Shown: one piece after another, positions 1 through 64,000 of the stretch
How positions within the stretch are numbered: the first letter of the stretch is position 1
Layout: each line of letters starts with the position of its first letter
Assembly (NCBI RefSeq): GCF_001543145.1
Contig: NZ_CP014160.1
Span: forward strand, 868,001-932,000
Direction of reading: 5' to 3'
Source: Aerococcus sanguinicola
Lineage (GTDB): Bacteria; Bacillota; Bacilli; Lactobacillales; Aerococcaceae
Length of the DNA: 64,000 nt
The notes under the pieces: model-generated
Seen by the model: only the letters and a program-made list of their open reading frames with translations
Databases searched by the model: none
What the model was told of the DNA's origin: nothing
Position numbers and translations under genes: made by a program

Positions 1-453
1 TCAGAATGGGAATACGCTGCCCAAGCTGGCCACCGGGACGGCCGCATCTATCCTTGGGGCAATGAGCTCGAAGCAGACGGCAAGCACTGGGCCAATGTCT
101 GGCAGGGTGACTTCCCCAACGAGAACACGGCCGCAGACGGCTATGTCGGGACTGCCCCTGCTAAAGCCTATGCGCCCAACGACTACGGCCTCTACCAGAT
201 GATCGGTAATGTCTGGGAATGGTGCAGCAATCCTGGCCGCATCCCCCTGACCCAGTTCCAGGATAAAACCGCTGAGGACTGGGCTAAGGCCTACTCTGGC
301 TATGACCGAGCCACCGACTTCGCCCTCAGAGGGGGGTCTTTCCTCTGCCACCATTCCTACTGCCAACGCTACCGGATTGCTGGCCGCAACGCCAACAATG
401 CCCTCTCCAGCACCTCCAACACGGGCTTCCGCTGTGCTCAATCCCGCGCTTAA
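1..453 (+). CDS. Formylglycine-generating enzyme (SUMF1 family), C-terminal part
   Basis: The reading frame is open from the first base of the window, so the N-terminus lies to the left. The visible 150 residues are the end of an FGE-sulfatase domain: EWEYAAQAG, a YPWGN block, GNVWEW, then RGGSFLCHHSYCQRYR and a closing NTGFRC. Members of this family oxidise a cysteine in type I sulfatases to the catalytic formylglycine. The two cysteines at local residues 116 and 121, spaced CxxxxC, match the active-site pair of true FGE; many family relatives with other functions lack them. A membrane exporter of the TauE/SafE family follows after 18 bases, which fits use of sulfate esters. A sulfatase gene would be expected just left of the window but cannot be seen. 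Confidence 0.85.
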   Translation, partial: SEWEYAAQAGHRDGRIYPWGNELEADGKHWANVWQGDFPNENTAADGYVGTAPAKAYAPNDYGLYQMIGNVWEWCSNPGRIPLTQFQDKTAEDWAKAYSGYDRATDFALRGGSFLCHHSYCQRYRIAGRNANNALSSTSNTGFRCAQSRA

Positions 454-471
454 GATAGAAAGAAGGTTTTT

Positions 472-1254
472 ATGCTTTATCTCTTATATTTTATCGTTAT
501 CCTCTTCTCCAATACGGTAGGGGCCGTCTCAGGTATGGGAGGCGGCGTGATCATTAAACCCGCCCTGGATGCGATCGGTGCCCACCCCCTCAATGTGATT
601 GGCTTCTTCTCCAGCGCTGCCGTCTTCACCATGTCCATTGTTTCCATCATCAAACAAGTGCGCGGTGGCTTCCAGATCTCCTGGCAGCGCCTCCTCGCCA
701 TTGCCTTCGGGTCCATTATCGGCGGTCGCTTAGGGGACACCATCTTCAACATCCTCATGTCCCTCTACAATAACCCCGATAAGGTCCAACTGATCCAAAT
801 TATCATTACCATCATCACCCTGGGCCTCTCCATCTGGTACACCTATGACCCCAGCCGCAAGCAACTCCGCTTGGCTGGCCTCTTCAGCTTCTTCCTCGCC
901 TCCCTGGCCCTGGGCGTCCTCTCGACCCTGCTCGGCATCGGTGGTGGCCCCATGAACGTGGCCCTCTTCATCGCCCTCTTCGGCGCCTCAACCAAGCAAG
1001 CCACAGTCTACTCCATCATCACTATCTTCTTCTCCCAGCTCTCCAAACTCACCAGCATCGTCCTGGCCGGCAGTGTCGCAGCGGGCTCAACCAGCTTCCT
1101 CCTCGTCATCCTTCCCGCTGCCGTTATCGGAGGCTATATTGGGTCTGCCCTCAACCAGCGCATGACCAACAAGGCCGTCAACCGGACCTACCTCATCATC
1201 ACGGCCTCCGTCATCCTCCTCAATATCGTCAACGGCGTACGACTATTCCTATAA
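472..1254 (+). CDS. TauE/SafE family membrane exporter
   Basis: A 260-residue, very hydrophobic protein with about eight predicted membrane segments. It shows the internal duplication typical of the family: a glycine-rich motif near the N-terminus (SGMGGGVIIKP, about residues 20-30) and a second copy in the C-terminal half (GIGGGPMNVAL). Family members export sulfite, sulfonates or related anions across the cytoplasmic membrane; the substrate here is not known. It starts 18 bases after the FGE gene with AGAAAGAAGG as ribosome site and is probably co-transcribed with it, which suggests removal of sulfur anions released from organosulfates (inference). A strong terminator follows. Confidence 0.85.
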   Translation: MLYLLYFIVILFSNTVGAVSGMGGGVIIKPALDAIGAHPLNVIGFFSSAAVFTMSIVSIIKQVRGGFQISWQRLLAIAFGSIIGGRLGDTIFNILMSLYNNPDKVQLIQIIITIITLGLSIWYTYDPSRKQLRLAGLFSFFLASLALGVLSTLLGIGGGPMNVALFIALFGASTKQATVYSIITIFFSQLSKLTSIVLAGSVAAGSTSFLLVILPAAVIGGYIGSALNQRMTNKAVNRTYLIITASVILLNIVNGVRLFL

Positions 1255-1261
1255 AAATAAA

Positions 1262-1313
1262 GCATCCCAAAAGCTGGCGCAAGCTGCTAGCTTTTGGGAT
1301 GGTTTTTATTTTT
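1262..1313 (+). terminator. Rho-independent terminator after the TauE/SafE gene
   Basis: A long inverted repeat (CATCCCAAAAGCT ... AGCTTTTGGGATG) is followed by a T-rich run, 8 bases after the stop codon. Confidence 0.85.
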
Positions 1314-1381
1314 ATCTTATTTCAGACGCTATTAAAAGTTAATCCTAATAGCCATTATATAATTTATTTGCAATCTACTTC

Positions 1382-1557
1382 TGAGCAGAAGTGGAGCGTT
1401 GAAGTTGGCCCTTAGCCATGAAAAAGCAAGCGATGTGAATTAGGGATAGTAGGCGCCAGCCGTACTAGCCCTTTGAAGCTCGCTAGGTGAGGGGCCTTGA
1501 CCCGAACCGGTGCCATGGCTTTTTAAGGGTCAAATTCAAAAGCGCAGCGGATGCTCA
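1382..1557 (+). repeat. Family B hairpin element, copy 1
   Basis: A ~176 bp imperfect palindrome beginning GAGCAGAAGTGGAGCG and ending GCGGATGCTC. The inner arms CCTTAGCCATG and CATGGCTTTTTAAGG also pair. A second copy lies at 3556-3737 in the opposite orientation. Between the copies the arms differ but still pair (GCCATG/CATGGC here, GCCACG/CGTGGC there), so the folded form appears to be kept. No reading frame is evident. The two copies bracket the DUF3800/methyltransferase cassette. Confidence 0.7.
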
Positions 1558-1567
1558 GCAATACCAT

Positions 1568-2257
1568 TTATTCAAATAAACTCAATTCACTCTTACCTCG
1601 CGGGAAGAAGCGCGTTTTGCCGATGCGGCAGAGTTTGAGGAGGGCTTGGTTGTCGGGATTGGACTTGCCATGGGCTTCGCTGCGGCAGACCCGGAAGACG
1701 GTGTTGGCGAAGATATCCGCGACTTGGATCATGTTCTCATCTTGGGAGTCCTTGTACTCGACATGGACATCGTGGAGCCAGCGCTTTTCGATGGTCATGA
1801 TAATCTGCAGGTATTCCTCCAGTGAATTCAGCGACCGCAAGGCCTGGTTGCGGTTATCGATCATCATCTGCAGGTTTTCTTTTTCATTTTGGCGGTGGCC
1901 CGCAATTTCCTTGATGGCCAAGCCAACGAAATAATTGAAGGTCAGAGAGGGTTTACGCAGGAGATTGGGGTAGACTTGAAAATTATCGATCACCAAATAG
2001 TGGAAGACCGCATCTGTCTCATCCCGCAGGGCCTTGAAGATCTGCGCCTTCATCCCATCCGGCATATTGGACCCCTTGATCTCTTCATCGGCGGTCTTTT
2101 TCGACTGGGACTTATCCAGATAGGACTGCTTATTGCGGCGAAAGATCTCTGCGACATGGTCGGGACGGTCGGTCTGCACAAAGGCCATAACAAAATAACG
2201 ACCGTCTGGGTTCTTTTTGCGGTTGATCGACCCTGATTCATCGACAAATAGTTGCAT
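1568..2257 (-). CDS. DUF3800 domain protein
   Basis: A 229-residue protein that opens with the DUF3800 signature (FVDESGS, residues 5-10) followed by a YFVMAFVQ strand; the acidic D6 and E7 and the late IQVADIFANTVFR segment are the usual conserved points. The fold is thought to be RNase H-like, and these proteins are common in phage, plasmid and defence contexts, but no precise activity is established. The start is fixed by AGGAGGG seven bases upstream, and the stop codon of the preceding short reading frame overlaps this site, so the two are translationally coupled. It ends inside a cassette framed by inverted family B repeats, suggesting acquisition as a unit. Confidence 0.8.
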   Translation of the reverse strand: MQLFVDESGSINRKKNPDGRYFVMAFVQTDRPDHVAEIFRRNKQSYLDKSQSKKTADEEIKGSNMPDGMKAQIFKALRDETDAVFHYLVIDNFQVYPNLLRKPSLTFNYFVGLAIKEIAGHRQNEKENLQMMIDNRNQALRSLNSLEEYLQIIMTIEKRWLHDVHVEYKDSQDENMIQVADIFANTVFRVCRSEAHGKSNPDNQALLKLCRIGKTRFFPRGKSELSLFE

Positions 2258-2268
2258 CCTGGTCCCTC

Positions 2269-2505
2269 CTAGTCCAAGCGATTCTTCAAGTCAATCCGCA
2301 TGGCGTAGAAGTCGCCATGGAGGGCTGCTTGTTGGTGGATGACCTCTAAGAGCCGGAAGACTTCCCCCGCATTCCCTCTCAGGGTCACGCAATCATCAGC
2401 CTCTGACAAGTCATAAGGGATGCCGGACGATTCGATCCGGTCCAAGAAGTAGGCACGCTGCTGGCTCAGGTCCTGGTCTTCTTCCGCGACCAGGGTCAGC
2501 TTGGC
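2269..2505 (-). pseudogene. Short ORF without a start codon, in frame after the methyltransferase stop
   Basis: Directly after the TAA of the methyltransferase the same frame stays open for 78 codons (AKLTLVAEEDQDLSQQ ... LKNRLD, then TAG). There is no ATG at its head; GCC-AAG-CTG follows the TAA directly, and the first reasonable alternatives are a GTG or TTG well inside. The composition looks like a real small protein, and its TAG is embedded in the ribosome site of the DUF3800 gene, so the layout is that of a translated operon member. Options are loss of the start codon, a readthrough extension of the methyltransferase, or a non-canonical start. Function not recognised. Confidence 0.45.
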
Positions 2506-3183
2506 TTAGACCCGGTCCGCCTTCTCGAAGAGGACACAAGCAAAACTTGCGGCCCGGCCCTTCTCCGACAGGCTCATCTCCAAGTCACTAGACAGCTTAG
2601 CCGGATCCGAATTAGGGAGGACAAAGAGGCCCTCCGCCGTATCCACCAGGTTAGTTTCATCCAAGCTTCTCAAGTCTGTCAAATCACGAAAATGCGCCTG
2701 GCTGTAGATGTCCCCACCCTTACTGGCATAGGCTTGACCCCAAGCCCCAGACTTGGTAATGGATCCCAGTAAGATCTGGCCACCCGGCTTCACCACCCGG
2801 CGGAATTCCCGGTAGAGGGCGTCCAGGTCCTCCACGAATTCAATGGCAGTCATGGACAGAACGGCATCGAAAGAATTATCCTCAAAGGCCAGGTCCTGCA
2901 TGTCCATCAGCTGGAAGTCTACCTCCAAGTTCTCCGCTTGAACATTCGCCTCCGCCTGGTCCAACATGCCCTGGGAAATATCGATCCCCACAACCTCTGC
3001 CCCGTGCTTGGCCAATTTGATACTGTAATTCCCAGTCCCACAGCCCGCATCGAGGACTCGCATGCCTGGCTGGACTGTCAACAAGGAAAAGGCCAGGTCG
3101 GTCTCTACCTTATCCACAAATTTCCCCATGGGCTTATCGTACCATCGATCATAATCCTTGGCTTGGTCATCAAAAATTGCCAT
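2506..3183 (-). CDS. Class I SAM-dependent methyltransferase
   Basis: A 225-residue Rossmann-type methyltransferase. Motif I is clear (MRVLDAGCGTGNYS, about residue 42), followed by the acidic end of strand 2 (VVGIDIS), the QLMDMQDLAF loop and the FDAVLSMTAIEFVEDL region, then VKPGGQILLGS. This places it in the Methyltransf_11/25 (UbiE-like) group that acts on small molecules; the substrate cannot be named. Translation probably starts at the ATG at 3183, with AAGGGG upstream; a TTG lies one codon earlier. It is the first gene of a leftward set with the start-less ORF and the DUF3800 gene. Family A repeats lie directly upstream in the same orientation. Confidence 0.8.
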   Translation of the reverse strand: MAIFDDQAKDYDRWYDKPMGKFVDKVETDLAFSLLTVQPGMRVLDAGCGTGNYSIKLAKHGAEVVGIDISQGMLDQAEANVQAENLEVDFQLMDMQDLAFEDNSFDAVLSMTAIEFVEDLDALYREFRRVVKPGGQILLGSITKSGAWGQAYASKGGDIYSQAHFRDLTDLRSLDETNLVDTAEGLFVLPNSDPAKLSSDLEMSLSEKGRAASFACVLFEKADRV

Positions 3184-3208
3184 CAAAACCCCTTCTTTCT
3201 ACCTACTG

Positions 3209-3446
3209 CAGTCGGATTCGAGGATGCAGGAAGGGCTCCTCTTCACCAAAATCCGCCGAAGACCTCCAGTCTTCTTTGGCTTTTGGCTCCAGAGGTCTCT
3301 TTCTCCCGCTAGCCCTCACACCCTTTCCTAGTCGGGTTCGCAAGAGCAAACTTGAAGTGACTTCACCCAATCGAAACGATCGGCTACAGCCGCTCTTTTT
3401 CGTTTGGGCTCCAGTCATTCAAGTCTAAGCAGTCTTGCTCACACCC
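3209..3446 (-). repeat. Family A hairpin modules (two, leftward orientation)
   Basis: Two tandem ~117 bp modules read on the minus strand: 3446-3329 and 3323-3209. Each begins GGGTGTGAG and ends with a version of CGAACCCGACTA. Unlike the other sets, this one lies upstream of the methyltransferase rather than directly after a stop codon. Confidence 0.75.
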
Positions 3447-3555
3447 TTTATAGACTTTGCTTAAATCTATCATAGCGGAACCTATACTAACAATTCAAGC
3501 CAGAGGATGCAAGGGGGATAGGAAAATAAAAGTGCTCTGTGACTAATTAAATCGA

Positions 3556-3737
3556 TGAGCATCCGTTCTGCTTTTGAATTTGGTCCTTAAAAAGCCACGG
3601 CACCGGCTCGAGCCAAGGTCTCTCGCCTAGCAAGACTTAAACGGCTAGTACGGCTAAAAGATTAGCCTACTAGCCGTAATTCGCTTTGCTTGCTTTTTCG
3701 TGGCTAAGGACCAACTTCAACGCTCCACTCCTGCTCA
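3556..3737 (-). repeat. Family B hairpin element, copy 2 (inverted)
   Basis: On the minus strand it reads GAGCAGGAGTGGAGCGTTGA ... GCCGTGGCTTTTTAAGG ... GGATGCTC and is clearly homologous to the copy at 1382-1557 in opposite orientation. The central part differs (it includes a GGCTAGTA/TACTAGCC pairing), but both long arms are kept. The rest of the gap 3447-3853 shows no convincing gene. Confidence 0.7.
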
Positions 3738-3799
3738 CGCTTATCTAACAAAAAACACTTTTAATTATTCGGCATAAAAATATCAGCACTCATAAAAGT

Positions 3800-3831
3800 A
3801 CAAAAAGCTCCCGCGCTGAGGAGCTTCTTGT
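3800..3831 (-). terminator. Terminator of the small-peptide operon
   Basis: On the minus strand GCTCC-TCAGCGC-GGGAGC is followed by TTTTTGT, 23 bases after the stop of the last peptide gene. Confidence 0.65.
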
Positions 3832-3853
3832 TTTCTTACACTAAACGATACTA

Positions 3854-4018
3854 CTATTCAAAAGGATTGATCTGCTCATAAGAGTCGTAACCTGCCTGGT
3901 AGGACGCTTTATACTCATCAAAGTTATTATAAAGGTCTACGCCAAAGGACAAGAGACCCATCACAACCAAAGCAATCAATAGCTTAATCAGGAGTGAATT
4001 TCTTTCTTCGGCTTTCAT
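3854..4018 (-). CDS. Small single-helix peptide, family member 1 (54 aa)
   Basis: ATG at 4018 with a strong GAGGAGG site. The peptide has a charged N-terminus (MKAEERN), one hydrophobic helix (about residues 9-26, LLIKLLIALVVMGLLSFG) and a polar tail VDLYNNFDEYKASYQAGYDS followed by YEQINPFE. The tail is nearly identical to the gene at 4099-4260 (shared AGYDSYEQI-PF plus a terminal acidic residue). The N-in/C-out layout suggests an exposed or released tail. It could be a signalling pheromone, a bacteriocin-like peptide or a small membrane protein; no known family is recognised. Last gene of the leftward operon driven from the direct-repeat promoter at 5099-5161. Confidence 0.7.
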   Translation of the reverse strand: MKAEERNSLLIKLLIALVVMGLLSFGVDLYNNFDEYKASYQAGYDSYEQINPFE

Positions 4019-4098
4019 AAGACACCTCCTCATTCTGACAACAAGTTGTCTTTGAGCAAGAATTTAAAGACTAGCCAGTCCCAGCTAGGGGCCTTCCC

Positions 4099-4260
4099 CT
4101 AGTCAAAAGGACTGATCTGCTCATAAGAGTCATAGCCTGCCTGGTAGGCTTCCCGGTAGGTATCGCCATTCCGGTAAAGATCGACACCTATACAGACCAA
4201 GGCCAGGACAATGAGAACCATAATAAACTTAGCTAGAGGACTGACTTTTTTATCTGTCAT
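4099..4260 (-). CDS. Small single-helix peptide, family member 2 (53 aa)
   Basis: Two adjacent ATGs (4263 and 4260) follow AGGAGG; the second has the better spacing. Layout: MTDKKVSPLAK, a hydrophobic helix (about residues 12-25), then GVDLYRNGDTYREAYQAGYD and SYEQISPFD. It shares DLY-N-D and AYQAGYDSYEQI with member 1 and G-DLYRN with member 3, so the three are paralogues. Strong conservation of the tail compared with the helix implies that the outward part is functional. No double-glycine leader and no cysteine pair for a cyclic AIP are seen. Confidence 0.7.
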   Translation of the reverse strand: MTDKKVSPLAKFIMVLIVLALVCIGVDLYRNGDTYREAYQAGYDSYEQISPFD

Positions 4261-4270
4261 CATACACCTC

Positions 4271-4483
4271 CTAGGCCCTGTGAGCCTGCCGCCAACGACG
4301 ATAGCGGAGACTAATTTCCAAGGCTAAAGCCACAAAAAAGATAAAAGTTAAGATGGATTTGTAATCTTCCCAAACAAGCAGGGGGTCGCTCTTGGAAAGA
4401 TAAGAGGTCACAATTTGAATGGTCAAGGCAGCTAGCCCGGCATCAAATAGGATTCTTATTTGCTTCTTACGGTCTTCAGGCAT
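4271..4483 (-). CDS. Small membrane protein (about 70 aa)
   Basis: The frame is open from a TTG at 4513, but the AAAGGAGG ribosome site lies inside it, so the ATG at 4483 (MPEDRKKQIRILFDAG) is the likely start. Two hydrophobic helices (about residues 10-25 and 42-58) end in a basic tail RYRRWRQAHRA. It lies between the 94-residue protein and peptide gene 2 on the same strand, with short gaps, and so belongs to the peptide operon. Two-helix proteins of this size often act as bacteriocin immunity or accessory proteins; that role is only an inference from position. Confidence 0.6.
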   Translation of the reverse strand: MPEDRKKQIRILFDAGLAALTIQIVTSYLSKSDPLLVWEDYKSILTFIFFVALALEISLRYRRWRQAHRA

Positions 4484-4517
4484 CTGTGGCACCACCTCCT
4501 TTAATAGGTTCAAAAGC

Positions 4518-4802
4518 TTACAAGGAAAGCCCCCATAAGTTATTGCCTAATTGCTTGTGGTCCAGAAGCTTACGCCAGAGCTCTTTCTCCTCTGCAGAGA
4601 ATTCTAGCTTCTCCGAGCTCTTGACAATCGGAGCTTTTTCTAGGAATTGTTGGATTTGACCCGTTAAGGCCACTCCCTCTGCTTCTTTGACTTCATCTAA
4701 ACTTTCCCGAACAAAACGTGTTGTCCGAGCCTCAGGATGGTTGGCTTCCAAGCTTTGGACCAAATCCTCCAAGCTCTCAGTGAATGATTGTTTTAAATCC
4801 AT
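4518..4802 (-). CDS. Helical protein, possibly bacteriocin-immunity-like (94 aa)
   Basis: ATG at 4802 with GGAAGG at good spacing. The protein is soluble, charged and predicted almost wholly helical, with a C-terminal FSAEEKELWRKLLDHKQL segment followed by NNLWGLSL. Size, four-helix pattern and the late E-L-x-x-L ... GL arrangement resemble class IIa bacteriocin immunity proteins (EntA_Immun group), but similarity is weak by eye. It is the second gene of the operon that begins with peptide gene 3. An immunity role beside LytTR-controlled small peptides would be the usual logic of a bacteriocin locus; a profile search is needed to settle it. Confidence 0.55.
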   Translation of the reverse strand: MDLKQSFTESLEDLVQSLEANHPEARTTRFVRESLDEVKEAEGVALTGQIQQFLEKAPIVKSSEKLEFSAEEKELWRKLLDHKQLGNNLWGLSL

Positions 4803-4858
4803 AATGGGCCTTCCTTTCTCAGTAAGCGTATCAACAATAAATCTTTCATCACCTTTAT

Positions 4859-5017
4859 CTAGTCGGTAGATTCCGGTACCACGCGGGTACTTTGGTAACC
4901 TTCCACTAAAGCATCGAAATTGCGGTATAAATCAGCTCCTAGGCATAAAATCGCTAAGACAATTAAAAACAGGATAAATCGTTTCAATCCATTGTGCTTG
5001 TCATCCTTTGTCCCCAT
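4859..5017 (-). CDS. Small single-helix peptide, family member 3 (52 aa)
   Basis: The ATG at 5017 follows AGGAGGTAGTCGA; a longer frame upstream has no ribosome site. Layout: MGTKDDKHNGLKR, hydrophobic helix FILFLIVLAILCLG, then ADLYRNFDALVEGYQSTRVV and PESTD. It keeps the DLYRN-D-----YQ core of members 1 and 2 but has a different C-terminus. It is the first gene after the direct-repeat promoter at 5099-5161, the position at which the inducing peptide of LytTR systems is often encoded. Confidence 0.7.
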   Translation of the reverse strand: MGTKDDKHNGLKRFILFLIVLAILCLGADLYRNFDALVEGYQSTRVVPESTD

Positions 5018-5098
5018 TCGACTACCTCCTTTTGCTGTGACAAAGTTAGCCAAAAACTTATTATTTTTGTTGGCTTTGCACCTGAATCTTACAATCCT

Positions 5099-5161
5099 AG
5101 TATAGCAAAAAACTATGTTAGCGTTTTAAATTCATCATATCTGGTCGTTTTTTCATCATAT
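5099..5161 (-). promoter_or_regulatory. LytTR-type direct repeats and promoter for the peptide operon
   Basis: Two copies of TTCATCATAT (plus strand, 5131-5140 and 5152-5161) lie 21 bp apart, the two-turn spacing used by AgrA/ComE/PlnC-like LytTR regulators. Reading leftward, an extended -10 (TGCTATACT, 5107-5099) follows. The arrangement is repeated exactly at 7686-7748: same repeats, same 21 bp period and the same 18 bp between the GATGAATTTAA edge and the extended -10. Likely target of the response regulator at 6575-7339. Confidence 0.8.
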
Positions 5162-5192
5162 CCGGTTCTTTTGAACTTATTTATAGCATTAA

Positions 5193-5221
5193 TTGACTTT
5201 TATTTAAGATTTCCTTATGAT
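5193..5221 (+). promoter_or_regulatory. Promoter of the histidine kinase gene
   Basis: TTGACT (5193-5198) and TATGAT (5216-5221) are separated by 17 bp. The kinase ATG is only about 15 bases past the predicted start of transcription and lacks a good ribosome site. Confidence 0.55.
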
Positions 5222-5242
5222 AAATGTACATTAATTCACTAG

Positions 5243-6559
5243 ATGGGAGTGACTACTATCCCTTATTATTTAGCACTTCTCAACGCGACGATACAAGCTA
5301 TTTTGTATACGTCTTTGCCTATTTTTTCTTTGAAGACTAACCATCCTTTGACCAAGACACTCATGGTTAGTTTCACCTATCTATTCTTTCAAGGCATGCT
5401 AAGGGAATTAGTTCATTTCCAATCCTTGGCCACGGTTCTTGTCATTCTTTTTCTCTTCTTTCTTCTGCAAAAAAATTCAGAGAACGATTACTTACTTCTA
5501 AATTTTTTATTATTAAATCATATTTTCCATGCGATGGTCAGGTTAGCTTGCTTTGCTCTTCCCATGAACCTGCTTCAAATCGAAGGCACAGATTTATTTC
5601 TAAGCTTTTGGTTCTTAGAAATAGGGGTGACTTGGGCTAGTTATTACCATATTCGTCAAGATGGCAGTCTTTTTCGACTCTTTAAGGGAATTTTTAACGA
5701 TCGAATATTCACGATTCCTCTCTTATGTTTTATTGGTCTGACCATTCTCTCTGACTTCTTTTACCAAAATCCCAACTTATCTTATGCCAAGGTCTTAATG
5801 GGCCTGCTCACTTTCATGGCCTTTCAACTCTTACTCGCCCTCCTCCTCGCCTTCCTCTACTACCGGCGCAAGATAGCGGACCAGGCGGCTGAGTCCCAGG
5901 CCTTGCGAACGGAAGACTTGGCCCTCTACCTGGACCGCTTGAAAGATAATCAGAACAGTATTCGAAAGATCCGCCACGACCTCAATGACCTCTTGTCCTT
6001 GTCCCAATTGATGGTCCGCGACCAGGACTTCGACCACTTGGCAGACTACCTAGACAAGTTGTCGACCTATGTGAAAGAAGAGATGCCCCAGGAGACTTCA
6101 TCCAACCTGGCCGACCTCCAGCAGATTGAAGACCAGGACCTGCGCTATCTCCTCATGTCCAAGCTCTTGGAGTGGGAGAAGGCGGGGATTCCCTACCACT
6201 TCGAATGCTTCTATCCTCTGAAGACTCTGCCGATCAACAGCTTCGACCTCATGCGCTGTCTGGCGATCCTGCTTAATAATGCCTCTGAAGGCCGGCAAGC
6301 GGCGCGTCCCAGCCATGAAGAGATGATCGACATCCTCATGCTGGCCGATGACCAGGGTCTGGAGATCCAGGTGACCAATCCCAGTCCTGCGATTACAGTC
6401 CAGGAAGCCAAGCAGACCGGCTTTTCTACCAAGGAGGGCCATCGCGGACTAGGCCTGACCAACCTGGAAGAGATCCTCAGCGCCTATCCCAATGCCCTCC
6501 TCAACTTGACCTATCAGGAGGGCCGCTTCCATGCCCAACTCTACCTGACCTATCTCTAG
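5243..6559 (+). CDS. Sensor histidine kinase, AgrC/ComD (HPK10, GHKL) type
   Basis: A 438-residue sensor. The first ~205 residues form six or seven membrane segments, as in AgrC-like peptide receptors. A coiled linker leads to the phosphoacceptor box IRKIRHDLNDLLSL with H245. The ATPase domain has the N-box LAILLNNASEG (N345/N346) and the G-box HRGLGLTNLEE (around residues 400-410); GHKL kinases of this class lack other boxes. The ATG at 5243 has no clear ribosome site, so GTG at 5249 is an alternative. The response regulator follows after 15 bases. The expected ligand is a secreted peptide; the three small peptide genes transcribed away from this gene are the obvious candidates (inference). 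GC content rises sharply in the second half of the gene, suggesting a mosaic or transferred sensor part. Confidence 0.85.
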   Translation: MGVTTIPYYLALLNATIQAILYTSLPIFSLKTNHPLTKTLMVSFTYLFFQGMLRELVHFQSLATVLVILFLFFLLQKNSENDYLLLNFLLLNHIFHAMVRLACFALPMNLLQIEGTDLFLSFWFLEIGVTWASYYHIRQDGSLFRLFKGIFNDRIFTIPLLCFIGLTILSDFFYQNPNLSYAKVLMGLLTFMAFQLLLALLLAFLYYRRKIADQAAESQALRTEDLALYLDRLKDNQNSIRKIRHDLNDLLSLSQLMVRDQDFDHLADYLDKLSTYVKEEMPQETSSNLADLQQIEDQDLRYLLMSKLLEWEKAGIPYHFECFYPLKTLPINSFDLMRCLAILLNNASEGRQAARPSHEEMIDILMLADDQGLEIQVTNPSPAITVQEAKQTGFSTKEGHRGLGLTNLEEILSAYPNALLNLTYQEGRFHAQLYLTYL

Positions 6560-6574
6560 AAAGGAGGCCCAGCT

Positions 6575-7339
6575 ATGCACCCCGTTTATCTCTTAGAGGA
6601 TAATCCCAGCCAGCTCCAAGCCATCACAGGCATCATCGAAGACTACATCCTCTTCCATGACGCCAGCTTCTACTTGGCCAAGGCCAGCAGTGACCCCCAA
6701 GCCATTGTGGCGGCTTTCCCCGACCAGCCTAGCCAACCAGGCCTCTACTTCCTAGACATCGAAATCGAGGGCCAGGCAGAAGGTCTAGCCCTGGCCCAAG
6801 AGATCAAGCACTTAGACCCCTTCGGACGGATTGCCTTCATCACCGCCCACCCCTCCTATGCGCCCCTGACCCTCAAACACCACCTGGAGCCCCTGGCCTA
6901 TATCCACAAAGAAGATTTCGACAGCTTGCGCCAAGAGATCATCATCTGCTTCGAGCTCTTCTACCAGCGCCTCTATCCTGGCCAGGAAACAAAGACGCCC
7001 AACATCCAAATTAAGTCGGGCTCACAAACCTATCTCGTCGACCCAAAAGACCTCTTCAGTATCCAAACCACCCAGAAGCCCCATATCCTAGAGTTCACTA
7101 CCCGGTCCAGCACCCTACAAAGCTACGGTGCCCTCAAAGACTTCGACCAACTTCCCGGCTTCTTCCGCCTCTCCCAGTCCGCCCTCGTCAACCTAGACTT
7201 AGTCGACCAGGTCGCCCCGCTTAAACGCCGGGTAACCCTAAGCAACGGCCAAGTCTTCAGCTTCTCCCGCAAGTACAGAGCGAGCCTCAACCAAGCCCTG
7301 GCTGAGCGGAAAGCTCGGTCTGACCAAAAAGACAATTAA
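6575..7339 (+). CDS. LytTR response regulator (AgrA/ComE type)
   Basis: A 254-residue regulator starting at an ATG with AAAGGAGG upstream. The N-terminal receiver domain has acidic E8/D9, the phosphoacceptor D61 in YFLDIEIEG, T90 in AFITAH and K112 in YIHKED. The C-terminal LytTR DNA-binding domain covers about residues 145-245 (IQIKSGSQTYLVDPKDLFSI ... FFRLSQSALVNLDLV ... FSFSRKYRASL). This domain binds direct repeats spaced two helical turns apart, and two such pairs flank the kinase/regulator genes (5131-5161 and 7718-7748). Together with the kinase it forms one regulatory operon that most likely controls both peptide transcription units. Confidence 0.88.
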   Translation: MHPVYLLEDNPSQLQAITGIIEDYILFHDASFYLAKASSDPQAIVAAFPDQPSQPGLYFLDIEIEGQAEGLALAQEIKHLDPFGRIAFITAHPSYAPLTLKHHLEPLAYIHKEDFDSLRQEIIICFELFYQRLYPGQETKTPNIQIKSGSQTYLVDPKDLFSIQTTQKPHILEFTTRSSTLQSYGALKDFDQLPGFFRLSQSALVNLDLVDQVAPLKRRVTLSNGQVFSFSRKYRASLNQALAERKARSDQKDN

Positions 7340-7386
7340 AAATCCGTCACTTGCCCTTCTTATTAGGCTGTGACGGATTTTTTAAT
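7338..7386 (+). terminator. Terminator of the kinase/regulator operon
   Basis: AAATCCGTCAC ... GTGACGGATTT followed by TTTAAT starts at the stop codon. It is almost identical to the terminator at 7768-7816, although the two end different transcription units. Confidence 0.85.
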
Positions 7387-7474
7387 AAGAAAAAGCCCCT
7401 AGCTAGGAGGAGCTTTTGGAAAATATATTACGTTTTCGGCACTGAGCTTTGGGGTCTATGTGAGTGGATAGCCT

Positions 7475-7606
7475 CTAAAGCGAATTAAAGCCTGCTTCTA
7501 AACCTGCCACAATCGCATCCAAGTTGGAGATAATGGCCAGGGCAAAGACTAAGAAAAGAGCTGCAAGCCCTACACTTATTAAGCAATCTTTTTCTTTAAC
7601 TGTCAT
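7475..7606 (-). CDS. Small hydrophobic peptide, outlying member (43 aa)
   Basis: ATG at 7606 behind GAGGAGG. MTVKEKDCL, one hydrophobic helix (about residues 10-27), then SNLDAIVAGLEAGFNSL. The N-charged, single-helix, short-tail layout matches the three peptides at 3.8-5.0 kb, and the tail keeps an LD-----G-EAG pattern, but sequence identity is low. It is transcribed alone from the second direct-repeat promoter and is bounded by two near-identical terminators, so it is a single-gene unit of the same regulon. Candidate pheromone or effector peptide. Confidence 0.65.
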   Translation of the reverse strand: MTVKEKDCLISVGLAALFLVFALAIISNLDAIVAGLEAGFNSL

Positions 7607-7685
7607 GTTGATTCCTCCTCTCACTAGCTTATGATTAGAAGTGGTTAGCTTGCTTCTTTTAAACCGTCTCCTGATCGTTAAGATT

Positions 7686-7748
7686 AGTTTATCACCAAAA
7701 ATGAGTAAATACTTAAATTCATCATATGTGGTCGTTTTTTCATCATAT
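7686..7748 (-). promoter_or_regulatory. Second LytTR-type direct-repeat promoter
   Basis: TTCATCATAT at 7718-7727 and 7739-7748 (plus strand, 21 bp period), then 18 bp and the extended -10 TGATAAACT read leftward (7694-7686). The geometry is identical to 5099-5161. It drives the peptide gene at 7475-7606. Confidence 0.8.
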
Positions 7749-7767
7749 TTGGTAATTTTTCCCTAAT

Positions 7768-7816
7768 ATAAAATCCGTCACCTGCCATTCTTAAATGGTG
7801 TGACGGATTTTCTTTT
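7768..7816 (-). terminator. Terminator of the kdgT-like gene
   Basis: AAATCCGTCAC ... GTGACGGATTTT hairpin with A/T runs on both sides, directly after the permease stop; nearly the same sequence as 7338-7386. Confidence 0.8.
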
Positions 7817-8757
7817 TATTCAGCTTCTTTTTTCTGGAGGTGGTTGACCCAGCGTTCGGTCAACACAGGGCTGAGGAAACTGAGGATGACGACGGAGGCG
7901 AGGATCTGAGAGACAGCGGCGGTCTGATAATCTAAGAGTTGGGGATAGGTGGTTGCGAGGACGACGGGTACGGAGGTCGACAGGCCGGCCACATTGAGCA
8001 TGGCCAGGCCAGCTGTCCCATCATTGCCCAGGATCTTGTAGTCAACCAGGAAGAGGGGCGACATGAAGATGATGACCATCAGGGTTAGAAGGATGCCGGT
8101 TGGTCCAGCTTTGATGGCTTCTAAGACATTGGTCCCCTGGCCAATCGACCAGCCCAGCCAAGGGATCAAGACATTGAGTCCCGGCCCAAAGAGTTCCGCA
8201 AACTGTTTATCGAGATTCCCCAAGATAATCCCTAGGAGCATCGGAAGGAGGGTTGAAATCACCGGCATCCAGTCGAAGCCCCCGCTGGAGTAGACCAAGC
8301 CGAAAATAATCATCGGGAAGAGGGGGATACAGAAGAGACTGGTTAGGCCGAAAGCGTAAGGGTCATCTTCATTGCCATAGTCTTCACTGATGGAGAGATA
8401 GATGGCTGGGTTAATACTCAAGAGGGCGGTCGCTACCGCAATAGCTGGCATTCCCCAGATACCGCCATCGCCAAAGAAACGCAGGTAGGCAATAGTAACC
8501 AGGAAGGCGATCCCCAGCTTAACGAGAAAGAGAATCCCCTGGCGCTTGAGAACTCGGACCAAGCGTTTGAGGTCAATCCCCACTCCCGAACAGAAGCAGA
8601 GCAAGCCAATAATAAAACCCTGGCCTTCCCCAGCTAAGAGGGACTGGCTGATCCCTCCGATCTTAAAGAGATTGGGCCACAAGGTATACAGAACCATCGA
8701 GATAAACATGGGGACGAGAAAAGTCCCTGCCGGTATCTTTTTAATTTTTTCTAACAT
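7816..8757 (-). CDS. kdgT: 2-keto-3-deoxygluconate permease family (KdgT-like)
   Basis: About 313 residues from the ATG at 8757, where AAAAGGAG gives the ribosome site; a longer frame to 8817 lacks one. The sequence MLEKIKKIPAGTFLVPMFIS and the internal GVGIDLKRLVRVLKRQG and NPAIYLSISEDYG blocks are typical of KdgT (PF03812), which imports 2-keto-3-deoxygluconate by proton symport. About ten membrane segments are predicted. No KDG kinase or aldolase gene lies nearby, so the substrate stays a family-level assignment. It stands alone between its own terminator and the divergent metE promoter. Confidence 0.8.
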   Translation of the reverse strand: MLEKIKKIPAGTFLVPMFISMVLYTLWPNLFKIGGISQSLLAGEGQGFIIGLLCFCSGVGIDLKRLVRVLKRQGILFLVKLGIAFLVTIAYLRFFGDGGIWGMPAIAVATALLSINPAIYLSISEDYGNEDDPYAFGLTSLFCIPLFPMIIFGLVYSSGGFDWMPVISTLLPMLLGIILGNLDKQFAELFGPGLNVLIPWLGWSIGQGTNVLEAIKAGPTGILLTLMVIIFMSPLFLVDYKILGNDGTAGLAMLNVAGLSTSVPVVLATTYPQLLDYQTAAVSQILASVVILSFLSPVLTERWVNHLQKKEAE

Positions 8758-8900
8758 AGGCGCTCCTTTTAAAGTCTGTTCATGCGAATGCTGGGCCAAA
8801 GCGAGCCGAATGCTCACAAATACTTACTCATATTTTATCAAAAAATAGGCTATATACGAAATGATAAGGCCATTCTATCTCTTAAACCCCAGCCCTATCC

Positions 8901-8968
8901 ATAGCGACTGGCTATTCTTCTTGATTCAAAGTGCGTATTACCGCTCAGTCTGCCCCCTCTGCTATACT
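8901..8968 (+). promoter_or_regulatory. metE promoter with upstream palindrome
   Basis: An extended -10 (TGCTATACT) ends at 8968. Upstream at 8901-8915 is the perfect palindrome ATAGC-GACTG-GCTAT, the size and T-N11-A form expected for a LysR-type operator such as MetR/MtaR. No SAM riboswitch or T-box is seen in the 200-base leader. Confidence 0.45.
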
Positions 8969-9024
8969 TAAGCCATTCAAAAATGTACTTCCCCCATTAT
9001 TAAAAGCAAAAAGGAGCCAGTCTT

Positions 9025-11304
9025 ATGCAAACATCAATTATCGGTTACCCGCGCATCGGGGCCCTCAGAGAACTCAAATTCCAAACTGAAAAATACTTCC
9101 GTCATGAAATTAGCGAGGCCGACCTCCAGGAGACGGCCCGGCAGATTCGCCAGGACCAGTGGCTCAAGCAGAAGGCGAGCGGCTTGGACTTCATCCCATC
9201 CAATGACTTCTCCTTCTACGATGGCTTCCTAGATACGGCGGTCCTCTTCAACATCGTGCCCAAGCGCTACCAGGACCTCCAAGTCTCTGACCTAGACAGC
9301 TACTTCGCCCAGGCCCGGGGCTACCAGGGAGAAGCGGGCGACGTTAAGGCCCTGGCCATGAAGAAGTGGTTCAACACCAACTACCACTACATGGTCGCCG
9401 AGATTGAGGACGATACCGTGGTCAAGCTGGCCAACAGCCGGGTGGTCGACCACTACCGGGAAGCCAAGGCCCTGGGCGTTGAGACCCAGCCTAGCCTCAT
9501 TGGTCCCTTCACCCTGCTCAAGAAGCTCCGCTATCTGGGCCAGAAGACCGCCCAAGACTTCAAGGCAGACCTCAGCCAAGCCTATAGCCAACTCCTCCAA
9601 ACTTTAGCAGCTGAGGGCGTGTCCTGGGTCCAGCTGGATGAACCCGACCTTGTCTATGACCTTAGCGTGGAAGATATCCAACTCTTCCAAGACCTCTACC
9701 AAGCCATCCTCCCCAAGAAGGGAGCGGTCAAGGTCCTCCTCCAAACTTACTTCGGAGACATCCGCGACATCTACCAGGAAGTCATTGCCCTCGACTTCGA
9801 CGGCATCGGCTTAGACTTCCTAGAAGGCCGGAAGACCCTAGAACTCGTCGAAAAATATGGTTTTCCAAGCGACAAGCTCCTCTTTGCGGGCTTGGTCAAT
9901 GGGAAGAACATCTGGCGCAACCACTACCAGGAGACCTTGGACTTGGTGGACCGCTTAGAAGCTCAAGGGATTGCCCTGGTCTTGAATAGCTCCTGCTCCC
10001 TCCTCCATGTGCCTTATCGTTTGGCCCCAGAAGAGCAATTGAAGGCCGACTACAAGGCCCACTTCGCCTTCGCTGAAGAGAAACTCCAAGAGCTCCAAGA
10101 ACTCAAGCACCTAGCTGGAAGCGACCGTCAGGCTGAGCCCGCCTACCAAGCCAACCAGGCCCTTTTTGCCCACCGGCCGGATGCCGACGATGCTAAGGTC
10201 CAGGCCCGGGTCCAAGGGATTGAAGAAGCGCTCTTCAACCGCCAGCCAGCTTTTGCGGAACGGGAAGCCCTGCAGAAGGCAGCTTTCAACCTGCCCCTCT
10301 TACCAACGACCACCATCGGCTCCTTCCCCCAAACTAAGGAAGTGAAGAAGAACCGGTCCGACTTCAAGAAGGGGCTCATCAGCCGGGAAGCCTATGAAGA
10401 CTTCAACCGCCAAGCTATCGATGACTGCCTCCGCCGCCAAGAGGAGATTGGCCTCGATGTCCTGGTCCACGGGGAATTCGAACGCAATGACATGGTGGAA
10501 TACTTCGGGGAACGGCTCCAGGGCTATCTCTTCACCCAGTATGCCTGGGTCCAGTCTTACGGGACTCGCTGTGTGAAGCCACCGATTATCTGGGGCGACA
10601 TCTCCCGTCCCCAAGCCATGACCGTCCCTTGGTCAACCTATGCCCAGAGTCGGACCGAGCACCTGGTCAAGGGCATGTTAACCGGTCCTGTAACCATCCT
10701 CAATTGGTCCTTCCCACGTGAAGATATCTCCTTGAAGACCTCAACCTACCAGATTGCCCTGGCCATCCGCGATGAAGTCCTGGACCTGGAAGCCCAGGGG
10801 ATCCGCATCATCCAGATCGATGAAGCGGCCCTGCGCGAGAAGCTCCCCCTCCGCCAAACGGACTGGTACAGTCAATACCTCGACTGGGCCATCCCCGCCT
10901 TCCGCCTGGTACACAGCGGCGTCCAAGCGACCACCCAAATCCACACCCACATGTGCTATAGCGAGTTTACCGATATTATTCCCGCCATCGACCAGATGGA
11001 TGCCGACGTGATCAGCTTCGAAGCTTCGCGCTCCGACCTCGAAATTCTCGATAGCCTCAAAGCCCAAAACTTCCAGACCGAAGTTGGCCCCGGCGTTTAC
11101 GATATCCACTCCCCTCGTGTCCCTTCCGTCGATGAAATCAAAACCAGCATTAGAAAGATCTTGGACAAGGTCGCCATCCAGAAAGTCTGGATCAATCCTG
11201 ACTGCGGTCTGAAGACACGCGGTTGGGAGGAAACTAGCGCATCCCTCAAGCACCTGGTCCAAGCTACAGAGGAAATCCGCCATGAAAACGAAAGAACTTT
11301 TTAA
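9025..11304 (+). CDS. metE: Cobalamin-independent methionine synthase
   Basis: Full-length MetE (759 residues). It transfers the methyl group of 5-methyltetrahydrofolate (polyglutamate) to homocysteine in the cytosol. The N-terminal half begins [17 protein letters not shown]; the C-terminal catalytic half opens with [17 protein letters not shown]. Zinc ligands are visible in the [10 protein letters not shown] segment (His/Cys) and the late NPDCGLKTR cysteine. The ATG follows AAAAAGGAG. metF overlaps its 3' end by 23 bases, giving a metEF operon in which MetF supplies the methyl donor. A LysR-type operator candidate lies upstream. Confidence 0.96.
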
Positions 11305-12136
11305 AGAAAAAACCGTCTTCTCCTATGAGGTCTTCCCACCCAAGAAGACCTCTGGACCCCAAAGTATCTATAAAACCTTAGAAGAACTCAAAAGCCTATC
11401 CCCCGACTGTATCAGCGTCACTTACGGCGCTGGGGGCGGGGACAACAATGACGAGAGTTTCAAGATAGCTCAGACTATCAAGGGCTACGGCATTGAAAGC
11501 ATCGCCCACCTGCCCTGCATCGGGATGACCAAGGCCGACCTGGAAGAGAAGTTGGAAGAACTCCAGGCCCTTCAAGTGGAAAATATCCTGGCCCTGCGCG
11601 GGGACCTGCCGGCTGACGACTATGCGCCCGGTGACTTCAGCTATGCCTCTGACATGGTCCGCTTCATCAAGGACAAGGGGGACTTCAACGTTGTCGCTGC
11701 CTGCTATCCCGAAGGCCATATCGACTGCAAGGACAAGGTCCAAGACATCAAGCACCTCAAGACCAAGGTCGATGCCGGCGTGGACCAGCTCATCACCCAG
11801 CTCTTCCTCGACAACAACGACTTCTACGCCTTCCGCGAACGCTGCGAACTGGCTGATATCAACGTCCCTATTGAAGCCGGGATCATGCCGGTGGTCAACA
11901 AGCGGCAGATCGAGCGGATGACCAGTCTCTGCGGGGTCAAGCTCCCTGACAAGTTTGTCAAGATGATGGACCGCTACCAAGACAAGCCTGTCGCCATGCG
12001 CGACGCCGGTATTGCCTACGCCGTCAACCAAATCGTCGACCTCATCAGCCAGGGTGTCGACGGCATCCACCTCTACACCATGAACAACCCCTATATCGCC
12101 AAAAAAATCCACGAAGCTGTCCATAATCTCCTCTAA
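11282..12136 (+). CDS. metF: 5,10-methylenetetrahydrofolate reductase
   Basis: A 284-residue FAD enzyme of the MetF family that reduces 5,10-methylene-THF to 5-methyl-THF for MetE. The N-terminal FSYEVFPPK motif contains the catalytic glutamate; VTYGAGGG and LRGDLP are folate/FAD-binding signatures, and the late GIMPV segment is typical. The start overlaps the end of metE (ATG at 11282, metE stop at 11304), so the two are translationally coupled. A terminator hairpin follows immediately. Confidence 0.95.
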
Positions 12137-12137
12137 A

Positions 12138-12190
12138 AAAAGCGCCACTTCCTCGCGACCTGAAAGGGTCAGGGAACTGGCGCTTTTGCT
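12138..12190. terminator. Bidirectional terminator after metF
   Basis: AAAAGCGCCA ... TGGCGCTTTT hairpin with A-rich left and T-rich right sides; it serves metF and the opposing small ORF at 12191-12367. Confidence 0.75.
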
Positions 12191-12367
12191 TTAGATGTCT
12201 TTGCCGAACTTTTTGAAGATAAATTTAAAGACAAAGTAGAAACAAAGGTAAATAATAAAGAAACTAAAAAACTTCTCCCAGTAACTCGTCAACTGGAAAT
12301 AATCTTGAACTAGACCATTGGCTATAAAAGTACAAAAGGATACGATAAAAAAGAAGATAAAGTACAT
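12191..12367 (-). CDS. Small membrane protein (58 aa), uncertain
   Basis: ATG at 12367 with GGGAGGGAG eleven bases upstream. The product is highly hydrophobic with two helices (MYFIFFFIVSFCTFIANG and KFFSFFIIYLCFYFVFKF) and a basic end KKFGKDI. The stop abuts the shared terminator. A two-helix membrane protein encoded alone is plausible, but there is no family match to support it and composition-driven false ORFs are common in AT-rich gaps. Confidence 0.4.
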   Translation of the reverse strand: MYFIFFFIVSFCTFIANGLVQDYFQLTSYWEKFFSFFIIYLCFYFVFKFIFKKFGKDI

Positions 12368-12635
12368 GAGCTAAGTCTCCCTCCCAAAGAAAATCCTGGC
12401 TTCAAGCCTATCCTAGCAGATAAGCCAGCTCATAACAAGCCAAGCTTGAATCTATTCGCTAGCTTTAGGTCCCAGCTAGATGCCGAAAGCTTAAATTAAG
12501 AGCTAGCTGCTTCAAGATCCCAGATAGCTGACTGGACTGATTATTAATAGACCACTACTTTCCATATCCATTAATCTTGAGCAGAAACGGAACGAATGCG
12601 ATTTGATTGATATTCTTGTCATTTACAGACTCCGA
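12368..12635. other. Gap with no gene; short relic of family B repeat
   Basis: No convincing reading frame. A stretch near 12579-12597 (TTGAGCAGAAACGGAACG) resembles the first arm of the family B element, without its partner arm. Confidence 0.3.
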
Positions 12636-12668
12636 CAAAAAAGCCTGGGAGGTCCACCTGCCAGGCTG
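12636..12668 (-). terminator. Terminator of the pur operon
   Basis: On the minus strand AGCCTGG-CAGGTGGACCTC-CCAGGCT is followed by TTTTTTGTC, about 30 bases after the purB stop. Confidence 0.85.
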
Positions 12669-12698
12669 CTTTGCATATATAGATTCCAGTTCCTACCA

Positions 12699-13991
12699 TT
12701 ATATACCCAAACGTTCAAAGATTTCATCCACCCGTTGGAGGTGGTAGTGGTAGTCGAAAGCATCATCGATCTCTTCAGGACTGAGGAGGTCAGTGATCTC
12801 TTCATTGCCTTCGACGAGTTCGCGGAAGTCGCGCTGGTCGTCCCAGGACTGGGCGGTCAGGGGTTGAACCAGGTCATAGGCGGCTTCGCGGGATAGTCCT
12901 TGGTCCACCAGCTTGAGAAGTAAGCGCTGGCTGTAGATCAAGCCGTGAGTGGCCTGCATGTTCCGCAACATATTGTCTGGGAAAACCGTTAAGTCTTCCA
13001 CAATCTTCCCGAAGCGGCGGATCATGTAATTGACTAGGATGGTGGTATCAGAGAGGATAATCCGCTCCGCGCTGGAATGGGAGATATCCCGCTCATGCCA
13101 GAGGGAGACGTTCTCGTAAGCCGTTACCACATGGCCCCGGCAGACCCGAGCTAGGCCAGTCACATTTTCGCTGGAAATGGGGTTACGCTTATGGGGCATG
13201 GCGCTGGATCCTTTTTGACCCTTGGCGAAGTATTCTTCCACTTCCCGGGTTTCTGACTTCTGGAGATGGCGGATTTCCGTAGCCATGTTTTCAATGGAAG
13301 TGGCGATCAAAGCCAAACAGGCAATATATTCGGCGTGGAGGTCGCGAGGTAAAACTTGGGTAGAAATTTCCTGGGCGCGGATGCCTAAATGGTCGCAGAC
13401 ATAGGCTTCGACGGCAGTTGGCACATTAGCGAAGGTCCCCACAGCTCCGGAAATCTTCCCGGCTTCAACACCCTTCGCCGCATGGTCAAAGCGGTCGATC
13501 TGGCGCTTGATTTCCGAATAATAGCGGGCCATCTTCAAGCCAAAGGTCGTCGGTTCGGCATGAACGCCATGGGTCCGGCCCATGCAGACGGTGTGCTTGT
13601 ATTTTTGGGCTTTCTTTTTCAGGATCTCAAGGAACCAAACCAAATCTTGACGGATAATGTCATTGGCCTGCTTGAGCTGGTAGCCTTGAGCGGTGTCCAC
13701 CACATCAGTCGAAGTGAGGCCATAGTGGACCCACTTGCGCTCTTCGCCTAGGGATTCAGACACACAGCGGGTGAAGGCCACCACATCGTGCCGGGTTTGG
13801 GCTTCGATTTCTTGGATGCGGTCGACATCGAAGCTTGCCTTGGCACGGATTTTTTTAACATCCTCTTGGGGAATTTCGCCAAGCTCAGCCCAGGCTTCGG
13901 CTGCTAGGATTTCAACTTCTAGCCAGCATTTGTAGCGGTTATCATCGGACCAAACTCGGGCCATTTCGGGACGGGTATAGCGTGGAATCAT
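12699..13991 (-). CDS. purB: Adenylosuccinate lyase, operon copy
   Basis: A 430-residue lyase of the fumarase/aspartase superfamily. It acts twice in AMP synthesis: SAICAR to AICAR, and adenylosuccinate to AMP. The signature loop [10 protein letters not shown] carries the mobile catalytic region; the [10 protein letters not shown] and [10 protein letters not shown] blocks contain the other active-site residues. Its ATG overlaps the purD stop (ATGA), so it is the translationally coupled last gene of the pur operon. A second copy with one amino-acid difference lies at 26365-27657. From 13165 to 13907 the two genes are identical by eye, while the downstream third carries many silent differences, the signature of recent gene conversion. 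Confidence 0.96.
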
Positions 13992-15274
13992 GAAATCTTT
14001 TCCTCCTTAGGCTGGGTGATGGCTTGGCCACCAATGTCGTGACGGTAGAAGGTCTGTGGGATGGGGTGTTGGTCGAGTAAGGCATAGACTCGCTCAGCAG
14101 CTTGGGTCAGATCTCTTCCCTGGGCCACGGCCATGAGGATGCGGCCACCCTGAGCGGTCAAGTGACCTGACTTTTCGCCCACTCCTGCATAGATTAGAGA
14201 AATTTCTGAGGGACAAGCTTGAACGAGAGGGGTCAGGTCCATCCCCTTGGCATAGGGCGTCGGATAACCTTCCGCTGCCAGGACCACCCCCAGGCTAGGC
14301 CCTGTCTCATTCAAGGTCAACTGGGCAGGCTGGCCCTCCAAGAGCTGGTCAATGGTCTCAGCGAAATCGTCTCCCAACAAGGGCATGAGGATCTGGGTTT
14401 CGGGATCGCCAAAGCGAGTATTGAATTCAATCACCTTAGGCCCCTCAGCCGTCAGCATGAGCCCGGTATAGAGAACACCGCTATAGGGATGTCCCGCCGC
14501 TTCCATAGCCTGGAGCAAGGGATCGACAATCGTGCGGACCACTTCTTGGTAGAGGGCTTCGCTCACAAAAGGCACCGGCGCATAGGCCCCCATCCCACCC
14601 GTATTAGGACCGCGGTCCTGGTCATAGGCCCGCTTGTGGTCTTGGGCAGTGGGCAGGTGGAGGACCTGGCCATCATGGACCAAGCTAAAGAAGGAAAATT
14701 CTGGGCCAGTCAAACACTCTTCCACCACGACCTGGGATTGGCTCCCATAGCGCTTGTCCTCCAAGATATCGGCCAAGGCGGCTTCGGCTGACGCTAGGTC
14801 CTGGGCAATGACCACACCTTTACCGGCAGCTGGCCCATCCGCCTTGATGACCAAGGGAAATGACGCCGCTTGGATATAGGCCTGGGCCGTTGGAAAGTCT
14901 GTAAAAACCTGGTAGTGGGCTGTGGGAATCCCGTTCTCAACCAAGATCTCCTTGGCAAATTTCTTGGAAGATTCCAAGCGAGCTGCTGCCTGGCTGGGGC
15001 CAAAAATTTTTTGCCCCGCAGCCCGAAAGCGGTCCACGATGCCCAAGAAAAGGGGGAGCTCAGGGCCAACAAAGGTCCAGTCAATCTCGGTCGCTTGGGC
15101 CCAAGCCAAAAGCTCATCAACCTGGTCAACAGCTAGGGGGACTAATTTGATCCCATCACTTGCCATACCTGGATTACCGGGTGCGCAATAGACCTGGTCC
15201 ACCTGGTCACTCTGCATAAATTTGCGGGCTAGGGCGTGTTCACGGCCGCCCCCACCAATCACTAATACTTTCAT
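13988..15274 (-). CDS. purD: Phosphoribosylamine-glycine ligase
   Basis: A 428-residue GAR synthetase: ATP + glycine + phosphoribosylamine to GAR. The N-terminal [16 protein letters not shown] nucleotide-fold motif, the ATP-grasp region ([18 protein letters not shown]) and the metal-binding end [14 protein letters not shown] are all present. Normal length for the family. It sits 9 bases after purH and overlaps purB by 4 bases, giving tight operon coupling. Confidence 0.96.
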
Positions 15275-15283
15275 TCCAACCTC

Positions 15284-16837
15284 CTAGTGTCTAAAGTGTC
15301 TCCGGCCCGTTTTCAACATGGGTATCTGGGCCGCATCGGTCACTGCAATGGAATCGTCATCGTGGATGGAACCTGCGGGCTGGACGATCGCCTTGATGCC
15401 ATGAGAGACCGCATATTCAGCCGTATCGGCCATGGGCAGGTAGGCATCACTGGCGAGGACCATATTCGACCGGTCCACCCCATGGGGATTAGCCAGGGCT
15501 TCTTGGATGGCCAATTCGCAGGCCCCCACCCGGTTCATCTGGCCAGCTCCAATCCCTAGACTCTGCACATCATTAGCCACCACAATGGCATTGGATTTCA
15601 CGTGTTTGACCAACTTCCAAGCTAATTCCAAGGCCTGGTCCTGTTTGGGGTCAGCTGCTATCTGACCCATGGCTGGCCAGTCGGAAGCGTGGACCGCTTG
15701 GGGAATGTCCTGGTCTTGGACCAAAAGCCCCCCCATCACCGACACATATTCCTTAGCTGGAGCAGGACTCTGATCGAAGTGGTCCAGGGCCAAGAGGCGT
15801 AAGTTTTTCTTGCTTGCCAGTAGGTCTAGGGCTTCGGCATCAAAAGAGGGCGCAATCACAATCTCTAAGAAAATCGGCTGGAGGGCTTCAGCCAAAGCCC
15901 GGGTCACCGGCCGGTTGACAACCACAACCCCCCCGTAGATGGACTGGGAATCGGCTTCATAACAGCGCTGGAAGGCGAGTTCAATGGTCTCGCCTAAACC
16001 CATGCCACAGGGGTTCATGTGTTTGACCGCAATGACAGCGGGGACTTGGAATTCCGCAATCATCCGCAGAGCGGCATCGGCGTCCTTAATATTATTGTAG
16101 GAGAGGGCCTTACCTTGGAGCTGTTGAGCTTGGACCAGGCTATAGGACGGAGCTAGGGGCTCTTGGTAGAAGGCAGCAGCTTGGTGGCTGTTCTCCCCAT
16201 AGCGGAGCTCTTGTTTGAGGTCATAGGTCAAAGTAAGCTTTTCCGGTTCGCTTTCGCCGACAAAGTTCGTCAGGTACTGGGCAATCAGGGCATCGTACTG
16301 GGCCGTTTGTCGGAAGACCTTAGCCGCCAAGTGAGCCCTCAAGTCCAGGCTGGTCTGGCCCTCAGCCGCGACTTCCTTTTGGACCCGGTCATAGTCAGCG
16401 GGGTCGGTAAGGACAGTCACCGACTGGTAGTTCTTGGCCGCACTCCGCAGCATGGAGGGGCCACCGATGTCAATGTTTTCAATCAGGTCGGCGTGGCTCG
16501 CATGGGCCTGGGCCAGGGTCGCCTTGAAGGGGTAGAGGTTGACCACCACATAGTCGATGGCTTCAATCCCATGGTCGGCCAAGGCTTGAAGGTGGCTGGC
16601 CTGGTCGCGACGGGCGAGGAGGCCCCCATGGATCTTAGGGTGGAGGGTCTTGACCCGGCCATCCAGAATTTCCGGGAAGCCAGTCACTTCCTCCACAGCC
16701 GTCGCTGGAACCCCCGCCTCATTGAGGGCTCGGAGGGTTCCCCCCGTCGAAATAATGTCAATCCCTTGGTCGGCTAAAAATTGGGCAAAAGCAACAATTC
16801 CGGTCTTATCTGACACACTGATTAAGGCTCTAGGCAT
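15284..16837 (-). CDS. purH: Bifunctional AICAR transformylase/IMP cyclohydrolase
   Basis: A 517-residue bifunctional enzyme for the last two steps to IMP. The N-terminal MGS-like cyclohydrolase domain (MPRALISVSDKTGIVAFAQ, ISTGGTLRAL, VKTLHPKIHGGLL) is followed by the transformylase domain, with the KHMNPCG motif bearing the catalytic lysine and histidine. It overlaps the end of purN by 8 bases. The second activity uses 10-formyl-THF from the one-carbon pool. Confidence 0.96.
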   Translation of the reverse strand: MPRALISVSDKTGIVAFAQFLADQGIDIISTGGTLRALNEAGVPATAVEEVTGFPEILDGRVKTLHPKIHGGLLARRDQASHLQALADHGIEAIDYVVVNLYPFKATLAQAHASHADLIENIDIGGPSMLRSAAKNYQSVTVLTDPADYDRVQKEVAAEGQTSLDLRAHLAAKVFRQTAQYDALIAQYLTNFVGESEPEKLTLTYDLKQELRYGENSHQAAAFYQEPLAPSYSLVQAQQLQGKALSYNNIKDADAALRMIAEFQVPAVIAVKHMNPCGMGLGETIELAFQRCYEADSQSIYGGVVVVNRPVTRALAEALQPIFLEIVIAPSFDAEALDLLASKKNLRLLALDHFDQSPAPAKEYVSVMGGLLVQDQDIPQAVHASDWPAMGQIAADPKQDQALELAWKLVKHVKSNAIVVANDVQSLGIGAGQMNRVGACELAIQEALANPHGVDRSNMVLASDAYLPMADTAEYAVSHGIKAIVQPAGSIHDDDSIAVTDAAQIPMLKTGRRHFRH

Positions 16838-17402
16838 TTTCTCTTCCTTTCAATTGACGAATAACAGCTGGATAAACTTGGTGTTCCAGGTCATGGATGC
16901 GCGCTTCCAGGTCGGCCAAAGTCTCCCCCGGTCGGATGGCTAGGCTGGCTTGGCGGATAATCTCCCCGCTGTCAATGCCTGCATCCACATAATGGACGGT
17001 CACCCCGGTCTGCTCCACCCCCGCTTCATAGGCCTCACGAATGCCGTGACGCCCAGGAAAGGCTGGGAGAAGAGACGGATGAATATTAATAATGGCTTGG
17101 GGGTAGGCTTGGAGCAGGGGGGCATGGAGGACCCGCATGTAGCCAGCTAAAACGACCAACTCGATGGCTTCTTCCTGGCAGATTTGAAGCAAGGCTTCTT
17201 CATAGGCTTGGCGGCTCGGGAAGTCTTGGGGACTGAACTGGTAGGTCTTAATCCCTAAGTCCTGGGCGCGCTCTAGGGCATAAGCCCCCGCTTGGTCCGA
17301 GAAGAGAAAGACAATCTCAATCCCTTCCTGACCCTTTGAAAAAGCTTGGGCCAAGGCCTGGAAGTTGGACCCATTACCGGATGCAAAGACAGCACAACGC
17401 AT
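16830..17402 (-). CDS. purN: Phosphoribosylglycinamide formyltransferase
   Basis: 190 residues from the ATG at 17402, which has a full AGGAGG site; the open frame extends further upstream but without a start signal. MRCAVFASGNGSNFQAL binds the phosphoribosyl substrate; NIHPSLLPAFPG contains the catalytic Asn and His, and VHYVDAGIDSGEII the catalytic Asp. It formylates GAR with 10-formyl-THF. Ten bases separate it from purM. Confidence 0.95.
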   Translation of the reverse strand: MRCAVFASGNGSNFQALAQAFSKGQEGIEIVFLFSDQAGAYALERAQDLGIKTYQFSPQDFPSRQAYEEALLQICQEEAIELVVLAGYMRVLHAPLLQAYPQAIINIHPSLLPAFPGRHGIREAYEAGVEQTGVTVHYVDAGIDSGEIIRQASLAIRPGETLADLEARIHDLEHQVYPAVIRQLKGRENA

Positions 17403-17412
17403 AAAGACCTCC

Positions 17413-18450
17413 TTAGCGAATCTGGATGGCTCGGTCATCATCCTCGACAACCTGGCCGATAACATAAGCGGTTTCTCCGGCATCCTCTAAGGCAGCTAAG
17501 ACCGCATCACGTTCGTTAGGGGCCACCGCTGCCACCATGCCGATTCCCATATTGAAGATTTCGTAAAGATCGGCTTCAGAAATTTGACCATAGTGGGCCA
17601 GGGCCTTGAAAATATCTAAGACAGGCCAGGTCCCCCGGTCGATCTGGGCACAGAGCCCTTCAGGCAGCATGCGGGGAATATTTTCGACAAAGCCGCCCCC
17701 TGTAATATGGGCCAGGCCATGGATTTTCCCTGTTCGTACCAGGGGTAGGAGGGACGCCACATAGATCCGGGTCGGCTTGAGCAATTCCTCTCCCAGGCTG
17801 GCAGCTTGGGGTAATAAATCTAAGGGAGCGTCGAGTGCGAAGTCATGGTCCTTGAAGAAGACCTTGCGCACCAGGGAATAACCATTGGAATGGAGGCCTG
17901 AAGAAGCTAGGCCAATAAGGATATCCCCTGCTTGGACGTCACTTTTTTGGATCAGGGTCTTGCGGTCAGCTAAGCCCACCGCAAAGCCGGCCAAGTCAAA
18001 GTCGTCCCCGGTGTACATGTCCGGCATCTCGGCCGTCTCTCCGCCGATCAGGGCTGCACCAGCTTCTTGGCAGCCCGTGCAGACCCCCTTGACAATGGCT
18101 TCGATAATCGCCGGATCGTTCTTGGCCACGGCTAGGTAATCGAGGAAGAAGAGGGGCTCCGCTCCCTGGGCCAGGATATCGTTGACGCACATGGCCACGC
18201 AATCGATCCCAATTTGGTCGTAGACCTGGGCTTGGATGGCGAGCAGGAGCTTGGTCCCTACCCCATCTGTTCCTGAGACGAGGACGGGATCTTGGTAGTT
18301 AAAATCTTTCAAAGCGAAGGCAGCCCCGAATCCCCCTAGTTGGCTGAGGACTTCTGGACGCTGGGTTTTTCGGACATGTTTGGCCATGCGGCGGACGGCT
18401 TCATAGCCTGCGGTCACATCCACACCGGCTTGGCTGTAGGCATTATCCAT
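17413..18450 (-). CDS. purM: Phosphoribosylformylglycinamidine cyclo-ligase
   Basis: 345-residue AIR synthetase, which closes the imidazole ring using ATP. Starts [19 protein letters not shown]; the [12 protein letters not shown] motif is the ATP/metal signature shared with PurL, followed by [11 protein letters not shown] and [13 protein letters not shown]. The start overlaps the end of purF by 8 bases. Confidence 0.96.
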
Positions 18451-19951
18451 GCTTTTCCTCCCTTTCTTCTAAGGCGCGGTAGTATTCTTCGGCATAGTCA
18501 TAGAGGCCGGTCGGGTAGTCGCCGTTAAAGTAGGCCATGCAGAGACCCCCGTAAGGTGCATGGCTTTCTAGACCAATCCCTTCCATCAGACCTTCCTCAC
18601 TGAGAAAAGCCAGGGAGTCGGCCCCTATCAAGTCGCAGATCTCATCCACGTCATGGTTGGCAGCGATCAATTCGCGGGTCGTTGAAATATCAATCCCGTA
18701 GAAACAAGGGTACTTAAGGGGCGGACAGGCAATCCGGACATGGACTTCCTTGGCGCCTGCCTCGCGCAAGAGGCTGACGATCCGCTTGGAAGTCGTCCCC
18801 CGCACAATGGAGTCATCCACCATGACCACCCGCTTGCCTTCCAGCAATTTACGGACGGCCGATAATTTCATACGGACTCCGCGCTCCCGCTCTTCCTGGC
18901 TGGGCTGGATAAAGGTCCGGCCCACATACTGGTTCTTCACCAGGGCCATTTCATTGGGGAGCTGGGCCGCTTCCGCATAACCGCTAGCCGCTGATAGAGA
19001 GGAATTGGGGACGCCGACCACGAAATCAGCCCCTGGCGCTGGCGCTTCCTGGGCCAGGCGCGCCCCGCATTGCTTGCGAGCTGTGTGCACATTAATGTCA
19101 TGGATAGTAGAATCCGGACGGGCAAAATAAATATATTCCATGGAACAAATGGCCTGTTGACGGTCCGCCGTATAGTATTGGCGCTGAATGCCCTGGCTGT
19201 CGATAACAATGAGCTCACCCGGTTGGACATCGAAGAGGGCTTCTGCCCCAATTTGGTCCAGGGCGCAGGACTCGCTGGCCATGGCATAAGAGCCATTCGC
19301 CAATTGACCGACAACCAGAGGCCGGAAGCCATTAGGGTCACAGGCCCCAATCAAGGCTTGGTCGGTCAGCAAGATATAGGTAAAGCCTCCCTTGATTTGG
19401 TTCAGGGCGTCCTTGACTTGGTCCAAGAACTTATCTTCCTGGCTGTGGCGGATTAAGTGCATGAGGACCTCACTATCCGAAGTGGACCGGAAGATTGCCC
19501 CCTTCTTTTCCAAGTCCCGGCGCAGGGCCCGGCCATTGACCAGGTTGCCATTGTGGGCCAGGGCCATGTCCCCCGCTTCAAAATGGAAGAGGAAGGGCTG
19601 GATATTGTGGAGGGAGTGCTCGCCTGACGTGGCATAGCGCACATGTCCCAGGGCAGCCCGGCCTTGGAGATAGTCGAATTGGTCCTTGGCCTTAAAGATT
19701 TCACTGACTAGGCCCAGGCCCCGGATATCCTTCATCTGTCCCTGGCTGTCCAGTGCGGTAATCCCCGCTCCTTCCTGGCCCCGGTGTTGGAGGGCCATGA
19801 GTCCGTAGAAGACCAGGCGGGAAGCCTGGCTGTGGTTCCAGATTCCAATCAAGCCGCATTCTTCATGGGGCAGGTCATAGTGGGCCTCATCAATATAGGT
19901 AGACAGGTAGTCCCCTTCAGAAACTATTTGCTTGTGGCATTCAGTTGACAC
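18443..19951 (-). CDS. purF: Amidophosphoribosyltransferase
   Basis: The committed enzyme of the pathway: PRPP + glutamine to phosphoribosylamine. The N-terminal nucleophile glutaminase domain begins at the Cys of [12 protein letters not shown], so a propeptide of about 30 residues must be removed; this is longer than the usual ~10. The phosphoribosyltransferase PRPP loop is [18 protein letters not shown] at 19951 has AAGGGG at 7 bases; an ATG at 19969 with a weaker site is the alternative. Either start lies inside the end of purL, so translation is coupled. Confidence 0.93.
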
Positions 19952-22152
19952 GTTAAGGCCCCTTCCCATAGTGCTTGTAATTCTTCGACATCGGCTTCAA
20001 TTTGCCCATCATCAGCTGTTAGGCGGTAGCTGGCTTCGGTCGTCACCCGACCTAATAAGTTAAATGTGTCGCCAAAGTCAGCTTCAAAAGCCGCCTGTTT
20101 ATCGGGATGCACACTGACAATAAAGCGCGACTGGTTTTCGCTGAAGACTTGGCGGATGGGGCCTGGATAAGTCGCTTCTAGGCCCAATCCGGTCTTAAAG
20201 GCAGACTCCGCTAAAGCGACAGCCAAGCCCCCCTCGCTCAGGTCGTGGGCAGAGGCCAGGTAGCCTGCTTGGATGGCCTTGAGAACCGCTTCTTGGTTGG
20301 CAGCTTCTTGGTCGAGGTCGAAGTCAAAGAGTTGGCCCGAAATTTGGCCGATCTCTAAGTACTGGAGCTCAGACCCGTTGAAGGCATCACTGGTCACCCC
20401 GATGCTGTAGATCAGGTCCCCAGCCTGCTTGAAGCTTTGCGTGGTGATTTCTGAAAGATCCCGGATTAAACCGACCATGCCAATCATCGGCGTTGGGTAA
20501 ATGGCTTGGCCATTGCTTTCATTATTTAAGGAAACATTGCCTGAAATCACTGGCGTCTTGAGCTGGCGGCAGGCTTGGGCGATGCCAGCAGCGGACTGGG
20601 CGAGTTCATAGAAGATTTCCGGATCTTCTGGGTTGCCGTAGTTCAAGCAGTCCGTGATGGCGAGGGGTTGGCCCCCGCTAGCGACGATATTGCGGGCTGC
20701 TTCACTGACCGCCATTTGGCCCCCGCGTTCAGGATCTAGGTAAATATAGCGGGCATTGCAGTCGGTCGTCATGGCGAGGGCTTTTTGGGTGCCACGGATG
20801 CGGAGAACAGCGGCATCGCTCCCCGGTCCTTGGACGGTTGAGGTCCGGACCATGCTGTCATAGCTTTCATAGACCGACCGTTTGGAGGCGATGGTCCCCT
20901 GTTGGAGGAGGGCTTCCAAGGTCGCTTTGGCATCAGTGAATTGGGGCTGGTATTGGCTAGCGGTCGCTTGGGCTAAACGCTCAGGCCGCTTTCCTTGGCG
21001 CTGGTATTCAGGAGCTGATTCAGCTAAGGCATCCACCGGCACATTGGCTACTTCTTGGCCCTGGTGGAAGAGCCGGTAGCGGCCATCATCCGTTACTTCG
21101 CCGATCTTAACCGCATGGAGCTTGTACTTGTCGAAGATGGCTTGAATCTTGGCTTCCTTGCCCTTCTTCACACAGAGGAGCATCCTTTCCTGGGACTCGG
21201 ACAGCATCATTTCGTAAGGGGTCATATCTTTTTCGCGTTGGGGAACTTGGTCGAGGTTGAGGCGGAGTCCTGTTCCTGCCTTGGAGGCCATTTCAGAGCT
21301 TGAAGACACCAGACCTGCCGCCCCCATATCCTGGATGCCGACCAATTCGTCCTGGCAAGTTTGGATCACTTCCAGGCAGGCTTCCAGGAGGAGTTTCTCC
21401 ATAAAGGGATCGCCCACTTGGACAGCTGACCGTTGACTCTCGTGCTCATCGCTAAATTCCGCACTGGCGAAGGTAGCTCCGTGGATGCCGTCCCGACCCG
21501 TCTTAGCCCCGACATAGAGGATGGTATTACCGACGCCGGCTGCCCGGCCCTTTTGGATATCTTTTTGGTCCATGAGGCCGACACACATCACATTGACTAG
21601 GGGGTTGCCGCGGTAGCAATTATCGAAGGCGATCTCGCCTCCCACCGTCGGAATACCGATACAGTTGCCGTAACCCGCAATCCCGTTGATCACTTCTTGG
21701 TAGATGTACTTGGTCCGGGCATCATCTAATTCACCGAAGCGCAAAGAATCCAAAACAGCGATGGGGCGAGCCCCCATACTGAAGATATCGCGGATAATCC
21801 CGCCGACCCCAGTGGCCGCCCCTTCATAGGGTTCAACCGCTGAGGGGTGGTTGTGGCTCTCAGCCTTGAAGACCACGGCCTGACCATCGCCAATATCCAC
21901 AATCCCGGCTCCCTCACCTGGCCCTTGGAGAACCTGGGGCCCTTCAGAAGGGAAGGTCCGCAAGATTGGCTTGGTGTTCTTGTAGGAGCAGTGTTCACTC
22001 CACATGACCGAGAAGAGGCCGGTCTCTGTGTAATTGGGCAGGCGGCCGAGGATCTTATCCCGGATCAAGGCATACTCCTCATCCGTCAAGCCCCATTCTT
22101 GGTAGATCTTCTGCTCTTGGATTGCTTCTGCTGTCAGTTCTTGTGTCGCCAT
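19924..22152 (-). CDS. purL: FGAM synthase subunit PurL
   Basis: A 742-residue protein of the small PurL type, which works as a complex with PurS and PurQ to convert FGAR to FGAM with ATP and ammonia channelled from Pur[14 protein letters not shown] near residue 50 and [18 protein letters not shown] are the family signatures, followed by the second ATP-fold half ([14 protein letters not shown]). Length fits the three-subunit Firmicute enzyme, not the ~1300-residue single chain. It overlaps the purQ stop by one base. Confidence 0.96.
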
Positions 22153-22838
22153 TAAGCTTGCCCTCCTAAGTTCTTCTCATAAGTGTCCCGCATCGATTCA
22201 AAAACCCGCAGGCCGTCAACGCCGCCAATCAAGGCCTCTACCGCCCTTTCTGGATGGGGCATGAGGCCGATCACATTGCCCGCCTGGTTGCAGATCCCCG
22301 CAATATTAGCCGTTGACCCATTCGGATTGTCCCCCGCATAGGTAAAAACAATCTGCTGGTTGGCGCGCAATTCCTCTAAGGTAGCTGGATCGCAGTAATA
22401 ATTGCCTTCGCCATGGGCAATGGGCAGGCTGATTGCTTCCCCAGCTTGGTAGCGGCTAGTGAAGGCCGTCTGGTTGTTTTCCACCTTTAAGGTTTGGTGC
22501 TTGCAAACAAAGTGGAGGTCGCGGTTGCGCAAGAAGGCCCCAGGCAAGAGCCCCGCCTCACAGAGAATCTGAAAACCATTGCAGGTCCCTAAGACTAACT
22601 TGCCTGATTCTGCGAAAGCTTTTAAGGCTGTCATAATAGGGGTAAAACGAGCGATGGCCCCAGAGCGCAAGTAGTCGCCAAAGGAAAAGCCGCCCGGTAC
22701 CATGACTGCATCATAGCCCGACAAGTCGCTGGCGTCAGAAGAGACAAAGGCCACCTCTTCACCCAGGATGTCCCGGATGGCGTGGAACATATCCTCGTCG
22801 CAATTGGAACCTGGAAATTGAATCACAGCAAAGTTCAT
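22152..22838 (-). CDS. purQ: FGAM synthase glutaminase subunit PurQ
   Basis: 228-residue class I glutamine amidotransferase. [17 protein letters not shown] is the PurQ N-terminus; LGTCNGFQ carries the nucleophilic cysteine and the closing [11 protein letters not shown] the catalytic His/Glu. It supplies ammonia to PurL. It sits 2 bases after purS. Confidence 0.96.
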
Positions 22839-22840
22839 GC

Positions 22841-23089
22841 TTAAGCCTCCTTAATCGTATAGCGGTAAGCTTCCATGGTGACATTGGCCAAGAGTTTGTC
22901 GCAGATGGCTTCAACGGTTGCTTGGACATCGGCGACATCCTTAGAGATTTCCAGTTCAAAGTACTTGCCCTGGCGGACGCTTTCCACTTCGCGATAGCCC
23001 ATCTGGTTGACGGCTTCTTGGATCGCTTCGCCTTGGGGATCTAAGATCGATTCCTTATAGGTTACAAAAATTTCTACTTGATACATCAT
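22841..23089 (-). CDS. purS: FGAM synthase subunit PurS
   Basis: An 82-residue small subunit that bridges PurL and PurQ and helps ammonia transfer. [20 protein letters not shown] is the family signature. Two ATGs in tandem (23089 and 23086) follow AGGAGG; the second has slightly better spacing. Its presence confirms the three-part FGAM synthase. Confidence 0.95.
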
Positions 23090-23105
23090 GGTCCTCCTTG
23101 TGGTC

Positions 23106-23825
23106 TTAAGCTTGGGTCACGGCTTCGAGTCGGCTGAGTACCGCTTCATAGAAAGGAATCATATCCCCTTCATCGTTGCGGAAGATGTCTTTGTCAAAGG
23201 ATTCTTTTGTTTCTATATCCCAGAGTCGGGCATTGTCTGGAGAAAATTCGTCAGCAAGCACAATTGCTCCATCGGCTGTGCGGCCGAATTCGAGCTTGAA
23301 ATCAACTAGGATGAGCCCAGCTTGCTTGAATAAATCAACTAAAAGGGCATTAATCTGCCGGGTCAACCGCTTAATCTCTTGGAGCTCTCCTTCCGTCGCA
23401 GCTTGGAGGAAGCGGATATTTTCATCATTGATAAAGGGGTCATTCAAGGCGTCGGCCTTGTAGAAGAATTCTAGGACCCCACCTGGAATTTCGGTTCCCT
23501 TGTCGACACCGAGCCGCTTGACAAAGCTCCCGGCGGCATAATTGCGGAAGACGACTTCTAGGGGGAACATGTCGGCTGCCTTAACCAATTCTTCACGAGC
23601 ATTTAGGACTTCCACCAGGTGGGTTGGAATGCCCCGGTCGGCTAAATAAGTGAAGATCAACTGGGTGATGGCTTGGTTGAGGGCACCCTTACCAGGGATT
23701 TCTTCCTTCTTGGCCCCGTTGCCTGCTGTGGCCTGGTTCTTGTAAACCATCTTGAGAATGCCGGCTTGGTCCGTTTGGTAGAGGTCCTTAGCCTTACCGG
23801 AATAGATTAAGTGCTTATCAGTCAT
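23106..23825 (-). CDS. purC: SAICAR synthase
   Basis: 239-residue enzyme joining CAIR and aspartate with ATP. N-terminal LIYSGKAKDLYQTD, then FRNYAAGSFVKRLG and LVDFKLEFGRTADG are the family signatures. It lies 16 bases before purS and 3 after purK. Confidence 0.96.
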   Translation of the reverse strand: MTDKHLIYSGKAKDLYQTDQAGILKMVYKNQATAGNGAKKEEIPGKGALNQAITQLIFTYLADRGIPTHLVEVLNAREELVKAADMFPLEVVFRNYAAGSFVKRLGVDKGTEIPGGVLEFFYKADALNDPFINDENIRFLQAATEGELQEIKRLTRQINALLVDLFKQAGLILVDFKLEFGRTADGAIVLADEFSPDNARLWDIETKESFDKDIFRNDEGDMIPFYEAVLSRLEAVTQA

Positions 23826-23828
23826 TAC

Positions 23829-24968
23829 TTATCCTCGCTTCCAAATTTGTGTCGCTTTAATTTCTTTTAGACTTTGATCGGTATCATCTGTCAAGAGGGT
23901 CAAGTGACCCATCTTGCGGTTCACTTTGGCCTGGTCTTTGCCGTAGAGGTGGGGGTGCCAGTGGCTGGCCTGGTCCAAGGCTTCCTCGAAAGCGGCTAGG
24001 TCTTGGCCGAGAACATTGACCATGAGTGCGGGCTGGAGGAGCCGGGGCTTGGGCAGGTCCCAGTTGCAGATGGCCCGGATATGGAGATCGAACTGGGAGA
24101 AGTCACACGCTTCAATGGTATAGTGGCCGCTATTATGCGGACGAGGAGCCAGTTCATTGATCAAAATTTTCCCATCTGCCGTTAGGAACATCTCAATCCC
24201 TAGCGTGCCGACCAAGTGGCCAGCCCGCGCAATCTGCCGGGCGACCCGATCCGCCTTAGCCTGGAGCTCTGCTGAAATCCTGGCCGGTACGATAGATTCA
24301 AAGAGAATATTGTCAGAGTGAATATTCTCGGCCACCGGGAAGGTCACCAGGTCTCCGCCCGGCTTGCCCACTGCCATAACGGACAATTCCTTGGTGAAGG
24401 GCACCCAAGCTTCCAAGATGCAGACCTGGTCCTTTATGAGTTCTGCCGCCTGGTCGATATCTTGGACTGAACGGAAAACCTGCTGGCCCTTGCCGTCATA
24501 GCCGAAACGGGTCGTCTTCAAAACAGCGGGATAGCCTAATTGGTCCAGGCCTGCTTCTAAATCAGCCAGGCTAGCTACCCGGCAATAAGGCGCCACTTGG
24601 GCCCCAGCCGCTTGGAGGAAGGCCTTCTCCGTCAAACGGTCCTGAGTCTTTGCCAAAAGCTCGGTGCCCTGGGGCAGGTAGACCCGGTCCCCCAAGGCTT
24701 GGAGGCTGTCGGTATCAATATTTTCAAATTCAAAGGTCAAGACATCGCAGGCATCCGCAAAGGCGGCTAGGGCTTCCCGGTCATCATAGGCCTTCTGGTA
24801 GTGGAAGTCCGACACCTGGGCAGCCGAACAATTAGCCCCTGGATCGAGGATGCCGACCTTAAAGCCCATAGCCTTGGCAGACTGGGCCAGCATATGTCCC
24901 AGCTGACCACCGCCGATAATTCCAATCGTTTGTCCCGGTAAGATGGTCTTAGTCAAGTTGGTCACCAC
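23829..24968 (-). CDS. purK: N5-carboxyaminoimidazole ribonucleotide synthase
   Basis: 379-residue ATP-grasp enzyme that carboxylates AIR with bicarbonate. [12 protein letters not shown] at the N-terminus and the [15 protein letters not shown] loop identify it; [19 protein letters not shown] is the C-terminal signature. The start is a GTG inside the end of purE (20-base overlap), so it depends on purE translation. Confidence 0.95.
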
Positions 24969-25440
24969 TTTCTTTAGCAGCCTGGCGCATGGCTTGGCGG
25001 TAGGCTGTCAGACGGTCAACCAAGTCACGGTCCTGGAGGCTGAGAATCTGGACAGCCAGGAGTCCCGCATTCTTAGCGCCTGATGTCCCAATAGCCGTTG
25101 TCGCCACCGGCACCCCCCCTGGCATCTGCACAATAGAGAGGAGGGAATCCCAGCCACTCAAGGCCCGAGACTGAACAGGGACCCCAATTACCGGTAGGGT
25201 CGTCTTAGCAGCTAGCATACCTGGCAGGTGGGCCGCCCCACCTGCTCCCGCAATTATCACTTGGATGCCTCGTGCCCGCGCAGATTCGCTAAAGGCGAAC
25301 ATTTCATCCGGCATCCGGTGGGCTGAAATTACCCGCTTTTCATAAGCAATCCCAAATTGATCCAAAACCCGGCAGGCTTCACGCATGGTCTCCCAATCGG
25401 ATTTTGATCCCATAATCACTGCAACATCTGGCATTTCCAT
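24949..25440 (-). CDS. purE: N5-CAIR mutase PurE
   Basis: First gene of the operon. 163 residues; class I PurE with the GSKSDWETM phosphate site, [10 protein letters not shown] and [10 protein letters not shown] substrate loops and [11 protein letters not shown]. Rearranges N5-CAIR to CAIR. A promoter and PurBox-like site lie upstream. Confidence 0.96.
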
Positions 25441-25462
25441 AACCCCTTTCCTTTTCCCTAAT

Positions 25463-25558
25463 ACTATAACACAAGAAAATAGCTAATAACATACATTATC
25501 CTATTTTATTTTATAATTGTTCGTGTTTTGTTGTATAAACGGACCTTTTAACCGTTTA
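25463..25558 (-). promoter_or_regulatory. pur operon promoter with PurBox-like site
   Basis: On the minus strand the -10 is TATAGT (25468-25463). About 50 bp upstream lies AAACACGAACAAT (25528-25516), which matches 11 of 13 positions of the PurR PurBox AWWWCCGAACWWT. Further upstream is the palindrome ATAAACGG-N9-CCGTTTAT (25534-25558). Control by PurR and PRPP is therefore likely; purR itself is not in the window. Confidence 0.6.
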
Positions 25559-25736
25559 TTCTTTTAATACTATCAAGAAAACGAATTATGCAGAGATTGG
25601 CTTTTTAGGGATCGCTGTTAGGAAGACAATCCCTTCCGCTTTTGAACTTAATCGTTAAATGTTCAATGAAATTATATTTTGTAGTATTTATAAATAAAAA
25701 GAATATAATATAAATGAAGAAAGAAGATGACCTAAG

Positions 25737-26072
25737 ATGAAAAAGCAAGCTCTGATGACAAAGGATGAAAGCCAAGTCCTCTTCGATTTGATTGCAGGGG
25801 TCTATAATTGCAAGAAAATTTCTTTTCCCGACCAGACGAAGGAGGCTCTCCTAGAAGCCGTACAGGTCATCCAGGAAAACAAGAATATTGACCAGGCCCT
25901 TGTACTGACCTACAATACCTTGAAAAAGTTTTCTGCCAAAGAGCGGCTGGAGATTCCAGAAGTCAAGCACTTGACTGATTTTGTCCAAGATTTCTTCTAC
26001 AAACACCAAGGAAAAAAATTGAGGAATTTCTATACAGCTTATGGGGCCATGAGCGGTCCATTGATTTTTTAG
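25737..26072 (+). CDS. Hypothetical helical protein (111 aa)
   Basis: ATG at 25737 with AAGAAGATG-type weak ribosome site and a clear -10 (TATAAT) upstream. The protein is soluble, lysine-rich and predicted almost all helix (MKKQALMTKDESQVLFDLIA ... FYTAYGAMSGPLIF). No family is recognised; size and helix content recall bacteriocin immunity proteins, but nothing else supports that. It is divergent from the pur operon and is followed directly by a family C palindrome array. Confidence 0.6.
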   Translation: MKKQALMTKDESQVLFDLIAGVYNCKKISFPDQTKEALLEAVQVIQENKNIDQALVLTYNTLKKFSAKERLEIPEVKHLTDFVQDFFYKHQGKKLRNFYTAYGAMSGPLIF

Positions 26073-26079
26073 CTCGTGC

Positions 26080-26285
26080 TTGGAAGCCACAGTTGAGAGG
26101 ATTGATTGTGGCTTCAAGCTTGCTAGCCCACAATCGAAGCCTCTATTTGTGACTTCAATTTTGCCAATCCACAATCCAGGCCTCTGTTTGTGGATTCACG
26201 GCCAGGAAGCCACAATCGAGGGGATTGATTGTGGGGTCTCGATTTCGAAGCTACATTCAATGCTTCTGTTTGTGGCTTCCTAACT
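26080..26285. repeat. Family C palindrome array, set 1
   Basis: Several imperfect palindromes in tandem built on CCACAATC ... GATTGTGG and GAAGCCACA ... TGTGGCTTC. They are spaced roughly 60-70 bp apart and degenerate in between. Related arrays occur at 29886-30120 and 58671-58870. Confidence 0.55.
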
Positions 26286-26290
26286 AGATA

Positions 26291-26333
26291 AAAACACCCC
26301 AGCAGGGATCAAGTAATCCTTGCTGGGGTGTTC
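26291..26333. terminator. Terminator between the 25737 gene and purB copy 2
   Basis: AACACCCCAGCA ... TGCTGGGGTGTT hairpin with A-rich left and T-rich right flanks; bidirectional. Confidence 0.8.
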
Positions 26334-26364
26334 TATTTTAGACTGCGTAGCTTGACGCACATTT

Positions 26365-27657
26365 TTAGATGCCGAGTCGTTCAAAGATTTCATCTACCCG
26401 TTGGAGGTGGTAGTGGTAGTCGAAGGCGTCGTCAATCTCTTCAGGACTGAGGAGGTCAGTGATTTTTTCATTCCCTTCAACCAGTTCGCGGAAGTCGCGC
26501 TGGTCGTCCCAGGACTGGGCAGTCAGGGGTTGGACCAGGTCATAAGCGGCTTCCCGGGACAGGCCTTGGTCGACTAGCTTTAAAAGCAAGCGCTGGCTGT
26601 AGATCAAACCGTGGGTAGCCTGCATGTTCCGCAGCATGTTGTCGGGGAAAACCGTTAAATCTTCCACAATCTTCCCGAAGCGGCGGATCATGTAGTTAAC
26701 TAAGATCGTCGTATCCGACAAAATAATCCGCTCCGCGCTGGAATGGGAGATGTCCCGTTCATGCCAGAGGGAAACGTTCTCGTAAGCCGTTACCACGTGG
26801 CCCCGGCAGACCCGAGCCAAACCGGTCACGTTTTCGCTGGAAATGGGGTTACGCTTATGGGGCATGGCGCTGGATCCTTTTTGACCCTTGGCGAAGTATT
26901 CTTCCACTTCCCGGGTTTCTGACTTCTGGAGATGGCGGATTTCCGTAGCCATGTTTTCAATGGAAGTGGCGATCAAAGCCAAACAGGCAATATATTCGGC
27001 GTGGAGGTCGCGAGGTAAAACTTGGGTAGAAATTTCCTGGGCGCGGATGCCTAAATGGTCGCAGACATAGGCTTCGACGGCAGTTGGCACATTAGCGAAG
27101 GTCCCCACAGCTCCGGAAATCTTCCCGGCTTCAACACCCTTCGCCGCATGGTCAAAGCGGTCGATCTGGCGCTTGATTTCCGAATAATAGCGGGCCATCT
27201 TCAAGCCAAAGGTCGTCGGTTCGGCATGAACGCCATGGGTCCGGCCCATGCAGACGGTGTGCTTGTATTTTTGGGCTTTCTTTTTCAGGATCTCAAGGAA
27301 CCAAACCAAATCTTGACGGATAATGTCATTGGCCTGCTTGAGCTGGTAGCCTTGAGCGGTGTCCACCACATCAGTCGAAGTGAGGCCATAGTGGACCCAC
27401 TTGCGCTCTTCGCCTAGGGATTCAGACACACAGCGGGTGAAGGCCACCACATCGTGCCGGGTTTGGGCTTCGATTTCTTGGATGCGGTCGACATCGAAGC
27501 TTGCCTTGGCACGGATTTTTTTAACATCCTCTTGGGGAATTTCGCCAAGCTCAGCCCAGGCTTCGGCTGCTAGAATTTCAACTTCTAGCCAGCATTTGTA
27601 GCGGTTATCATCGGACCAAACTCGGGCCATTTCGGGACGGGTATATCGTGGAATCAT
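26365..27657 (-). CDS. purB: Adenylosuccinate lyase, second copy
   Basis: 430 residues, differing from the operon copy by one residue (GNEKITD instead of GNEEITD). All active-site blocks are intact, so both genes should be functional. The offset between the copies is 13,666 bp in the same orientation, making a 1.3 kb direct repeat that brackets purEKCSQLFMNHD. The 5' two thirds are identical over 743 bp (26831-27573), while the 3' part carries dozens of silent changes. It has its own extended -10 promoter and no PurBox-like site was noticed, so it may be expressed independently of the operon. Confidence 0.96.
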
Positions 27658-27690
27658 GCGGATGCTCCTCTTTTTATGAATTTCAATGTT

Positions 27691-27700
27691 ATTATAGCAT
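27691..27700 (-). promoter_or_regulatory. Promoter of purB copy 2
   Basis: Extended -10 TGCTATAAT read leftward, about 35 bases before the start codon, with AGAGGAG as ribosome site in the leader. No good -35. Confidence 0.5.
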
Positions 27701-27775
27701 GATTTATTTTAAGCTTTGCGAGGAATTTATAAGGCAAGCTATTTAGACGGGCCTAAGGGATTTTTTGAAGAGGCC

Positions 27776-27804
27776 TTGAATCTTTAGCGGGTCTCTGCTA
27801 TGCT
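27776..27804 (+). promoter_or_regulatory. mgtE promoter
   Basis: TTGAAT (27776-27781), 17 bp spacer, TATGCT (27799-27804) with an upstream TG. It places the start of transcription just before the M-box. Confidence 0.6.
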
Positions 27805-27825
27805 AGGGGAGAAATAAGAATAAAC

Positions 27826-27996
27826 CTTGTTAGGTGAGGTTACTGTATTAGAGAGACGCCACTGCCCAGAAACATCCAAAGATGCCAACGGGTCAGCAGA
27901 AATTCTCGAATTAAGGGATTTTCTAATGTGGCTGGAGCTACTCCTATGCTAATAAGTGCTAAAACTATGCGATGAGGTGTTTGCCGACTACTCCTG
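27826..27996 (+). promoter_or_regulatory. M-box (ykoK) magnesium riboswitch
   Basis: The leader keeps the diagnostic M-box segments in order: GTTAGGTGAGGTTACTGTAT, AGAGACGCCACTGCCCA, CCAAAGATGCCAACGGGTCA, TTCTAATGTGGCTGGA, and CTATGCTAATAAGTGCTAAA. In this class Mg2+ binding folds the aptamer so that a downstream terminator forms and the Mg2+ importer is switched off. The terminator at 28005-28034 fits this. Confidence 0.9.
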
Positions 27997-28004
27997 GACG
28001 ATTC

Positions 28005-28034
28005 ACGCTCACGCTCTTGTTGAGCGTTTTTTTA
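28005..28034 (+). terminator. Riboswitch-controlled terminator
   Basis: CGCTC-TTGTT-GAGCG followed by seven T, directly after the M-box. Confidence 0.8.
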
Positions 28035-28089
28035 ATCTGAAGCAATCTCCAAACTTCCTTATAATGACTACTTAGCCCTCTATGCGGTG

Positions 28090-28114
28090 ACCTTTCCCCG
28101 AGGTATGGAAAGGT
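28090..28114 (+). promoter_or_regulatory. Hairpin covering the mgtE ribosome site
   Basis: ACCTTTCC (28090-28097) pairs perfectly with GGAAAGGT (28107-28114), which contains the ribosome site of mgtE (ATG at 28122). It could add translational control downstream of the transcriptional riboswitch. Confidence 0.45.
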
Positions 28115-28121
28115 GATTATT

Positions 28122-29492
28122 ATGGCAATCAAATTAAACCGACTCAACCGGAAAGACTACTACCAAGCCATCTACAAGAGCATCCAAGACAACCGGCGCG
28201 ATGACTTCCGCGACCTCTTCTTGAAGCTCCATGAAAAAGACCAGGTCGCTGTCTTCCATAAGCTCTACCCAGAAAAAAAGAATAAAATTGTCGACCTCCT
28301 CCAAGCCAGTGAATTCGCTGAACTCTTTGAACACTTAGACTACAAGGGACGCCGGCAAGCTATTGAAGACCTGCCCGCTGACTATATGACCGAGGTCTTC
28401 ACCTATGTGGCCGACGACGAGGTCACAGCCTTCATTCATGAACTTCCCCAAGCAGACCGCCAACATGTCCTGGAAAGTATGCGGCCCAGCGACCGGGAAA
28501 CGATTGAAACAATCCTAGAACATGACTTCGAAACAGCTGGGGCCATCATGACAACCGAGGTGCTCACGGTCTACGCCCAGGATAGTGCCGACCAAGTGAT
28601 TACGGGCATTCGCCAAGCGGCTTCCGCCGTTGAAACCATCTATTATGTTTATGTAGTGGATGAAGCCCGCCATTTACTCGGCGTCCTCTCCCTACGTGAA
28701 CTCTTGCGCGCCCCTGGGGACTGCCCAGTCCAAGATATTATGAATAGCCAATTAGTCCAAGCTGATATTGGTATGGACCAAGAAGAAGTTGCCCGTATCA
28801 TCAAGGAATACGACCTACTCGCCCTCCCTGTCGTGGATGGCCAAGGTAAGTTGGTCGGGATCGTGACCGTCGACGATGTGATGGATGTTATGGATATCGA
28901 AACCACCGAGGACTTCCACCGTTTTGCTGGGATCAGTGGGTCGCCAGATAATGAAAGTGATCGCGAAAGCATCTTCGAAACGGTGAAGAACCGCCTACCC
29001 TGGATCATTATCCTGATCTTCCTCGGACTGGTTTCAGCCAACCTGATTAATATGTTCGAAGCCACCCTATCCCGGGTAGTTATCCTGGCTGTCTTCATGC
29101 CCATCATTATGGACTCGGCCGGTAATGTGGGCACCCAGTCTCTAGCTGTCTCTGTCCGCCGGCTAACCCTGGGCGATAACACCGAAAGTTTCTGGGTCTT
29201 AGTTTGGAAAGAATTAATATCTGGGATCATTATCGGCCTAGCAGCTGGCATCACCATCTGTGGTGTGGCCTACTTCCTCTTTGGAAACCCGGTCCTCTCC
29301 TTCATCATCGGGATTTCCCTAGCCGCTACCCTGTCCGTATCAACAGTCATCGGCTACCTAGTCCCAACCCTCTTCAGCAAGATCCACATCGACCCCGCCG
29401 TCGCCTCCGGTCCCTTCATCACCACCATCACCGACGCCACCGGCCTCTTAATCTACTTCAGCCTCGCCACCTACCTCATGCATTTGTTGTAA
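28122..29492 (+). CDS. mgtE: Magnesium transporter MgtE
   Basis: About 456 residues from the ATG at 28122; a GTG at 28113 overlaps the ribosome site and is less likely. Domain order is standard: N-terminal helical MgtE_N domain (residues ~20-125), two CBS domains (~130-255, with LLGVLSLRELL and LVGIVTVDDVMDV), a connecting helix and five membrane helices ending the protein, with the conserved PIIMDSAGNVGTQS pore motif. It is a Mg2+-gated Mg2+ channel in the cytoplasmic membrane. Expression is set by the upstream M-box. Family A repeats begin 5 bases after the stop codon. Confidence 0.95.
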   Translation: MAIKLNRLNRKDYYQAIYKSIQDNRRDDFRDLFLKLHEKDQVAVFHKLYPEKKNKIVDLLQASEFAELFEHLDYKGRRQAIEDLPADYMTEVFTYVADDEVTAFIHELPQADRQHVLESMRPSDRETIETILEHDFETAGAIMTTEVLTVYAQDSADQVITGIRQAASAVETIYYVYVVDEARHLLGVLSLRELLRAPGDCPVQDIMNSQLVQADIGMDQEEVARIIKEYDLLALPVVDGQGKLVGIVTVDDVMDVMDIETTEDFHRFAGISGSPDNESDRESIFETVKNRLPWIIILIFLGLVSANLINMFEATLSRVVILAVFMPIIMDSAGNVGTQSLAVSVRRLTLGDNTESFWVLVWKELISGIIIGLAAGITICGVAYFLFGNPVLSFIIGISLAATLSVSTVIGYLVPTLFSKIHIDPAVASGPFITTITDATGLLIYFSLATYLMHLL

Positions 29493-29496
29493 AAAA

Positions 29497-29885
29497 GGGT
29501 GTGAGCAAGAGCGCTTAGCTTTGGATGCTTGGAGTAAGTCGGGATAAGGGCAAGCTAGGCTTGCACATTTCCGACTTGCGAAAGCACTCCAAAGCTGCTC
29601 TTGCGAACCCAACTAGGAGGGTGTGAGGCTTGGCGCTTAGACTTGAATGATTGGAGACTCATCGAAAAAGACTGACGTCAGTCAGGCGTTTCGATGAGTT
29701 GAAATCACTTCAAGTCTGCTCTTGCGAACCCGACTAGACAGGGTGTGAGAGCTGGCGTTTAGCTTTCCTTCACTGGAGCAAGTCGCCAGAGCAGTCTGAA
29801 AGACTGCGGCGAAGACTTGTGAAGTGACAGGAAAGCTGCCAGCTCGAGCCCAACTACAGGGTGTGAGACTTGGCGCTTAGGCTGT
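29497..29885 (+). repeat. Family A hairpin modules (three plus a truncated fourth)
   Basis: Modules start at 29497, 29619, 29741 and 29859 with GGGTGTGAG, spaced 118-122 bp. Each of the first three ends CGAACCCGACTA or a close variant (CGAACCCAACTA, CGAGCCCAACTA). The terminal arms differ between modules but still pair (CAAGAG/CTCTTG in the first, AGCTGGC/GCCAGCT in the third), as do the apical loops (CAAGCTAGGCTTG, GACTGACGTCAGTC, CAGTCTGAAAGACTG). Confidence 0.8.
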
Positions 29886-30120
29886 GAACACAGGTCAATA
29901 GCTTTTGATAAATGGTCAACACCCAAGCAAAGACTCTGTGTGTGGCTTGATAGCTTCCGACACACAAATAAAGAGTCTAAGTGGGGATTGATAACAACTA
30001 ACACCCAAACAAAAACTTTGAGTGTGGGTTAAAAAGATCTAACACTCAATCAGAGTCTCTGAGTGTGGATTAAAAAGGTACAATATCCAATTAACCCCTC
30101 TAAGTGTGGCTTATAAACCG
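29886..30120. repeat. Family C palindrome array, set 2
   Basis: Tandem, degenerate units of ~60 bp such as ACACTCAATCAGAGTCTCTG followed by AGTGTGG. They resemble 26080-26285 in layout but use ACACTCA/TGAGTGT arms. No gene is seen from 29493 to 30260. Confidence 0.5.
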
Positions 30121-30146
30121 AGCCCGTTAGGCAATAAATACACAAG

Positions 30147-30200
30147 TAAAAAAGCACTTCCACTTCCCCTTCAAGAGGGGAAATTTGGAAGTGCTTTTTT
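30147..30200. terminator. Terminator at the ilvE end
   Basis: AAAAAAGCACTTCC ... GGAAGTGCTTTTTT, a long near-perfect hairpin with an internal CCCC/GGGG stem; works in both directions. Confidence 0.85.
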
Positions 30201-30260
30201 GCTAGCGTATCGTCTTTGTAGCATATTGATCAATAGAGAATGGCGACCGCTAGGAGAGGA

Positions 30261-31289
30261 TTAATCGGCCTCGACTGGGACAATCCAACCCTCAGGTGCT
30301 TCAATGTCACCGAATTGAATGCCCAGTAATTCATGGTAAAGTTTTTCTGTGATTTCACCGACTTCTTGGCCTGTTCCGAAGTTGTGGCGGTGGCCTTTAT
30401 GGGTGATGGAGCCGATTGGGGTAATGATAGCTGCTGTCCCCATGGCACCGGCTTCTTCAAAGCGGTCCAAGTCATCGATGTAGCAATCCCCTTGCTCCAC
30501 TTCTAAGCCCAAACGTTCTTCAGCTAAATGAAGGAGGGAGAACTTGGTAATTGAAGGCAAGATAGATGGGGATTTTGGCGTCACGAACTTATGCGTTCCA
30601 CGCTCGATTCCGTAGAAGTTAGAAGAGCCAATTTCTTCAATCTTAGTGTGGGTCTTCGGATCCAGGTAAATCACATCGGCATAGTCTTCATCATGGGCAC
30701 TGGCCCCTGGTTGCAAGCTGGAAGCATAGTTCCCACCAACCTTCACGCCACCGGTACCCATGGGGGCTGCCCGGTCGTATTCTGAAGTGACGAAGTGTTG
30801 AGGGGCAAGGCCACCCTTGAAGTAAGGTCCGACTGGCATCACGAAGACCGTGAAGATGTATTCCGTTGCTGGGTGGACCCCAATATTGTCGCCAACCCCG
30901 ATTAAGAGGGGACGGATATAGAGGGTCGCTCCACTTTCATAAGGAGGGACATAGTCAATATTGGCCTTAACCGCTTCTTTCACCGCATGAACAAAGTCTT
31001 CAACGGGAACTTTAGGCATCATCATCCGTTCAGCCGACACTTGGAAACGCTTGGCATTTTGGTCGGGACGGAAGAGTTGGACCTTGCCTTCCTTAGTCCG
31101 GTAAGCCTTCATTCCTTCAAAGGCTTGTTGGCCATAGTGTAAGGCTGGGGAGCCTTCAGAAATGTGGAGCTGGTTGTCTGTCTCCAGGCCTTGCTTGTAC
31201 CATTCCCCATCCTTGTAGTATGCCCGCCAACGATAAGGCAAGTTCATATAACTGAAACCTAGGTTTTTCCAATCGATATCTACTGTCAT
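30261..31289 (-). CDS. ilvE: Branched-chain amino acid aminotransferase
   Basis: 342-residue fold-type IV PLP enzyme. WKNLGFSYMNLPYRWRAYYK starts the protein; LHYGQQAFEGMKAYR, the PLP lysine in GGVKVGGNYASSL and the late FEEAGAMGTAAIITPIGSI are BCAT signatures. It transfers amino groups between Leu/Ile/Val and 2-oxoglutarate. The start has AAGGAGGACCACT. It stands 24 bases after an ArsD-like gene on the same strand and probably shares its transcript. No other ilv/leu gene is near, so a role in breakdown or flavour metabolism is as possible as synthesis. Confidence 0.95.
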   Translation of the reverse strand: MTVDIDWKNLGFSYMNLPYRWRAYYKDGEWYKQGLETDNQLHISEGSPALHYGQQAFEGMKAYRTKEGKVQLFRPDQNAKRFQVSAERMMMPKVPVEDFVHAVKEAVKANIDYVPPYESGATLYIRPLLIGVGDNIGVHPATEYIFTVFVMPVGPYFKGGLAPQHFVTSEYDRAAPMGTGGVKVGGNYASSLQPGASAHDEDYADVIYLDPKTHTKIEEIGSSNFYGIERGTHKFVTPKSPSILPSITKFSLLHLAEERLGLEVEQGDCYIDDLDRFEEAGAMGTAAIITPIGSITHKGHRHNFGTGQEVGEITEKLYHELLGIQFGDIEAPEGWIVPVEAD

Positions 31290-31313
31290 TAGTGGTCCTC
31301 CTTCATAATCTTA

Positions 31314-31691
31314 CTAACACATATATTCTACAGCTTGGGTGTGAGTGAGTCCAACCATATCAGCTAGGGCCTGGTTGCTCGGAAATTCCGCGACACTTAC
31401 AACCTGGTCGTCAATCAAAATAATGGGGAGGATTTCCTCTCCATATGCCTTAAGCTTACGCATGACAACCTCTGTATGGGTGAACATAAAACCATCGCTT
31501 GCTGGATCGTGGATGGTGACGAAATAGCCTTCTTCATTCTTGAGCGCATTAAAGAAAGCCTCCACCCGGTTCAATTCTTTGACATTGGCTTCTGTATTAA
31601 TGATTGAATTGTCTGTCAATGAACATTCTTCAGAACCCCCGCAGCAGCCCAATGATTCCCCCAATGGTTGGAATAATTGCACTTTTTTCAT
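31314..31691 (-). CDS. ArsD-like protein
   Basis: 125 residues from the ATG at 31691 with AGAGGTG upstream. The layout follows ArsD: KKVQLFQPLGES, then a cysteine cluster LGCCGGSEEC, and a late thioredoxin-like half with ILPIILIDDQVVSVAEFPSN. ArsD proteins bind As(III)/Sb(III) and hand it to ArsA or act as weak repressors. No arsA, arsB or arsR is nearby, so the partner and even the metalloid role are unproven. The CC and C residues could alternatively bind another thiophilic metal. Confidence 0.6.
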   Translation of the reverse strand: MKKVQLFQPLGESLGCCGGSEECSLTDNSIINTEANVKELNRVEAFFNALKNEEGYFVTIHDPASDGFMFTHTEVVMRKLKAYGEEILPIILIDDQVVSVAEFPSNQALADMVGLTHTQAVEYMC

Positions 31692-31860
31692 TTTCACACC
31701 TCTTTTTTTGTGTTTTCTAATTATTATACACCAAAGATGAGAGCTATGACAAGGGCTGTCTCATTATTTTATCATCAAAATAGGAAAAGTCTGCCTCTAA
31801 AGTTCGGAAAAACTTTGTTATAATAGGCCTAAAACTGATGCCTGCAGAAAGGAAGATTCC

Positions 31861-33339
31861 ATGGACTATTTCAAAAGCTATAGCGATGATGCAACGGCCC
31901 TAGCTGGTCAAATCCGCCAGGGACAAACTAGCAGCCAGGACCTGGTCCGCCAAGCGATCGACAGGGCCAAGGCCATTAACCCCAAGCTCAATGCGGTCAC
32001 CCGGCTCTTTGAGGACTATGCCCAAGACTTGGCCCAAGAAGACCACAGCCAGACCCTCTTCGCCGGGATCCCTACCCTCATGAAGGACCTGGGCCACAAT
32101 ATTAAGGGAGTGCCAGCGACTTCTGGGGCTCGCCTGCTCAAGGATCAGATTGCTCCCGTAACCAGCAACTTCTCGCGGTCTGCCATGGCAACCGGGCTCA
32201 TTCCTATTGGCCAGTCCAATGTCCCCGAATTCGGCCTGAAATTCATCAGCGATTCCGACTACTACGGGCCCGTCCACAATCCGGTCGATCCTGACTATAA
32301 TGCCGGAGGGTCAAGTGGTGGCGCAGCAGCTGCTGTTCAAGCAGGGATCGTGCCTGTAGCGACAGCTTCTGATGGCGGAGGCTCCATTCGAATTCCAGCT
32401 TCCTTCTCTGGGCTGGTGGGTCTCAAGCCAAGCCGGGTACGGACAGCGACTGGCCCGCGCAAGTGGCGGAGCTGGGGCGGGGCACCGGTAGGCTTCATGA
32501 TGACCAAGTCCATCCGCGACACTGCCCAATTGCTCTTGGCCCTCCAGAGCAATCTCAAACCCATACCCTTCCAAACCCTGCCCATCCCTAAGGCCCACAT
32601 CGACCATGCCATCCGAGCCGTCAAAAACCTGCGCATCGCTTACTCGACCAAGTCTCCAGCTGGTACCGAAGTTTCTGACGAAGCCATCCAAGCCGTAGAA
32701 AATACCGTCCGCTTCCTCCGCGACCAGGGCTTCCAGGTCGAAGCTGCCGACCCTAAGATTAATGGTCAAGAACTTGTTCGCGGCTATTATGAAATGAACG
32801 GGGCAGAAATGGCAGCCAGCTTCCTAGGCATCGAACAACAACTCCAACGTAAAATCCAACGCGAGGATGTCGAAATCCAAACCTGGACCATGGCCCAGTA
32901 CGGCAAGACCATCCCCGCCTACCGTTACAGCCAAATTTTTGACACCTGGGACCAGGCAGCTGAAATCATGGACGACTTCCACCAGACCTATGACATCCTG
33001 ATCCAACCAAGTACCGCCCAAGCTGCCCCCCGCGTCGACGATAAACTCTATAGTCAAAGTGATTACGAGGCCATGTTGCGTTCAGAAGAGCTCCCCGCTC
33101 CCGACTTGGCTGAACTCGTTTACCAAGTCTTCAAGAAGGGCTTACTTGCCTCGCCATTCGCTATGATTTATAATCTAACCGGCCAACCCGCCATCAGCCT
33201 GCCCCTCCATACCTGCCAAAACGGCCTACCTTTAGGGGTCCAACTGATCGCTAACAAGGGCGAAGAAGCCCTCTTGATCGGCCTATCTGCCTATTTAGAA
33301 AGAGAAGACCGCTTCCACTACTACCCAGATCTCATTTAG
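31861..33339 (+). CDS. Amidase signature family hydrolase
   Basis: 492 residues. The Ser-cisSer-Lys triad is visible: K75 in PTLMKDLGH, S151 in GGSSGGAAAAV and nucleophile S175 in ASDGGGSIRIPASFSG, with the 24-residue spacing typical of the family. This places it with secreted or cytosolic amidases such as 6-aminohexanoate-cyclic-dimer hydrolase-like proteins; it is not GatA, since gatC and gatB are absent. No signal peptide. ATG preceded by GAAAGGAAG. A small acidic gene follows after 9 bases. Confidence 0.88.
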   Translation: MDYFKSYSDDATALAGQIRQGQTSSQDLVRQAIDRAKAINPKLNAVTRLFEDYAQDLAQEDHSQTLFAGIPTLMKDLGHNIKGVPATSGARLLKDQIAPVTSNFSRSAMATGLIPIGQSNVPEFGLKFISDSDYYGPVHNPVDPDYNAGGSSGGAAAAVQAGIVPVATASDGGGSIRIPASFSGLVGLKPSRVRTATGPRKWRSWGGAPVGFMMTKSIRDTAQLLLALQSNLKPIPFQTLPIPKAHIDHAIRAVKNLRIAYSTKSPAGTEVSDEAIQAVENTVRFLRDQGFQVEAADPKINGQELVRGYYEMNGAEMAASFLGIEQQLQRKIQREDVEIQTWTMAQYGKTIPAYRYSQIFDTWDQAAEIMDDFHQTYDILIQPSTAQAAPRVDDKLYSQSDYEAMLRSEELPAPDLAELVYQVFKKGLLASPFAMIYNLTGQPAISLPLHTCQNGLPLGVQLIANKGEEALLIGLSAYLEREDRFHYYPDLI

Positions 33340-33348
33340 GAGGTACTT

Positions 33349-33573
33349 ATGCACGACCAACAATTCGAAATCTATAAAAAATGGCGCCAGCAAATGCTGG
33401 TCCTCGACGAAGCCTGGGACGATGACAGCTTCGGCCAAGCCGACACCTGGTCCGCCAGCAACCCCCTCGCCCGAGAAGACTTCAACGAAACCCTAGCCAT
33501 CCACAGCCTCGACCACGTCTCCCAAGAAGAAATGCAAGCCTTAGAAGACGACTACGACGCTGGAATGATCTAA
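33349..33573 (+). CDS. Small acidic hypothetical protein (74 aa)
   Basis: ATG with TTAGGAGG upstream, 9 bases after the amidase, so co-expressed. Strongly acidic (DEAWDDDSFGQADTWSAS ... LEDDYDAGMI), no membrane segment and no cysteine. Not recognised. The first family A repeat starts directly after its stop codon. Confidence 0.65.
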   Translation: MHDQQFEIYKKWRQQMLVLDEAWDDDSFGQADTWSASNPLAREDFNETLAIHSLDHVSQEEMQALEDDYDAGMI

Positions 33574-33574
33574 A

Positions 33575-33810
33575 GGGTGTGAGGGCTGGCGTTTAGCTTT
33601 CCTTCACTGGAGCAAGTCACCAGAGCAGTCTGAAAGACTGCGGCGAAGACTTGTGAAGTGACAGGAAGGCTGCCAGACCGAACCCGACTACAAAGGGTGT
33701 GAGAGGATGCGGGAGAAAGGGACCTCTGGAGTAAAAGACCAGAGAAGGCTGAAAGCCTTCGAAGGACTTTTATGAAGAGGAGCCCTTTCTGCATCCTCGA
33801 ACCCGACTAG
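33575..33810 (+). repeat. Family A hairpin modules (two)
   Basis: Modules begin at 33575 and 33695, the first overlapping the bases just after the TAA. The first is of the CTGGCG/GCCAG type; the second is of the GGATGC/GCATCC type, with apical AAGGCTGAAAGCCTT. Confidence 0.8.
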
Positions 33811-33892
33811 AAAATGGCTATTTGCATTCAGGGTCTCTGAGCACAAATAGATAGCTTCAAGCACCATCTAATACAGATACAGCTCATTAAGC

Positions 33893-33934
33893 AAGAAGCT
33901 GGCAAGGTACAATCATCCTTGCCAGCTTCTTTTC
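33893..33934 (+). terminator. Terminator after the amidase operon
   Basis: AAGAAGCTGGCAAGG ... CCTTGCCAGCTTCTT followed by TT; it lies beyond the repeat modules. Confidence 0.8.
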
Positions 33935-33952
33935 ATTGTTAAAGCCCCAAAA

Positions 33953-34010
33953 CAAAAAGGCCAGGCCATTTCTCACACTTAGAATCTGAGAAAGTCTTGC
34001 CTTTTTAAAG
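33953..34010 (-). terminator. Terminator of the DUF2185 gene
   Basis: On the minus strand AAAAAGGC ... GCCTTTTTG with an inner TTTCTCA/TGAGAAA stem; it overlaps the last codons. Confidence 0.6.
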
Positions 34011-34856
34011 GTGTTTCTGTTTTTTTAATTGGGCCTTGTAATGGTGGTTGACCAGGGCATTATATTCCTTATTGGCGCTCTCCAATTCCTTAGCTGCCAT
34101 CCAATCGTAAACCAAGCGCCCATAACGAAGGACCTGCCGCTCGGACATCCGATCTTCCTGGGTCTTTGCTTCCTGGTAGGCGAGCAGGTAGTCTTTGATC
34201 TGAGCCATGGCCAGGTCAAAGCGGCGGTAGATCACTGTAGCAATAACATGATGGACCTTATCGCTCGGCAGGGGACTAGCCGCCTGTCTCTCCATGAAAT
34301 AACCTAAAAGAATGCCCACTAAGATATAAATCTCTAGGCTCTTGGGCGTGTCTGTCCGCGTTCCCATGAGCACATTAATCAGGTGGTCAACTTCCTTTTG
34401 CAGGCCCGAAAGCTGGCTGATCTCTTCTTCTGAGAGGGCAAATTCCTCGCGAATCCGTCGCTCATGAGCGTGGACAAAGTCAGGAAAGTGTTGGCGGAAG
34501 CTCGGATCCTTGAAGGGCAAGTCCGCTTGGCTAGTGACCATTTCGACCTTTTCCAATGAATCATTGTAGACAAAGTGCTTGCCGTAGTAGGCTGAAAATT
34601 GAAAATCCGCCCCTTGTGGATAATGGTAGATACCAGAAATAGCTGGTTCGATCTGGGCCACCCGGTTGATGTCCACATAAACCATACTCTTCTCATCCAT
34701 CAGGCTCACTTGGTTATCCCGTTCAGACAAAAAGCGCCAGCCACTGTCTCCGTCAAAACGCCCTGCCTCACGCCAAGCCCATAACAAAGCTCCCTGCTTC
34801 TTCAAGAGGGTACGCGATGCGGCACACTGGCCACCATTTGGAATCCATTGCTTCAT
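34005..34856 (-). CDS. DUF2185 (Imm33-like) domain protein
   Basis: 283 residues from the ATG at 34856 (AGGAG seven bases upstream). Residues ~15-115 form a DUF2185/Imm33-like domain with the characteristic LLWAWREAGRFDGDSGWRF and LSERDNQ. The second half (about 130-283) is helical and charged and not recognised. Imm33-type domains occur as immunity proteins of polymorphic toxin systems, but also alone; no toxin gene is seen here. Single gene, opposite to its neighbours. Confidence 0.6.
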   Translation of the reverse strand: MKQWIPNGGQCAASRTLLKKQGALLWAWREAGRFDGDSGWRFLSERDNQVSLMDEKSMVYVDINRVAQIEPAISGIYHYPQGADFQFSAYYGKHFVYNDSLEKVEMVTSQADLPFKDPSFRQHFPDFVHAHERRIREEFALSEEEISQLSGLQKEVDHLINVLMGTRTDTPKSLEIYILVGILLGYFMERQAASPLPSDKVHHVIATVIYRRFDLAMAQIKDYLLAYQEAKTQEDRMSERQVLRYGRLVYDWMAAKELESANKEYNALVNHHYKAQLKKQKHL

Positions 34857-35006
34857 CTTCAATCTCCTATCACTGAAAGGCTTTTAATCATTTTAACATA
34901 AAATTTTACCGGGCAACAGACGAGGCAAAAGGGATTCATTTTCCTTTTTGGGATTATTAGCGTATAATTAATTTGTTAGAGAAATATTAATAAGGAGGAA
35001 TGTATT

Positions 35007-36209
35007 ATGAGTCTCGTTGATGAGCTGTATAAGCGCTTAGATGAGAAAGAAGATCAAATGATCGAAATTCGTCGTCACTTCCATGAGAATCCAGAAGTAT
35101 CATTTGAGGAAAAGGAAACGGCCCAATATATTGCCGATTTCTATAAGGACCTTGACTGTGATGTACGGACCAATGTCGGTAATGGTTATGGTCTGGTGGT
35201 TACCATCGATACAGGCAAAGAAGGTAAAACACTTGCCCTCCGCGCTGACTTCGATGCGCTTCCTTTAACAGAAGATACCGGCCTCGACTTCTCATCCAAA
35301 AAAGAAGGTGCCATGCACGCTTGTGGTCATGATGCCCATACTGCCTACCTAATGGTTCTTGCCCAAACCTTAATTGAAATGAAGGACCAACTCAGCGGTA
35401 AATTCGTTATCATCCACCAAAATGCGGAAGAAGTTGCACCAGGTGGCGCTAAATCAATGATTGAAGATGGTGCCTTAGACGGGGTTGACAATATCATTGC
35501 CCTCCACGTAATGACCAATATGCCAACTGGGGGCGTCTTCTACCATGAAGGCAATGCCCACACTGGACGTTCCAACTTCAAGGTGAAGATCCACGGTAAG
35601 GGTGGCCATGCCTCATCCCCTCACCAAGCCAACGACGCCATTGTCGCTGCTTCTTACTTCGTCACTGAAATCCAAAGTGTAGTTAGCCGCCGCTTGAACC
35701 CATTCGATGTCGGGTCGATCACCATCGGTAACTTCGACGCAGCAGGTGCCAACAACGCTATCCAAGGCGAAGTGACACTAGGTGGGGACGTGCGTGCTAT
35801 GTCACAAGAAGTCCGTGACATCATCGAACATGAAGTCAAAGCCAAACTTGAAGGCCTCAAGAACTCCTTCGGCATCACTTATGACCTTCACTACGAAAAC
35901 GACTACCCAGTCGCTTACAACGATCCAAAAGTCACAGAATTCGCTATCAAAGCCATCAAGGACCACCCATTCGACCAACTCACAGAAGGGGTGGACACCG
36001 AACAACCTCAACCCCCATCGGATGACATCGCCTACTTCCTTCAAGAAGTTCCAGGCCTCTACCTCTGGGTCGGCGCCGCACCAAAAGACGGCGAAGCCTA
36101 CCCACACCACCATCCAAAATTCGTCATGGACGAAGACGCCATGCTCATCGCAGCCAAAAGCGTCGCAGCCTTCATCGGCGAATACGTAGAAAATGGTGGA
36201 GTAGAATAA
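35007..36209 (+). CDS. M20 family amidohydrolase/deacylase
   Basis: 400 residues. The catalytic-domain signatures of the HipO/IAA-amino-acid hydrolase group are present: IRRHFHENPEVSFEEKETA, the metal motif MHACGHDAHTAYL (C106, H108), QNAEEVAPGGAKSMIEDG, and the lid-domain GKGGHASSPHQANDA. These enzymes remove acyl groups from N-acyl amino acids or act as diaminopimelate deacetylases; substrate unknown. Start has TAAGGAGGAATGT and a TATAAT -10 at 34963. Followed after 2 bases by family A repeats. Confidence 0.9.
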   Translation: MSLVDELYKRLDEKEDQMIEIRRHFHENPEVSFEEKETAQYIADFYKDLDCDVRTNVGNGYGLVVTIDTGKEGKTLALRADFDALPLTEDTGLDFSSKKEGAMHACGHDAHTAYLMVLAQTLIEMKDQLSGKFVIIHQNAEEVAPGGAKSMIEDGALDGVDNIIALHVMTNMPTGGVFYHEGNAHTGRSNFKVKIHGKGGHASSPHQANDAIVAASYFVTEIQSVVSRRLNPFDVGSITIGNFDAAGANNAIQGEVTLGGDVRAMSQEVRDIIEHEVKAKLEGLKNSFGITYDLHYENDYPVAYNDPKVTEFAIKAIKDHPFDQLTEGVDTEQPQPPSDDIAYFLQEVPGLYLWVGAAPKDGEAYPHHHPKFVMDEDAMLIAAKSVAAFIGEYVENGGVE

Positions 36210-36211
36210 CA

Positions 36212-36579
36212 GGGTGTGAGGGATGGCGCTTAGCTTTCGTTCACTGGAGCAAGTCAACAGAGCAGTCTGAGGACTGCGGCGGAGACTTGTGAAGTGACAC
36301 GAAAGCTGCCAGCCCGAACCCGACTACACAGGGTGTGAGAGAGCGCGGTTAGAAATGGACCTCTGGAGCAAAAGACCGAAGAAGTCTGAAAGACTTCGAA
36401 GGGATTTTGTGAAGAGGAGCCACTTCTGCGCGACCGAACCCAACTACACAGGGTGTGAGAGGATGCGGGTAGAAAGGGAGCTCTGGAGCAAAAGGGATAA
36501 GAACGGCTCCAGCCGGTCGTTCCCTTTTGTGAAGAGGAGCCCTTTCTGCATCCTCGAACCCCACTAGGAAGGGTGTGAC
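36212..36579 (+). repeat. Family A hairpin modules (three)
   Basis: Modules begin at 36212, 36332 and 36452, followed by a lone GGGTGTGA at 36571. All three apical hairpins differ and still pair (CAGTCTGAGGACTG, AAGTCTGAAAGACTT, ACGGCTCCAGCCGG). Junctions read CGAACCCGACTACACA then GGGTGTGAG. Confidence 0.8.
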
Positions 36580-36597
36580 TGCCCTTCAATAACTAAA

Positions 36598-36654
36598 GAA
36601 AAAGCTCCGCTAGAGGATTAGTCAACTAATCCAAGCTAGCGGAGCTTTTTTACT
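36598..36654. terminator. Terminator after the M20 gene
   Basis: AAAGCTCCGCTAG ... CTAGCGGAGCTTTTTT with an inner GGATTAG/CTAATCC stem. Confidence 0.85.
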
Positions 36655-36685
36655 ACAATAAACGATCCATAACTAGGGCAGCTCT

Positions 36686-36757
36686 CTACGCCACAATGCA
36701 TCCCAAAGCCAAAAAGAACACCAGCCAGAAAAATAGCCGATGTTCGATACGGATCAC
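36686..36757 (-). CDS. Possible 23-residue membrane peptide
   Basis: A GTG overlaps the TGA of the upstream ThrE-like gene (GTGA) and opens a hydrophobic frame (VIRIEHRLFFWLVFFLALGC). The overlap is of the type seen with coupled genes, but the frame is too short to judge. Confidence 0.2.
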   Translation of the reverse strand: MIRIEHRLFFWLVFFLALGCIVA

Positions 36758-37221
36758 TTTCGCCAGTTGCGAATTTTCTTCTCTAGTTCACGCTGGCGGC
36801 GCAGGATATCGATAACCGTATCTGCGGTGAAGACTGCCAGAGCAATGGCTAGGGCCGTAAACATGGTGGTCGCAAGTTCACTTAGACCACGCGAATAGTC
36901 GGATTGAATGAGATAAAGAGCCGTCCGATACATGCCGCCCCCAGGCACTAGGGTATAAAATCCCGGAATGAAGAAGACCGTCACAGGTTGGTGGTAGCGC
37001 CGAGAGAACCATTGAGACATGCCTGCAATGGCTAAACTTGCAATATAGGTCGCCCCGCCCACTTCTAAAGTCAGAAAATCCAAACAAATCAAATAGACCA
37101 GCCAGCCTGTTGCTGCAATAATTGACGCCCGGTAAATTTGACGTGGGGGCGTTTGAACACAGATCGAACAAGTATAGCCCACAAAGTAAGCTGCAATAAT
37201 CTGTAAGATAAAGTTAATCAT
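36754..37221 (-). CDS. Threonine/serine exporter subunit, ThrE_2 (DUF3815) type
   Basis: 155 residues with four or five membrane helices and the conserved FFIPGFYTLVPGGGMYRTAL segment. In Firmicutes the ThrE exporter is split into this small C-terminal-like part and a larger DUF1212 part; the two genes here overlap by 4 bases (37218-37221), as usual. Expected to export threonine/serine from the cytoplasm. Confidence 0.85.
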   Translation of the reverse strand: MINFILQIIAAYFVGYTCSICVQTPPRQIYRASIIAATGWLVYLICLDFLTLEVGGATYIASLAIAGMSQWFSRRYHQPVTVFFIPGFYTLVPGGGMYRTALYLIQSDYSRGLSELATTMFTALAIALAVFTADTVIDILRRQRELEKKIRNWRK

Positions 37222-38012
37222 CCTCTAAGCCTCCCTATAATAATTAAGGCTACCAAGGACCCCAATGCAATCATTAGGGCCTGGAAGAAGGCTTCCATGG
37301 CTCGGGCACCTCCTGCGAGATAATCTTCATGGAAGATATCCCGTAAGGAATTGGTAATAGCCGTCCCGGGCACCAGGGGCATCAAGGTCGAAACAATCAC
37401 AATCCCCAAGGAAACATTAGGGAAATACCAAGCCTGCATGGCATAGGCAAATAGCGTGATCATCATGGTACAGAATACATTCTCGACCGGACTAGATATC
37501 TCATAACGCGCCGTCATGTACATCAGACCCGATAAGAAGACGGCATCAAAGGTCGTCACGATAAACTCATCTACGCCCCCGCCAAAGAGGACAGCAAAAC
37601 ACATCCCCAGACCAATCACGCCAACAAAGCGCATATGGATCGGGTAGGGATTGCTTTCTGAATCAATCTTTAACAGCTTCAGATAAGCTACGGCCAAGGT
37701 GATTTCTCCATTGGTCAATTGTCGAGATACTGTATTCACCTTGGATACCTTATGCAAGACACTCCCCCGCGTTTGGATCCGTTTAATCCCCACTAAACGA
37801 TTATTGGCCTCATTCAAGTCATCGAGTGAGGCATAAAGGCCCGTTGCATAGGATATAGCAACTGTCGAGTAGAGGTTCGAATAACTTAAGATTCGCTCCA
37901 TAGTATCTTCCACGCGGTAAGTTTCAGAGTTACTCTCCGTCATAATCTTTCCAGCTAACAGGGCCGTCTCTAAGAGTAATTTCTTAGGAACTTGTTTCTC
38001 ATTTACGGCCAT
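37218..38012 (-). CDS. Threonine/serine exporter subunit, ThrE (DUF1212) type
   Basis: 264 residues from the ATG at 38012. The soluble N-terminal part contains AGKIMTESNSETYRVEDTM, a DUF1212 signature; five membrane helices follow, including MPLVPGTAITNSLRDIFHED, the conserved motif of the family. It forms one transporter with the downstream overlapping gene. Confidence 0.85.
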   Translation of the reverse strand: MAVNEKQVPKKLLLETALLAGKIMTESNSETYRVEDTMERILSYSNLYSTVAISYATGLYASLDDLNEANNRLVGIKRIQTRGSVLHKVSKVNTVSRQLTNGEITLAVAYLKLLKIDSESNPYPIHMRFVGVIGLGMCFAVLFGGGVDEFIVTTFDAVFLSGLMYMTARYEISSPVENVFCTMMITLFAYAMQAWYFPNVSLGIVIVSTLMPLVPGTAITNSLRDIFHEDYLAGGARAMEAFFQALMIALGSLVALIIIGRLRG

Positions 38013-38195
38013 TCCCGTCACTCCCTCCACTGTACATATTATAATTACTATTTATTTTATCATACTGTTCCTTTATTATTATATGAAAAGTCAAAATATG
38101 AGATATTTCTCTCATTTTAGGGGCAAATAATGAACAAAAAATGTAGTCTTCATAGATATTATCAAATAAATATATAAAGGGCTTACATATTTTAC

Positions 38196-38227
38196 TTGTG
38201 AAATTTTTAATTTAATGATACTATAAT
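38196..38227 (+). promoter_or_regulatory. glyA promoter
   Basis: TATAAT at 38222-38227, with TTGTGA at 38196 spaced 20 bp (long). No PurBox-like site was recognised here. Confidence 0.4.
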
Positions 38228-38270
38228 CTTGACGATGAAAAGTCAGAAAAAAATTATGGAGGTATAGCAT

Positions 38271-39491
38271 ATGTCAAGAGATGTTGTATTTGATTATATC
38301 GATAAGGAATTTGAACGCCAGCAAAATGGGATTGAGTTAATCGCGAGTGAAAACTGGGTATCCCCAGCTGTTCGTGAGGCTCAAGGTTCTGTACTCACTA
38401 ACAAATACGCTGAAGGTTATCCTGGCCGTCGCTACTATGGTGGGTGCGAATTCGTTGATGAAATCGAAACCCTAGCCATTGACCGCTTAAAAGAACTCTT
38501 CGGTGCTGAATACGCCAACGTTCAACCTCACTCAGGTGCTCAAGCAAATATGGCTGTTTACTCTGCCCTCTTACAGCCAGGTGATAAAGTTCTTGGCATG
38601 AACTTAACAGATGGTGGTCACTTGACACACGGCTCTAAAGTTAACTCAAGTGGTAAACTCTATGATTTCGCTGACTACGGTGTAGACAAAGAAACTGAAC
38701 GTATCGATTATGACAAGCTCGAAGAAACCGCTAAAGAAGTCCAACCAAAATTAATCGTTGCTGGGGCTTCTGCTTATGCACGCGAAATTGACTTCAAACG
38801 TATCGGTGAAATTGCTAAAGCAATTGACGCTTACTTCATGGTTGATATGGCTCACATCGCTGGTTTAGTTGCTGTTGGCCTCCACCAAAACCCAGTTCCT
38901 TATGCTGATGTTGTTACTTCAACAACTCATAAGACTTTGCGTGGTCCACGTGGCGGGGTTATCTTATCCAATAACCAAGACCTCTTTAAGAAATTAAACT
39001 CTGCTGTCTTCCCAGGCATGCAAGGTGGTCCATTAGAACACGTTATCGCTGGTAAAGCAGTTGCTTTCGGTGAAGCTCTTGAAGATTCCTTCAAAGACTA
39101 CCAAAACCAAGTCGTTAAGAATGCTCAAGCCATGGCCAAAGTATTTAGCGACTCTGGTCTCCACATGGTATCTGGTGGGACTGACAACCACTTAATCTTG
39201 CTCAAGGTTATCGACCGCGACTTAACAGGTCAAGAAGTTGAAGCAGCCTTAGACGAAGTAGGTATCACTGTTAACAAGAACACCATCCCATTCGAAACCT
39301 TAAGCCCAACTAAAGCATCTGGTATCCGCTTAGGTACGCCTGCTGTTACGACTCGTGGCTTCAAGGAAGAAGAAGCAGCTAAAGTTGCGGAATGGATTGT
39401 TCGCATCATTGAAAATATCAATGACGACAAGGTGAAAGAAGAAGTTAAACAAGAAGTTCAAGACTTAGTGAAGAAATTCCCTCTTAAATAA
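38271..39491 (+). CDS. glyA: Serine hydroxymethyltransferase
   Basis: 406-residue PLP enzyme that converts serine and THF to glycine and 5,10-methylene-THF, the source of one-carbon units for purH, purN and metF. Signatures: [32 protein letters not shown], and the PLP lysine in [17 protein letters not shown] with GGAGG nine bases upstream. Its codon use is plainer and more AT-rich than that of the neighbours, as in highly expressed genes. Terminator follows. Confidence 0.97.
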
Positions 39492-39514
39492 AACCATAAA
39501 TAAACCAAGCTGTC

Positions 39515-39571
39515 CTTAATAAAAGGCATTGGATTCAACTTTTAGCAGTTGATCCAATGCCTTTTTTATTT
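39515..39571. terminator. Terminator after glyA
   Basis: AAAGGCATTGGAT ... ATCCAATGCCTTTTTT hairpin; T-run on the right, A-run on the left. Confidence 0.85.
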
Positions 39572-39631
39572 TCGAGGCTTAGCTTACTAGAAAAAAGGAG
39601 TCTGGCCAGTGACCAAACTCTTATCCAAGGC

Positions 39632-40648
39632 TTAATCCTCAATAATATCTTGACTAGTATAAATCCTGTAATGACGGAAGAAATAACTCGCAAAGAAACC
39701 GACAAAGGCTCCGATAAGCAAGCTAATAGCGCCCGCAAACAATACCTGAAGCGGTGGGTTATCCGCTAAGGGAGCTAATATACCTGGAATAATAGAAGCT
39801 GTACCCGGCGTATTATTAACCAAATCAGTCGTTGCAATATACATACCAGCCAAAGCCCCCGTCAAGGCACTGGTTGAATACACCGGTAGCGGATTAGCTG
39901 TTACCAAGTGGGCTTGGGTAAGCGGTTCTAAGGCCACACTCAGGCTCTCCTCCCTAGTTCCAATCTTCAAGCGAGTGAAGAGTAGATAGTTAGCAGTTGC
40001 CGAGGAGAAAATAGCTAAGCCTGCCACTGCCATAGCTTTTCCTGTTAATCCCATCATAGCGGTCAAGGCCATGGAACTCAGTGGCGCTGTTGATACAACA
40101 GTGAAAACCGCTCCTAGAATAGCTCCCATTAACAGTGGACTTGAATGTGAAGCTGCCTCAATAATGGTCCCAATCTGAATGAGGGCGGCATCAATAACCG
40201 GTGAAATTAGGGCTGCAACCGCATAGGCAATAGGCAAGGCCGTTGCTGCCACAACAAAAACATCCAAGCCCCCTTTAACATGGTCTTGAATATAGCGCAC
40301 TAAGAAGGAAACAAGGTAAGCGCCAATAAAACCTGGTAAGACACCAAACTGCATCATAGCCAGAGCCACAAGTAAAGAATTCACCGGACTAGACCCCAAA
40401 CGGAGAAGAACCATCCCAGCCGCAGCTACCCCAGCTAAGGAACCGTTCGCTTCCGCAATTCCATTCAAGAAGGGCACGTCTAAGATCGTTCCGAAAAGGG
40501 CCCCATAAACAGCTTCAACCAAGAAACTAGCAACTGCTGCATCGGCTAAGGCACTCATGGTCTTGGCCCCGTAAGGCGCTTTAAAACTAAAGAGTGTAAA
40601 GAAGGATAAAATCAAAGCTAAGTAAAACAAACCTAATAAGACATCCAT
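39632..40648 (-). CDS. PTS_EIIC_2-type membrane protein
   Basis: 338 residues, about nine membrane helices. The sequence resembles the PTS_EIIC_2 group (putative IIC components), with APYGAKTMSALADAAVASF near the N-terminus and glycine/alanine-rich helices. No IIA or IIB domain is fused or adjacent, so phosphotransfer function is unproven; some members may act as regulators or sugar-independent transporters. Monocistronic by position. Confidence 0.7.
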   Translation of the reverse strand: MDVLLGLFYLALILSFFTLFSFKAPYGAKTMSALADAAVASFLVEAVYGALFGTILDVPFLNGIAEANGSLAGVAAAGMVLLRLGSSPVNSLLVALAMMQFGVLPGFIGAYLVSFLVRYIQDHVKGGLDVFVVAATALPIAYAVAALISPVIDAALIQIGTIIEAASHSSPLLMGAILGAVFTVVSTAPLSSMALTAMMGLTGKAMAVAGLAIFSSATANYLLFTRLKIGTREESLSVALEPLTQAHLVTANPLPVYSTSALTGALAGMYIATTDLVNNTPGTASIIPGILAPLADNPPLQVLFAGAISLLIGAFVGFFASYFFRHYRIYTSQDIIED

Positions 40649-40872
40649 AATTCGACTCCCATTCCTCTCATTTAAGAAATGGAAACTCCTTTCTTTGGTC
40701 AGAAATTTCTAGCTTACTAACAACATTTTCTGGCTCCTCATCTAAAATCTTGTCTAATTCACCTTTACACTTCGAATTATAACATAATTATGAGAGTTTT
40801 ATTATAATTTATGTCTAATTGATGAGAAAATATAGTTTTTCCTTATTTATTAGTATGAAATAGTTATTTTGC

Positions 40873-41220
40873 TTAAGCGATATAGCGAATCAATTCTAAT
40901 TGAACCTTTCCATCAACAAAGGAATAAGTTGCTTCATCGATCATGGCGGCAATAATTTCCGTATTTAAGAGGTCTTCACGAATTCCCAAGAGGTCTTCAT
41001 AATACTCTTCAACCTCATACTGGCGCGGTTTCTGCAATTGGTCCATGACTTCTTCAATATCCGCTGGCTCCTCAGCCATTGAACCGATCAAATCGATAAC
41101 TAAACGATCAGCTTCAAAACTAACCGCCAGCTTGAGGTCTTTAACCCGGTAGTTGAAGAAATAATCCATCATCTCAGCCGCAATTAATTTAGCCTTCCGA
41201 TATTCTTGAGCGTTCAGCAC
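40873..41220 (-). CDS. Hypothetical protein coupled to DUF1576 gene (115 aa)
   Basis: Starts at a GTG inside the end of the DUF1576 gene (32-base overlap) with GGAGGCGAGACC as ribosome site. Soluble, acidic, mixed alpha/beta; LKLAVSFEADRLVIDLIGSM and YEDLLGIREDLLNTE can be seen but no family is recognised. The strong overlap suggests it works with the membrane protein. Confidence 0.65.
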   Translation of the reverse strand: MLNAQEYRKAKLIAAEMMDYFFNYRVKDLKLAVSFEADRLVIDLIGSMAEEPADIEEVMDQLQKPRQYEVEEYYEDLLGIREDLLNTEIIAAMIDEATYSFVDGKVQLELIRYIA

Positions 41221-42502
41221 GGTCTCGCCTCCATTCTGTTATCGTCTCGAGTACAGGTGCCATCGTCGCAGCGACAAAGCCCCCTGAAAAACCATTATTG
41301 TACAAATTTAAGCCTGCGTGGACGCCCCCTACATTGTTCACCAGGGTCGCATGCAAGGCCCCCGCTAAGAAACCCGCTAGTGGTCCGTAATGGCCAGCGA
41401 TTGGAGCCAGAGTCGTCCCAAACAAGGCCGCTAGAATAGCGGAAGTCATATCGGGATCATGGGTCAGCATGAAATACTGCATTAAGAAGATGCCTAAGAC
41501 CACTGGGGCGACATTGCGAGGGTGCTTCCCAAAGGCCGCAAAACCCATGACCGTCAAGATACCTCCCATGACGGGACCATTCAAAACCCCATCCAATAGC
41601 CAAACATAGCCTGTCGCTAAAAGGCCCAAAATACCAACATTAGCCAGGGTCAAGGCTGACCCATGCAACAAGACAAAGTCCGTCACCGAGGTCCCGGCCT
41701 CCCGGGTCAAGTCCCGGTAGCCCTTGAAGCTAAATCGATTGGCACTCCAGCCCATCAAGATTAGGAAGAGACAGAGCAAGATGACAAAGCCAAAGACCGG
41801 CCCATAGTTCATCGTCACCTGAATATTCTCCACGTCAACAGCCAACTTAAAAGACCGCATGACGCTAGCCACTACCATAGCCAGAACTCCACTGGTAAAG
41901 CCCAAATTATAAAGGTTAAAACCCAGGTGGAAGCGGAGGAAGGAAGAAGCAATGGGACTCACCACAAAGCCAATAAAAATACCCAAAGCATAGCCCAGAG
42001 GAATTCCCCAAGCCAAGGGCAGGCCCTGGCCGAAACTCACCAGACTCACAACAGGACTCAAAGCCGTTGAAAAGAGGGCTGTCAGCAGGACTTTTTTAAA
42101 AGGAATAGATAAAAACTTTGTATAAAGCCAAGCCCCCATCATAAAGGGAATGGTATTGAATAAATTTTTGCCAAAAAAAGCAAAACCTGTTACAGTAAAG
42201 AGTGCCGCAAAAAGTGGCCCTGTCATCCATTTGGCATGGCGGCTCACCATAAAAGCATTCAGTAACATAAGGATCCCGGCATTAACAAAGGTTGCCCCGT
42301 AGCCTCCGACAGCAAAATAGTCCGTCAATAAATTCGAAGGCGCGATGAGAATCTGCCAATAGCCCTGCAAAAGTTCAGGCAGGGGCTGGATTAAAAGACC
42401 ACAAACAATAAAAAATAGGGCCAAAAGGTATAAAAAGTTGCTAGAAATGAGATTCTTCTTTAAAAAATAGGCATCGAGATGTTCGAGTACAGTGCCTAAC
42501 AA
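41189..42502 (-). CDS. DUF1576 membrane protein
   Basis: 437 residues with about twelve membrane helices and an internal duplication: YNLGFTSGVLAMVVASVM in the first half and LYNNGFSGGFVAATMAPVL at the end. This repeated N-GF-(S/T)G motif is the DUF1576 hallmark. Function unknown. The start is probably the TTG at 42502 behind GGGGGG. It is followed by the coupled 115-residue gene. Confidence 0.75.
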   Translation of the reverse strand: MLGTVLEHLDAYFLKKNLISSNFLYLLALFFIVCGLLIQPLPELLQGYWQILIAPSNLLTDYFAVGGYGATFVNAGILMLLNAFMVSRHAKWMTGPLFAALFTVTGFAFFGKNLFNTIPFMMGAWLYTKFLSIPFKKVLLTALFSTALSPVVSLVSFGQGLPLAWGIPLGYALGIFIGFVVSPIASSFLRFHLGFNLYNLGFTSGVLAMVVASVMRSFKLAVDVENIQVTMNYGPVFGFVILLCLFLILMGWSANRFSFKGYRDLTREAGTSVTDFVLLHGSALTLANVGILGLLATGYVWLLDGVLNGPVMGGILTVMGFAAFGKHPRNVAPVVLGIFLMQYFMLTHDPDMTSAILAALFGTTLAPIAGHYGPLAGFLAGALHATLVNNVGGVHAGLNLYNNGFSGGFVAATMAPVLETITEWRRDRAERSRISEG

Positions 42503-42525
42503 ATGGATCCCCCCTTAAGCTTTAC

Positions 42526-43035
42526 TTATTTTGTCAAAAATTTTTTAACCGCATCCACCCTTTCTCGCGATAGAGCCCATTCGACGAAAAGCGCAACTGC
42601 CGCTCCTACTAAGGTATCCACTAAGCGCCAGAAAACATAGAGAATCCGTTCCTGGTCGGGAATGGAATAGAGGACGATCGTATAAATCGCAATGGAACCT
42701 ACAATCGCTTGCGAGGAATTAAAAGCATTGCCTAAGATAATGGTGAGCATAACCCCCAAAGCAGGAAAGAGATAAGAAAAAATCTGCCAATCAGGGAAGA
42801 GGGTCATCAAAGAGACACAGAGAAGGGCCATCAAGCCCCCAATAAAATTCCCAAAAATCCGGTGGCGGCCATATTTATTGGTCGACTGGAAATCCGTTCG
42901 CTGGCTAAATCCAGCAGACAAGGCAGCAATCTGGGGAGAATGGGTGCTAAAGAGATCATATAGCAAGGCGATTAAAAAGAAACTGAGGCCTGTCTTAAAA
43001 GTCCGCATTCCTAAGTGAAATCTTGTCTGTCCCAT
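42526..43035 (-). CDS. FUSC/aromatic acid exporter-like membrane protein
   Basis: 169 residues from the ATG at 43035 (AAAGGAG eight bases upstream). Four or five membrane helices; FHLGMRTFKTGLSFFLIALL at the start and GNFIGGLMALLCVSLMT match the N-terminal membrane unit of the ArAE_1/FUSC family. The usual soluble C-terminal domain is absent, which is common for the short Firmicute versions. It may export aromatic or other organic acids. It lies 23 bases before the DUF1576 gene on the same strand. Confidence 0.75.
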   Translation of the reverse strand: MGQTRFHLGMRTFKTGLSFFLIALLYDLFSTHSPQIAALSAGFSQRTDFQSTNKYGRHRIFGNFIGGLMALLCVSLMTLFPDWQIFSYLFPALGVMLTIILGNAFNSSQAIVGSIAIYTIVLYSIPDQERILYVFWRLVDTLVGAAVALFVEWALSRERVDAVKKFLTK

Positions 43036-43167
43036 CCCAAGGGCTCCTTTCATCCTGACAAAAACTTTATAAGTAACATAATAGCGGTCAAGTTAGTAAT
43101 TAACAAGTCTAAATTTAAAGAAAATCTAAATAAAAGCATTTTGGAAAAGAAAATAGGAGGAGACGTA

Positions 43168-43773
43168 TTGGAAAATTCATCCCTAACACCAAGTGAACGT
43201 GAACAAGTTGCCGACATCATTGTCAATGCCTTCGAAGACAAAATCCACTATGTTTGGATTATGACTAGCGACAAGGCCAAAGCTAAACGCCTGATCGCTA
43301 AACATTTTAACGAAGACCAATTAATCGTCGTCCGCGACCAAGGCAAGATCCAAGGCATCCTCTCCTATGAAAGCCGGGACCAACCCAACTTCCTCCCCAT
43401 CCCCTGGCAGAGCTTCCGCCAAGAATTCGGCTTCTTCCCCTCCCTGATCCGCAGCCTAGGCTACTACATCTACAAGCACAGCCAAAGTAAGGCCCAAGCA
43501 AGAGACTGGCACATCGACCTCCTCGCCGTCCACTCCCAAGCCAGGGGCCAAGGCATCGGTAGCCAACTCCTCCAAAAAGCCAGCCAAGCCGCCAAGGCCG
43601 ACCACAAACAACAAGTCATCCTAGAAGTCGTCAACAGCAACCCCCGCGGCAAAAAATTCTACGAACAAAACGGCTTCAAAACCAGCGACCACCAAACCAT
43701 CCCCCGCCTCTTCCAACCCTTCACCAAAGCCGCCAACTTCAGCAGCTTCTATATCATGAAAAAAAGGGTGTGA
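43168..43773 (+). CDS. GNAT family N-acetyltransferase
   Basis: 201 residues from a TTG at 43168 behind AGGAGGAG; upstream in-frame ATGs lack ribosome sites. The acetyl-CoA motif is WHIDLLAVHSQARGQGIGSQ, followed by LEVVNSNPRGKKFYEQNGF, typical of GNAT enzymes. Substrate unknown. Codon use is unusually C-rich at third positions in the second half. Its TGA lies inside the GGGTGTGAG start of a family A repeat, so the last codons come from the repeat. Confidence 0.8.
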   Translation: MENSSLTPSEREQVADIIVNAFEDKIHYVWIMTSDKAKAKRLIAKHFNEDQLIVVRDQGKIQGILSYESRDQPNFLPIPWQSFRQEFGFFPSLIRSLGYYIYKHSQSKAQARDWHIDLLAVHSQARGQGIGSQLLQKASQAAKADHKQQVILEVVNSNPRGKKFYEQNGFKTSDHQTIPRLFQPFTKAANFSSFYIMKKRV

Positions 43774-44065
43774 GCAAGAGCGGTTAGACTTGAATGATTG
43801 GAGCCCAAACGGAAAAGAGCGGCTTTAGCCGATCGTTCCGATTGGGTGAAATCACTTCAAGTCTGCTCTTGCGAACCCGACTAAAGGGTGTGAAAAGACA
43901 GGGTGTGAGAGGATGCGGGAGAAAGGGACCTCTGGAGTAAAAGACCAGAGAAGGCTGGAGGCCTTCGACGGGCTTTTGCGAAGAGGAGCCCTTTCTGCAT
44001 CCTCGAACTCGACTACAGGGTGTGAGGGAGCGCGGGTAAAAATAGACCTCTGGAGTAAAGAGCCA
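43766..44065 (+). repeat. Family A hairpin modules (two plus partial)
   Basis: A full module starts at 43766, a stub GGGTGTGA at 43885, a full module at 43901 and a truncated one at 44018. The first module shares arms CAAGAGCGGTTAGACTTGAA ... TTCAAGTCTGCTCTTG with the leftward set at 3329-3446. Confidence 0.8.
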
Positions 44066-44107
44066 GAGAATATACTGACCCCAAGCAAGATAGCAGTCCA
44101 AACTAAA

Positions 44108-44156
44108 AGGCAGCTAAGCGAGAAAACCAATCATTTCTCGCTTAGCTGCCTTTTTA
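44108..44156. terminator. Bidirectional terminator before purA end
   Basis: GGCAGCTAAGCGAGAAA ... TTTCTCGCTTAGCTGCC, a perfect 17-bp stem followed by TTTTT; T-run on the right, shorter A-run on the left. Confidence 0.85.
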
Positions 44157-44161
44157 TCTTC

Positions 44162-45529
<1,368 letters not shown>

Positions 45530-46906
45530 CTACATCTCCGCTTCATCGCGGAAACTTACCGAGGAGAATTTATTGAATTCCTTAGTGAAGATTAATTTCA
45601 CTGTCCCGCGGGCCCCACTCCGGTTCTTCTCAATAATCACTTCAATAATGTTATTATCAGCATCCGGATTCTCTTCCTCTTCGCTGCCCTCTCTTTGATA
45701 ATAATCCTCACGGTAAAGGAAGGCAACAATATCCGCATCCTGCTCGATCGAACCGGATTCCCGGATATCACTGAGGACAGGCCGCTTATCCTGCCGCTGT
45801 TCCACACTCCGAGAAAGTTGGGACAGGGCAATGACCGGCACACTCAGTTCTTTAGCTAATTTCTTTAATTGCCGAGAAATCTCAGACACTTCCTGCTGGC
45901 GGTTCTCGCTCCGCCGGCTCCCTTCGATCAACTGCAAGTAGTCAATCACAATCAGGTCCAAGTCTCCCTTTTCTTGTTTGAGTCGGCGCGACTTAGCCCG
46001 AATATCTGTCACCCGGATCCCCGGCGTGTCATCGATGTAAATCTCAGACTCCCCCAGGGCCCCCATGGCAACGACTAGGTCAGACCACTCTTGCGGCTCT
46101 AAACGTCCCGTCCGCAGACGGTTAGCATCGATACTGCCTTCTGCACAGAGCATCCGGTTGACTAAGGACTCGGCCCCCATTTCCAGACTGAAGATGGCTA
46201 CTCGACCATTCTGCTTGGTCGAAATGTTCTGGGCAATATTCAGAACGAAAGCCGTCTTCCCTACCCCAGGCCGGGCTGCAAGGATAATCAATTCATCCGG
46301 ATGCAGGCCCGTGGTCATCTTATCAAGATCAGGGTAACCCGTTGCAATCCCCGTGACCGCCTCATGCTGCTTGGACAATTCTTCAATATGTCCAATCGAT
46401 TCCTGGAGCACCTGGGAGATATGGATAAAACCATTCCGATTGCGATTCTCACTCACCGCTAGGATTTGCCGCTCGGCTCCATCCAGGATAGTCGTCAAGT
46501 CATGTTCCTCACCGTAAGATTCCTTCTGAATCGTATTGGTCGCATGGATCAGCTTTCTAAGGATCGACTTCTCTTCGACAATCTTGGCATAATACTCCGC
46601 ATTCGCTGCCGTCGGTGTCTTCTCAGCAATTTCAAAAATATAGTCAGCCCCACCGATATTCTCCAGCATGCCCCGGCTCTGTAGATCTTCCTGGATCGTC
46701 AAGGCATCAATCGCCTCGTCCCGGTCATTGAGTCGCTGCATAGAGCTAAAAATCAAGCGGTGGCTTCTTTTATAAAAATCTTCTTCACTGACAAATTCAT
46801 TGACAGTTGTAAAAATATCCGGCTCAAGTAAAATTGAACCCAATACTGCCTGCTCAGCTTCAATATTCTGAGGAGGAATACGTTCTATTAAGTCACTATC
46901 AGCCAT
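45530..46906 (-). CDS. dnaB: Replicative DNA helicase
   Basis: 458 residues from the ATG at 46906 (GAAGGGGG upstream). N-terminal DnaB domain PPQNIEAEQAVLGSILLEPD; RecA-like motor with Walker A ARPGVGKTAFVLN, Walker B LDLIVIDYLQLI, and the QLSRSVEQRQDKRP arginine-finger/DNA-binding region. Hexameric 5'-3' fork helicase. Third gene of the gdpP-rplI-dnaB order normally found near the origin. Confidence 0.96.
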   Translation of the reverse strand: MADSDLIERIPPQNIEAEQAVLGSILLEPDIFTTVNEFVSEEDFYKRSHRLIFSSMQRLNDRDEAIDALTIQEDLQSRGMLENIGGADYIFEIAEKTPTAANAEYYAKIVEEKSILRKLIHATNTIQKESYGEEHDLTTILDGAERQILAVSENRNRNGFIHISQVLQESIGHIEELSKQHEAVTGIATGYPDLDKMTTGLHPDELIILAARPGVGKTAFVLNIAQNISTKQNGRVAIFSLEMGAESLVNRMLCAEGSIDANRLRTGRLEPQEWSDLVVAMGALGESEIYIDDTPGIRVTDIRAKSRRLKQEKGDLDLIVIDYLQLIEGSRRSENRQQEVSEISRQLKKLAKELSVPVIALSQLSRSVEQRQDKRPVLSDIRESGSIEQDADIVAFLYREDYYQREGSEEEENPDADNNIIEVIIEKNRSGARGTVKLIFTKEFNKFSSVSFRDEAEM

Positions 46907-46980
46907 GATTTCCCCCTTCGTCATAAATCAAGTCCTTTAGGCGTTAATAATTATACTAAAAACTTCAGCTCATGAAAATA

Positions 46981-47008
46981 AGCCAGGGCAAAAAAAGCCC
47001 TAGCCCAT
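46981..47008 (-). terminator. Weak hairpin between rplI and dnaB
   Basis: GCTAGGGC-TTTTTTT-GCCCTGGC read leftward; T-residues lie in the loop, so termination is doubtful. Confidence 0.3.
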
Positions 47009-47030
47009 TCAATTCTCATTTTTTAATTTT

Positions 47031-47483
47031 CTATTCCTCAACAACATGTACCCGGATCGTCGCTTCAACATCCGGATGTAATTTCACAGGCACATTCCGA
47101 TAGCCAAAAGCACGGATTGGGTTGGGTAATTCAATCTTCCGTTTATCGATCTTAATCCCATATTGGTCCTTCAAGGCTGTCGCAATCTGCTTAGATGGCA
47201 CAGAACCAAAGAGACGGCCATCTTCGCCACCCTTAGCCTTAACTTCAGCAACCGTTTTCTCATCTTCTAGAAGGGCCTTTAATTTTTCAGCTTCTGCCTT
47301 TTCTTCAGCGGCTTCTTTGGCTTCTGCCTTCTGTTTGCCTTTGAGGGCAGAGATGGCACTATTAGTTGCTTCTTTAGCTAGGCCTTTTTTAATCAGGTAG
47401 TTTTGCGCATAGCCGGTAGAAACTTCCTTAATTTCACCTTTTTTACCTTGTTTTTTAACATCTTGTAAGAATATGACTTTCAT
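47031..47483 (-). CDS. rplI: 50S ribosomal protein L9
   Basis: 150 residues with the L9 N-terminal [20 protein letters not shown] and [13 protein letters not shown], a long charged helix and the C-terminal domain ([16 protein letters not shown]). Two bases separate it from gdpP. Confidence 0.97.
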
Positions 47484-47485
47484 CC

Positions 47486-49507
47486 TTATTCCTCCTTATC
47501 TTTTGCTAAAACTGCTTTCAACTGGTCGACCGCTTCACTCACCGTGACATCGGAAATCTGTGTGGCAGCATTGGATAAGTGGCCGCCACCACCTAGTTCT
47601 TCCATAATCGTTTGCACGTTGACATTCCCCATACTCCGAGCCGAGATGCCGACCCGACCATCATTGCGTTGGAAGACAACGAAGGAAGCAGCTATCCCAT
47701 TCATAGACAAGAGGGTGTCCGCTGCTTGGGCGGCAATCACAGTGGAATACACTTGACCGTCCGGCCCCTGGGCAATCCCCATATTGGGCTCAACATACTG
47801 AACGCTCTCGATCAATTGGCTGCGGTCGATATAATCATTGAGGTCCTCCTTCAAGAACTCTTGGATGAGAATGGAATCGGCCCCATTGGACTTCAGATAA
47901 GAAGCTGCATCAAAGGTCCGTGAGCCCGTACGCAAAGAGAAGTTTCGCGAGTCAACAGTAATCCCTGCCAACATGATCGTCGCTTCCAAGCGATTAACTG
48001 GACTGCCTTCTGGATTCTGGTATTCAAAGAATTCCGTAATCAATTCGCAGGCCGAGGAAGCATAGGGCTCAATGTATTCTAAGAGAATATTGTTGGCCAC
48101 TTCTTCGCCTTTCCGGTGGTGGTCAATAACCACAATCCCATTAACAGCTTCAATTAATTCAGGGGCTACCGTAATAGAAGGCCGGTGAACATCCACCAAG
48201 AAGACAAGAGAGTCTGGTTGGACCATCTCTTCGGCCTGGCTTGGCGAAATAATAGCCTCTGCATTATCAGGATCTTGACGTAATTCCTCAATTACCCGCT
48301 TAATATCCTGGTTGATCCGATCTTCATTCACCACGATATAGCAGTGGCTATTATTCATTTGAGCAATACGCCGAATTCCCACACATGCACCAATAGCATC
48401 CATATCGGGATAATCGTGCCCCATAACAAAGATGGTTTGGTTTTCCTGCATCATCTTAGCAATCGTATTGGCAATTTGCCGCGACCGCACATGGGTCCGC
48501 TTAACCATTGGATTGGTTTTTCCCCCATAGTAACGGGCCTTTTGGTTCTTAACTTTGATGACAACTTGGTCACCCCCACGGCTCAAGGCCAGGTCCACAT
48601 TGGCTTGGGCTTGGTCCCCGATTTCGCTAATACTCAGCGGGTCATCCATCTCACGATAAGAAATCCCAATTGAAAGGGTCAGTGGGAAGTTCCACTTAGA
48701 AGTGGCTTCCCGGATGGTATCGATAATCTGGAATTTATCCTCTTCCATCTCTTGCAAGGCCCCGTAAGTCCCGATGAGAAGGAAGCGGTCATCATCCAAT
48801 TCTTTAACAAAACTATTATACTTTCGACCCCAAGTCGACAATTGCTTGGTCATGTAGTTATCGATCGTTGACTTGCGGCGGTCATTCAAGGCCGACATGA
48901 TTTCATCATAATTATCCACCAAAATATGGCCGATAATCATACGGTTATTGCTGGCAGCCTGGCTAATTTCACCATACTTAGTCACATCCATGAAATACAT
49001 AGCCCGCTGGTCGCGCAAAAGCCCCACATCAAAGAATCGATCCTGCCATTGAATCCGATCCGTTGATTGGCCCTCTTCCTCATATAAGCGATGGAAAACC
49101 TCGGCCAAATCTTCATCAATTTCTTCGAGTTCGTGGCCAATCAAATCATTACGGTCAAAATACTTCAATAAATAAGGATTCACCCAGTCGATCAAATTAT
49201 CATTCGGATTAAACAAGATAATACCAATCGGCATCTGCAATAAAATCTCATTCTGAACCGATTGCAAACGATTTTCGAGCCGCTCCATTTGCTTGGCAAA
49301 CTCATATTCCAGGGCATTCCAAGCATAAAGTAAAACTAAAGCTACTAAGATAACTAATACGAGGATGAGAGCCCCTAATTTCACACTAGAGATAAAGGCT
49401 AGGATGGCACAAGCCAAGAGTAAGAGTGCAGCAATCCCAATCGCAAGAGAAATGCGACCATCTTTTAATTCAGGATGCTGCTTAGACTGCTTGTAATTTT
49501 TTTGCAT
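47486..49507 (-). CDS. gdpP: Cyclic-di-AMP phosphodiesterase
   Basis: 673 residues. Order: two N-terminal membrane helices (~20-70), a PAS-like domain (~85-150, [20 protein letters not shown]), a degenerate GGDEF domain ([10 protein letters not shown]) and a DHH/DHHA1 phosphodiesterase. The catalytic motifs are [19 protein letters not shown] and VIDHHRKGE, with [12 protein letters not shown] near the end. It degrades c-di-AMP and so affects wall and osmotic balance. First gene of the gdpP-rplI-dnaB set; directly upstream is the long parS region. Confidence 0.95.
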
Positions 49508-49640
49508 GATCTACTCCTTCATTTCATATAAGGATATTTTAACACACTTAGCTTATTTTTAAATTAATTTCAATCATCTCTATTATACCGTGAAACAGGC
49601 AAAAAGAAAAGGATAAAAGAACATGTGTTCCCTATATAAA

Positions 49641-49656
49641 TGTTACACGTGAAACA
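49641..49656. promoter_or_regulatory. parS-like site 1
   Basis: TGTTACACGTGAAACA, 15 of 16 matches to the ParB/Spo0J site TGTTTCACGTGAAACA. Confidence 0.8.
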
Positions 49657-49711
49657 TTTTTTAGTCAAACTTTATGTTTTCTCTTTATTTTTACTATTAA
49701 TTTTAATAAAG

Positions 49712-49727
49712 TGTTTCACGTGAAACA
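49712..49727. promoter_or_regulatory. parS site 2
   Basis: TGTTTCACGTGAAACA, exact consensus. Confidence 0.95.
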
Positions 49728-49915
49728 AAATAAAATCACTTTTTTGGTGAAACAAATTAATAAAGTAAGCTTCACATAGAGTAAAAGAAGTAAAACTCAA
49801 ACTATTGTCTTTATATGTTAAATAAACACTTTATTATCACTTGCTATCAATCATTGAGAAATATTTTTGCTCAGTTATAAAAAATAAATTTTACTATTTC
49901 TATTTTTTTTATAAA

Positions 49916-49931
49916 TGTTCCACGTGAAACA
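49916..49931. promoter_or_regulatory. parS-like site 3
   Basis: TGTTCCACGTGAAACA, 15 of 16. Confidence 0.85.
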
Positions 49932-49971
49932 CTAATACTGATTCCAATTTATTAAGCATCCAATTTTAAAA

Positions 49972-49987
49972 TGTTTCACGTGAAACA
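49972..49987. promoter_or_regulatory. parS site 4
   Basis: TGTTTCACGTGAAACA, exact consensus. Confidence 0.95.
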
Positions 49988-50546
49988 TAGCTGGAAAAAG
50001 TTAATAGGAAAGATATTAATCATTACGATAAAGAAAACTAAGCATTTATCTTACAAAAGCAATTAACTCTGGGCAACAAGCTTCATAGTGAATTAAAGTC
50101 GATTTTGATATTTTCATTTCAAGCAATCGAAACTTGCCAATAAAAAAAGAAGAACTAGAGGATAAAGTATTAGATATCAAAGTGGAACTCTTCCTTTAAC
50201 TGGACAGACCTCCCTATCTAAAATCATTTTTTCTTAAAGCCAACTACAAATTAAAATTCATCCATCAACCAAGCTAAAGATTTCCCCATAATTTTTCACC
50301 ATGTACGAGTTGTCATGGGATACGGATATTAGGATGTGGTACTAGGCTAGTTAGCTGATTCAAAACTAACTAATCAACAGTAAGCATTTACAATCCACTC
50401 TTCCTTGTCTAAATAAAAGCTATCGCTTCCTCCCAATTTTAAGGATTGAACTTATAATATAGATTTACCAGTCACAGATAGCAACTATACATGATTAACA
50501 ATTACAATATATAATAAATAAGCAAGAGACAAATATCTACAATCAT

Positions 50547-50562
50547 TGTTTCACGTGAAACA
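50547..50562. promoter_or_regulatory. parS site 5
   Basis: TGTTTCACGTGAAACA, exact consensus. Confidence 0.95.
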
Positions 50563-50700
50563 CAAATAGGAAGGATCACACTTTCATTCAGTATTAATGA
50601 TTCTCCACTGGCCTCCTCCGCTTGGATAAATTAATTTAATATTGCTAGTTTTTAAACTAAATGATATGGAGAATTATAGAATTAGGATGATACTAGTTAG

Positions 50701-50905
50701 ACCTTTCGTTAACCTGAAATCATTTCAAGTCTAATTTTGCGAAGCCAACTCAACAACTATACCAAGAGTGTGAGTGTAAGGCTTTGTCCGCTTAACTTTT
50801 GTTCACTGGAGTAAGCCATAAGAATTAGAATAAGTCTGCAATACTTGACTATGTGACGGAGACTTGTGAAGTCACATGAAAGTTGGAAAATGAATCCAAT
50901 TACTA
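50701..50905 (+). repeat. Decayed family A repeat inside the parS region
   Basis: Remnants such as TCACTGGAGTAAGCCATAAG, GGAGACTTGTGAAGTCACAT and AAGAGTGTGAGTGTAAGG follow the family A order, but arms no longer pair well and the sequence has drifted to A/T. Confidence 0.6.
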
Positions 50906-51227
50906 ACTATGTCCAATCCTTTACCAACACTTTCCCATAGTTCACAGATAGTTGCTATAGCTGATCGAAAGCTAGCGAATTACAGATATATACGTTAAGC
51001 CGAATTCAGGACTAATCTACTTTTGTCACACGCTCATATAGAATTAAAATTAATCTATTTATCCTACATATCACATTCATTATCCTTTTTTAAAGAAGAC
51101 ATTTTTTTGGGGAAAGTAATTAGTTATAGTCAACAATACTTTTCATTAACTAACTTGAAATTTAGCGCTAGTTTATAGATGTCTGCCATATTTAGTAAAA
51201 AGGCTTCTGTGGGCACACAAAGTCAAT

Positions 51228-51243
51228 TGTTCCACGTGAAACA
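51228..51243. promoter_or_regulatory. parS-like site 6
   Basis: TGTTCCACGTGAAACA, 15 of 16. Confidence 0.85.
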
Positions 51244-51352
51244 TAGAACTGAATTAAATAAAGCTAGCAATATATTCAACATTTATTTACTAATTTTAGG
51301 AAAGCACTATTTCTTTAACTTACGGCTTATTAACATCACTAGCAAACTATAA

Positions 51353-51403
51353 AAAAGAGAGATGATACTTCCTGCATGCTTGCAGAAAAATCATCTCTCT
51401 TTT
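51353..51403. terminator. Terminator-like hairpin in the gene-free region
   Basis: AAAGAGAGATGAT ... ATCATCTCTCTTT with an inner CTGCA-TGCT-TGCAG stem. No gene ends nearby, so it may end an unrecognised small RNA or block transcription into the DnaA-box cluster. Confidence 0.55.
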
Positions 51404-51698
51404 ATTTATTACACACTCTGGTGATTCAATAATACGTATTCTTGCTTAGGAAAGTATTATATTAAGATTATTTTGGTCAAAGTTATCCTAAATCTGCTAG
51501 GAAGTTAGATCTTTTCATTAACTCAAGACTAATTCACTATTTTTTATTGGGCTATGTATTCTCAAAAACTCATCGATGGGGAATGAGCCACATTCTTTAT
51601 TATAGACTTGTTAGTTTTAATTTCTTAGCTTTGACAAGTTAAAGATAATAACTTTTACGCTAACATATTGCCCTTAATAGCCATTAAAAAATTCATTT

Positions 51699-51714
51699 TG
51701 TTCCACGTGGCACA
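51699..51714. promoter_or_regulatory. parS-like site 7 (degenerate)
   Basis: TGTTCCACGTGGCACA, 13 of 16. Confidence 0.5.
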
Positions 51715-51760
51715 TTAAAAGATCTAGTCACATCGCTAATCACTTTTTAGCTAGAAGAAC

Positions 51761-52154
51761 TTATACACAATTTTATAAAAGGAAAATTTTCACTTATCCA
51801 CACTAGGGTACAGCAATATTATTTTCTTATTTTTATCCACAATCCAAGGATATCCACATTAGGCTTAGAATTTTCCATATGTAAGTACTTTTTTATCTAA
51901 TCATCAATAGTAATTGTCGTTAAAGAGAACATACGTTCCTATCAATGGACAAAAACTCCTGTTTTTCAAACATCTTATCCACAATTCAACAGACTTATCC
52001 ACTTATAAACAGCATTGTGGATAGAATTTGTGGATAAGTGCTGGGCTGTTTCACGTGGAACAATCCACAGTTATTCTCATAAATATCCACAACTGTGCAT
52101 AAAAAGAATTAACATGTGGAAAACTCTTGTTTTAGGAACATATGTTTATACACA
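51761..52154. other. DnaA-box cluster, candidate replication origin element
   Basis: Seven exact TTATNCACA boxes (51761, 51794, 51833, 51975 and 52146 on the plus strand; 52029-52037 and 52094-52102 on the minus strand) and four with one mismatch (51850, 51995, 52016, 52083) lie within 394 bp. This density is typical of oriC. AT-rich DNA that could unwind adjoins it on the left. gyrA and rpsF-ssb-rpsR, however, read toward it, so the main oriC may instead lie beside dnaA to the right of the window. Confidence 0.7.
52047..52062. promoter_or_regulatory. parS-like site 8, within the DnaA-box cluster
   Basis: TGTTTCACGTGGAACA, 15 of 16, lying 10 bases from a perfect DnaA box. Confidence 0.85.
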
Positions 52155-52161
52155 GGCATAA

Positions 52162-52195
52162 AAAAAGCACCCGGTTAATACCCGGTGCTCTCTTC
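52162..52195 (-). terminator. Terminator of the rpsF-ssb-rpsR operon
   Basis: GAGCACCGGGTATTAACCGG followed by GTGCTTTTTTT on the minus strand, directly after the rpsR stop. Confidence 0.9.
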
Positions 52196-52197
52196 TA

Positions 52198-52437
52198 TTA
52201 GTCCTGAACGGTAAATGGTAATAGGGCCATTACACGTGAACGTTTAATAGCAGTTGCTAAAGCACGTTGGTGTTTTGCACATGTACCAGTTACACGGCGA
52301 GGTAAGATTTTACCTTTTTCAGAAATATAACGTTGTAATAAATCTGTATCTTTAAAATCAATGTGATCTACATGGTTAGCGCAGAAGAAACATACTTTTC
52401 TACGTCTACGGCCACCACGACGACGATTTTGTGCCAT
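52198..52437 (-). CDS. rpsR: 30S ribosomal protein S18
   Basis: 79 residues from the ATG at 52437, nine bases after AGGAGG; another ATG two codons upstream is too close. [20 protein letters not shown] and [20 protein letters not shown] are S18 signatures; the CxxC and a later Cys could bind zinc. Third gene after rpsF and ssb. Confidence 0.97.
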
Positions 52438-52463
52438 GTTCATTATCCTCCTTTATTCCATTT

Positions 52464-53054
52464 TTAGAATGGCAGGTCATCATCGGCAATATTAATCGAA
52501 GACCCATCATTGTTAGATGATTGGTTCTGGTCGTTGTTACCAGAAGCAAATGGGTTATCATTGCCAAATCCGCCTGCACTAAACGGAGAAGAATTATCAT
52601 TAGAGGCAAAAGGATCTTGATTTGCTTGGGAAGCAAATGGATCTTGGTTTTGGTTTGATGAACCAAAGTTATTGCCTTGGTAAGCATTGTTACCATATGA
52701 ATTGTTGTTAGATTGTGGACGACTTTCAGTAACTGATTTTGGTTCTAGTAAGCTGAAATTATTAGCTAAAACTTCTGTTACGTAAACACGTTGCCCTTGT
52801 TGGTTTTCGTAGTTACGCGTTTGAATGCTCCCTTCAATTCCGACGAGGGAACCTTTCCGGGTAAACTTAGCAAAATTTTCGGCTGACTTACGCCACATCA
52901 CACAGGAAATGAAGTCTGTCTCAGTTTCACCCTGTGAATTACGAAAGTTGCGATCACAAGCTACTGTAAAGTTAGCAACAGCGATGCCGCTTTGCGTATA
53001 ACGTAAATCGACTTCTCGAGTTAATCGGCCAACTAATACGACATTGTTAATCAT
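52464..53054 (-). CDS. ssb: Single-stranded DNA-binding protein
   Basis: 196 residues: OB-fold domain (1-~110, [37 protein letters not shown]), a long Asn/Gln/Ser-rich linker with repeated DPFAS-N units, and the acidic tip DDDLPF that binds partner proteins. Essential for replication and repair. Between rpsF and rpsR as in most Firmicutes. Confidence 0.97.
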
Positions 53055-53087
53055 ATGATAATCCCTCTCTCGTAATCTTAGTCTTCA

Positions 53088-53378
53088 TTAAGCTTCAATT
53101 TTAGTGATCATGTGACGTAAAATGCCGTCGTTGATCTTAGCGAGACGGTCAAATTCGTTGATGCCTTCAGCATCTTCAGCTTCACATTCTACGATATGGT
53201 AGATTCCTTCGCGGAAATCTTCAATTTCGTATGCGAAACGACGTTTTTGCCAGTCTTTTGATTCAATGATTGAAGTCCCGTTTGAAGTTAAGATATTGTC
53301 AAAGTTTTCAACTAAGGCTGATTTTGACGCATCATCTAAATCTGGACGGATAATGTATAAAACTTCATATTTAGTCAT
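53088..53378 (-). CDS. rpsF: 30S ribosomal protein S6
   Basis: 96 residues from the ATG at 53378 (AGGAGG eleven bases upstream; a GTG overlaps the ribosome site). [15 protein letters not shown] and [20 protein letters not shown] are S6 signatures. Head of the rpsF-ssb-rpsR operon; binds S18. Confidence 0.97.
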
Positions 53379-53617
53379 TGGCTTTCGCACCTCCTTTTGG
53401 TCTTGTGGCTCTCCTCATTAGAAAAGAGCAAGGAGAGTATATTCATACTCACAATATTATATTTTAACAGACTGGGAAAAATGACGCAAGTAATTGCTCA
53501 GTATTTTTCTATAATTATTTTTCTGCTGGCATCTGGATCCACCTAGCATTTTAGGGGCATTCCACCAAGCGATGGGCTATAATGGAGATAAGAGCTTTTA
53601 TTGAAAGGGGTTTTTCC

Positions 53618-54490
53618 ATGCAATTCTTTAACTATCTCCACCAGGGACAAGCTGGCTTGGGTGCTTACATAAACGACAAGCACTACGCCCTCAGTGACTG
53701 GATCTTTGACCATGAAAATTTAATGATCCGCTCGATTGATGACCTCCTGCAGGCTGACCAGGCCAAGGCCTTAATCGACCGGCTCAGAGCTTTAACTCCA
53801 CAAGACCTACTTCCTTTAGAAGGGGACTTTGACTTTCTGCCCGCTGTGTTAGCGCCGGAGAAAATTCTCTGCGTCGGGCTCAACTACCAGGACCATATTG
53901 ATGAAGTGGACCGGTCGGATGCTCGGGAAGAGCCGACGATCTTCTCTAAGTTTAATAATGCCTTGGCAGCGGCTGGGCAAAAGATTCCTTTCCCAAGTTA
54001 TGGCAGCCAGCTCGACTATGAGGCTGAGCTTGTCGCTATCGTGGGGGAAGAAATCAAAGACATCCAAGCAAAAGATTTCCGACCGGATATGATCTTTGCC
54101 TATACGGCAGGTAATGATCTCTCCTTGAGGGACCGGCAATTCGCCAGTAGTCAGTGGTTGGTCGGGAAGACAGGAGATGGTTTTGCGCCAGTCGGTCCCT
54201 ATGTCAGCTTATCAGACCAGCTTGATCCTCAGCAGCTCGCCATTAGCTGCCAGGTGAACGGTCAGACGGTCCAGGCCGCTTCGACCCAACAAATGATCTT
54301 CAGCATTCCTGAAATTGTGAGCTACCTGTCCCGTCATATGACACTTAAGCCGGGTGATCTCATCTTCACCGGGACGCCGGATGGGGTAATTGCCGGTAAA
54401 AAAGCTGAAGACCAAGTCTGGCTGCAGCCGGGAGACCAGGTCTGTGTGACAATTGAAGGGATCGGCAGTCTGGAGAATACTATTGCTTAA
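53618..54490 (+). CDS. Fumarylacetoacetate hydrolase family protein
   Basis: 290 residues from the ATG at 53618 with AAAGGGG upstream; the frame is open further left without a start signal. The FAH fold shows ILCVGLNYQDHIDEVDR, EEPTIFSKFNNALA, the metal-binding DYEAELVAIVGEEI and LKPGDLIFTGTPDGV. Enzymes of this family cleave or decarboxylate 2-oxo acids (acylpyruvases, oxaloacetate decarboxylase, HHDD isomerase); substrate not determined. Its last bases overlap the convergent gene on the other strand by 11. Confidence 0.88.
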   Translation: MQFFNYLHQGQAGLGAYINDKHYALSDWIFDHENLMIRSIDDLLQADQAKALIDRLRALTPQDLLPLEGDFDFLPAVLAPEKILCVGLNYQDHIDEVDRSDAREEPTIFSKFNNALAAAGQKIPFPSYGSQLDYEAELVAIVGEEIKDIQAKDFRPDMIFAYTAGNDLSLRDRQFASSQWLVGKTGDGFAPVGPYVSLSDQLDPQQLAISCQVNGQTVQAASTQQMIFSIPEIVSYLSRHMTLKPGDLIFTGTPDGVIAGKKAEDQVWLQPGDQVCVTIEGIGSLENTIA

Positions 54491-54779
54491 GCGAGCCTTT
54501 CATTTGCGCTAATTTGACAAAGACTGTCAGGTAGATGAAGGCTGCCACAATAAGTAATAAATAGGCCGGTAAGTGGAAGAAATAAACAATAACTAAAATA
54601 AAGGCTAGAACCGTTCCAGCAAATAGGAGGCTAACTCCCAATCCCTGGGCAAGTAGGTGGTTGTGGTCGGCCTGGTTTTGGTCAAGACTGTAAAAAGCGA
54701 TCTGGTCCTGCTTCAGTGCCCAAAAACCAAGTCCTAGGGTCACCACAGCCAGGATAAGAAAGATAAGATAAAGCATCAT
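54480..54779 (-). CDS. Small membrane protein (99 aa)
   Basis: Two ATGs follow AAAGGAGGGCTC. Three hydrophobic helices (about 2-20, 45-67 and 70-92) and a histidine-bearing hydrophilic loop (SLDQNQADHNHLL). No family is recognised. Overlaps the FAH gene end-to-end by 11 bases. Confidence 0.6.
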   Translation of the reverse strand: MMLYLIFLILAVVTLGLGFWALKQDQIAFYSLDQNQADHNHLLAQGLGVSLLFAGTVLAFILVIVYFFHLPAYLLLIVAAFIYLTVFVKLAQMKGSLKQ

Positions 54780-54946
54780 GAGCCCTCCTTTCTTAGGCTT
54801 AGCTATATTCTACCGGATTTATTCTCTTAGCTGCAAATAGGAGGGCTGAGTTCTTTTATTCGCTTGCTGGCCTGGCTTGTGATAAAGTGGAGGGTACGCA
54901 TTTATGATCAATAGTGATTGTTTGATTAGATTGGAGGCACTCGATT

Positions 54947-56665
54947 GTGCAAGTATTTGCTTACCTAAGAGCTTACCGTTGGCGAATCTTACTCGTTATT
55001 TTACTGACCTTCGGAAATGCTCTGGGTGAACTTTTTCTACCCAAATTAATGTCTACGGTGGTTGACCAAGGGGTGGCTAATGGGGATACCCAGCTGATTC
55101 TTAAGATCGGGGGCGTCATGTTGCTTGTTGTTCTCGTGACCGTCCTCTGCCGGGGCTCAGCTGCCTACCACTCGGCTAAGGCAACTATGGGCTTCTCCAG
55201 GGACGTCCGCCACCAGATGTATACCAAGGTCAACCACATGACCTTCGATGAGACCGAAGACTTCGGAATTTCCTCTTTAATTACCCGGACAACGGATGAT
55301 GTCAATCAAATTGAACAAATGGCCTTGATGGGCATGCGGCCCTGGGTCCGGGGACTGTTAATGTTTGTGGGCGGGCTGATTATGGCCCTAACCACTAATC
55401 TCCGCTTGTCTTTTGTTATTTTTCTCAGTTTACCCTTAATTCTTATCGGGACCTATATTGTCTTTCGAGTGGCTTTGCCTTATTTTCCTAAGTTGCAAGC
55501 CTATCTCGACCGCATCAACCTGCTTTTCCGCCAGCGTCTGACGGGGCTGCGGGTTATTCGAGCCTTTTCTCGTAACCGTTATGAAGAAGAGATCTTCAGT
55601 GAAGCCAATGAGGACTACTACCAGACTGCCCTCAAGGTGAACCGTATTATGATTACCGTTATGCCTCTTTTGACCATTATCTTGAACTTCTCCCTAGTTG
55701 GTGTGGCTTATTTTGGTTCTCACCTGATCGACCAGGGGGACTTGCAGATTGGAGATATGATGGCTTATCTCCAGTATATTACCCAGGTACTTTCGGCTTT
55801 GATCATGATCTCTCACCTCTTAACCATGCTGCCGCGAACCTTTACCTCGGCCCAGCGGGTGAATGAACTCTTGACCTATCCAACGCGTGAAATTGGGGGA
55901 CAGATCTCCCTCCAAGAGCCGATTCAACGGATTGAAGCCCGTGACTTGACCTTCTATTACCCAGGCGCCAATCTGCCGGCCTTAAAGGAGATTAACTTTA
56001 GGGTCGAACGTGGGCAGACCCTGGGCATTATTGGAGGAACAGGATCGGGGAAGTCGACCCTGCTCAAACTCCTGCTCCAATTCTATGATCCAAGTGCCGG
56101 CCACTTACTCATTAACGACCAGGATATTGAAGACTTAGAAGCCGCTAGTGTACGCGACCAGATGAGCTATGTGCCCCAGCAAAACTTCTTCTTCACCAAG
56201 TCCATCCGTGACAACTTATCCTATAGTAATGAAGCCGTCAGTGACGACCGCTTGCTGAATAACCTAGAGATCGCCCAGGCCAGAGACTTCCTGCCTGAAG
56301 AAAGCCCACTCGATGAAGCCATGATCCGGGGAGGAAATAACTTCTCAGGCGGCCAACGCCAACGTCTAGCCATCGCCCGGGCCTTGAGTCGGCAGGTCCC
56401 TGTCTATATCTTCGACGACTCCTTCTCTGCCTTAGATTATCAGACGGACTACGAACTCCGCCAGGCCCTTCAGGAAGCCCTGGACCAGGCCATCTTAATT
56501 ATTGTCGCTCAGCGTGTGGCTACCATTCGCCATGCCGATAAAATTCTTGTCCTCGATAATGGCCAAGTCAAAGGTTTCGGCAGCCATGAGGACTTGCTAG
56601 AAAATAACCAAATTTACCGTGAAATTGCCCTAAGTCAAGGAGAGGAGGCGGTTGACCATGCCTAA
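54947..56665 (+). CDS. ABC exporter half-transporter, degenerate catalytic subunit
   Basis: 572 residues starting at a GTG behind TTGGAGG. Six membrane helices (1-~310) and an ATPase domain: Walker A GGTGSGKST, signature FSGGQRQRLA and Walker B VYIFDDSFSALD. The residue after Walker B is Asp where catalysis needs Glu, the mark of the degenerate half in heterodimeric exporters such as BmrC/LmrC or TM287. The partner gene overlaps by 8 bases. Likely a multidrug or lipid/peptide exporter; it could also serve as the missing exporter for the 4-kb peptide system, but nothing links them directly. Confidence 0.9.
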   Translation: MQVFAYLRAYRWRILLVILLTFGNALGELFLPKLMSTVVDQGVANGDTQLILKIGGVMLLVVLVTVLCRGSAAYHSAKATMGFSRDVRHQMYTKVNHMTFDETEDFGISSLITRTTDDVNQIEQMALMGMRPWVRGLLMFVGGLIMALTTNLRLSFVIFLSLPLILIGTYIVFRVALPYFPKLQAYLDRINLLFRQRLTGLRVIRAFSRNRYEEEIFSEANEDYYQTALKVNRIMITVMPLLTIILNFSLVGVAYFGSHLIDQGDLQIGDMMAYLQYITQVLSALIMISHLLTMLPRTFTSAQRVNELLTYPTREIGGQISLQEPIQRIEARDLTFYYPGANLPALKEINFRVERGQTLGIIGGTGSGKSTLLKLLLQFYDPSAGHLLINDQDIEDLEAASVRDQMSYVPQQNFFFTKSIRDNLSYSNEAVSDDRLLNNLEIAQARDFLPEESPLDEAMIRGGNNFSGGQRQRLAIARALSRQVPVYIFDDSFSALDYQTDYELRQALQEALDQAILIIVAQRVATIRHADKILVLDNGQVKGFGSHEDLLENNQIYREIALSQGEEAVDHA

Positions 56666-58406
56666 GCAAAAACAAAAAACCTTACCCCGGCTCCTCGCCT
56701 ACCTGGGCCAATACAAGTTCTTCTTAGCTCTCAGTGTCTTAGCCACCTTGGTCATCGCTGCCTGTGATATCATTGCCCCTCGCATGATGGGGGACTTAAC
56801 CAGTCAACTCTTCCACGATATCCAATCCGGCCAGGCCATTAACTTCCAGGCAGTAGGCCGACTCTGCCTTATCCTAGTCGGTCTCTACTTGGCCCTAGCT
56901 GTCTTTAATTTCATCCAGGGGCAACTTCTCACCTATATTTCCCAGAACTTTATCTTAAGACTCAGGGAAGAAGTATCTCATAAGGTCAAGCATATTCCCT
57001 TAGCCTACTTCGACCAAGCACGAACGGGCGACCTTTTGAGCCGGATGACCAGCGATGTAGAGGTACTCGGGAAGAATATCCAGCAAACCATCAGCCAGGT
57101 CTTCTACGGGATTATCCTCCTCCTAGGAATTATCGTGATGATGCTCCGCATTTCTGCTGTGATGACCGCTATCTTCTTCGTCACCATCCCCCTGAGTTTC
57201 TTTGCTACCCGCTTTATTACCAGCCGGTCGCAGAAATACTTCCGTGCCAAGGCAAAGGGTCTGGGGGCTATGGTCGCCTACGTTGAAGAAAGCTTTACTG
57301 GGACAGACCTGATCAAGGCTTATAACTATGAAGACCGGGCCGACAAAGAATTCCGTAGCTACAATGACAAGCTCTATGACGTGTCTTACAAGGCCAGCTT
57401 TATGGCGGGGGTCCTCCTACCTGTGATGACCTTTGTCAGCAACATGGGCTATGTCGCTATTGCCATCGTCGGCGGCCTCCTCGTCCTCAACCAACAGATC
57501 CTCGTCGGGGACGTCTTGGCCTTTATCCAGTACAGTCAGAAGATGACTCGCCCCATCAATACCATGGCAGAGATGGCCAACCTCCTCCAAGAGACCATGG
57601 CATCAGCCGACCGGGTCTTCGAATTCTTAGATGCCCCTGAAGAAGTGGAATGCGATGAAGCGCGAATTGACTCACCTATCGAAAGCATCAGCTTCGACCA
57701 TGTGGGCTTTGCCTATGAAGCCGGCCATCCTATTATCAAAGACCTGAGTTTAGAAGTGGACCAGGGGCAAACAATTGCCATTGTGGGGCCAACGGGAGCC
57801 GGTAAGACCACCCTGATCAACCTCCTCTTGCGCTTCTACGATGTCAGCAAGGGCGCGATCCGGATCAACGGAACGGACATTCGCCAGGTACCGCGCGATA
57901 ACCTGCGCCAACATTTTGGCATGGTCCTCCAAGACACTTGGCTCCTCCAAGCCAGTATCGAAGAAAATATCCGCTATGGTAAGTCCGGAGCTAGCCAAGA
58001 AGAAGTGATTCAGGCGGCCAAACAAGCCCACTGCTACCACTTCATTGAGAGCCTACCAGATGGCTTCGACACCCTACTCAACGAAGAAGCCTCCAACATC
58101 TCCCAAGGCCAACGCCAGCTCCTCACCATTGCCCGGGCCTTCATCTCGGACCCTGACATCCTCATCCTGGACGAAGCTACCTCCTCCGTCGACACCCGGA
58201 CAGAAGGCCTCATCCAAGAAGCCATGGCCAATCTCATGACTGGGCGGACCAACTTCGTCATCGCCCACCGCCTCTCCACCATCGTCGACGCCGACCGCAT
58301 CCTCGTCCTCGACCAGGGGGACATCGTTGAACAGGGTAGCCACCAAGAACTCCTCGCCCTCAACGGCACCTACGCCAAACTCTACCAAAGCCAATTCGCT
58401 GAATAA
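56658..58406 (+). CDS. ABC exporter half-transporter, catalytic partner
   Basis: 582 residues from the ATG at 56658 with GAGGAGG upstream. Membrane domain ~1-320; ATPase with Walker A GPTGAGKTT, an altered signature ISQGQRQLL and a canonical Walker B ILILDEATSSVD with the catalytic Glu, then IAHRLSTI. Canonical Glu here and Asp in the partner make a heterodimer with one consensus ATP site. Family A repeats begin 4 bases after the stop. Confidence 0.9.
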   Translation: MPKQKQKTLPRLLAYLGQYKFFLALSVLATLVIAACDIIAPRMMGDLTSQLFHDIQSGQAINFQAVGRLCLILVGLYLALAVFNFIQGQLLTYISQNFILRLREEVSHKVKHIPLAYFDQARTGDLLSRMTSDVEVLGKNIQQTISQVFYGIILLLGIIVMMLRISAVMTAIFFVTIPLSFFATRFITSRSQKYFRAKAKGLGAMVAYVEESFTGTDLIKAYNYEDRADKEFRSYNDKLYDVSYKASFMAGVLLPVMTFVSNMGYVAIAIVGGLLVLNQQILVGDVLAFIQYSQKMTRPINTMAEMANLLQETMASADRVFEFLDAPEEVECDEARIDSPIESISFDHVGFAYEAGHPIIKDLSLEVDQGQTIAIVGPTGAGKTTLINLLLRFYDVSKGAIRINGTDIRQVPRDNLRQHFGMVLQDTWLLQASIEENIRYGKSGASQEEVIQAAKQAHCYHFIESLPDGFDTLLNEEASNISQGQRQLLTIARAFISDPDILILDEATSSVDTRTEGLIQEAMANLMTGRTNFVIAHRLSTIVDADRILVLDQGDIVEQGSHQELLALNGTYAKLYQSQFAE

Positions 58407-58409
58407 AAG

Positions 58410-58662
58410 GGTGTGAGGGCGCGCGGGTAGCTTTCGTTCGCTGGAGCAAGTCACCAGAGCAGTCTGTAAGACTGCGGCGGAGACTTGTGAAGTGACACGA
58501 AAGCTAAGCGACCGAACCCGACTAGATCAGGGTGTGAGAGGATGCGGGAAAAAGGGACCTCTGGAGTAAAAGACCAGAGAAGGCTGCAAGCCTTCGACGA
58601 ACTTTTGCGAAGAGGAGCCCTTTCTGCATCCTCGAACCCGACTAGGGTGTAAGGGAGCGCGC
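58410..58662 (+). repeat. Family A hairpin modules (two plus stub)
   Basis: Modules start at 58410 and 58531; a truncated start (GGGTGTAAG) follows at 58645. The second is nearly identical to the module at 33695 except in the apical loop (AAGGCTGCAAGCCTT here). Confidence 0.8.
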
Positions 58663-58670
58663 CCATAATG

Positions 58671-58870
58671 AGCCAATCCACAATCAAAGGGGCCGAGTGT
58701 GGTTTGACATCGCTCACCCCACACTCAGAGCTTCAATTTGTGGCTTCATAATGAACAAGCCACAATCAAGTTCTTCCATTGTGGGTTGAAGATTGGGAAG
58801 CCACACTCGAGATTCCGAAGTGTGGCTTGGCACCGTTCAATCTACGCTAGCAAGCTCCAATTGTGGGTTA
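58671..58870. repeat. Family C palindrome array, set 3
   Basis: Tandem imperfect palindromes such as CACAATCAAGTTCTTCCATT followed by GTGGG, and CCACACTCGAGATTCCGAAG followed by TGTGG. Units are ~60-65 bp. It directly follows the family A set, as at 29886. From 58985 to 59263 no gene is seen. Confidence 0.5.
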
Positions 58871-58938
58871 ACAATATTCGACTACAAAAGCTCTTCCAAA
58901 TCAGTGCTTTTGATATGATGAATGTACAAACTAGCTAA

Positions 58939-58984
58939 ACCCTCTAGCCAAGCTGAATCAAGCCTGGCTAGAGTTTTTTTATTG
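58939..58984 (+). terminator. Terminator beyond the repeat arrays
   Basis: CTCTAGCCA ... TGGCTAGAG followed by TTTTTTTATT. Confidence 0.75.
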
Positions 58985-59160
58985 GGAGTGAAATTTTAAT
59001 GAAAGTCAACTTGCTAACGAGACTTGTATTCAAAAATCAGCACCGTCCAACTTTTAGGTCAATAAAGTCTTGCCAGCATGACCAAATCTTAGCTCCTTAA
59101 TCTAAGCCGCTCCACCTATACCTAGAATCTATGATTCACAGCGATAATTTTTTATTAAAA

Positions 59161-59236
59161 AGTAAGCGTTTTATTTTTGAATTTAAGGCTTTTATGTTAA
59201 TTTAGAAGTGTAAAGAAAGTGTTTTCATTAAGCTTT
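59161..59236 (+). promoter_or_regulatory. Leader of the lactate oxidase gene with cre-like sites
   Basis: AGTAAGCGTTTTAT (about 59161) and AGAAAGTGTTTTCA (about 59214) each resemble the catabolite element TGNAANCGNTTNCA with two or more mismatches. Control by CcpA is possible but unproven. Confidence 0.3.
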
Positions 59237-59263
59237 CATTATTCACAGAAAAGGAGAAAAATT

Positions 59264-60376
59264 ATGTCAGCCGAATACAAAGCACCTTCTGAGGTGAAAG
59301 ACTTAACCATTTATAATACTATTGAACTTGAAGACTTAGCAAAAGAAGTCATGCCTAAAGGCGGTTTTGACTACCTAGCAGGCGGTTCAGGTGAAGAATT
59401 TACCTTAAAACGTAATGTGCAATGCTTCAAATCGCAAGGTATCCTGCCAAGGGTTTTGGCCGATGTCGAGTTCCCAGAAACGGAAACAGAAATTTTTGGT
59501 CAAAAACTGAAAGTGCCTTTCATCATGGCGCCAATCGCAGCCCATGGTCTAGCCCACGAAACTAAGGAAGCTGGAACAGCTAAGGGGATTTCTGAATTTG
59601 GAGGCACCATTATGTCGATTTCAGCATATTCAGGAGCTACCTTCGAAGAAATTGATGAAGGCCTCCAAGGTAATCCGCGCTGGTTCCAAATCTATATGGC
59701 CAAGGATGATGAACTTAATATTAACATCCTGAACGAAGCCAAGGCCGATGGGGCATCCGCTATTATTCTAACGGCCGATGCGACCATCTCAGGTAACCGC
59801 GACCGGGATGACAAGAATGAATTTGTTTACCCCTTCGGTATGCCAATTGTTTCCCGCTACCTGACAGGGACTGGGGAAAATATGTCCCTCAACAATATCT
59901 ATGGCCAATCCAAGCAAAAGATTACCCCGCGTGATGTCGAATTCATCAAGAAACATACTGACCTCCCTGTCTTTGTTAAAGGGCTGCAGACAGCGGAAGA
60001 TGCCAATGTGGCCATCGGAGCAGGGGCTGATGGTGTTTGGGTATCCACACACGGTGGCCGCCAATTAGACGAAGCACCAGGCTCCTTTGAATGCTTAGCT
60101 GAAGTTGCTGATGCGGTTGCTGGCCGGGTGCCAATTGTCTTCGACTCAGGTGTCCGCCGCGGTGAACACATCTTCAAGGCCCTAGCCCAAGGTGCCGACC
60201 TGGTTGCTCTGGGACGTCCTGTCCTCTTTGGCTTAGCCCTAGGTGGCTGGAAGGGTGTGCGGTCCGTCTTTGAATACTTCGAAACCGACCTCAAACGCGT
60301 GATGCAATTGGCTGGGACGCAAAACATTGACCAAGTCAAAGCAGCCCGCTTAAAAGCTTTAGATAACTGGAACTAA
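59264..60376 (+). CDS. lox: L-lactate oxidase (FMN-dependent alpha-hydroxy acid oxidase)
   Basis: 370 residues from the ATG at 59264 behind AAAGGAG. TIM-barrel FMN enzyme: lactate + O2 to pyruvate + H2O2. Compared from memory with the A. viridans enzyme, the catalytic set is present: Y37, Y144 (FQIYMAKDD), D172 (LTADAT), R179 (GNRDRD), Y213, K239 (FVKG), H263 and R266. The normally invariant signature SNHGARQ reads STHGGRQ here (residues 261-267), an unusual double change next to the catalytic His. There is also an extra Gly in [10 protein letters not shown]. Single gene with its own terminator. It would help the organism make hydrogen peroxide in aerobic growth. Confidence 0.9.
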
Positions 60377-60386
60377 GACCAAATTC

Positions 60387-60426
60387 ACTGGCTTCCTCCT
60401 TTTTGGGGAAGCCAGTTTTTTTTTCT
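60387..60426 (+). terminator. Terminator after the lactate oxidase gene
   Basis: ACTGGCTTCC ... GGAAGCCAGT followed by nine T. Confidence 0.9.
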
Positions 60427-60613
60427 AAAATAAATCATATGAGTGAGCATACCTTCTGCTCACAATTCGACTTGTAAGCCGCGATTGTTTAGTTAATCAC
60501 TGCTAACACACAAATATTTTCCCCAGAAGATCTAGTCTTTGATTTATGTCTTTTGCCGCACATGATATACTAGGGTTAAATTAATTTTAAGAAAAAATAA
60601 AGGAGTGAGGGAA

Positions 60614-61519
60614 ATGCTTGAAGCTAAGCACCTAACCAAGACTTTCGGGCAGAATGTCGCGGTTGATGATGTCTCCTTCCAGTTGGAGAACGGGAAGATT
60701 CTTGGCATGATTGGCCGTAATGGGTCTGGAAAAACGACCATCTTCCGGATGATCTTGGACTTTTTGACACCAGAAGGCGAGGGCAGTGTGACCTGGAATG
60801 GCAAGGCCATGAACACCCAAATCTATAATATTATCGGCTACCTGCCAGAGGAGCGGGGGCTCTACGAGAAGATGTCCATCGAAGAGCAGATTGTTTACTT
60901 CGCTGAATTGCGGGGGATGAAGCGCCAGGATGTCTTGGCCCGGATTGATGAGTGGATGGACCGTTTCCAGGTTAAGGGCAAGCGCCAGGACAAGATCAAG
61001 ACCCTGTCTAAGGGGAACCAGCAGAAAGTCCAACTGATCGCCACTCTCATCCATGAACCTGAATTTGTGATCCTAGATGAGCCTTTTTCTGGCTTGGATC
61101 CGGTCAACGCTGACTTGCTCAAGAATGGCATCCTCTATCTGAGAGACCAGGGGAGTTCTATCATCTTCTCCAGCCATAATATGGATAATGTCGAGCGGCT
61201 CTGTGATGAACTGATTATGATCCATGATGGCAAGCGCGTGCTCTATGGCCCCATCCACCAAGTCCGTGAAAGCTTCGGCAACACCCGGCTCTACCTGGAA
61301 ACAGACAAGTGGACAGCGGAACAATTGGCCGGATTAGAGGGTGTGGACAAGGTTGAAAGCGACCGTCCTGGCGTTTACCAATTGGAGCTCCAGGATGAAA
61401 GTTATGGTCCGCAGATCTTCGACCAGGTGACCCAGGGCCATTATATTAAAGCCTTCAGCCAGCAACCGCCCACACTCGAAGCAATCTTTAAAATGAAAGC
61501 AGGTGGCTCCAATGAGTAA
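60614..61519 (+). CDS. ABC transporter ATPase (NatA/DrrA-like)
   Basis: 301 residues from the ATG at 60614 (AAAGGAG upstream). Walker A GRNGSGKTT, signature LSKGNQQKVQ and Walker B FVILDEPFSGLDPVN; a C-terminal DUF4162-type extension (about 220-301) follows, as in NatA and YhaQ-type exporters. Works with the overlapping permease (ATG at 61512). Confidence 0.9.
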   Translation: MLEAKHLTKTFGQNVAVDDVSFQLENGKILGMIGRNGSGKTTIFRMILDFLTPEGEGSVTWNGKAMNTQIYNIIGYLPEERGLYEKMSIEEQIVYFAELRGMKRQDVLARIDEWMDRFQVKGKRQDKIKTLSKGNQQKVQLIATLIHEPEFVILDEPFSGLDPVNADLLKNGILYLRDQGSSIIFSSHNMDNVERLCDELIMIHDGKRVLYGPIHQVRESFGNTRLYLETDKWTAEQLAGLEGVDKVESDRPGVYQLELQDESYGPQIFDQVTQGHYIKAFSQQPPTLEAIFKMKAGGSNE

Positions 61520-62807
61520 ATTATGGACTGTCGCAAAAAGCGTATACCGCAAGAATGTCTTTTCCTGGTCCTTCGTCTGGATGGTCGCTTCGCCCCTAGT
61601 CATGGTCGCTGTCTTTGGTCTCATCGGCTACTTCATTGGTCAGAGCGAGGCCACTAAGTCGGGGGATATCGCCTTGGTCCAGGCTTCTCCCGAAGTCCAA
61701 GAGATTGTAGAGGCGAATAAGGGCCACAACCAGATTATCTTGGACCTCAACCAAGAAGAGGCCCAGGCCGCCTTGCGCGACGACAAGATTGATGGTTACC
61801 TTGAAGTCGGCGAGGACAAGGGCCAAATTAAGGCCAATTTCTTCCACAAAACCACTTCTAGCGATGTTAATTTAGACGATATTGAAAAAGGGCTCCAGGA
61901 TTTACAAGTCCGGCGCCTGGCTCAAAGTCTGGGGCTCAGCCAAGAGGACCTGGCCAAGCTCCAAAGTCAATCGGTAGCAATCAATGTCAATAACCTGAAT
62001 TTTGGGGAGGATGGCAAGCTCTCCCAAGAAGAAGGGAATTCGATCAAGTATATCATTCGCTCATTTATGGCCTATTTTACTTGCTTTATTGTTTTCTTCT
62101 TTATTATTTCCTATGTCAACATCATTGCCCAAGAGATTGCAGCAGAGAAAGGCTCGCGGATTATGGAAATTATCCTCTCCAGTATCCCGGCCCGAACCCA
62201 TTTCTTCGGCAAGATGATTGGGGTGGGGCTCATGATTCTGACTCAGATTGGCTGCTACCTAATCCTCTATCTCCTAGGAGCGGCTGCCTTCGCCAGCTCC
62301 CTAGTCAGCCTGCCGATTCCAGATAAGCTCTTAGACAACTTACAACTAGGCAGTCTGATCCAAGAAGCCCTGCCGATCTTTGCCTTGGGCCTGGTCTTCG
62401 CCCTTATCGGTATCCTGATCTACACCAGTTTTGCGGGCTTCCTGGGCTCCCTCGTTTCCAAGACCGAAGATGTCCAAAAAACCATCATGCCTGTTGTTTT
62501 CTTGGGGGTGGCTGGCTTCTATATCGGCCTCTTCGCCTTCGCTTCCTCAGCCAACAATGCCTTGGTGCGGATCAGCTCACAGATTCCTTTCTTCACGCCT
62601 TTCGTGATGCCCTTCCGTATCGCTGGAGAAAGTGTCTCAGGCTTCGAAATTGGCCTCTCTGTCGTGCTCAGCCTGATCACGATGGTAGCCATCTTCTACC
62701 TCTCAGCGGCCTTCTACAAGAGCAATGTCCTCACCTACAGTGACAAGGGCATGCTGGACACCCTGAAGCGGTCATGGACCCTCTGGCGCAGCGAGAAAGA
62801 GGCTTAG
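61512..62807 (+). CDS. ABC-2 type permease (NatB/YhaP-like)
   Basis: 431 residues. One N-terminal helix (~20-42), a large outside domain (~45-180, rich in D/E/Q) and five or six membrane helices (FMAYFTCFIVFFFIISYVNI, QEIAAEKGSRIMEIILSS). The ABC-2 fold with a large extracytoplasmic loop after helix 1 is typical of NatB/YhaP exporters for sodium, drugs or unknown substrates. Overlaps the ATPase gene by 8 bases. Confidence 0.88.
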   Translation: MSKLWTVAKSVYRKNVFSWSFVWMVASPLVMVAVFGLIGYFIGQSEATKSGDIALVQASPEVQEIVEANKGHNQIILDLNQEEAQAALRDDKIDGYLEVGEDKGQIKANFFHKTTSSDVNLDDIEKGLQDLQVRRLAQSLGLSQEDLAKLQSQSVAINVNNLNFGEDGKLSQEEGNSIKYIIRSFMAYFTCFIVFFFIISYVNIIAQEIAAEKGSRIMEIILSSIPARTHFFGKMIGVGLMILTQIGCYLILYLLGAAAFASSLVSLPIPDKLLDNLQLGSLIQEALPIFALGLVFALIGILIYTSFAGFLGSLVSKTEDVQKTIMPVVFLGVAGFYIGLFAFASSANNALVRISSQIPFFTPFVMPFRIAGESVSGFEIGLSVVLSLITMVAIFYLSAAFYKSNVLTYSDKGMLDTLKRSWTLWRSEKEA

Positions 62808-62828
62808 CTAGCCGTTCAAAAATTCCAT

Positions 62829-62867
62829 AAGAAAAAGCCAGCTTTCGGGCTGGCTTTTTACTTAGTT
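62829..62867. terminator. Bidirectional terminator between the ABC operon and gyrA
   Basis: AAAAAGCCAGC-TTTCG-GGCTGGCTTTTT. Confidence 0.85.
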
Positions 62868-62873
62868 TTATTC

Positions 62874-64000
62874 CTATTCTTGGTCGTCGTCTTCTTCATC
62901 CAAGAGTTCATTGGTGAAATGGTGCAGGTTTTCTTGGATTTGGTCATCCGACAGGCGAGCTTGAGGAATATCCTGGTCATCGTAAACCGATTCATCACTA
63001 TCTTCGGTTTCTTCGTTGACCTTTTCAGCAATGGCTGAGAAGTCTTCCTCGCCCTCTGCTTGTTGGGCCGCGCCTGCAGAAGCAACTTCTTCCTCTTCTT
63101 CAGCTTCCACCTTGGCCATAGTTGAAACCTTGGCGTCATCATTCAAGCGCATGAGGCGGACACCCTGGGTCACCCGACCTGTTTGGGAAATATCAGCCGC
63201 ATGGAAGCGGATGACTACGCCTTCATCGGTCATCAGCATGATATCTTCAGTTAGGTCGACGGTTGTCATCCCCACCAGCTTCCCGTTCCGCTGGCTGGCA
63301 TTGATGGTTTTAACCCCTTTACCGCCGCGCTTGCGGATGGCATATTCGCTGGCTGGGGTCCGCTTCCCATAACCATTCTCGGTGACGACAAGGACATCCG
63401 CAACGTCAGCTAGGACGGCGGCTCCAATCACATAGTCACCAGGCTCCAAACGGATGGCCCGAACACCGGTAGCTGTCCGCCCCATCGACCGGGCGTCTTG
63501 TTCATTGAAGCTGACCGCATAGCCATCGTGGGAAGCCACGATCAGATTGCGCTGGCCATTGGTAAAGAGCACATCGACGAGCTCATCATCCTCCTTGAGA
63601 TTGAGGGCGATCAGGCCGTTGTTACGGATATTGAAGTAGTCGCGAACAGGAGTCCGTTTAATGACACCCTGGCGCGTAATAAAGGCCAGATAGCCGTCAG
63701 AATCGCCGTCATGGTCCACCGGGGTCACATTGATGGCATCACGCACCTTCTCGTCCTCTTCCAAGTTCAGGAGGTTAACGATCGGAATCCCCTTGGCTTG
63801 CCGGCCGTATTCTGGAATCTCATAGCCCTTCATCTGGTAGACTTTGCCCTTGTCCGTAAAGAACAGGATAATGTCATGGGTAGAAGTTGAGAACATGGTT
63901 TCGATATAGTCCCCATCGTTCATGCTCATGCCTTTGACGCCGAGACCGCCGCGGTTTTGGACGCGGAATTCATCATCGGCAACCCGCTTAATATAGCCGT
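62874..64000 (-). CDS. gyrA: DNA gyrase subunit A, C-terminal part
   Basis: The frame is open to the window edge (GYIKRVADDEFRVQNRGGLG then VKGM), so this is the DNA-wrapping beta-pinwheel half of GyrA. Repeated blade motifs are visible: VYQMKGYEIPEYGRQAKGIP, GVIKRTPVRDY, GYAVSFNEQDARSMGRTATG and VIRFHAADISQTGRVTQG. Beyond the last blade is an unusually long acidic tail (~75 residues, with EAEEEEEV and LLDEEDDDQE). Leftward orientation with the start to the right suggests gyrB, recF, dnaN and dnaA lie beyond the window. Confidence 0.96.
   Translation of the reverse strand, partial: GYIKRVADDEFRVQNRGGLGVKGMSMNDGDYIETMFSTSTHDIILFFTDKGKVYQMKGYEIPEYGRQAKGIPIVNLLNLEEDEKVRDAINVTPVDHDGDSDGYLAFITRQGVIKRTPVRDYFNIRNNGLIALNLKEDDELVDVLFTNGQRNLIVASHDGYAVSFNEQDARSMGRTATGVRAIRLEPGDYVIGAAVLADVADVLVVTENGYGKRTPASEYAIRKRGGKGVKTINASQRNGKLVGMTTVDLTEDIMLMTDEGVVIRFHAADISQTGRVTQGVRLMRLNDDAKVSTMAKVEAEEEEEVASAGAAQQAEGEEDFSAIAEKVNEETEDSDESVYDDQDIPQARLSDDQIQENLHHFTNELLDEEDDDQE

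Follow-up and report, generated by a model that had tools for sequence, protein, structure and literature searches.

A LytTR locus of short single-helix peptides in Aerococcus sanguinicola, possibly a bacteriocin-immunity regulon

Background

Blp, Pln and Spp are three-component systems of class II bacteriocins, composed of a double-glycine (GG) pheromone, a GHKL kinase and a LytTR regulator. In the staphylococcal agr system AgrA directly controls the phenol-soluble modulins, with Pmt as the exporter. The Ubericin K cluster is another class II bacteriocin three-component system, in which the half-sites lie 32-33 bp apart according to an excerpt of its description (PMC8515946). Such systems can also be used for listening: 'cheater' pneumococci answer the pheromone of a rival by making immunity, as stated in part of PMC4739721.

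Here we describe a locus in a 64,000 nucleotide stretch of the Aerococcus sanguinicola genome, called the window. At its centre an AgrC-like kinase is followed by a LytTR regulator, with one minus-strand peptide unit on either side of the pair. In the open-licence PMC literature no paper paired Aerococcus with LytTR, and among the papers listed none was recognised as being on this locus.

Results

Locus layout

The genes, the sites, their conservation and the relationships of the kinase and the 94-aa protein were established by computation. The kinase, regulator and peptide units described in the initial annotation are all present, as eight intact, in-frame ORFs with ATG starts, in the window as well as in Aerococcus sp. 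HMSC062A02, the relative. The features are as follows:

3800-3831, minus strand: terminator-like hairpin 3' of p1, weak
3854-4018, minus strand: p1, single-helix peptide of 54 aa, same family as p2 and p3, tail conserved with p2
4099-4263, minus strand: p2, single-helix peptide of 54 aa, or 53 from the second ATG
4271-4483, minus strand: two-helix protein of 70 aa with two hydrophobic stretches
4518-4802, minus strand: 94-aa bacteriocin-immunity-type protein
4859-5017, minus strand: p3, single-helix peptide of 52 aa, first gene of the operon
5131-5166, minus strand: putative LytTR site in front of the p3 operon, with a pair of half-sites spaced by 21 bp and oriented towards p3, and the -10 box TATACT 26 nt on
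5193-5221, plus strand: promoter-like TTGACT-17-TATGAT of kinase and regulator, identical in the relative
5243-6559, plus strand: AgrC/ComD-like membrane histidine kinase (HATPase_c_5)
6575-7339, plus strand: LytTR response regulator
7475-7606, minus strand: p4, single-helix peptide of 43 aa in its own unit
7718-7753, minus strand: putative LytTR site of p4, repeat and spacing as at the p3 operon, with the -10 box TAAACT 26 nt on

A Shine-Dalgarno-like sequence precedes seven of the eight ORFs, the kinase being the exception, and that of the two-helix protein lies within a longer TTG ORF. The hairpin behind p1 is considered weak because the region has six such hairpins against 5.1 expected. 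Promoter-like sites number nine in the region against 5.4 expected.

Putative LytTR sites

Both peptide units are preceded by one type of 36-bp direct-repeat site, with half-sites 21 bp apart, which the initial annotation had missed. Allowing up to three mismatches, the pattern matches just twice in the 2.03-Mb genome and its reversed control not at all. The relative retains both sites with 0-2 mismatches and unchanged promoter spacing; the distance from site to -10 box is 26 nt in all four promoters of the two genomes. Through these putative sites, the sole pair in the genome, the LytTR regulator probably controls both peptide units, which is in line with the control initially proposed. With just two sites in this genome the regulon would be small and the experiment simple.

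Kinase and regulator

The regulator matches LytTR with 43.8 bits (cut-off 22.6), and its receiver domain scores 25.6, under the cut-off of 30.2. The NCBIfam cut-offs for AgrC and AgrA were missed by far, with 78.7 of 500 for the kinase and 111.7 of 400 for the regulator. In a tree of 65 of 66 kinases (L147 was lost by length; L026 was omitted as a duplicate of locus L109), the kinase is grouped together with its orthologue in the part with all 16 C39-linked loci (39 rows), compared with none among the 26 rows of the opposite part. The grouping has supports of 99/99 and 98/93, starred, on a long branch and with a midpoint root. The C39 and GG labels in this tree come from patterns; the GG pattern is laxer than the one used around the kinase of the relative, and the two disagree at some loci. 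The tree suggests that the kinase is akin to the class II bacteriocin kinases. Between the two genomes, kinase identity is 67% at residues 91-120 and 53% at residues 121-150, compared with 83-97% in the other blocks.

The single-helix peptides

The initial annotation had described four alike peptides, with a core common to the first three. Alignment bears out the common core beyond chance (z 15.8 for p1/p2, 10.5 for p2/p3 and 7.3 for p1/p3), and p1-p3 form one family. The fourth peptide resembles them in build and promoter only: its alignment is marginal (z 3.5 with p2 and 2.8 with p3), and the two p4 sequences match the p1-p3 profile with E 0.05 and 0.27 among 77 short ORFs. They are 93% identical between the genomes (40/43). 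In p1 and p2, 19 of 27 positions are identical in the tail and 9 of 26 before it.

The net charges of p1 to p4 are -4, -2, -1 and -2, with a very hydrophobic core of 15-20 residues and acidic tails, those of p1 and p2 being rich in tyrosine. In p1-p3 and their relatives a small residue, glycine or in one case alanine, is positioned close to the end of the core. There is one cysteine at residue 8 of p4 and one each in the hydrophobic core of the window's p2 and p3, and none in p1. The predicted model of p2 has a helix at 9-31 followed by one at 33-48, with a mean pLDDT of 75 and a pTM of 0.45.

Searches of p1-p4 and the two-helix protein against Pfam, NCBIfam and PHROGs gave weak matches, none of them above a Pfam or NCBIfam cut-off. 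One example is Phage_holin_2 for the two-helix protein with 14.7 of 32 bits, and p4 weakly matches phrog_20930, of unknown function (E 0.0048). Matches of the p1-p3 profile in seven other genomes (four with E 5e-4 to 8e-3, three with E about 2e-4) are attributed to chance: six lie within frames of 220-696 aa and one contains three stops. A comparison with the IYxxGxxxG short peptides of another genome (G156, loci L118 and L132) revealed no kinship. Loci L108 and L113, the former with 22-bp repeats, also have short single-helix peptides on the opposite side of the regulator, but these are similar in build only.

Distribution and conservation

The orthologous regulator and the peptides occur together in 2 of 76 genomes of the family. 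An orthologous regulator and convincing p1-p3 peptides were both absent from the other 74. The linkage of peptides to kinase and regulator, proposed as a check, was constant, in that both genomes with this regulator retain all the peptides. As judged from these searches the p1-p3 family appears to be found only in Aerococcus; distant relatives may exist, because the protein search relies on shared short words. The two-helix protein is convincing in 2 of 295 genomes of the order, both Aerococcus, and a third match is weak and partial (E 0.0015). Rough dN/dS values from these short genes are 0.04 for the gene of the 94-aa protein and 0.13-0.30 for the other seven genes. In the relative an ABC transporter (ABC-2) adjoins the regulator, and no transporter lies next to the locus in the window. 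The ATPase of the relative is under every NCBIfam cut-off among the best 25 of 192 matches, including PmtA (138.6 of 350 bits).

The 94-aa protein

A first protein search returned only the protein's own cluster. We dropped the reading as an orphan because a six-frame genome search and a wider alignment revealed a lactobacillus family. Four genomes of another family, which we take to be Lactobacillaceae, encode relatives (E 4e-12 to 1e-25), and a fifth has a broken copy. The lactobacillus family comprises 126 clusters in the wider alignment, and 7 of the 24 UniRef names among those listed start with 'Bacteriocin immunity'. Of 21 aligned members, 18 have LGNNLW close to the C-terminal end. In two lactobacillus genomes (loci L179 and L180) the relative is divergent beside a Sec-leader ORF that resembles a class IIa bacteriocin by eye; the one at L180 has no Pfam or NCBIfam match.

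The protein had been proposed to be EntA_Immun-like. Searching it with the Pfam model itself (EntA_Immun, Pfam: PF08951) gave no match up to E 10. The best Foldseek and VIA matches of its predicted model are the pediocin-like immunity proteins PedB, PisI, Mun-im and EntA-im (Foldseek probability 1.00 for PedB, 0.96 for Mun-im with TM 0.70/0.78 and 0.89 for PisI), on a high background of helical bundles. Aligning its family with EntA_Immun by hhalign gave 60% (E 8.7e-5, 81 columns, 21 and 15 sequences) with the target freed of a query-family member, against 0.09-0.37% in six controls that were shuffled or reversed. With that member included the value was 98%, and a smaller alignment of 7 and 8 sequences gave no more than 13% (E 0.0022). 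Kin, fold and alignment together suggest that the protein is EntA-immunity-like, within a lactobacillus family that is partly named 'Bacteriocin immunity protein'. An immunity-type family that lies outside the coverage of Pfam and NCBIfam is thereby seen in a regulated context, behind a defined putative binding site.

Signal and exporter

We found no C39 peptidase in the complete genome, with 8 of 14 control genomes positive, and no AgrB in the whole genome, with a weak control (1 of 14 positive and below cut-off). Bacteriocin_II (class IIa) had no match in the whole genome either; 0 of the 14 control genomes and 2 of 15 Aerococcus genomes were over the cut-off. ORFs with a double-glycine leader were absent by pattern near the kinase of the relative and by eye among the ORFs of the window. 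The initial statements that there is no such leader and no AgrB/ComA-type exporter nearby thus hold within these searches. With neither the customary signal peptide nor its exporter found, the bacterium may listen to others or use a new type of signal.

Discussion

We place first a bacteriocin-immunity-type regulon, because of the immunity-type protein, the kinship of the kinase with those of class II bacteriocins and the acidic tails. An outside or other peptide would trigger the AgrC/ComD-like kinase and its LytTR partner, and the helix peptides would be protective components anchored in the membrane. We consider the chances of this reading to be about even. The kinase would be made from its own promoter and would sense a peptide that this genome apparently does not make via the usual routes tested, most likely the pheromone or bacteriocin of a neighbour. 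Once activated, the regulator would bind the two 21-bp-spaced direct repeats directly upstream of the -10 boxes. The first promoter would give the 94-aa protein, the two-helix protein, p3, p2 and p1, and the second p4. The peptides would span the membrane, the N-terminus facing inwards and the acidic tail outwards, where they may help to protect the cell. This would be a compact, testable bacteriocin-type switch in a genome seemingly without the usual signal and exporter, which either eavesdrops to arm itself or has a new kind of signal precursor. The p1-p3 peptides also add a family of unknown function.

An autoinducing signal seems unlikely to us. One or more membrane-inserted peptides would have their tails freed outside by a membrane protease or signal peptidase, and the tail would activate the adjacent kinase and lead to more peptide, a positive loop because the peptide genes sit behind putative regulator sites. 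The higher identity of p1 and p2 in the tail, the divergence of kinase residues 91-150, as for a ligand-recognition region, the small residue near the end of the core and the failure to find an AgrB or C39 pathway by which the cell could produce its own ligand all fit this, but one kinase would face three or four different tails, and these differ just modestly between strains. Moreover, two members (P0006 and P0008) have phenylalanine at -3, which disfavours cleavage by signal peptidase there. The precedents also differ: the SHP and Phr signals, as far as the consulted part of PMC7595303 describes them, leave via PptAB/Eep or Sec, re-enter and act inside the cell. In a combined form, which we find quite improbable, the freed tails would be the ligands of the adjacent kinase and the precursors would double as membrane-anchored parts of the immunity regulon. 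If true, this would be a class of peptide quorum sensing without double-glycine leader, AgrB or dedicated exporter.

The peptides might instead act on membranes as effectors, as a modulin-like set or a leaderless bacteriocin made of several peptides; the 94-aa protein would then provide their own immunity and the ABC transporter of the relative would be the exporter. Multi-peptide leaderless bacteriocins exist (PMC6131525, in part), and the regulon has several peptides of 43-54 aa, three of them related, with p3 immediately preceding the immunity-type gene. We hold this to be rather unlikely, as p1-p4 are net negative (-1 to -4) around a very hydrophobic core while leaderless bacteriocins are cationic and less hydrophobic in the same excerpt, the window locus has no adjoining transporter, and the ATPase of the relative stays under the cut-offs named above. 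Least probable is a decaying remnant, the drifting rest of a quorum-sensing locus for class II bacteriocins from which pheromone, exporter and bacteriocins have been lost. C39, GG pheromone and class IIa bacteriocin were indeed not found and only the relative has the ABC transporter, but the eight frames are intact in both genomes, dN/dS is 0.04-0.30, and sites and promoter spacing are retained.

Among known systems, the 94-aa protein is comparable to the EntA_Immun/pediocin-like immunity proteins (PedB, Mun-im, EntA-im, PisI) in size, helical-bundle model and the bacteriocin-like neighbours in two lactobacillus genomes, but lies below the detection of the Pfam model and has LGNNLW near the C-terminus in its own family. 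With staphylococcal agr the locus shares an AgrA/AgrC-like pair and short leaderless helical peptides, under direct control in agr; it differs in the lack of an AgrB match, in the missed AgrC/AgrA cut-offs and in peptides that are acidic with one hydrophobic span. Aureocin A70 and garvicin KS, leaderless multi-peptide bacteriocins, likewise consist of several short peptides without leader, but this type is cationic and less hydrophobic according to part of PMC6131525, and p1-p4 are net negative. The class II bacteriocin three-component systems have in common with the locus the kinase kin group, the LytTR regulator, direct repeats 5' of putatively controlled promoters and an immunity-type gene in the operon. 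In place of a GG pheromone, C39 transporter or class IIa bacteriocin, none of which was found, there are unfamiliar single-helix peptides, and the half-sites are 21 bp apart, not 32-33 bp as in the Ubericin K excerpt (PMC8515946). The pneumococcal blp 'cheaters' carry a broken full locus within one species, and no disrupted gene for an exporter or a pheromone was noticed here. The locus would resemble these strains, as portrayed in part of PMC4739721, in listening for a signal that it does not itself produce and in being able to induce immunity in response.

Organisation of the locus

The genome is a single contig of 2.03 Mb, with the window at bases 868001-932000. The open reading frames proposed in the initial annotation were all found in frame where it had placed them, and Shine-Dalgarno-like sequences precede them with the exception of the kinase. 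The locus consists of the following genes, the first unit being given right to left:

p3, minus strand, first unit: short single-helix peptide (52 aa)
4518-4802, minus strand, first unit: bacteriocin-immunity-type (EntA_Immun-like) protein (94 aa)
4271-4483, minus strand, first unit: two-helix protein (70 aa, counted from its likely start)
p2, minus strand, first unit: short single-helix peptide (54 aa)
p1, minus strand, first unit: short single-helix peptide (54 aa)
Kinase (438 aa) and LytTR regulator (254 aa), plus strand
p4, minus strand, second unit, behind the kinase/regulator pair: short peptide (43 aa)

In the stretch 5222-5262 of the window, the kinase ATG has no visible Shine-Dalgarno sequence and the leader after the promoter is very short; as GGGAGTGA lies just within the coding sequence, translation may actually begin elsewhere. 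Two inverted copies of a dispersed intergenic repeat, some 180-200 bp long, lie at window 1373-1570 and 3556-3737, with further whole or partial copies in the loci L029, L189, L016 and L020, and an M-box magnesium riboswitch (127.9 bits) lies at 27819-27983.

Putative regulator sites and promoters

Both minus-strand units are preceded by TTCATCATATNNGGT-NN-TTTTTTCATCATATNNGGT. With up to three mismatches allowed, this pattern matches twice in the 2.03 Mb genome, both times perfectly and at this locus, and a reversed control pattern gave no match in the same search. The putative half-sites, ATGATGA(A/C) read towards the genes, are spaced 21 bp apart. Across both genomes with the locus, each of the four promoters has a -10 box (TATACT, TAAACT, TATACT and TAGACT) that starts exactly 26 nt past the second half-site. 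By eye, no good -35 box is visible at the promoters of the peptide units, as expected if these depend on an activator. The kinase/regulator pair has its own promoter-like TTGACT-17-TATGAT, identical in the relative Aerococcus sp. HMSC062A02, and is therefore probably made constantly.

Another genus of the family has looser repeats of the same build, with 7-8 mismatches, near LytTR kinases in two of its genomes. Other LytTR systems of the family adjoin Sec-leader proteins, as judged by eye (L027 and L028 around 9200-9900, L019 around 7000), and two of these systems have CGTCATTTTCGA-like repeats.

The short peptides

In p1-p3 the start is charged (net +1 to +2), the hydrophobic core spans 15 residues and the tail is acidic (net -3 to -5); the charge pattern suggests that the N-terminus is inside. 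The structure model of p2 (mean pLDDT 75) shows one helix of 23 residues and another within the tail. Between p1 and p2, 19 of 27 tail residues agree compared with 9 of 26 before the tail, whereas the two halves of p2 and p3 agree about equally (11/22 and 13/26). The start of p4 is neutral, its core spans 20 residues and its tail is short (net -2); neither alignment nor profile comparison could demonstrate homology of p4 to p1-p3.

Elsewhere, two genomes belonging to a single genus have genes for short single-helix peptides that are convergent with a LytTR regulator and share the tail SFHIIRH (L108:7846-8079, L113:7614-7784), with 22-bp-spaced repeats ahead of the L108 gene. Near LytTR kinases of one genome are single-helix peptides of 43-49 aa (L118:9514-9663, L132:13059-13199 and 13346-13477) that form a separate family, marked by an IYxxGxxxG tail.

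Distribution

The orthologous regulator (85%) was detected in one of 75 other family genomes. p1-p3 occur in the same two of 76 family genomes as the regulator, and in two of 395 genomes of the order sample (four and three weak hits set aside, respectively). The 70-aa two-helix protein is similarly confined, being convincing in two of 295 genomes. A search of 5.8 billion proteins with the peptide profile, which scored 126 word-sharing candidates, gave eight matches with E up to 1, the window's own included; two are unnamed and all those with a source name are Aerococcus. Named relatives of the peptides and the regulator are likewise Aerococcus, A. sanguinicola among them, and the locus tags 07740, 07755 and 07760 (p3, p2 and p1) of one A. 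sanguinicola strain are consistent with the same operon order.

The relative (locus L030) has the gene order of the window with all eight frames. Both putative regulator sites are kept, with 1 and 2 mismatches, and the first half-site of its p4 site is degenerate. It differs from the window by an ABC ATPase and an ABC-2 permease between the regulator and p4. Similar terminator-like hairpins (ATCCGTCAC...GTGACGGAT) flank p4 on both sides in the window (7339-7381 and 7768-7811) and like ones follow the regulator (L030 8762-8805) and, by eye, the permease (11083-11124) in the relative; they may be the end points of a gain or loss of the ABC pair.

Between the two genomes, four flanking genes share 95-98% identity, with dS of 0.24-0.37 and dN/dS of 0.03-0.07. 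The locus genes have dS of 0.32-0.89 (p3 1.85, saturated) and dN/dS of 0.13-0.30 (94-aa protein 0.04); these values are rough, the genes being short, and the two-helix protein was counted from its TTG and p3 from its second codon. Kinase identity per 30-residue block is 83-97% except for residues 91-120 (67%) and 121-150 (53%), which fall in the N-terminal, membrane half. Judged by dN/dS and block identities, these are real genes under constraint, with the sensor region changing fastest.

Kinship of the kinase

At E 1e-20, kinase relatives are found in 61 of 395 order genomes, including this genome and that of the relative. A C39 exporter was detected by pattern within 6 kb in 16 of the 65 loci in the kinase tree, and several kinase-relative loci carry GG peptides and immunity genes. 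The window pair, on a long branch, falls on the side with all 16 C39-linked loci (39 rows), compared with 0 of 26 on the other side; the root is for drawing only. C39 peptidase, AgrB and Bacteriocin_II have no match in this genome.

Likely bacteriocin producers exist within the genus, since two of 15 Aerococcus genomes have Bacteriocin_II genes over the cut-off, encoding Sec-leader YGNGV peptides by eye. Behind each of these class IIa-like genes (L184:1471-1695, L185:1468-1695) is a small ORF that has no Pfam match and may be the immunity gene. Some 3 kb to the left of the window's first base there is a second immunity-like gene (L029:6866-7165; EntA_Immun 20.9 bits, cut-off 22.1), which the relative also retains (L016 from 17048).

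Proposed function

We propose that the membrane part of the kinase would be bound by a peptide from outside, and that the regulator, once phosphorylated, would bind the paired repeats and turn on both units. The 94-aa protein would then protect the cell like immunity proteins, which are believed to bind receptor and bacteriocin (PMC8515946), and the helix peptides may contribute protection at the membrane surface.

The helix peptides could instead be signal precursors, a reading kept alive by the position of their own genes behind putative regulator sites and by the lack of any other ligand among our findings. They could also be effectors, but their acidic charge and very hydrophobic core are unlike known effectors. 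For immunity induced by an outside peptide, the closest precedent is a pneumococcal cheater, which makes immunity in response to the pheromone of a rival (PMC4739721).
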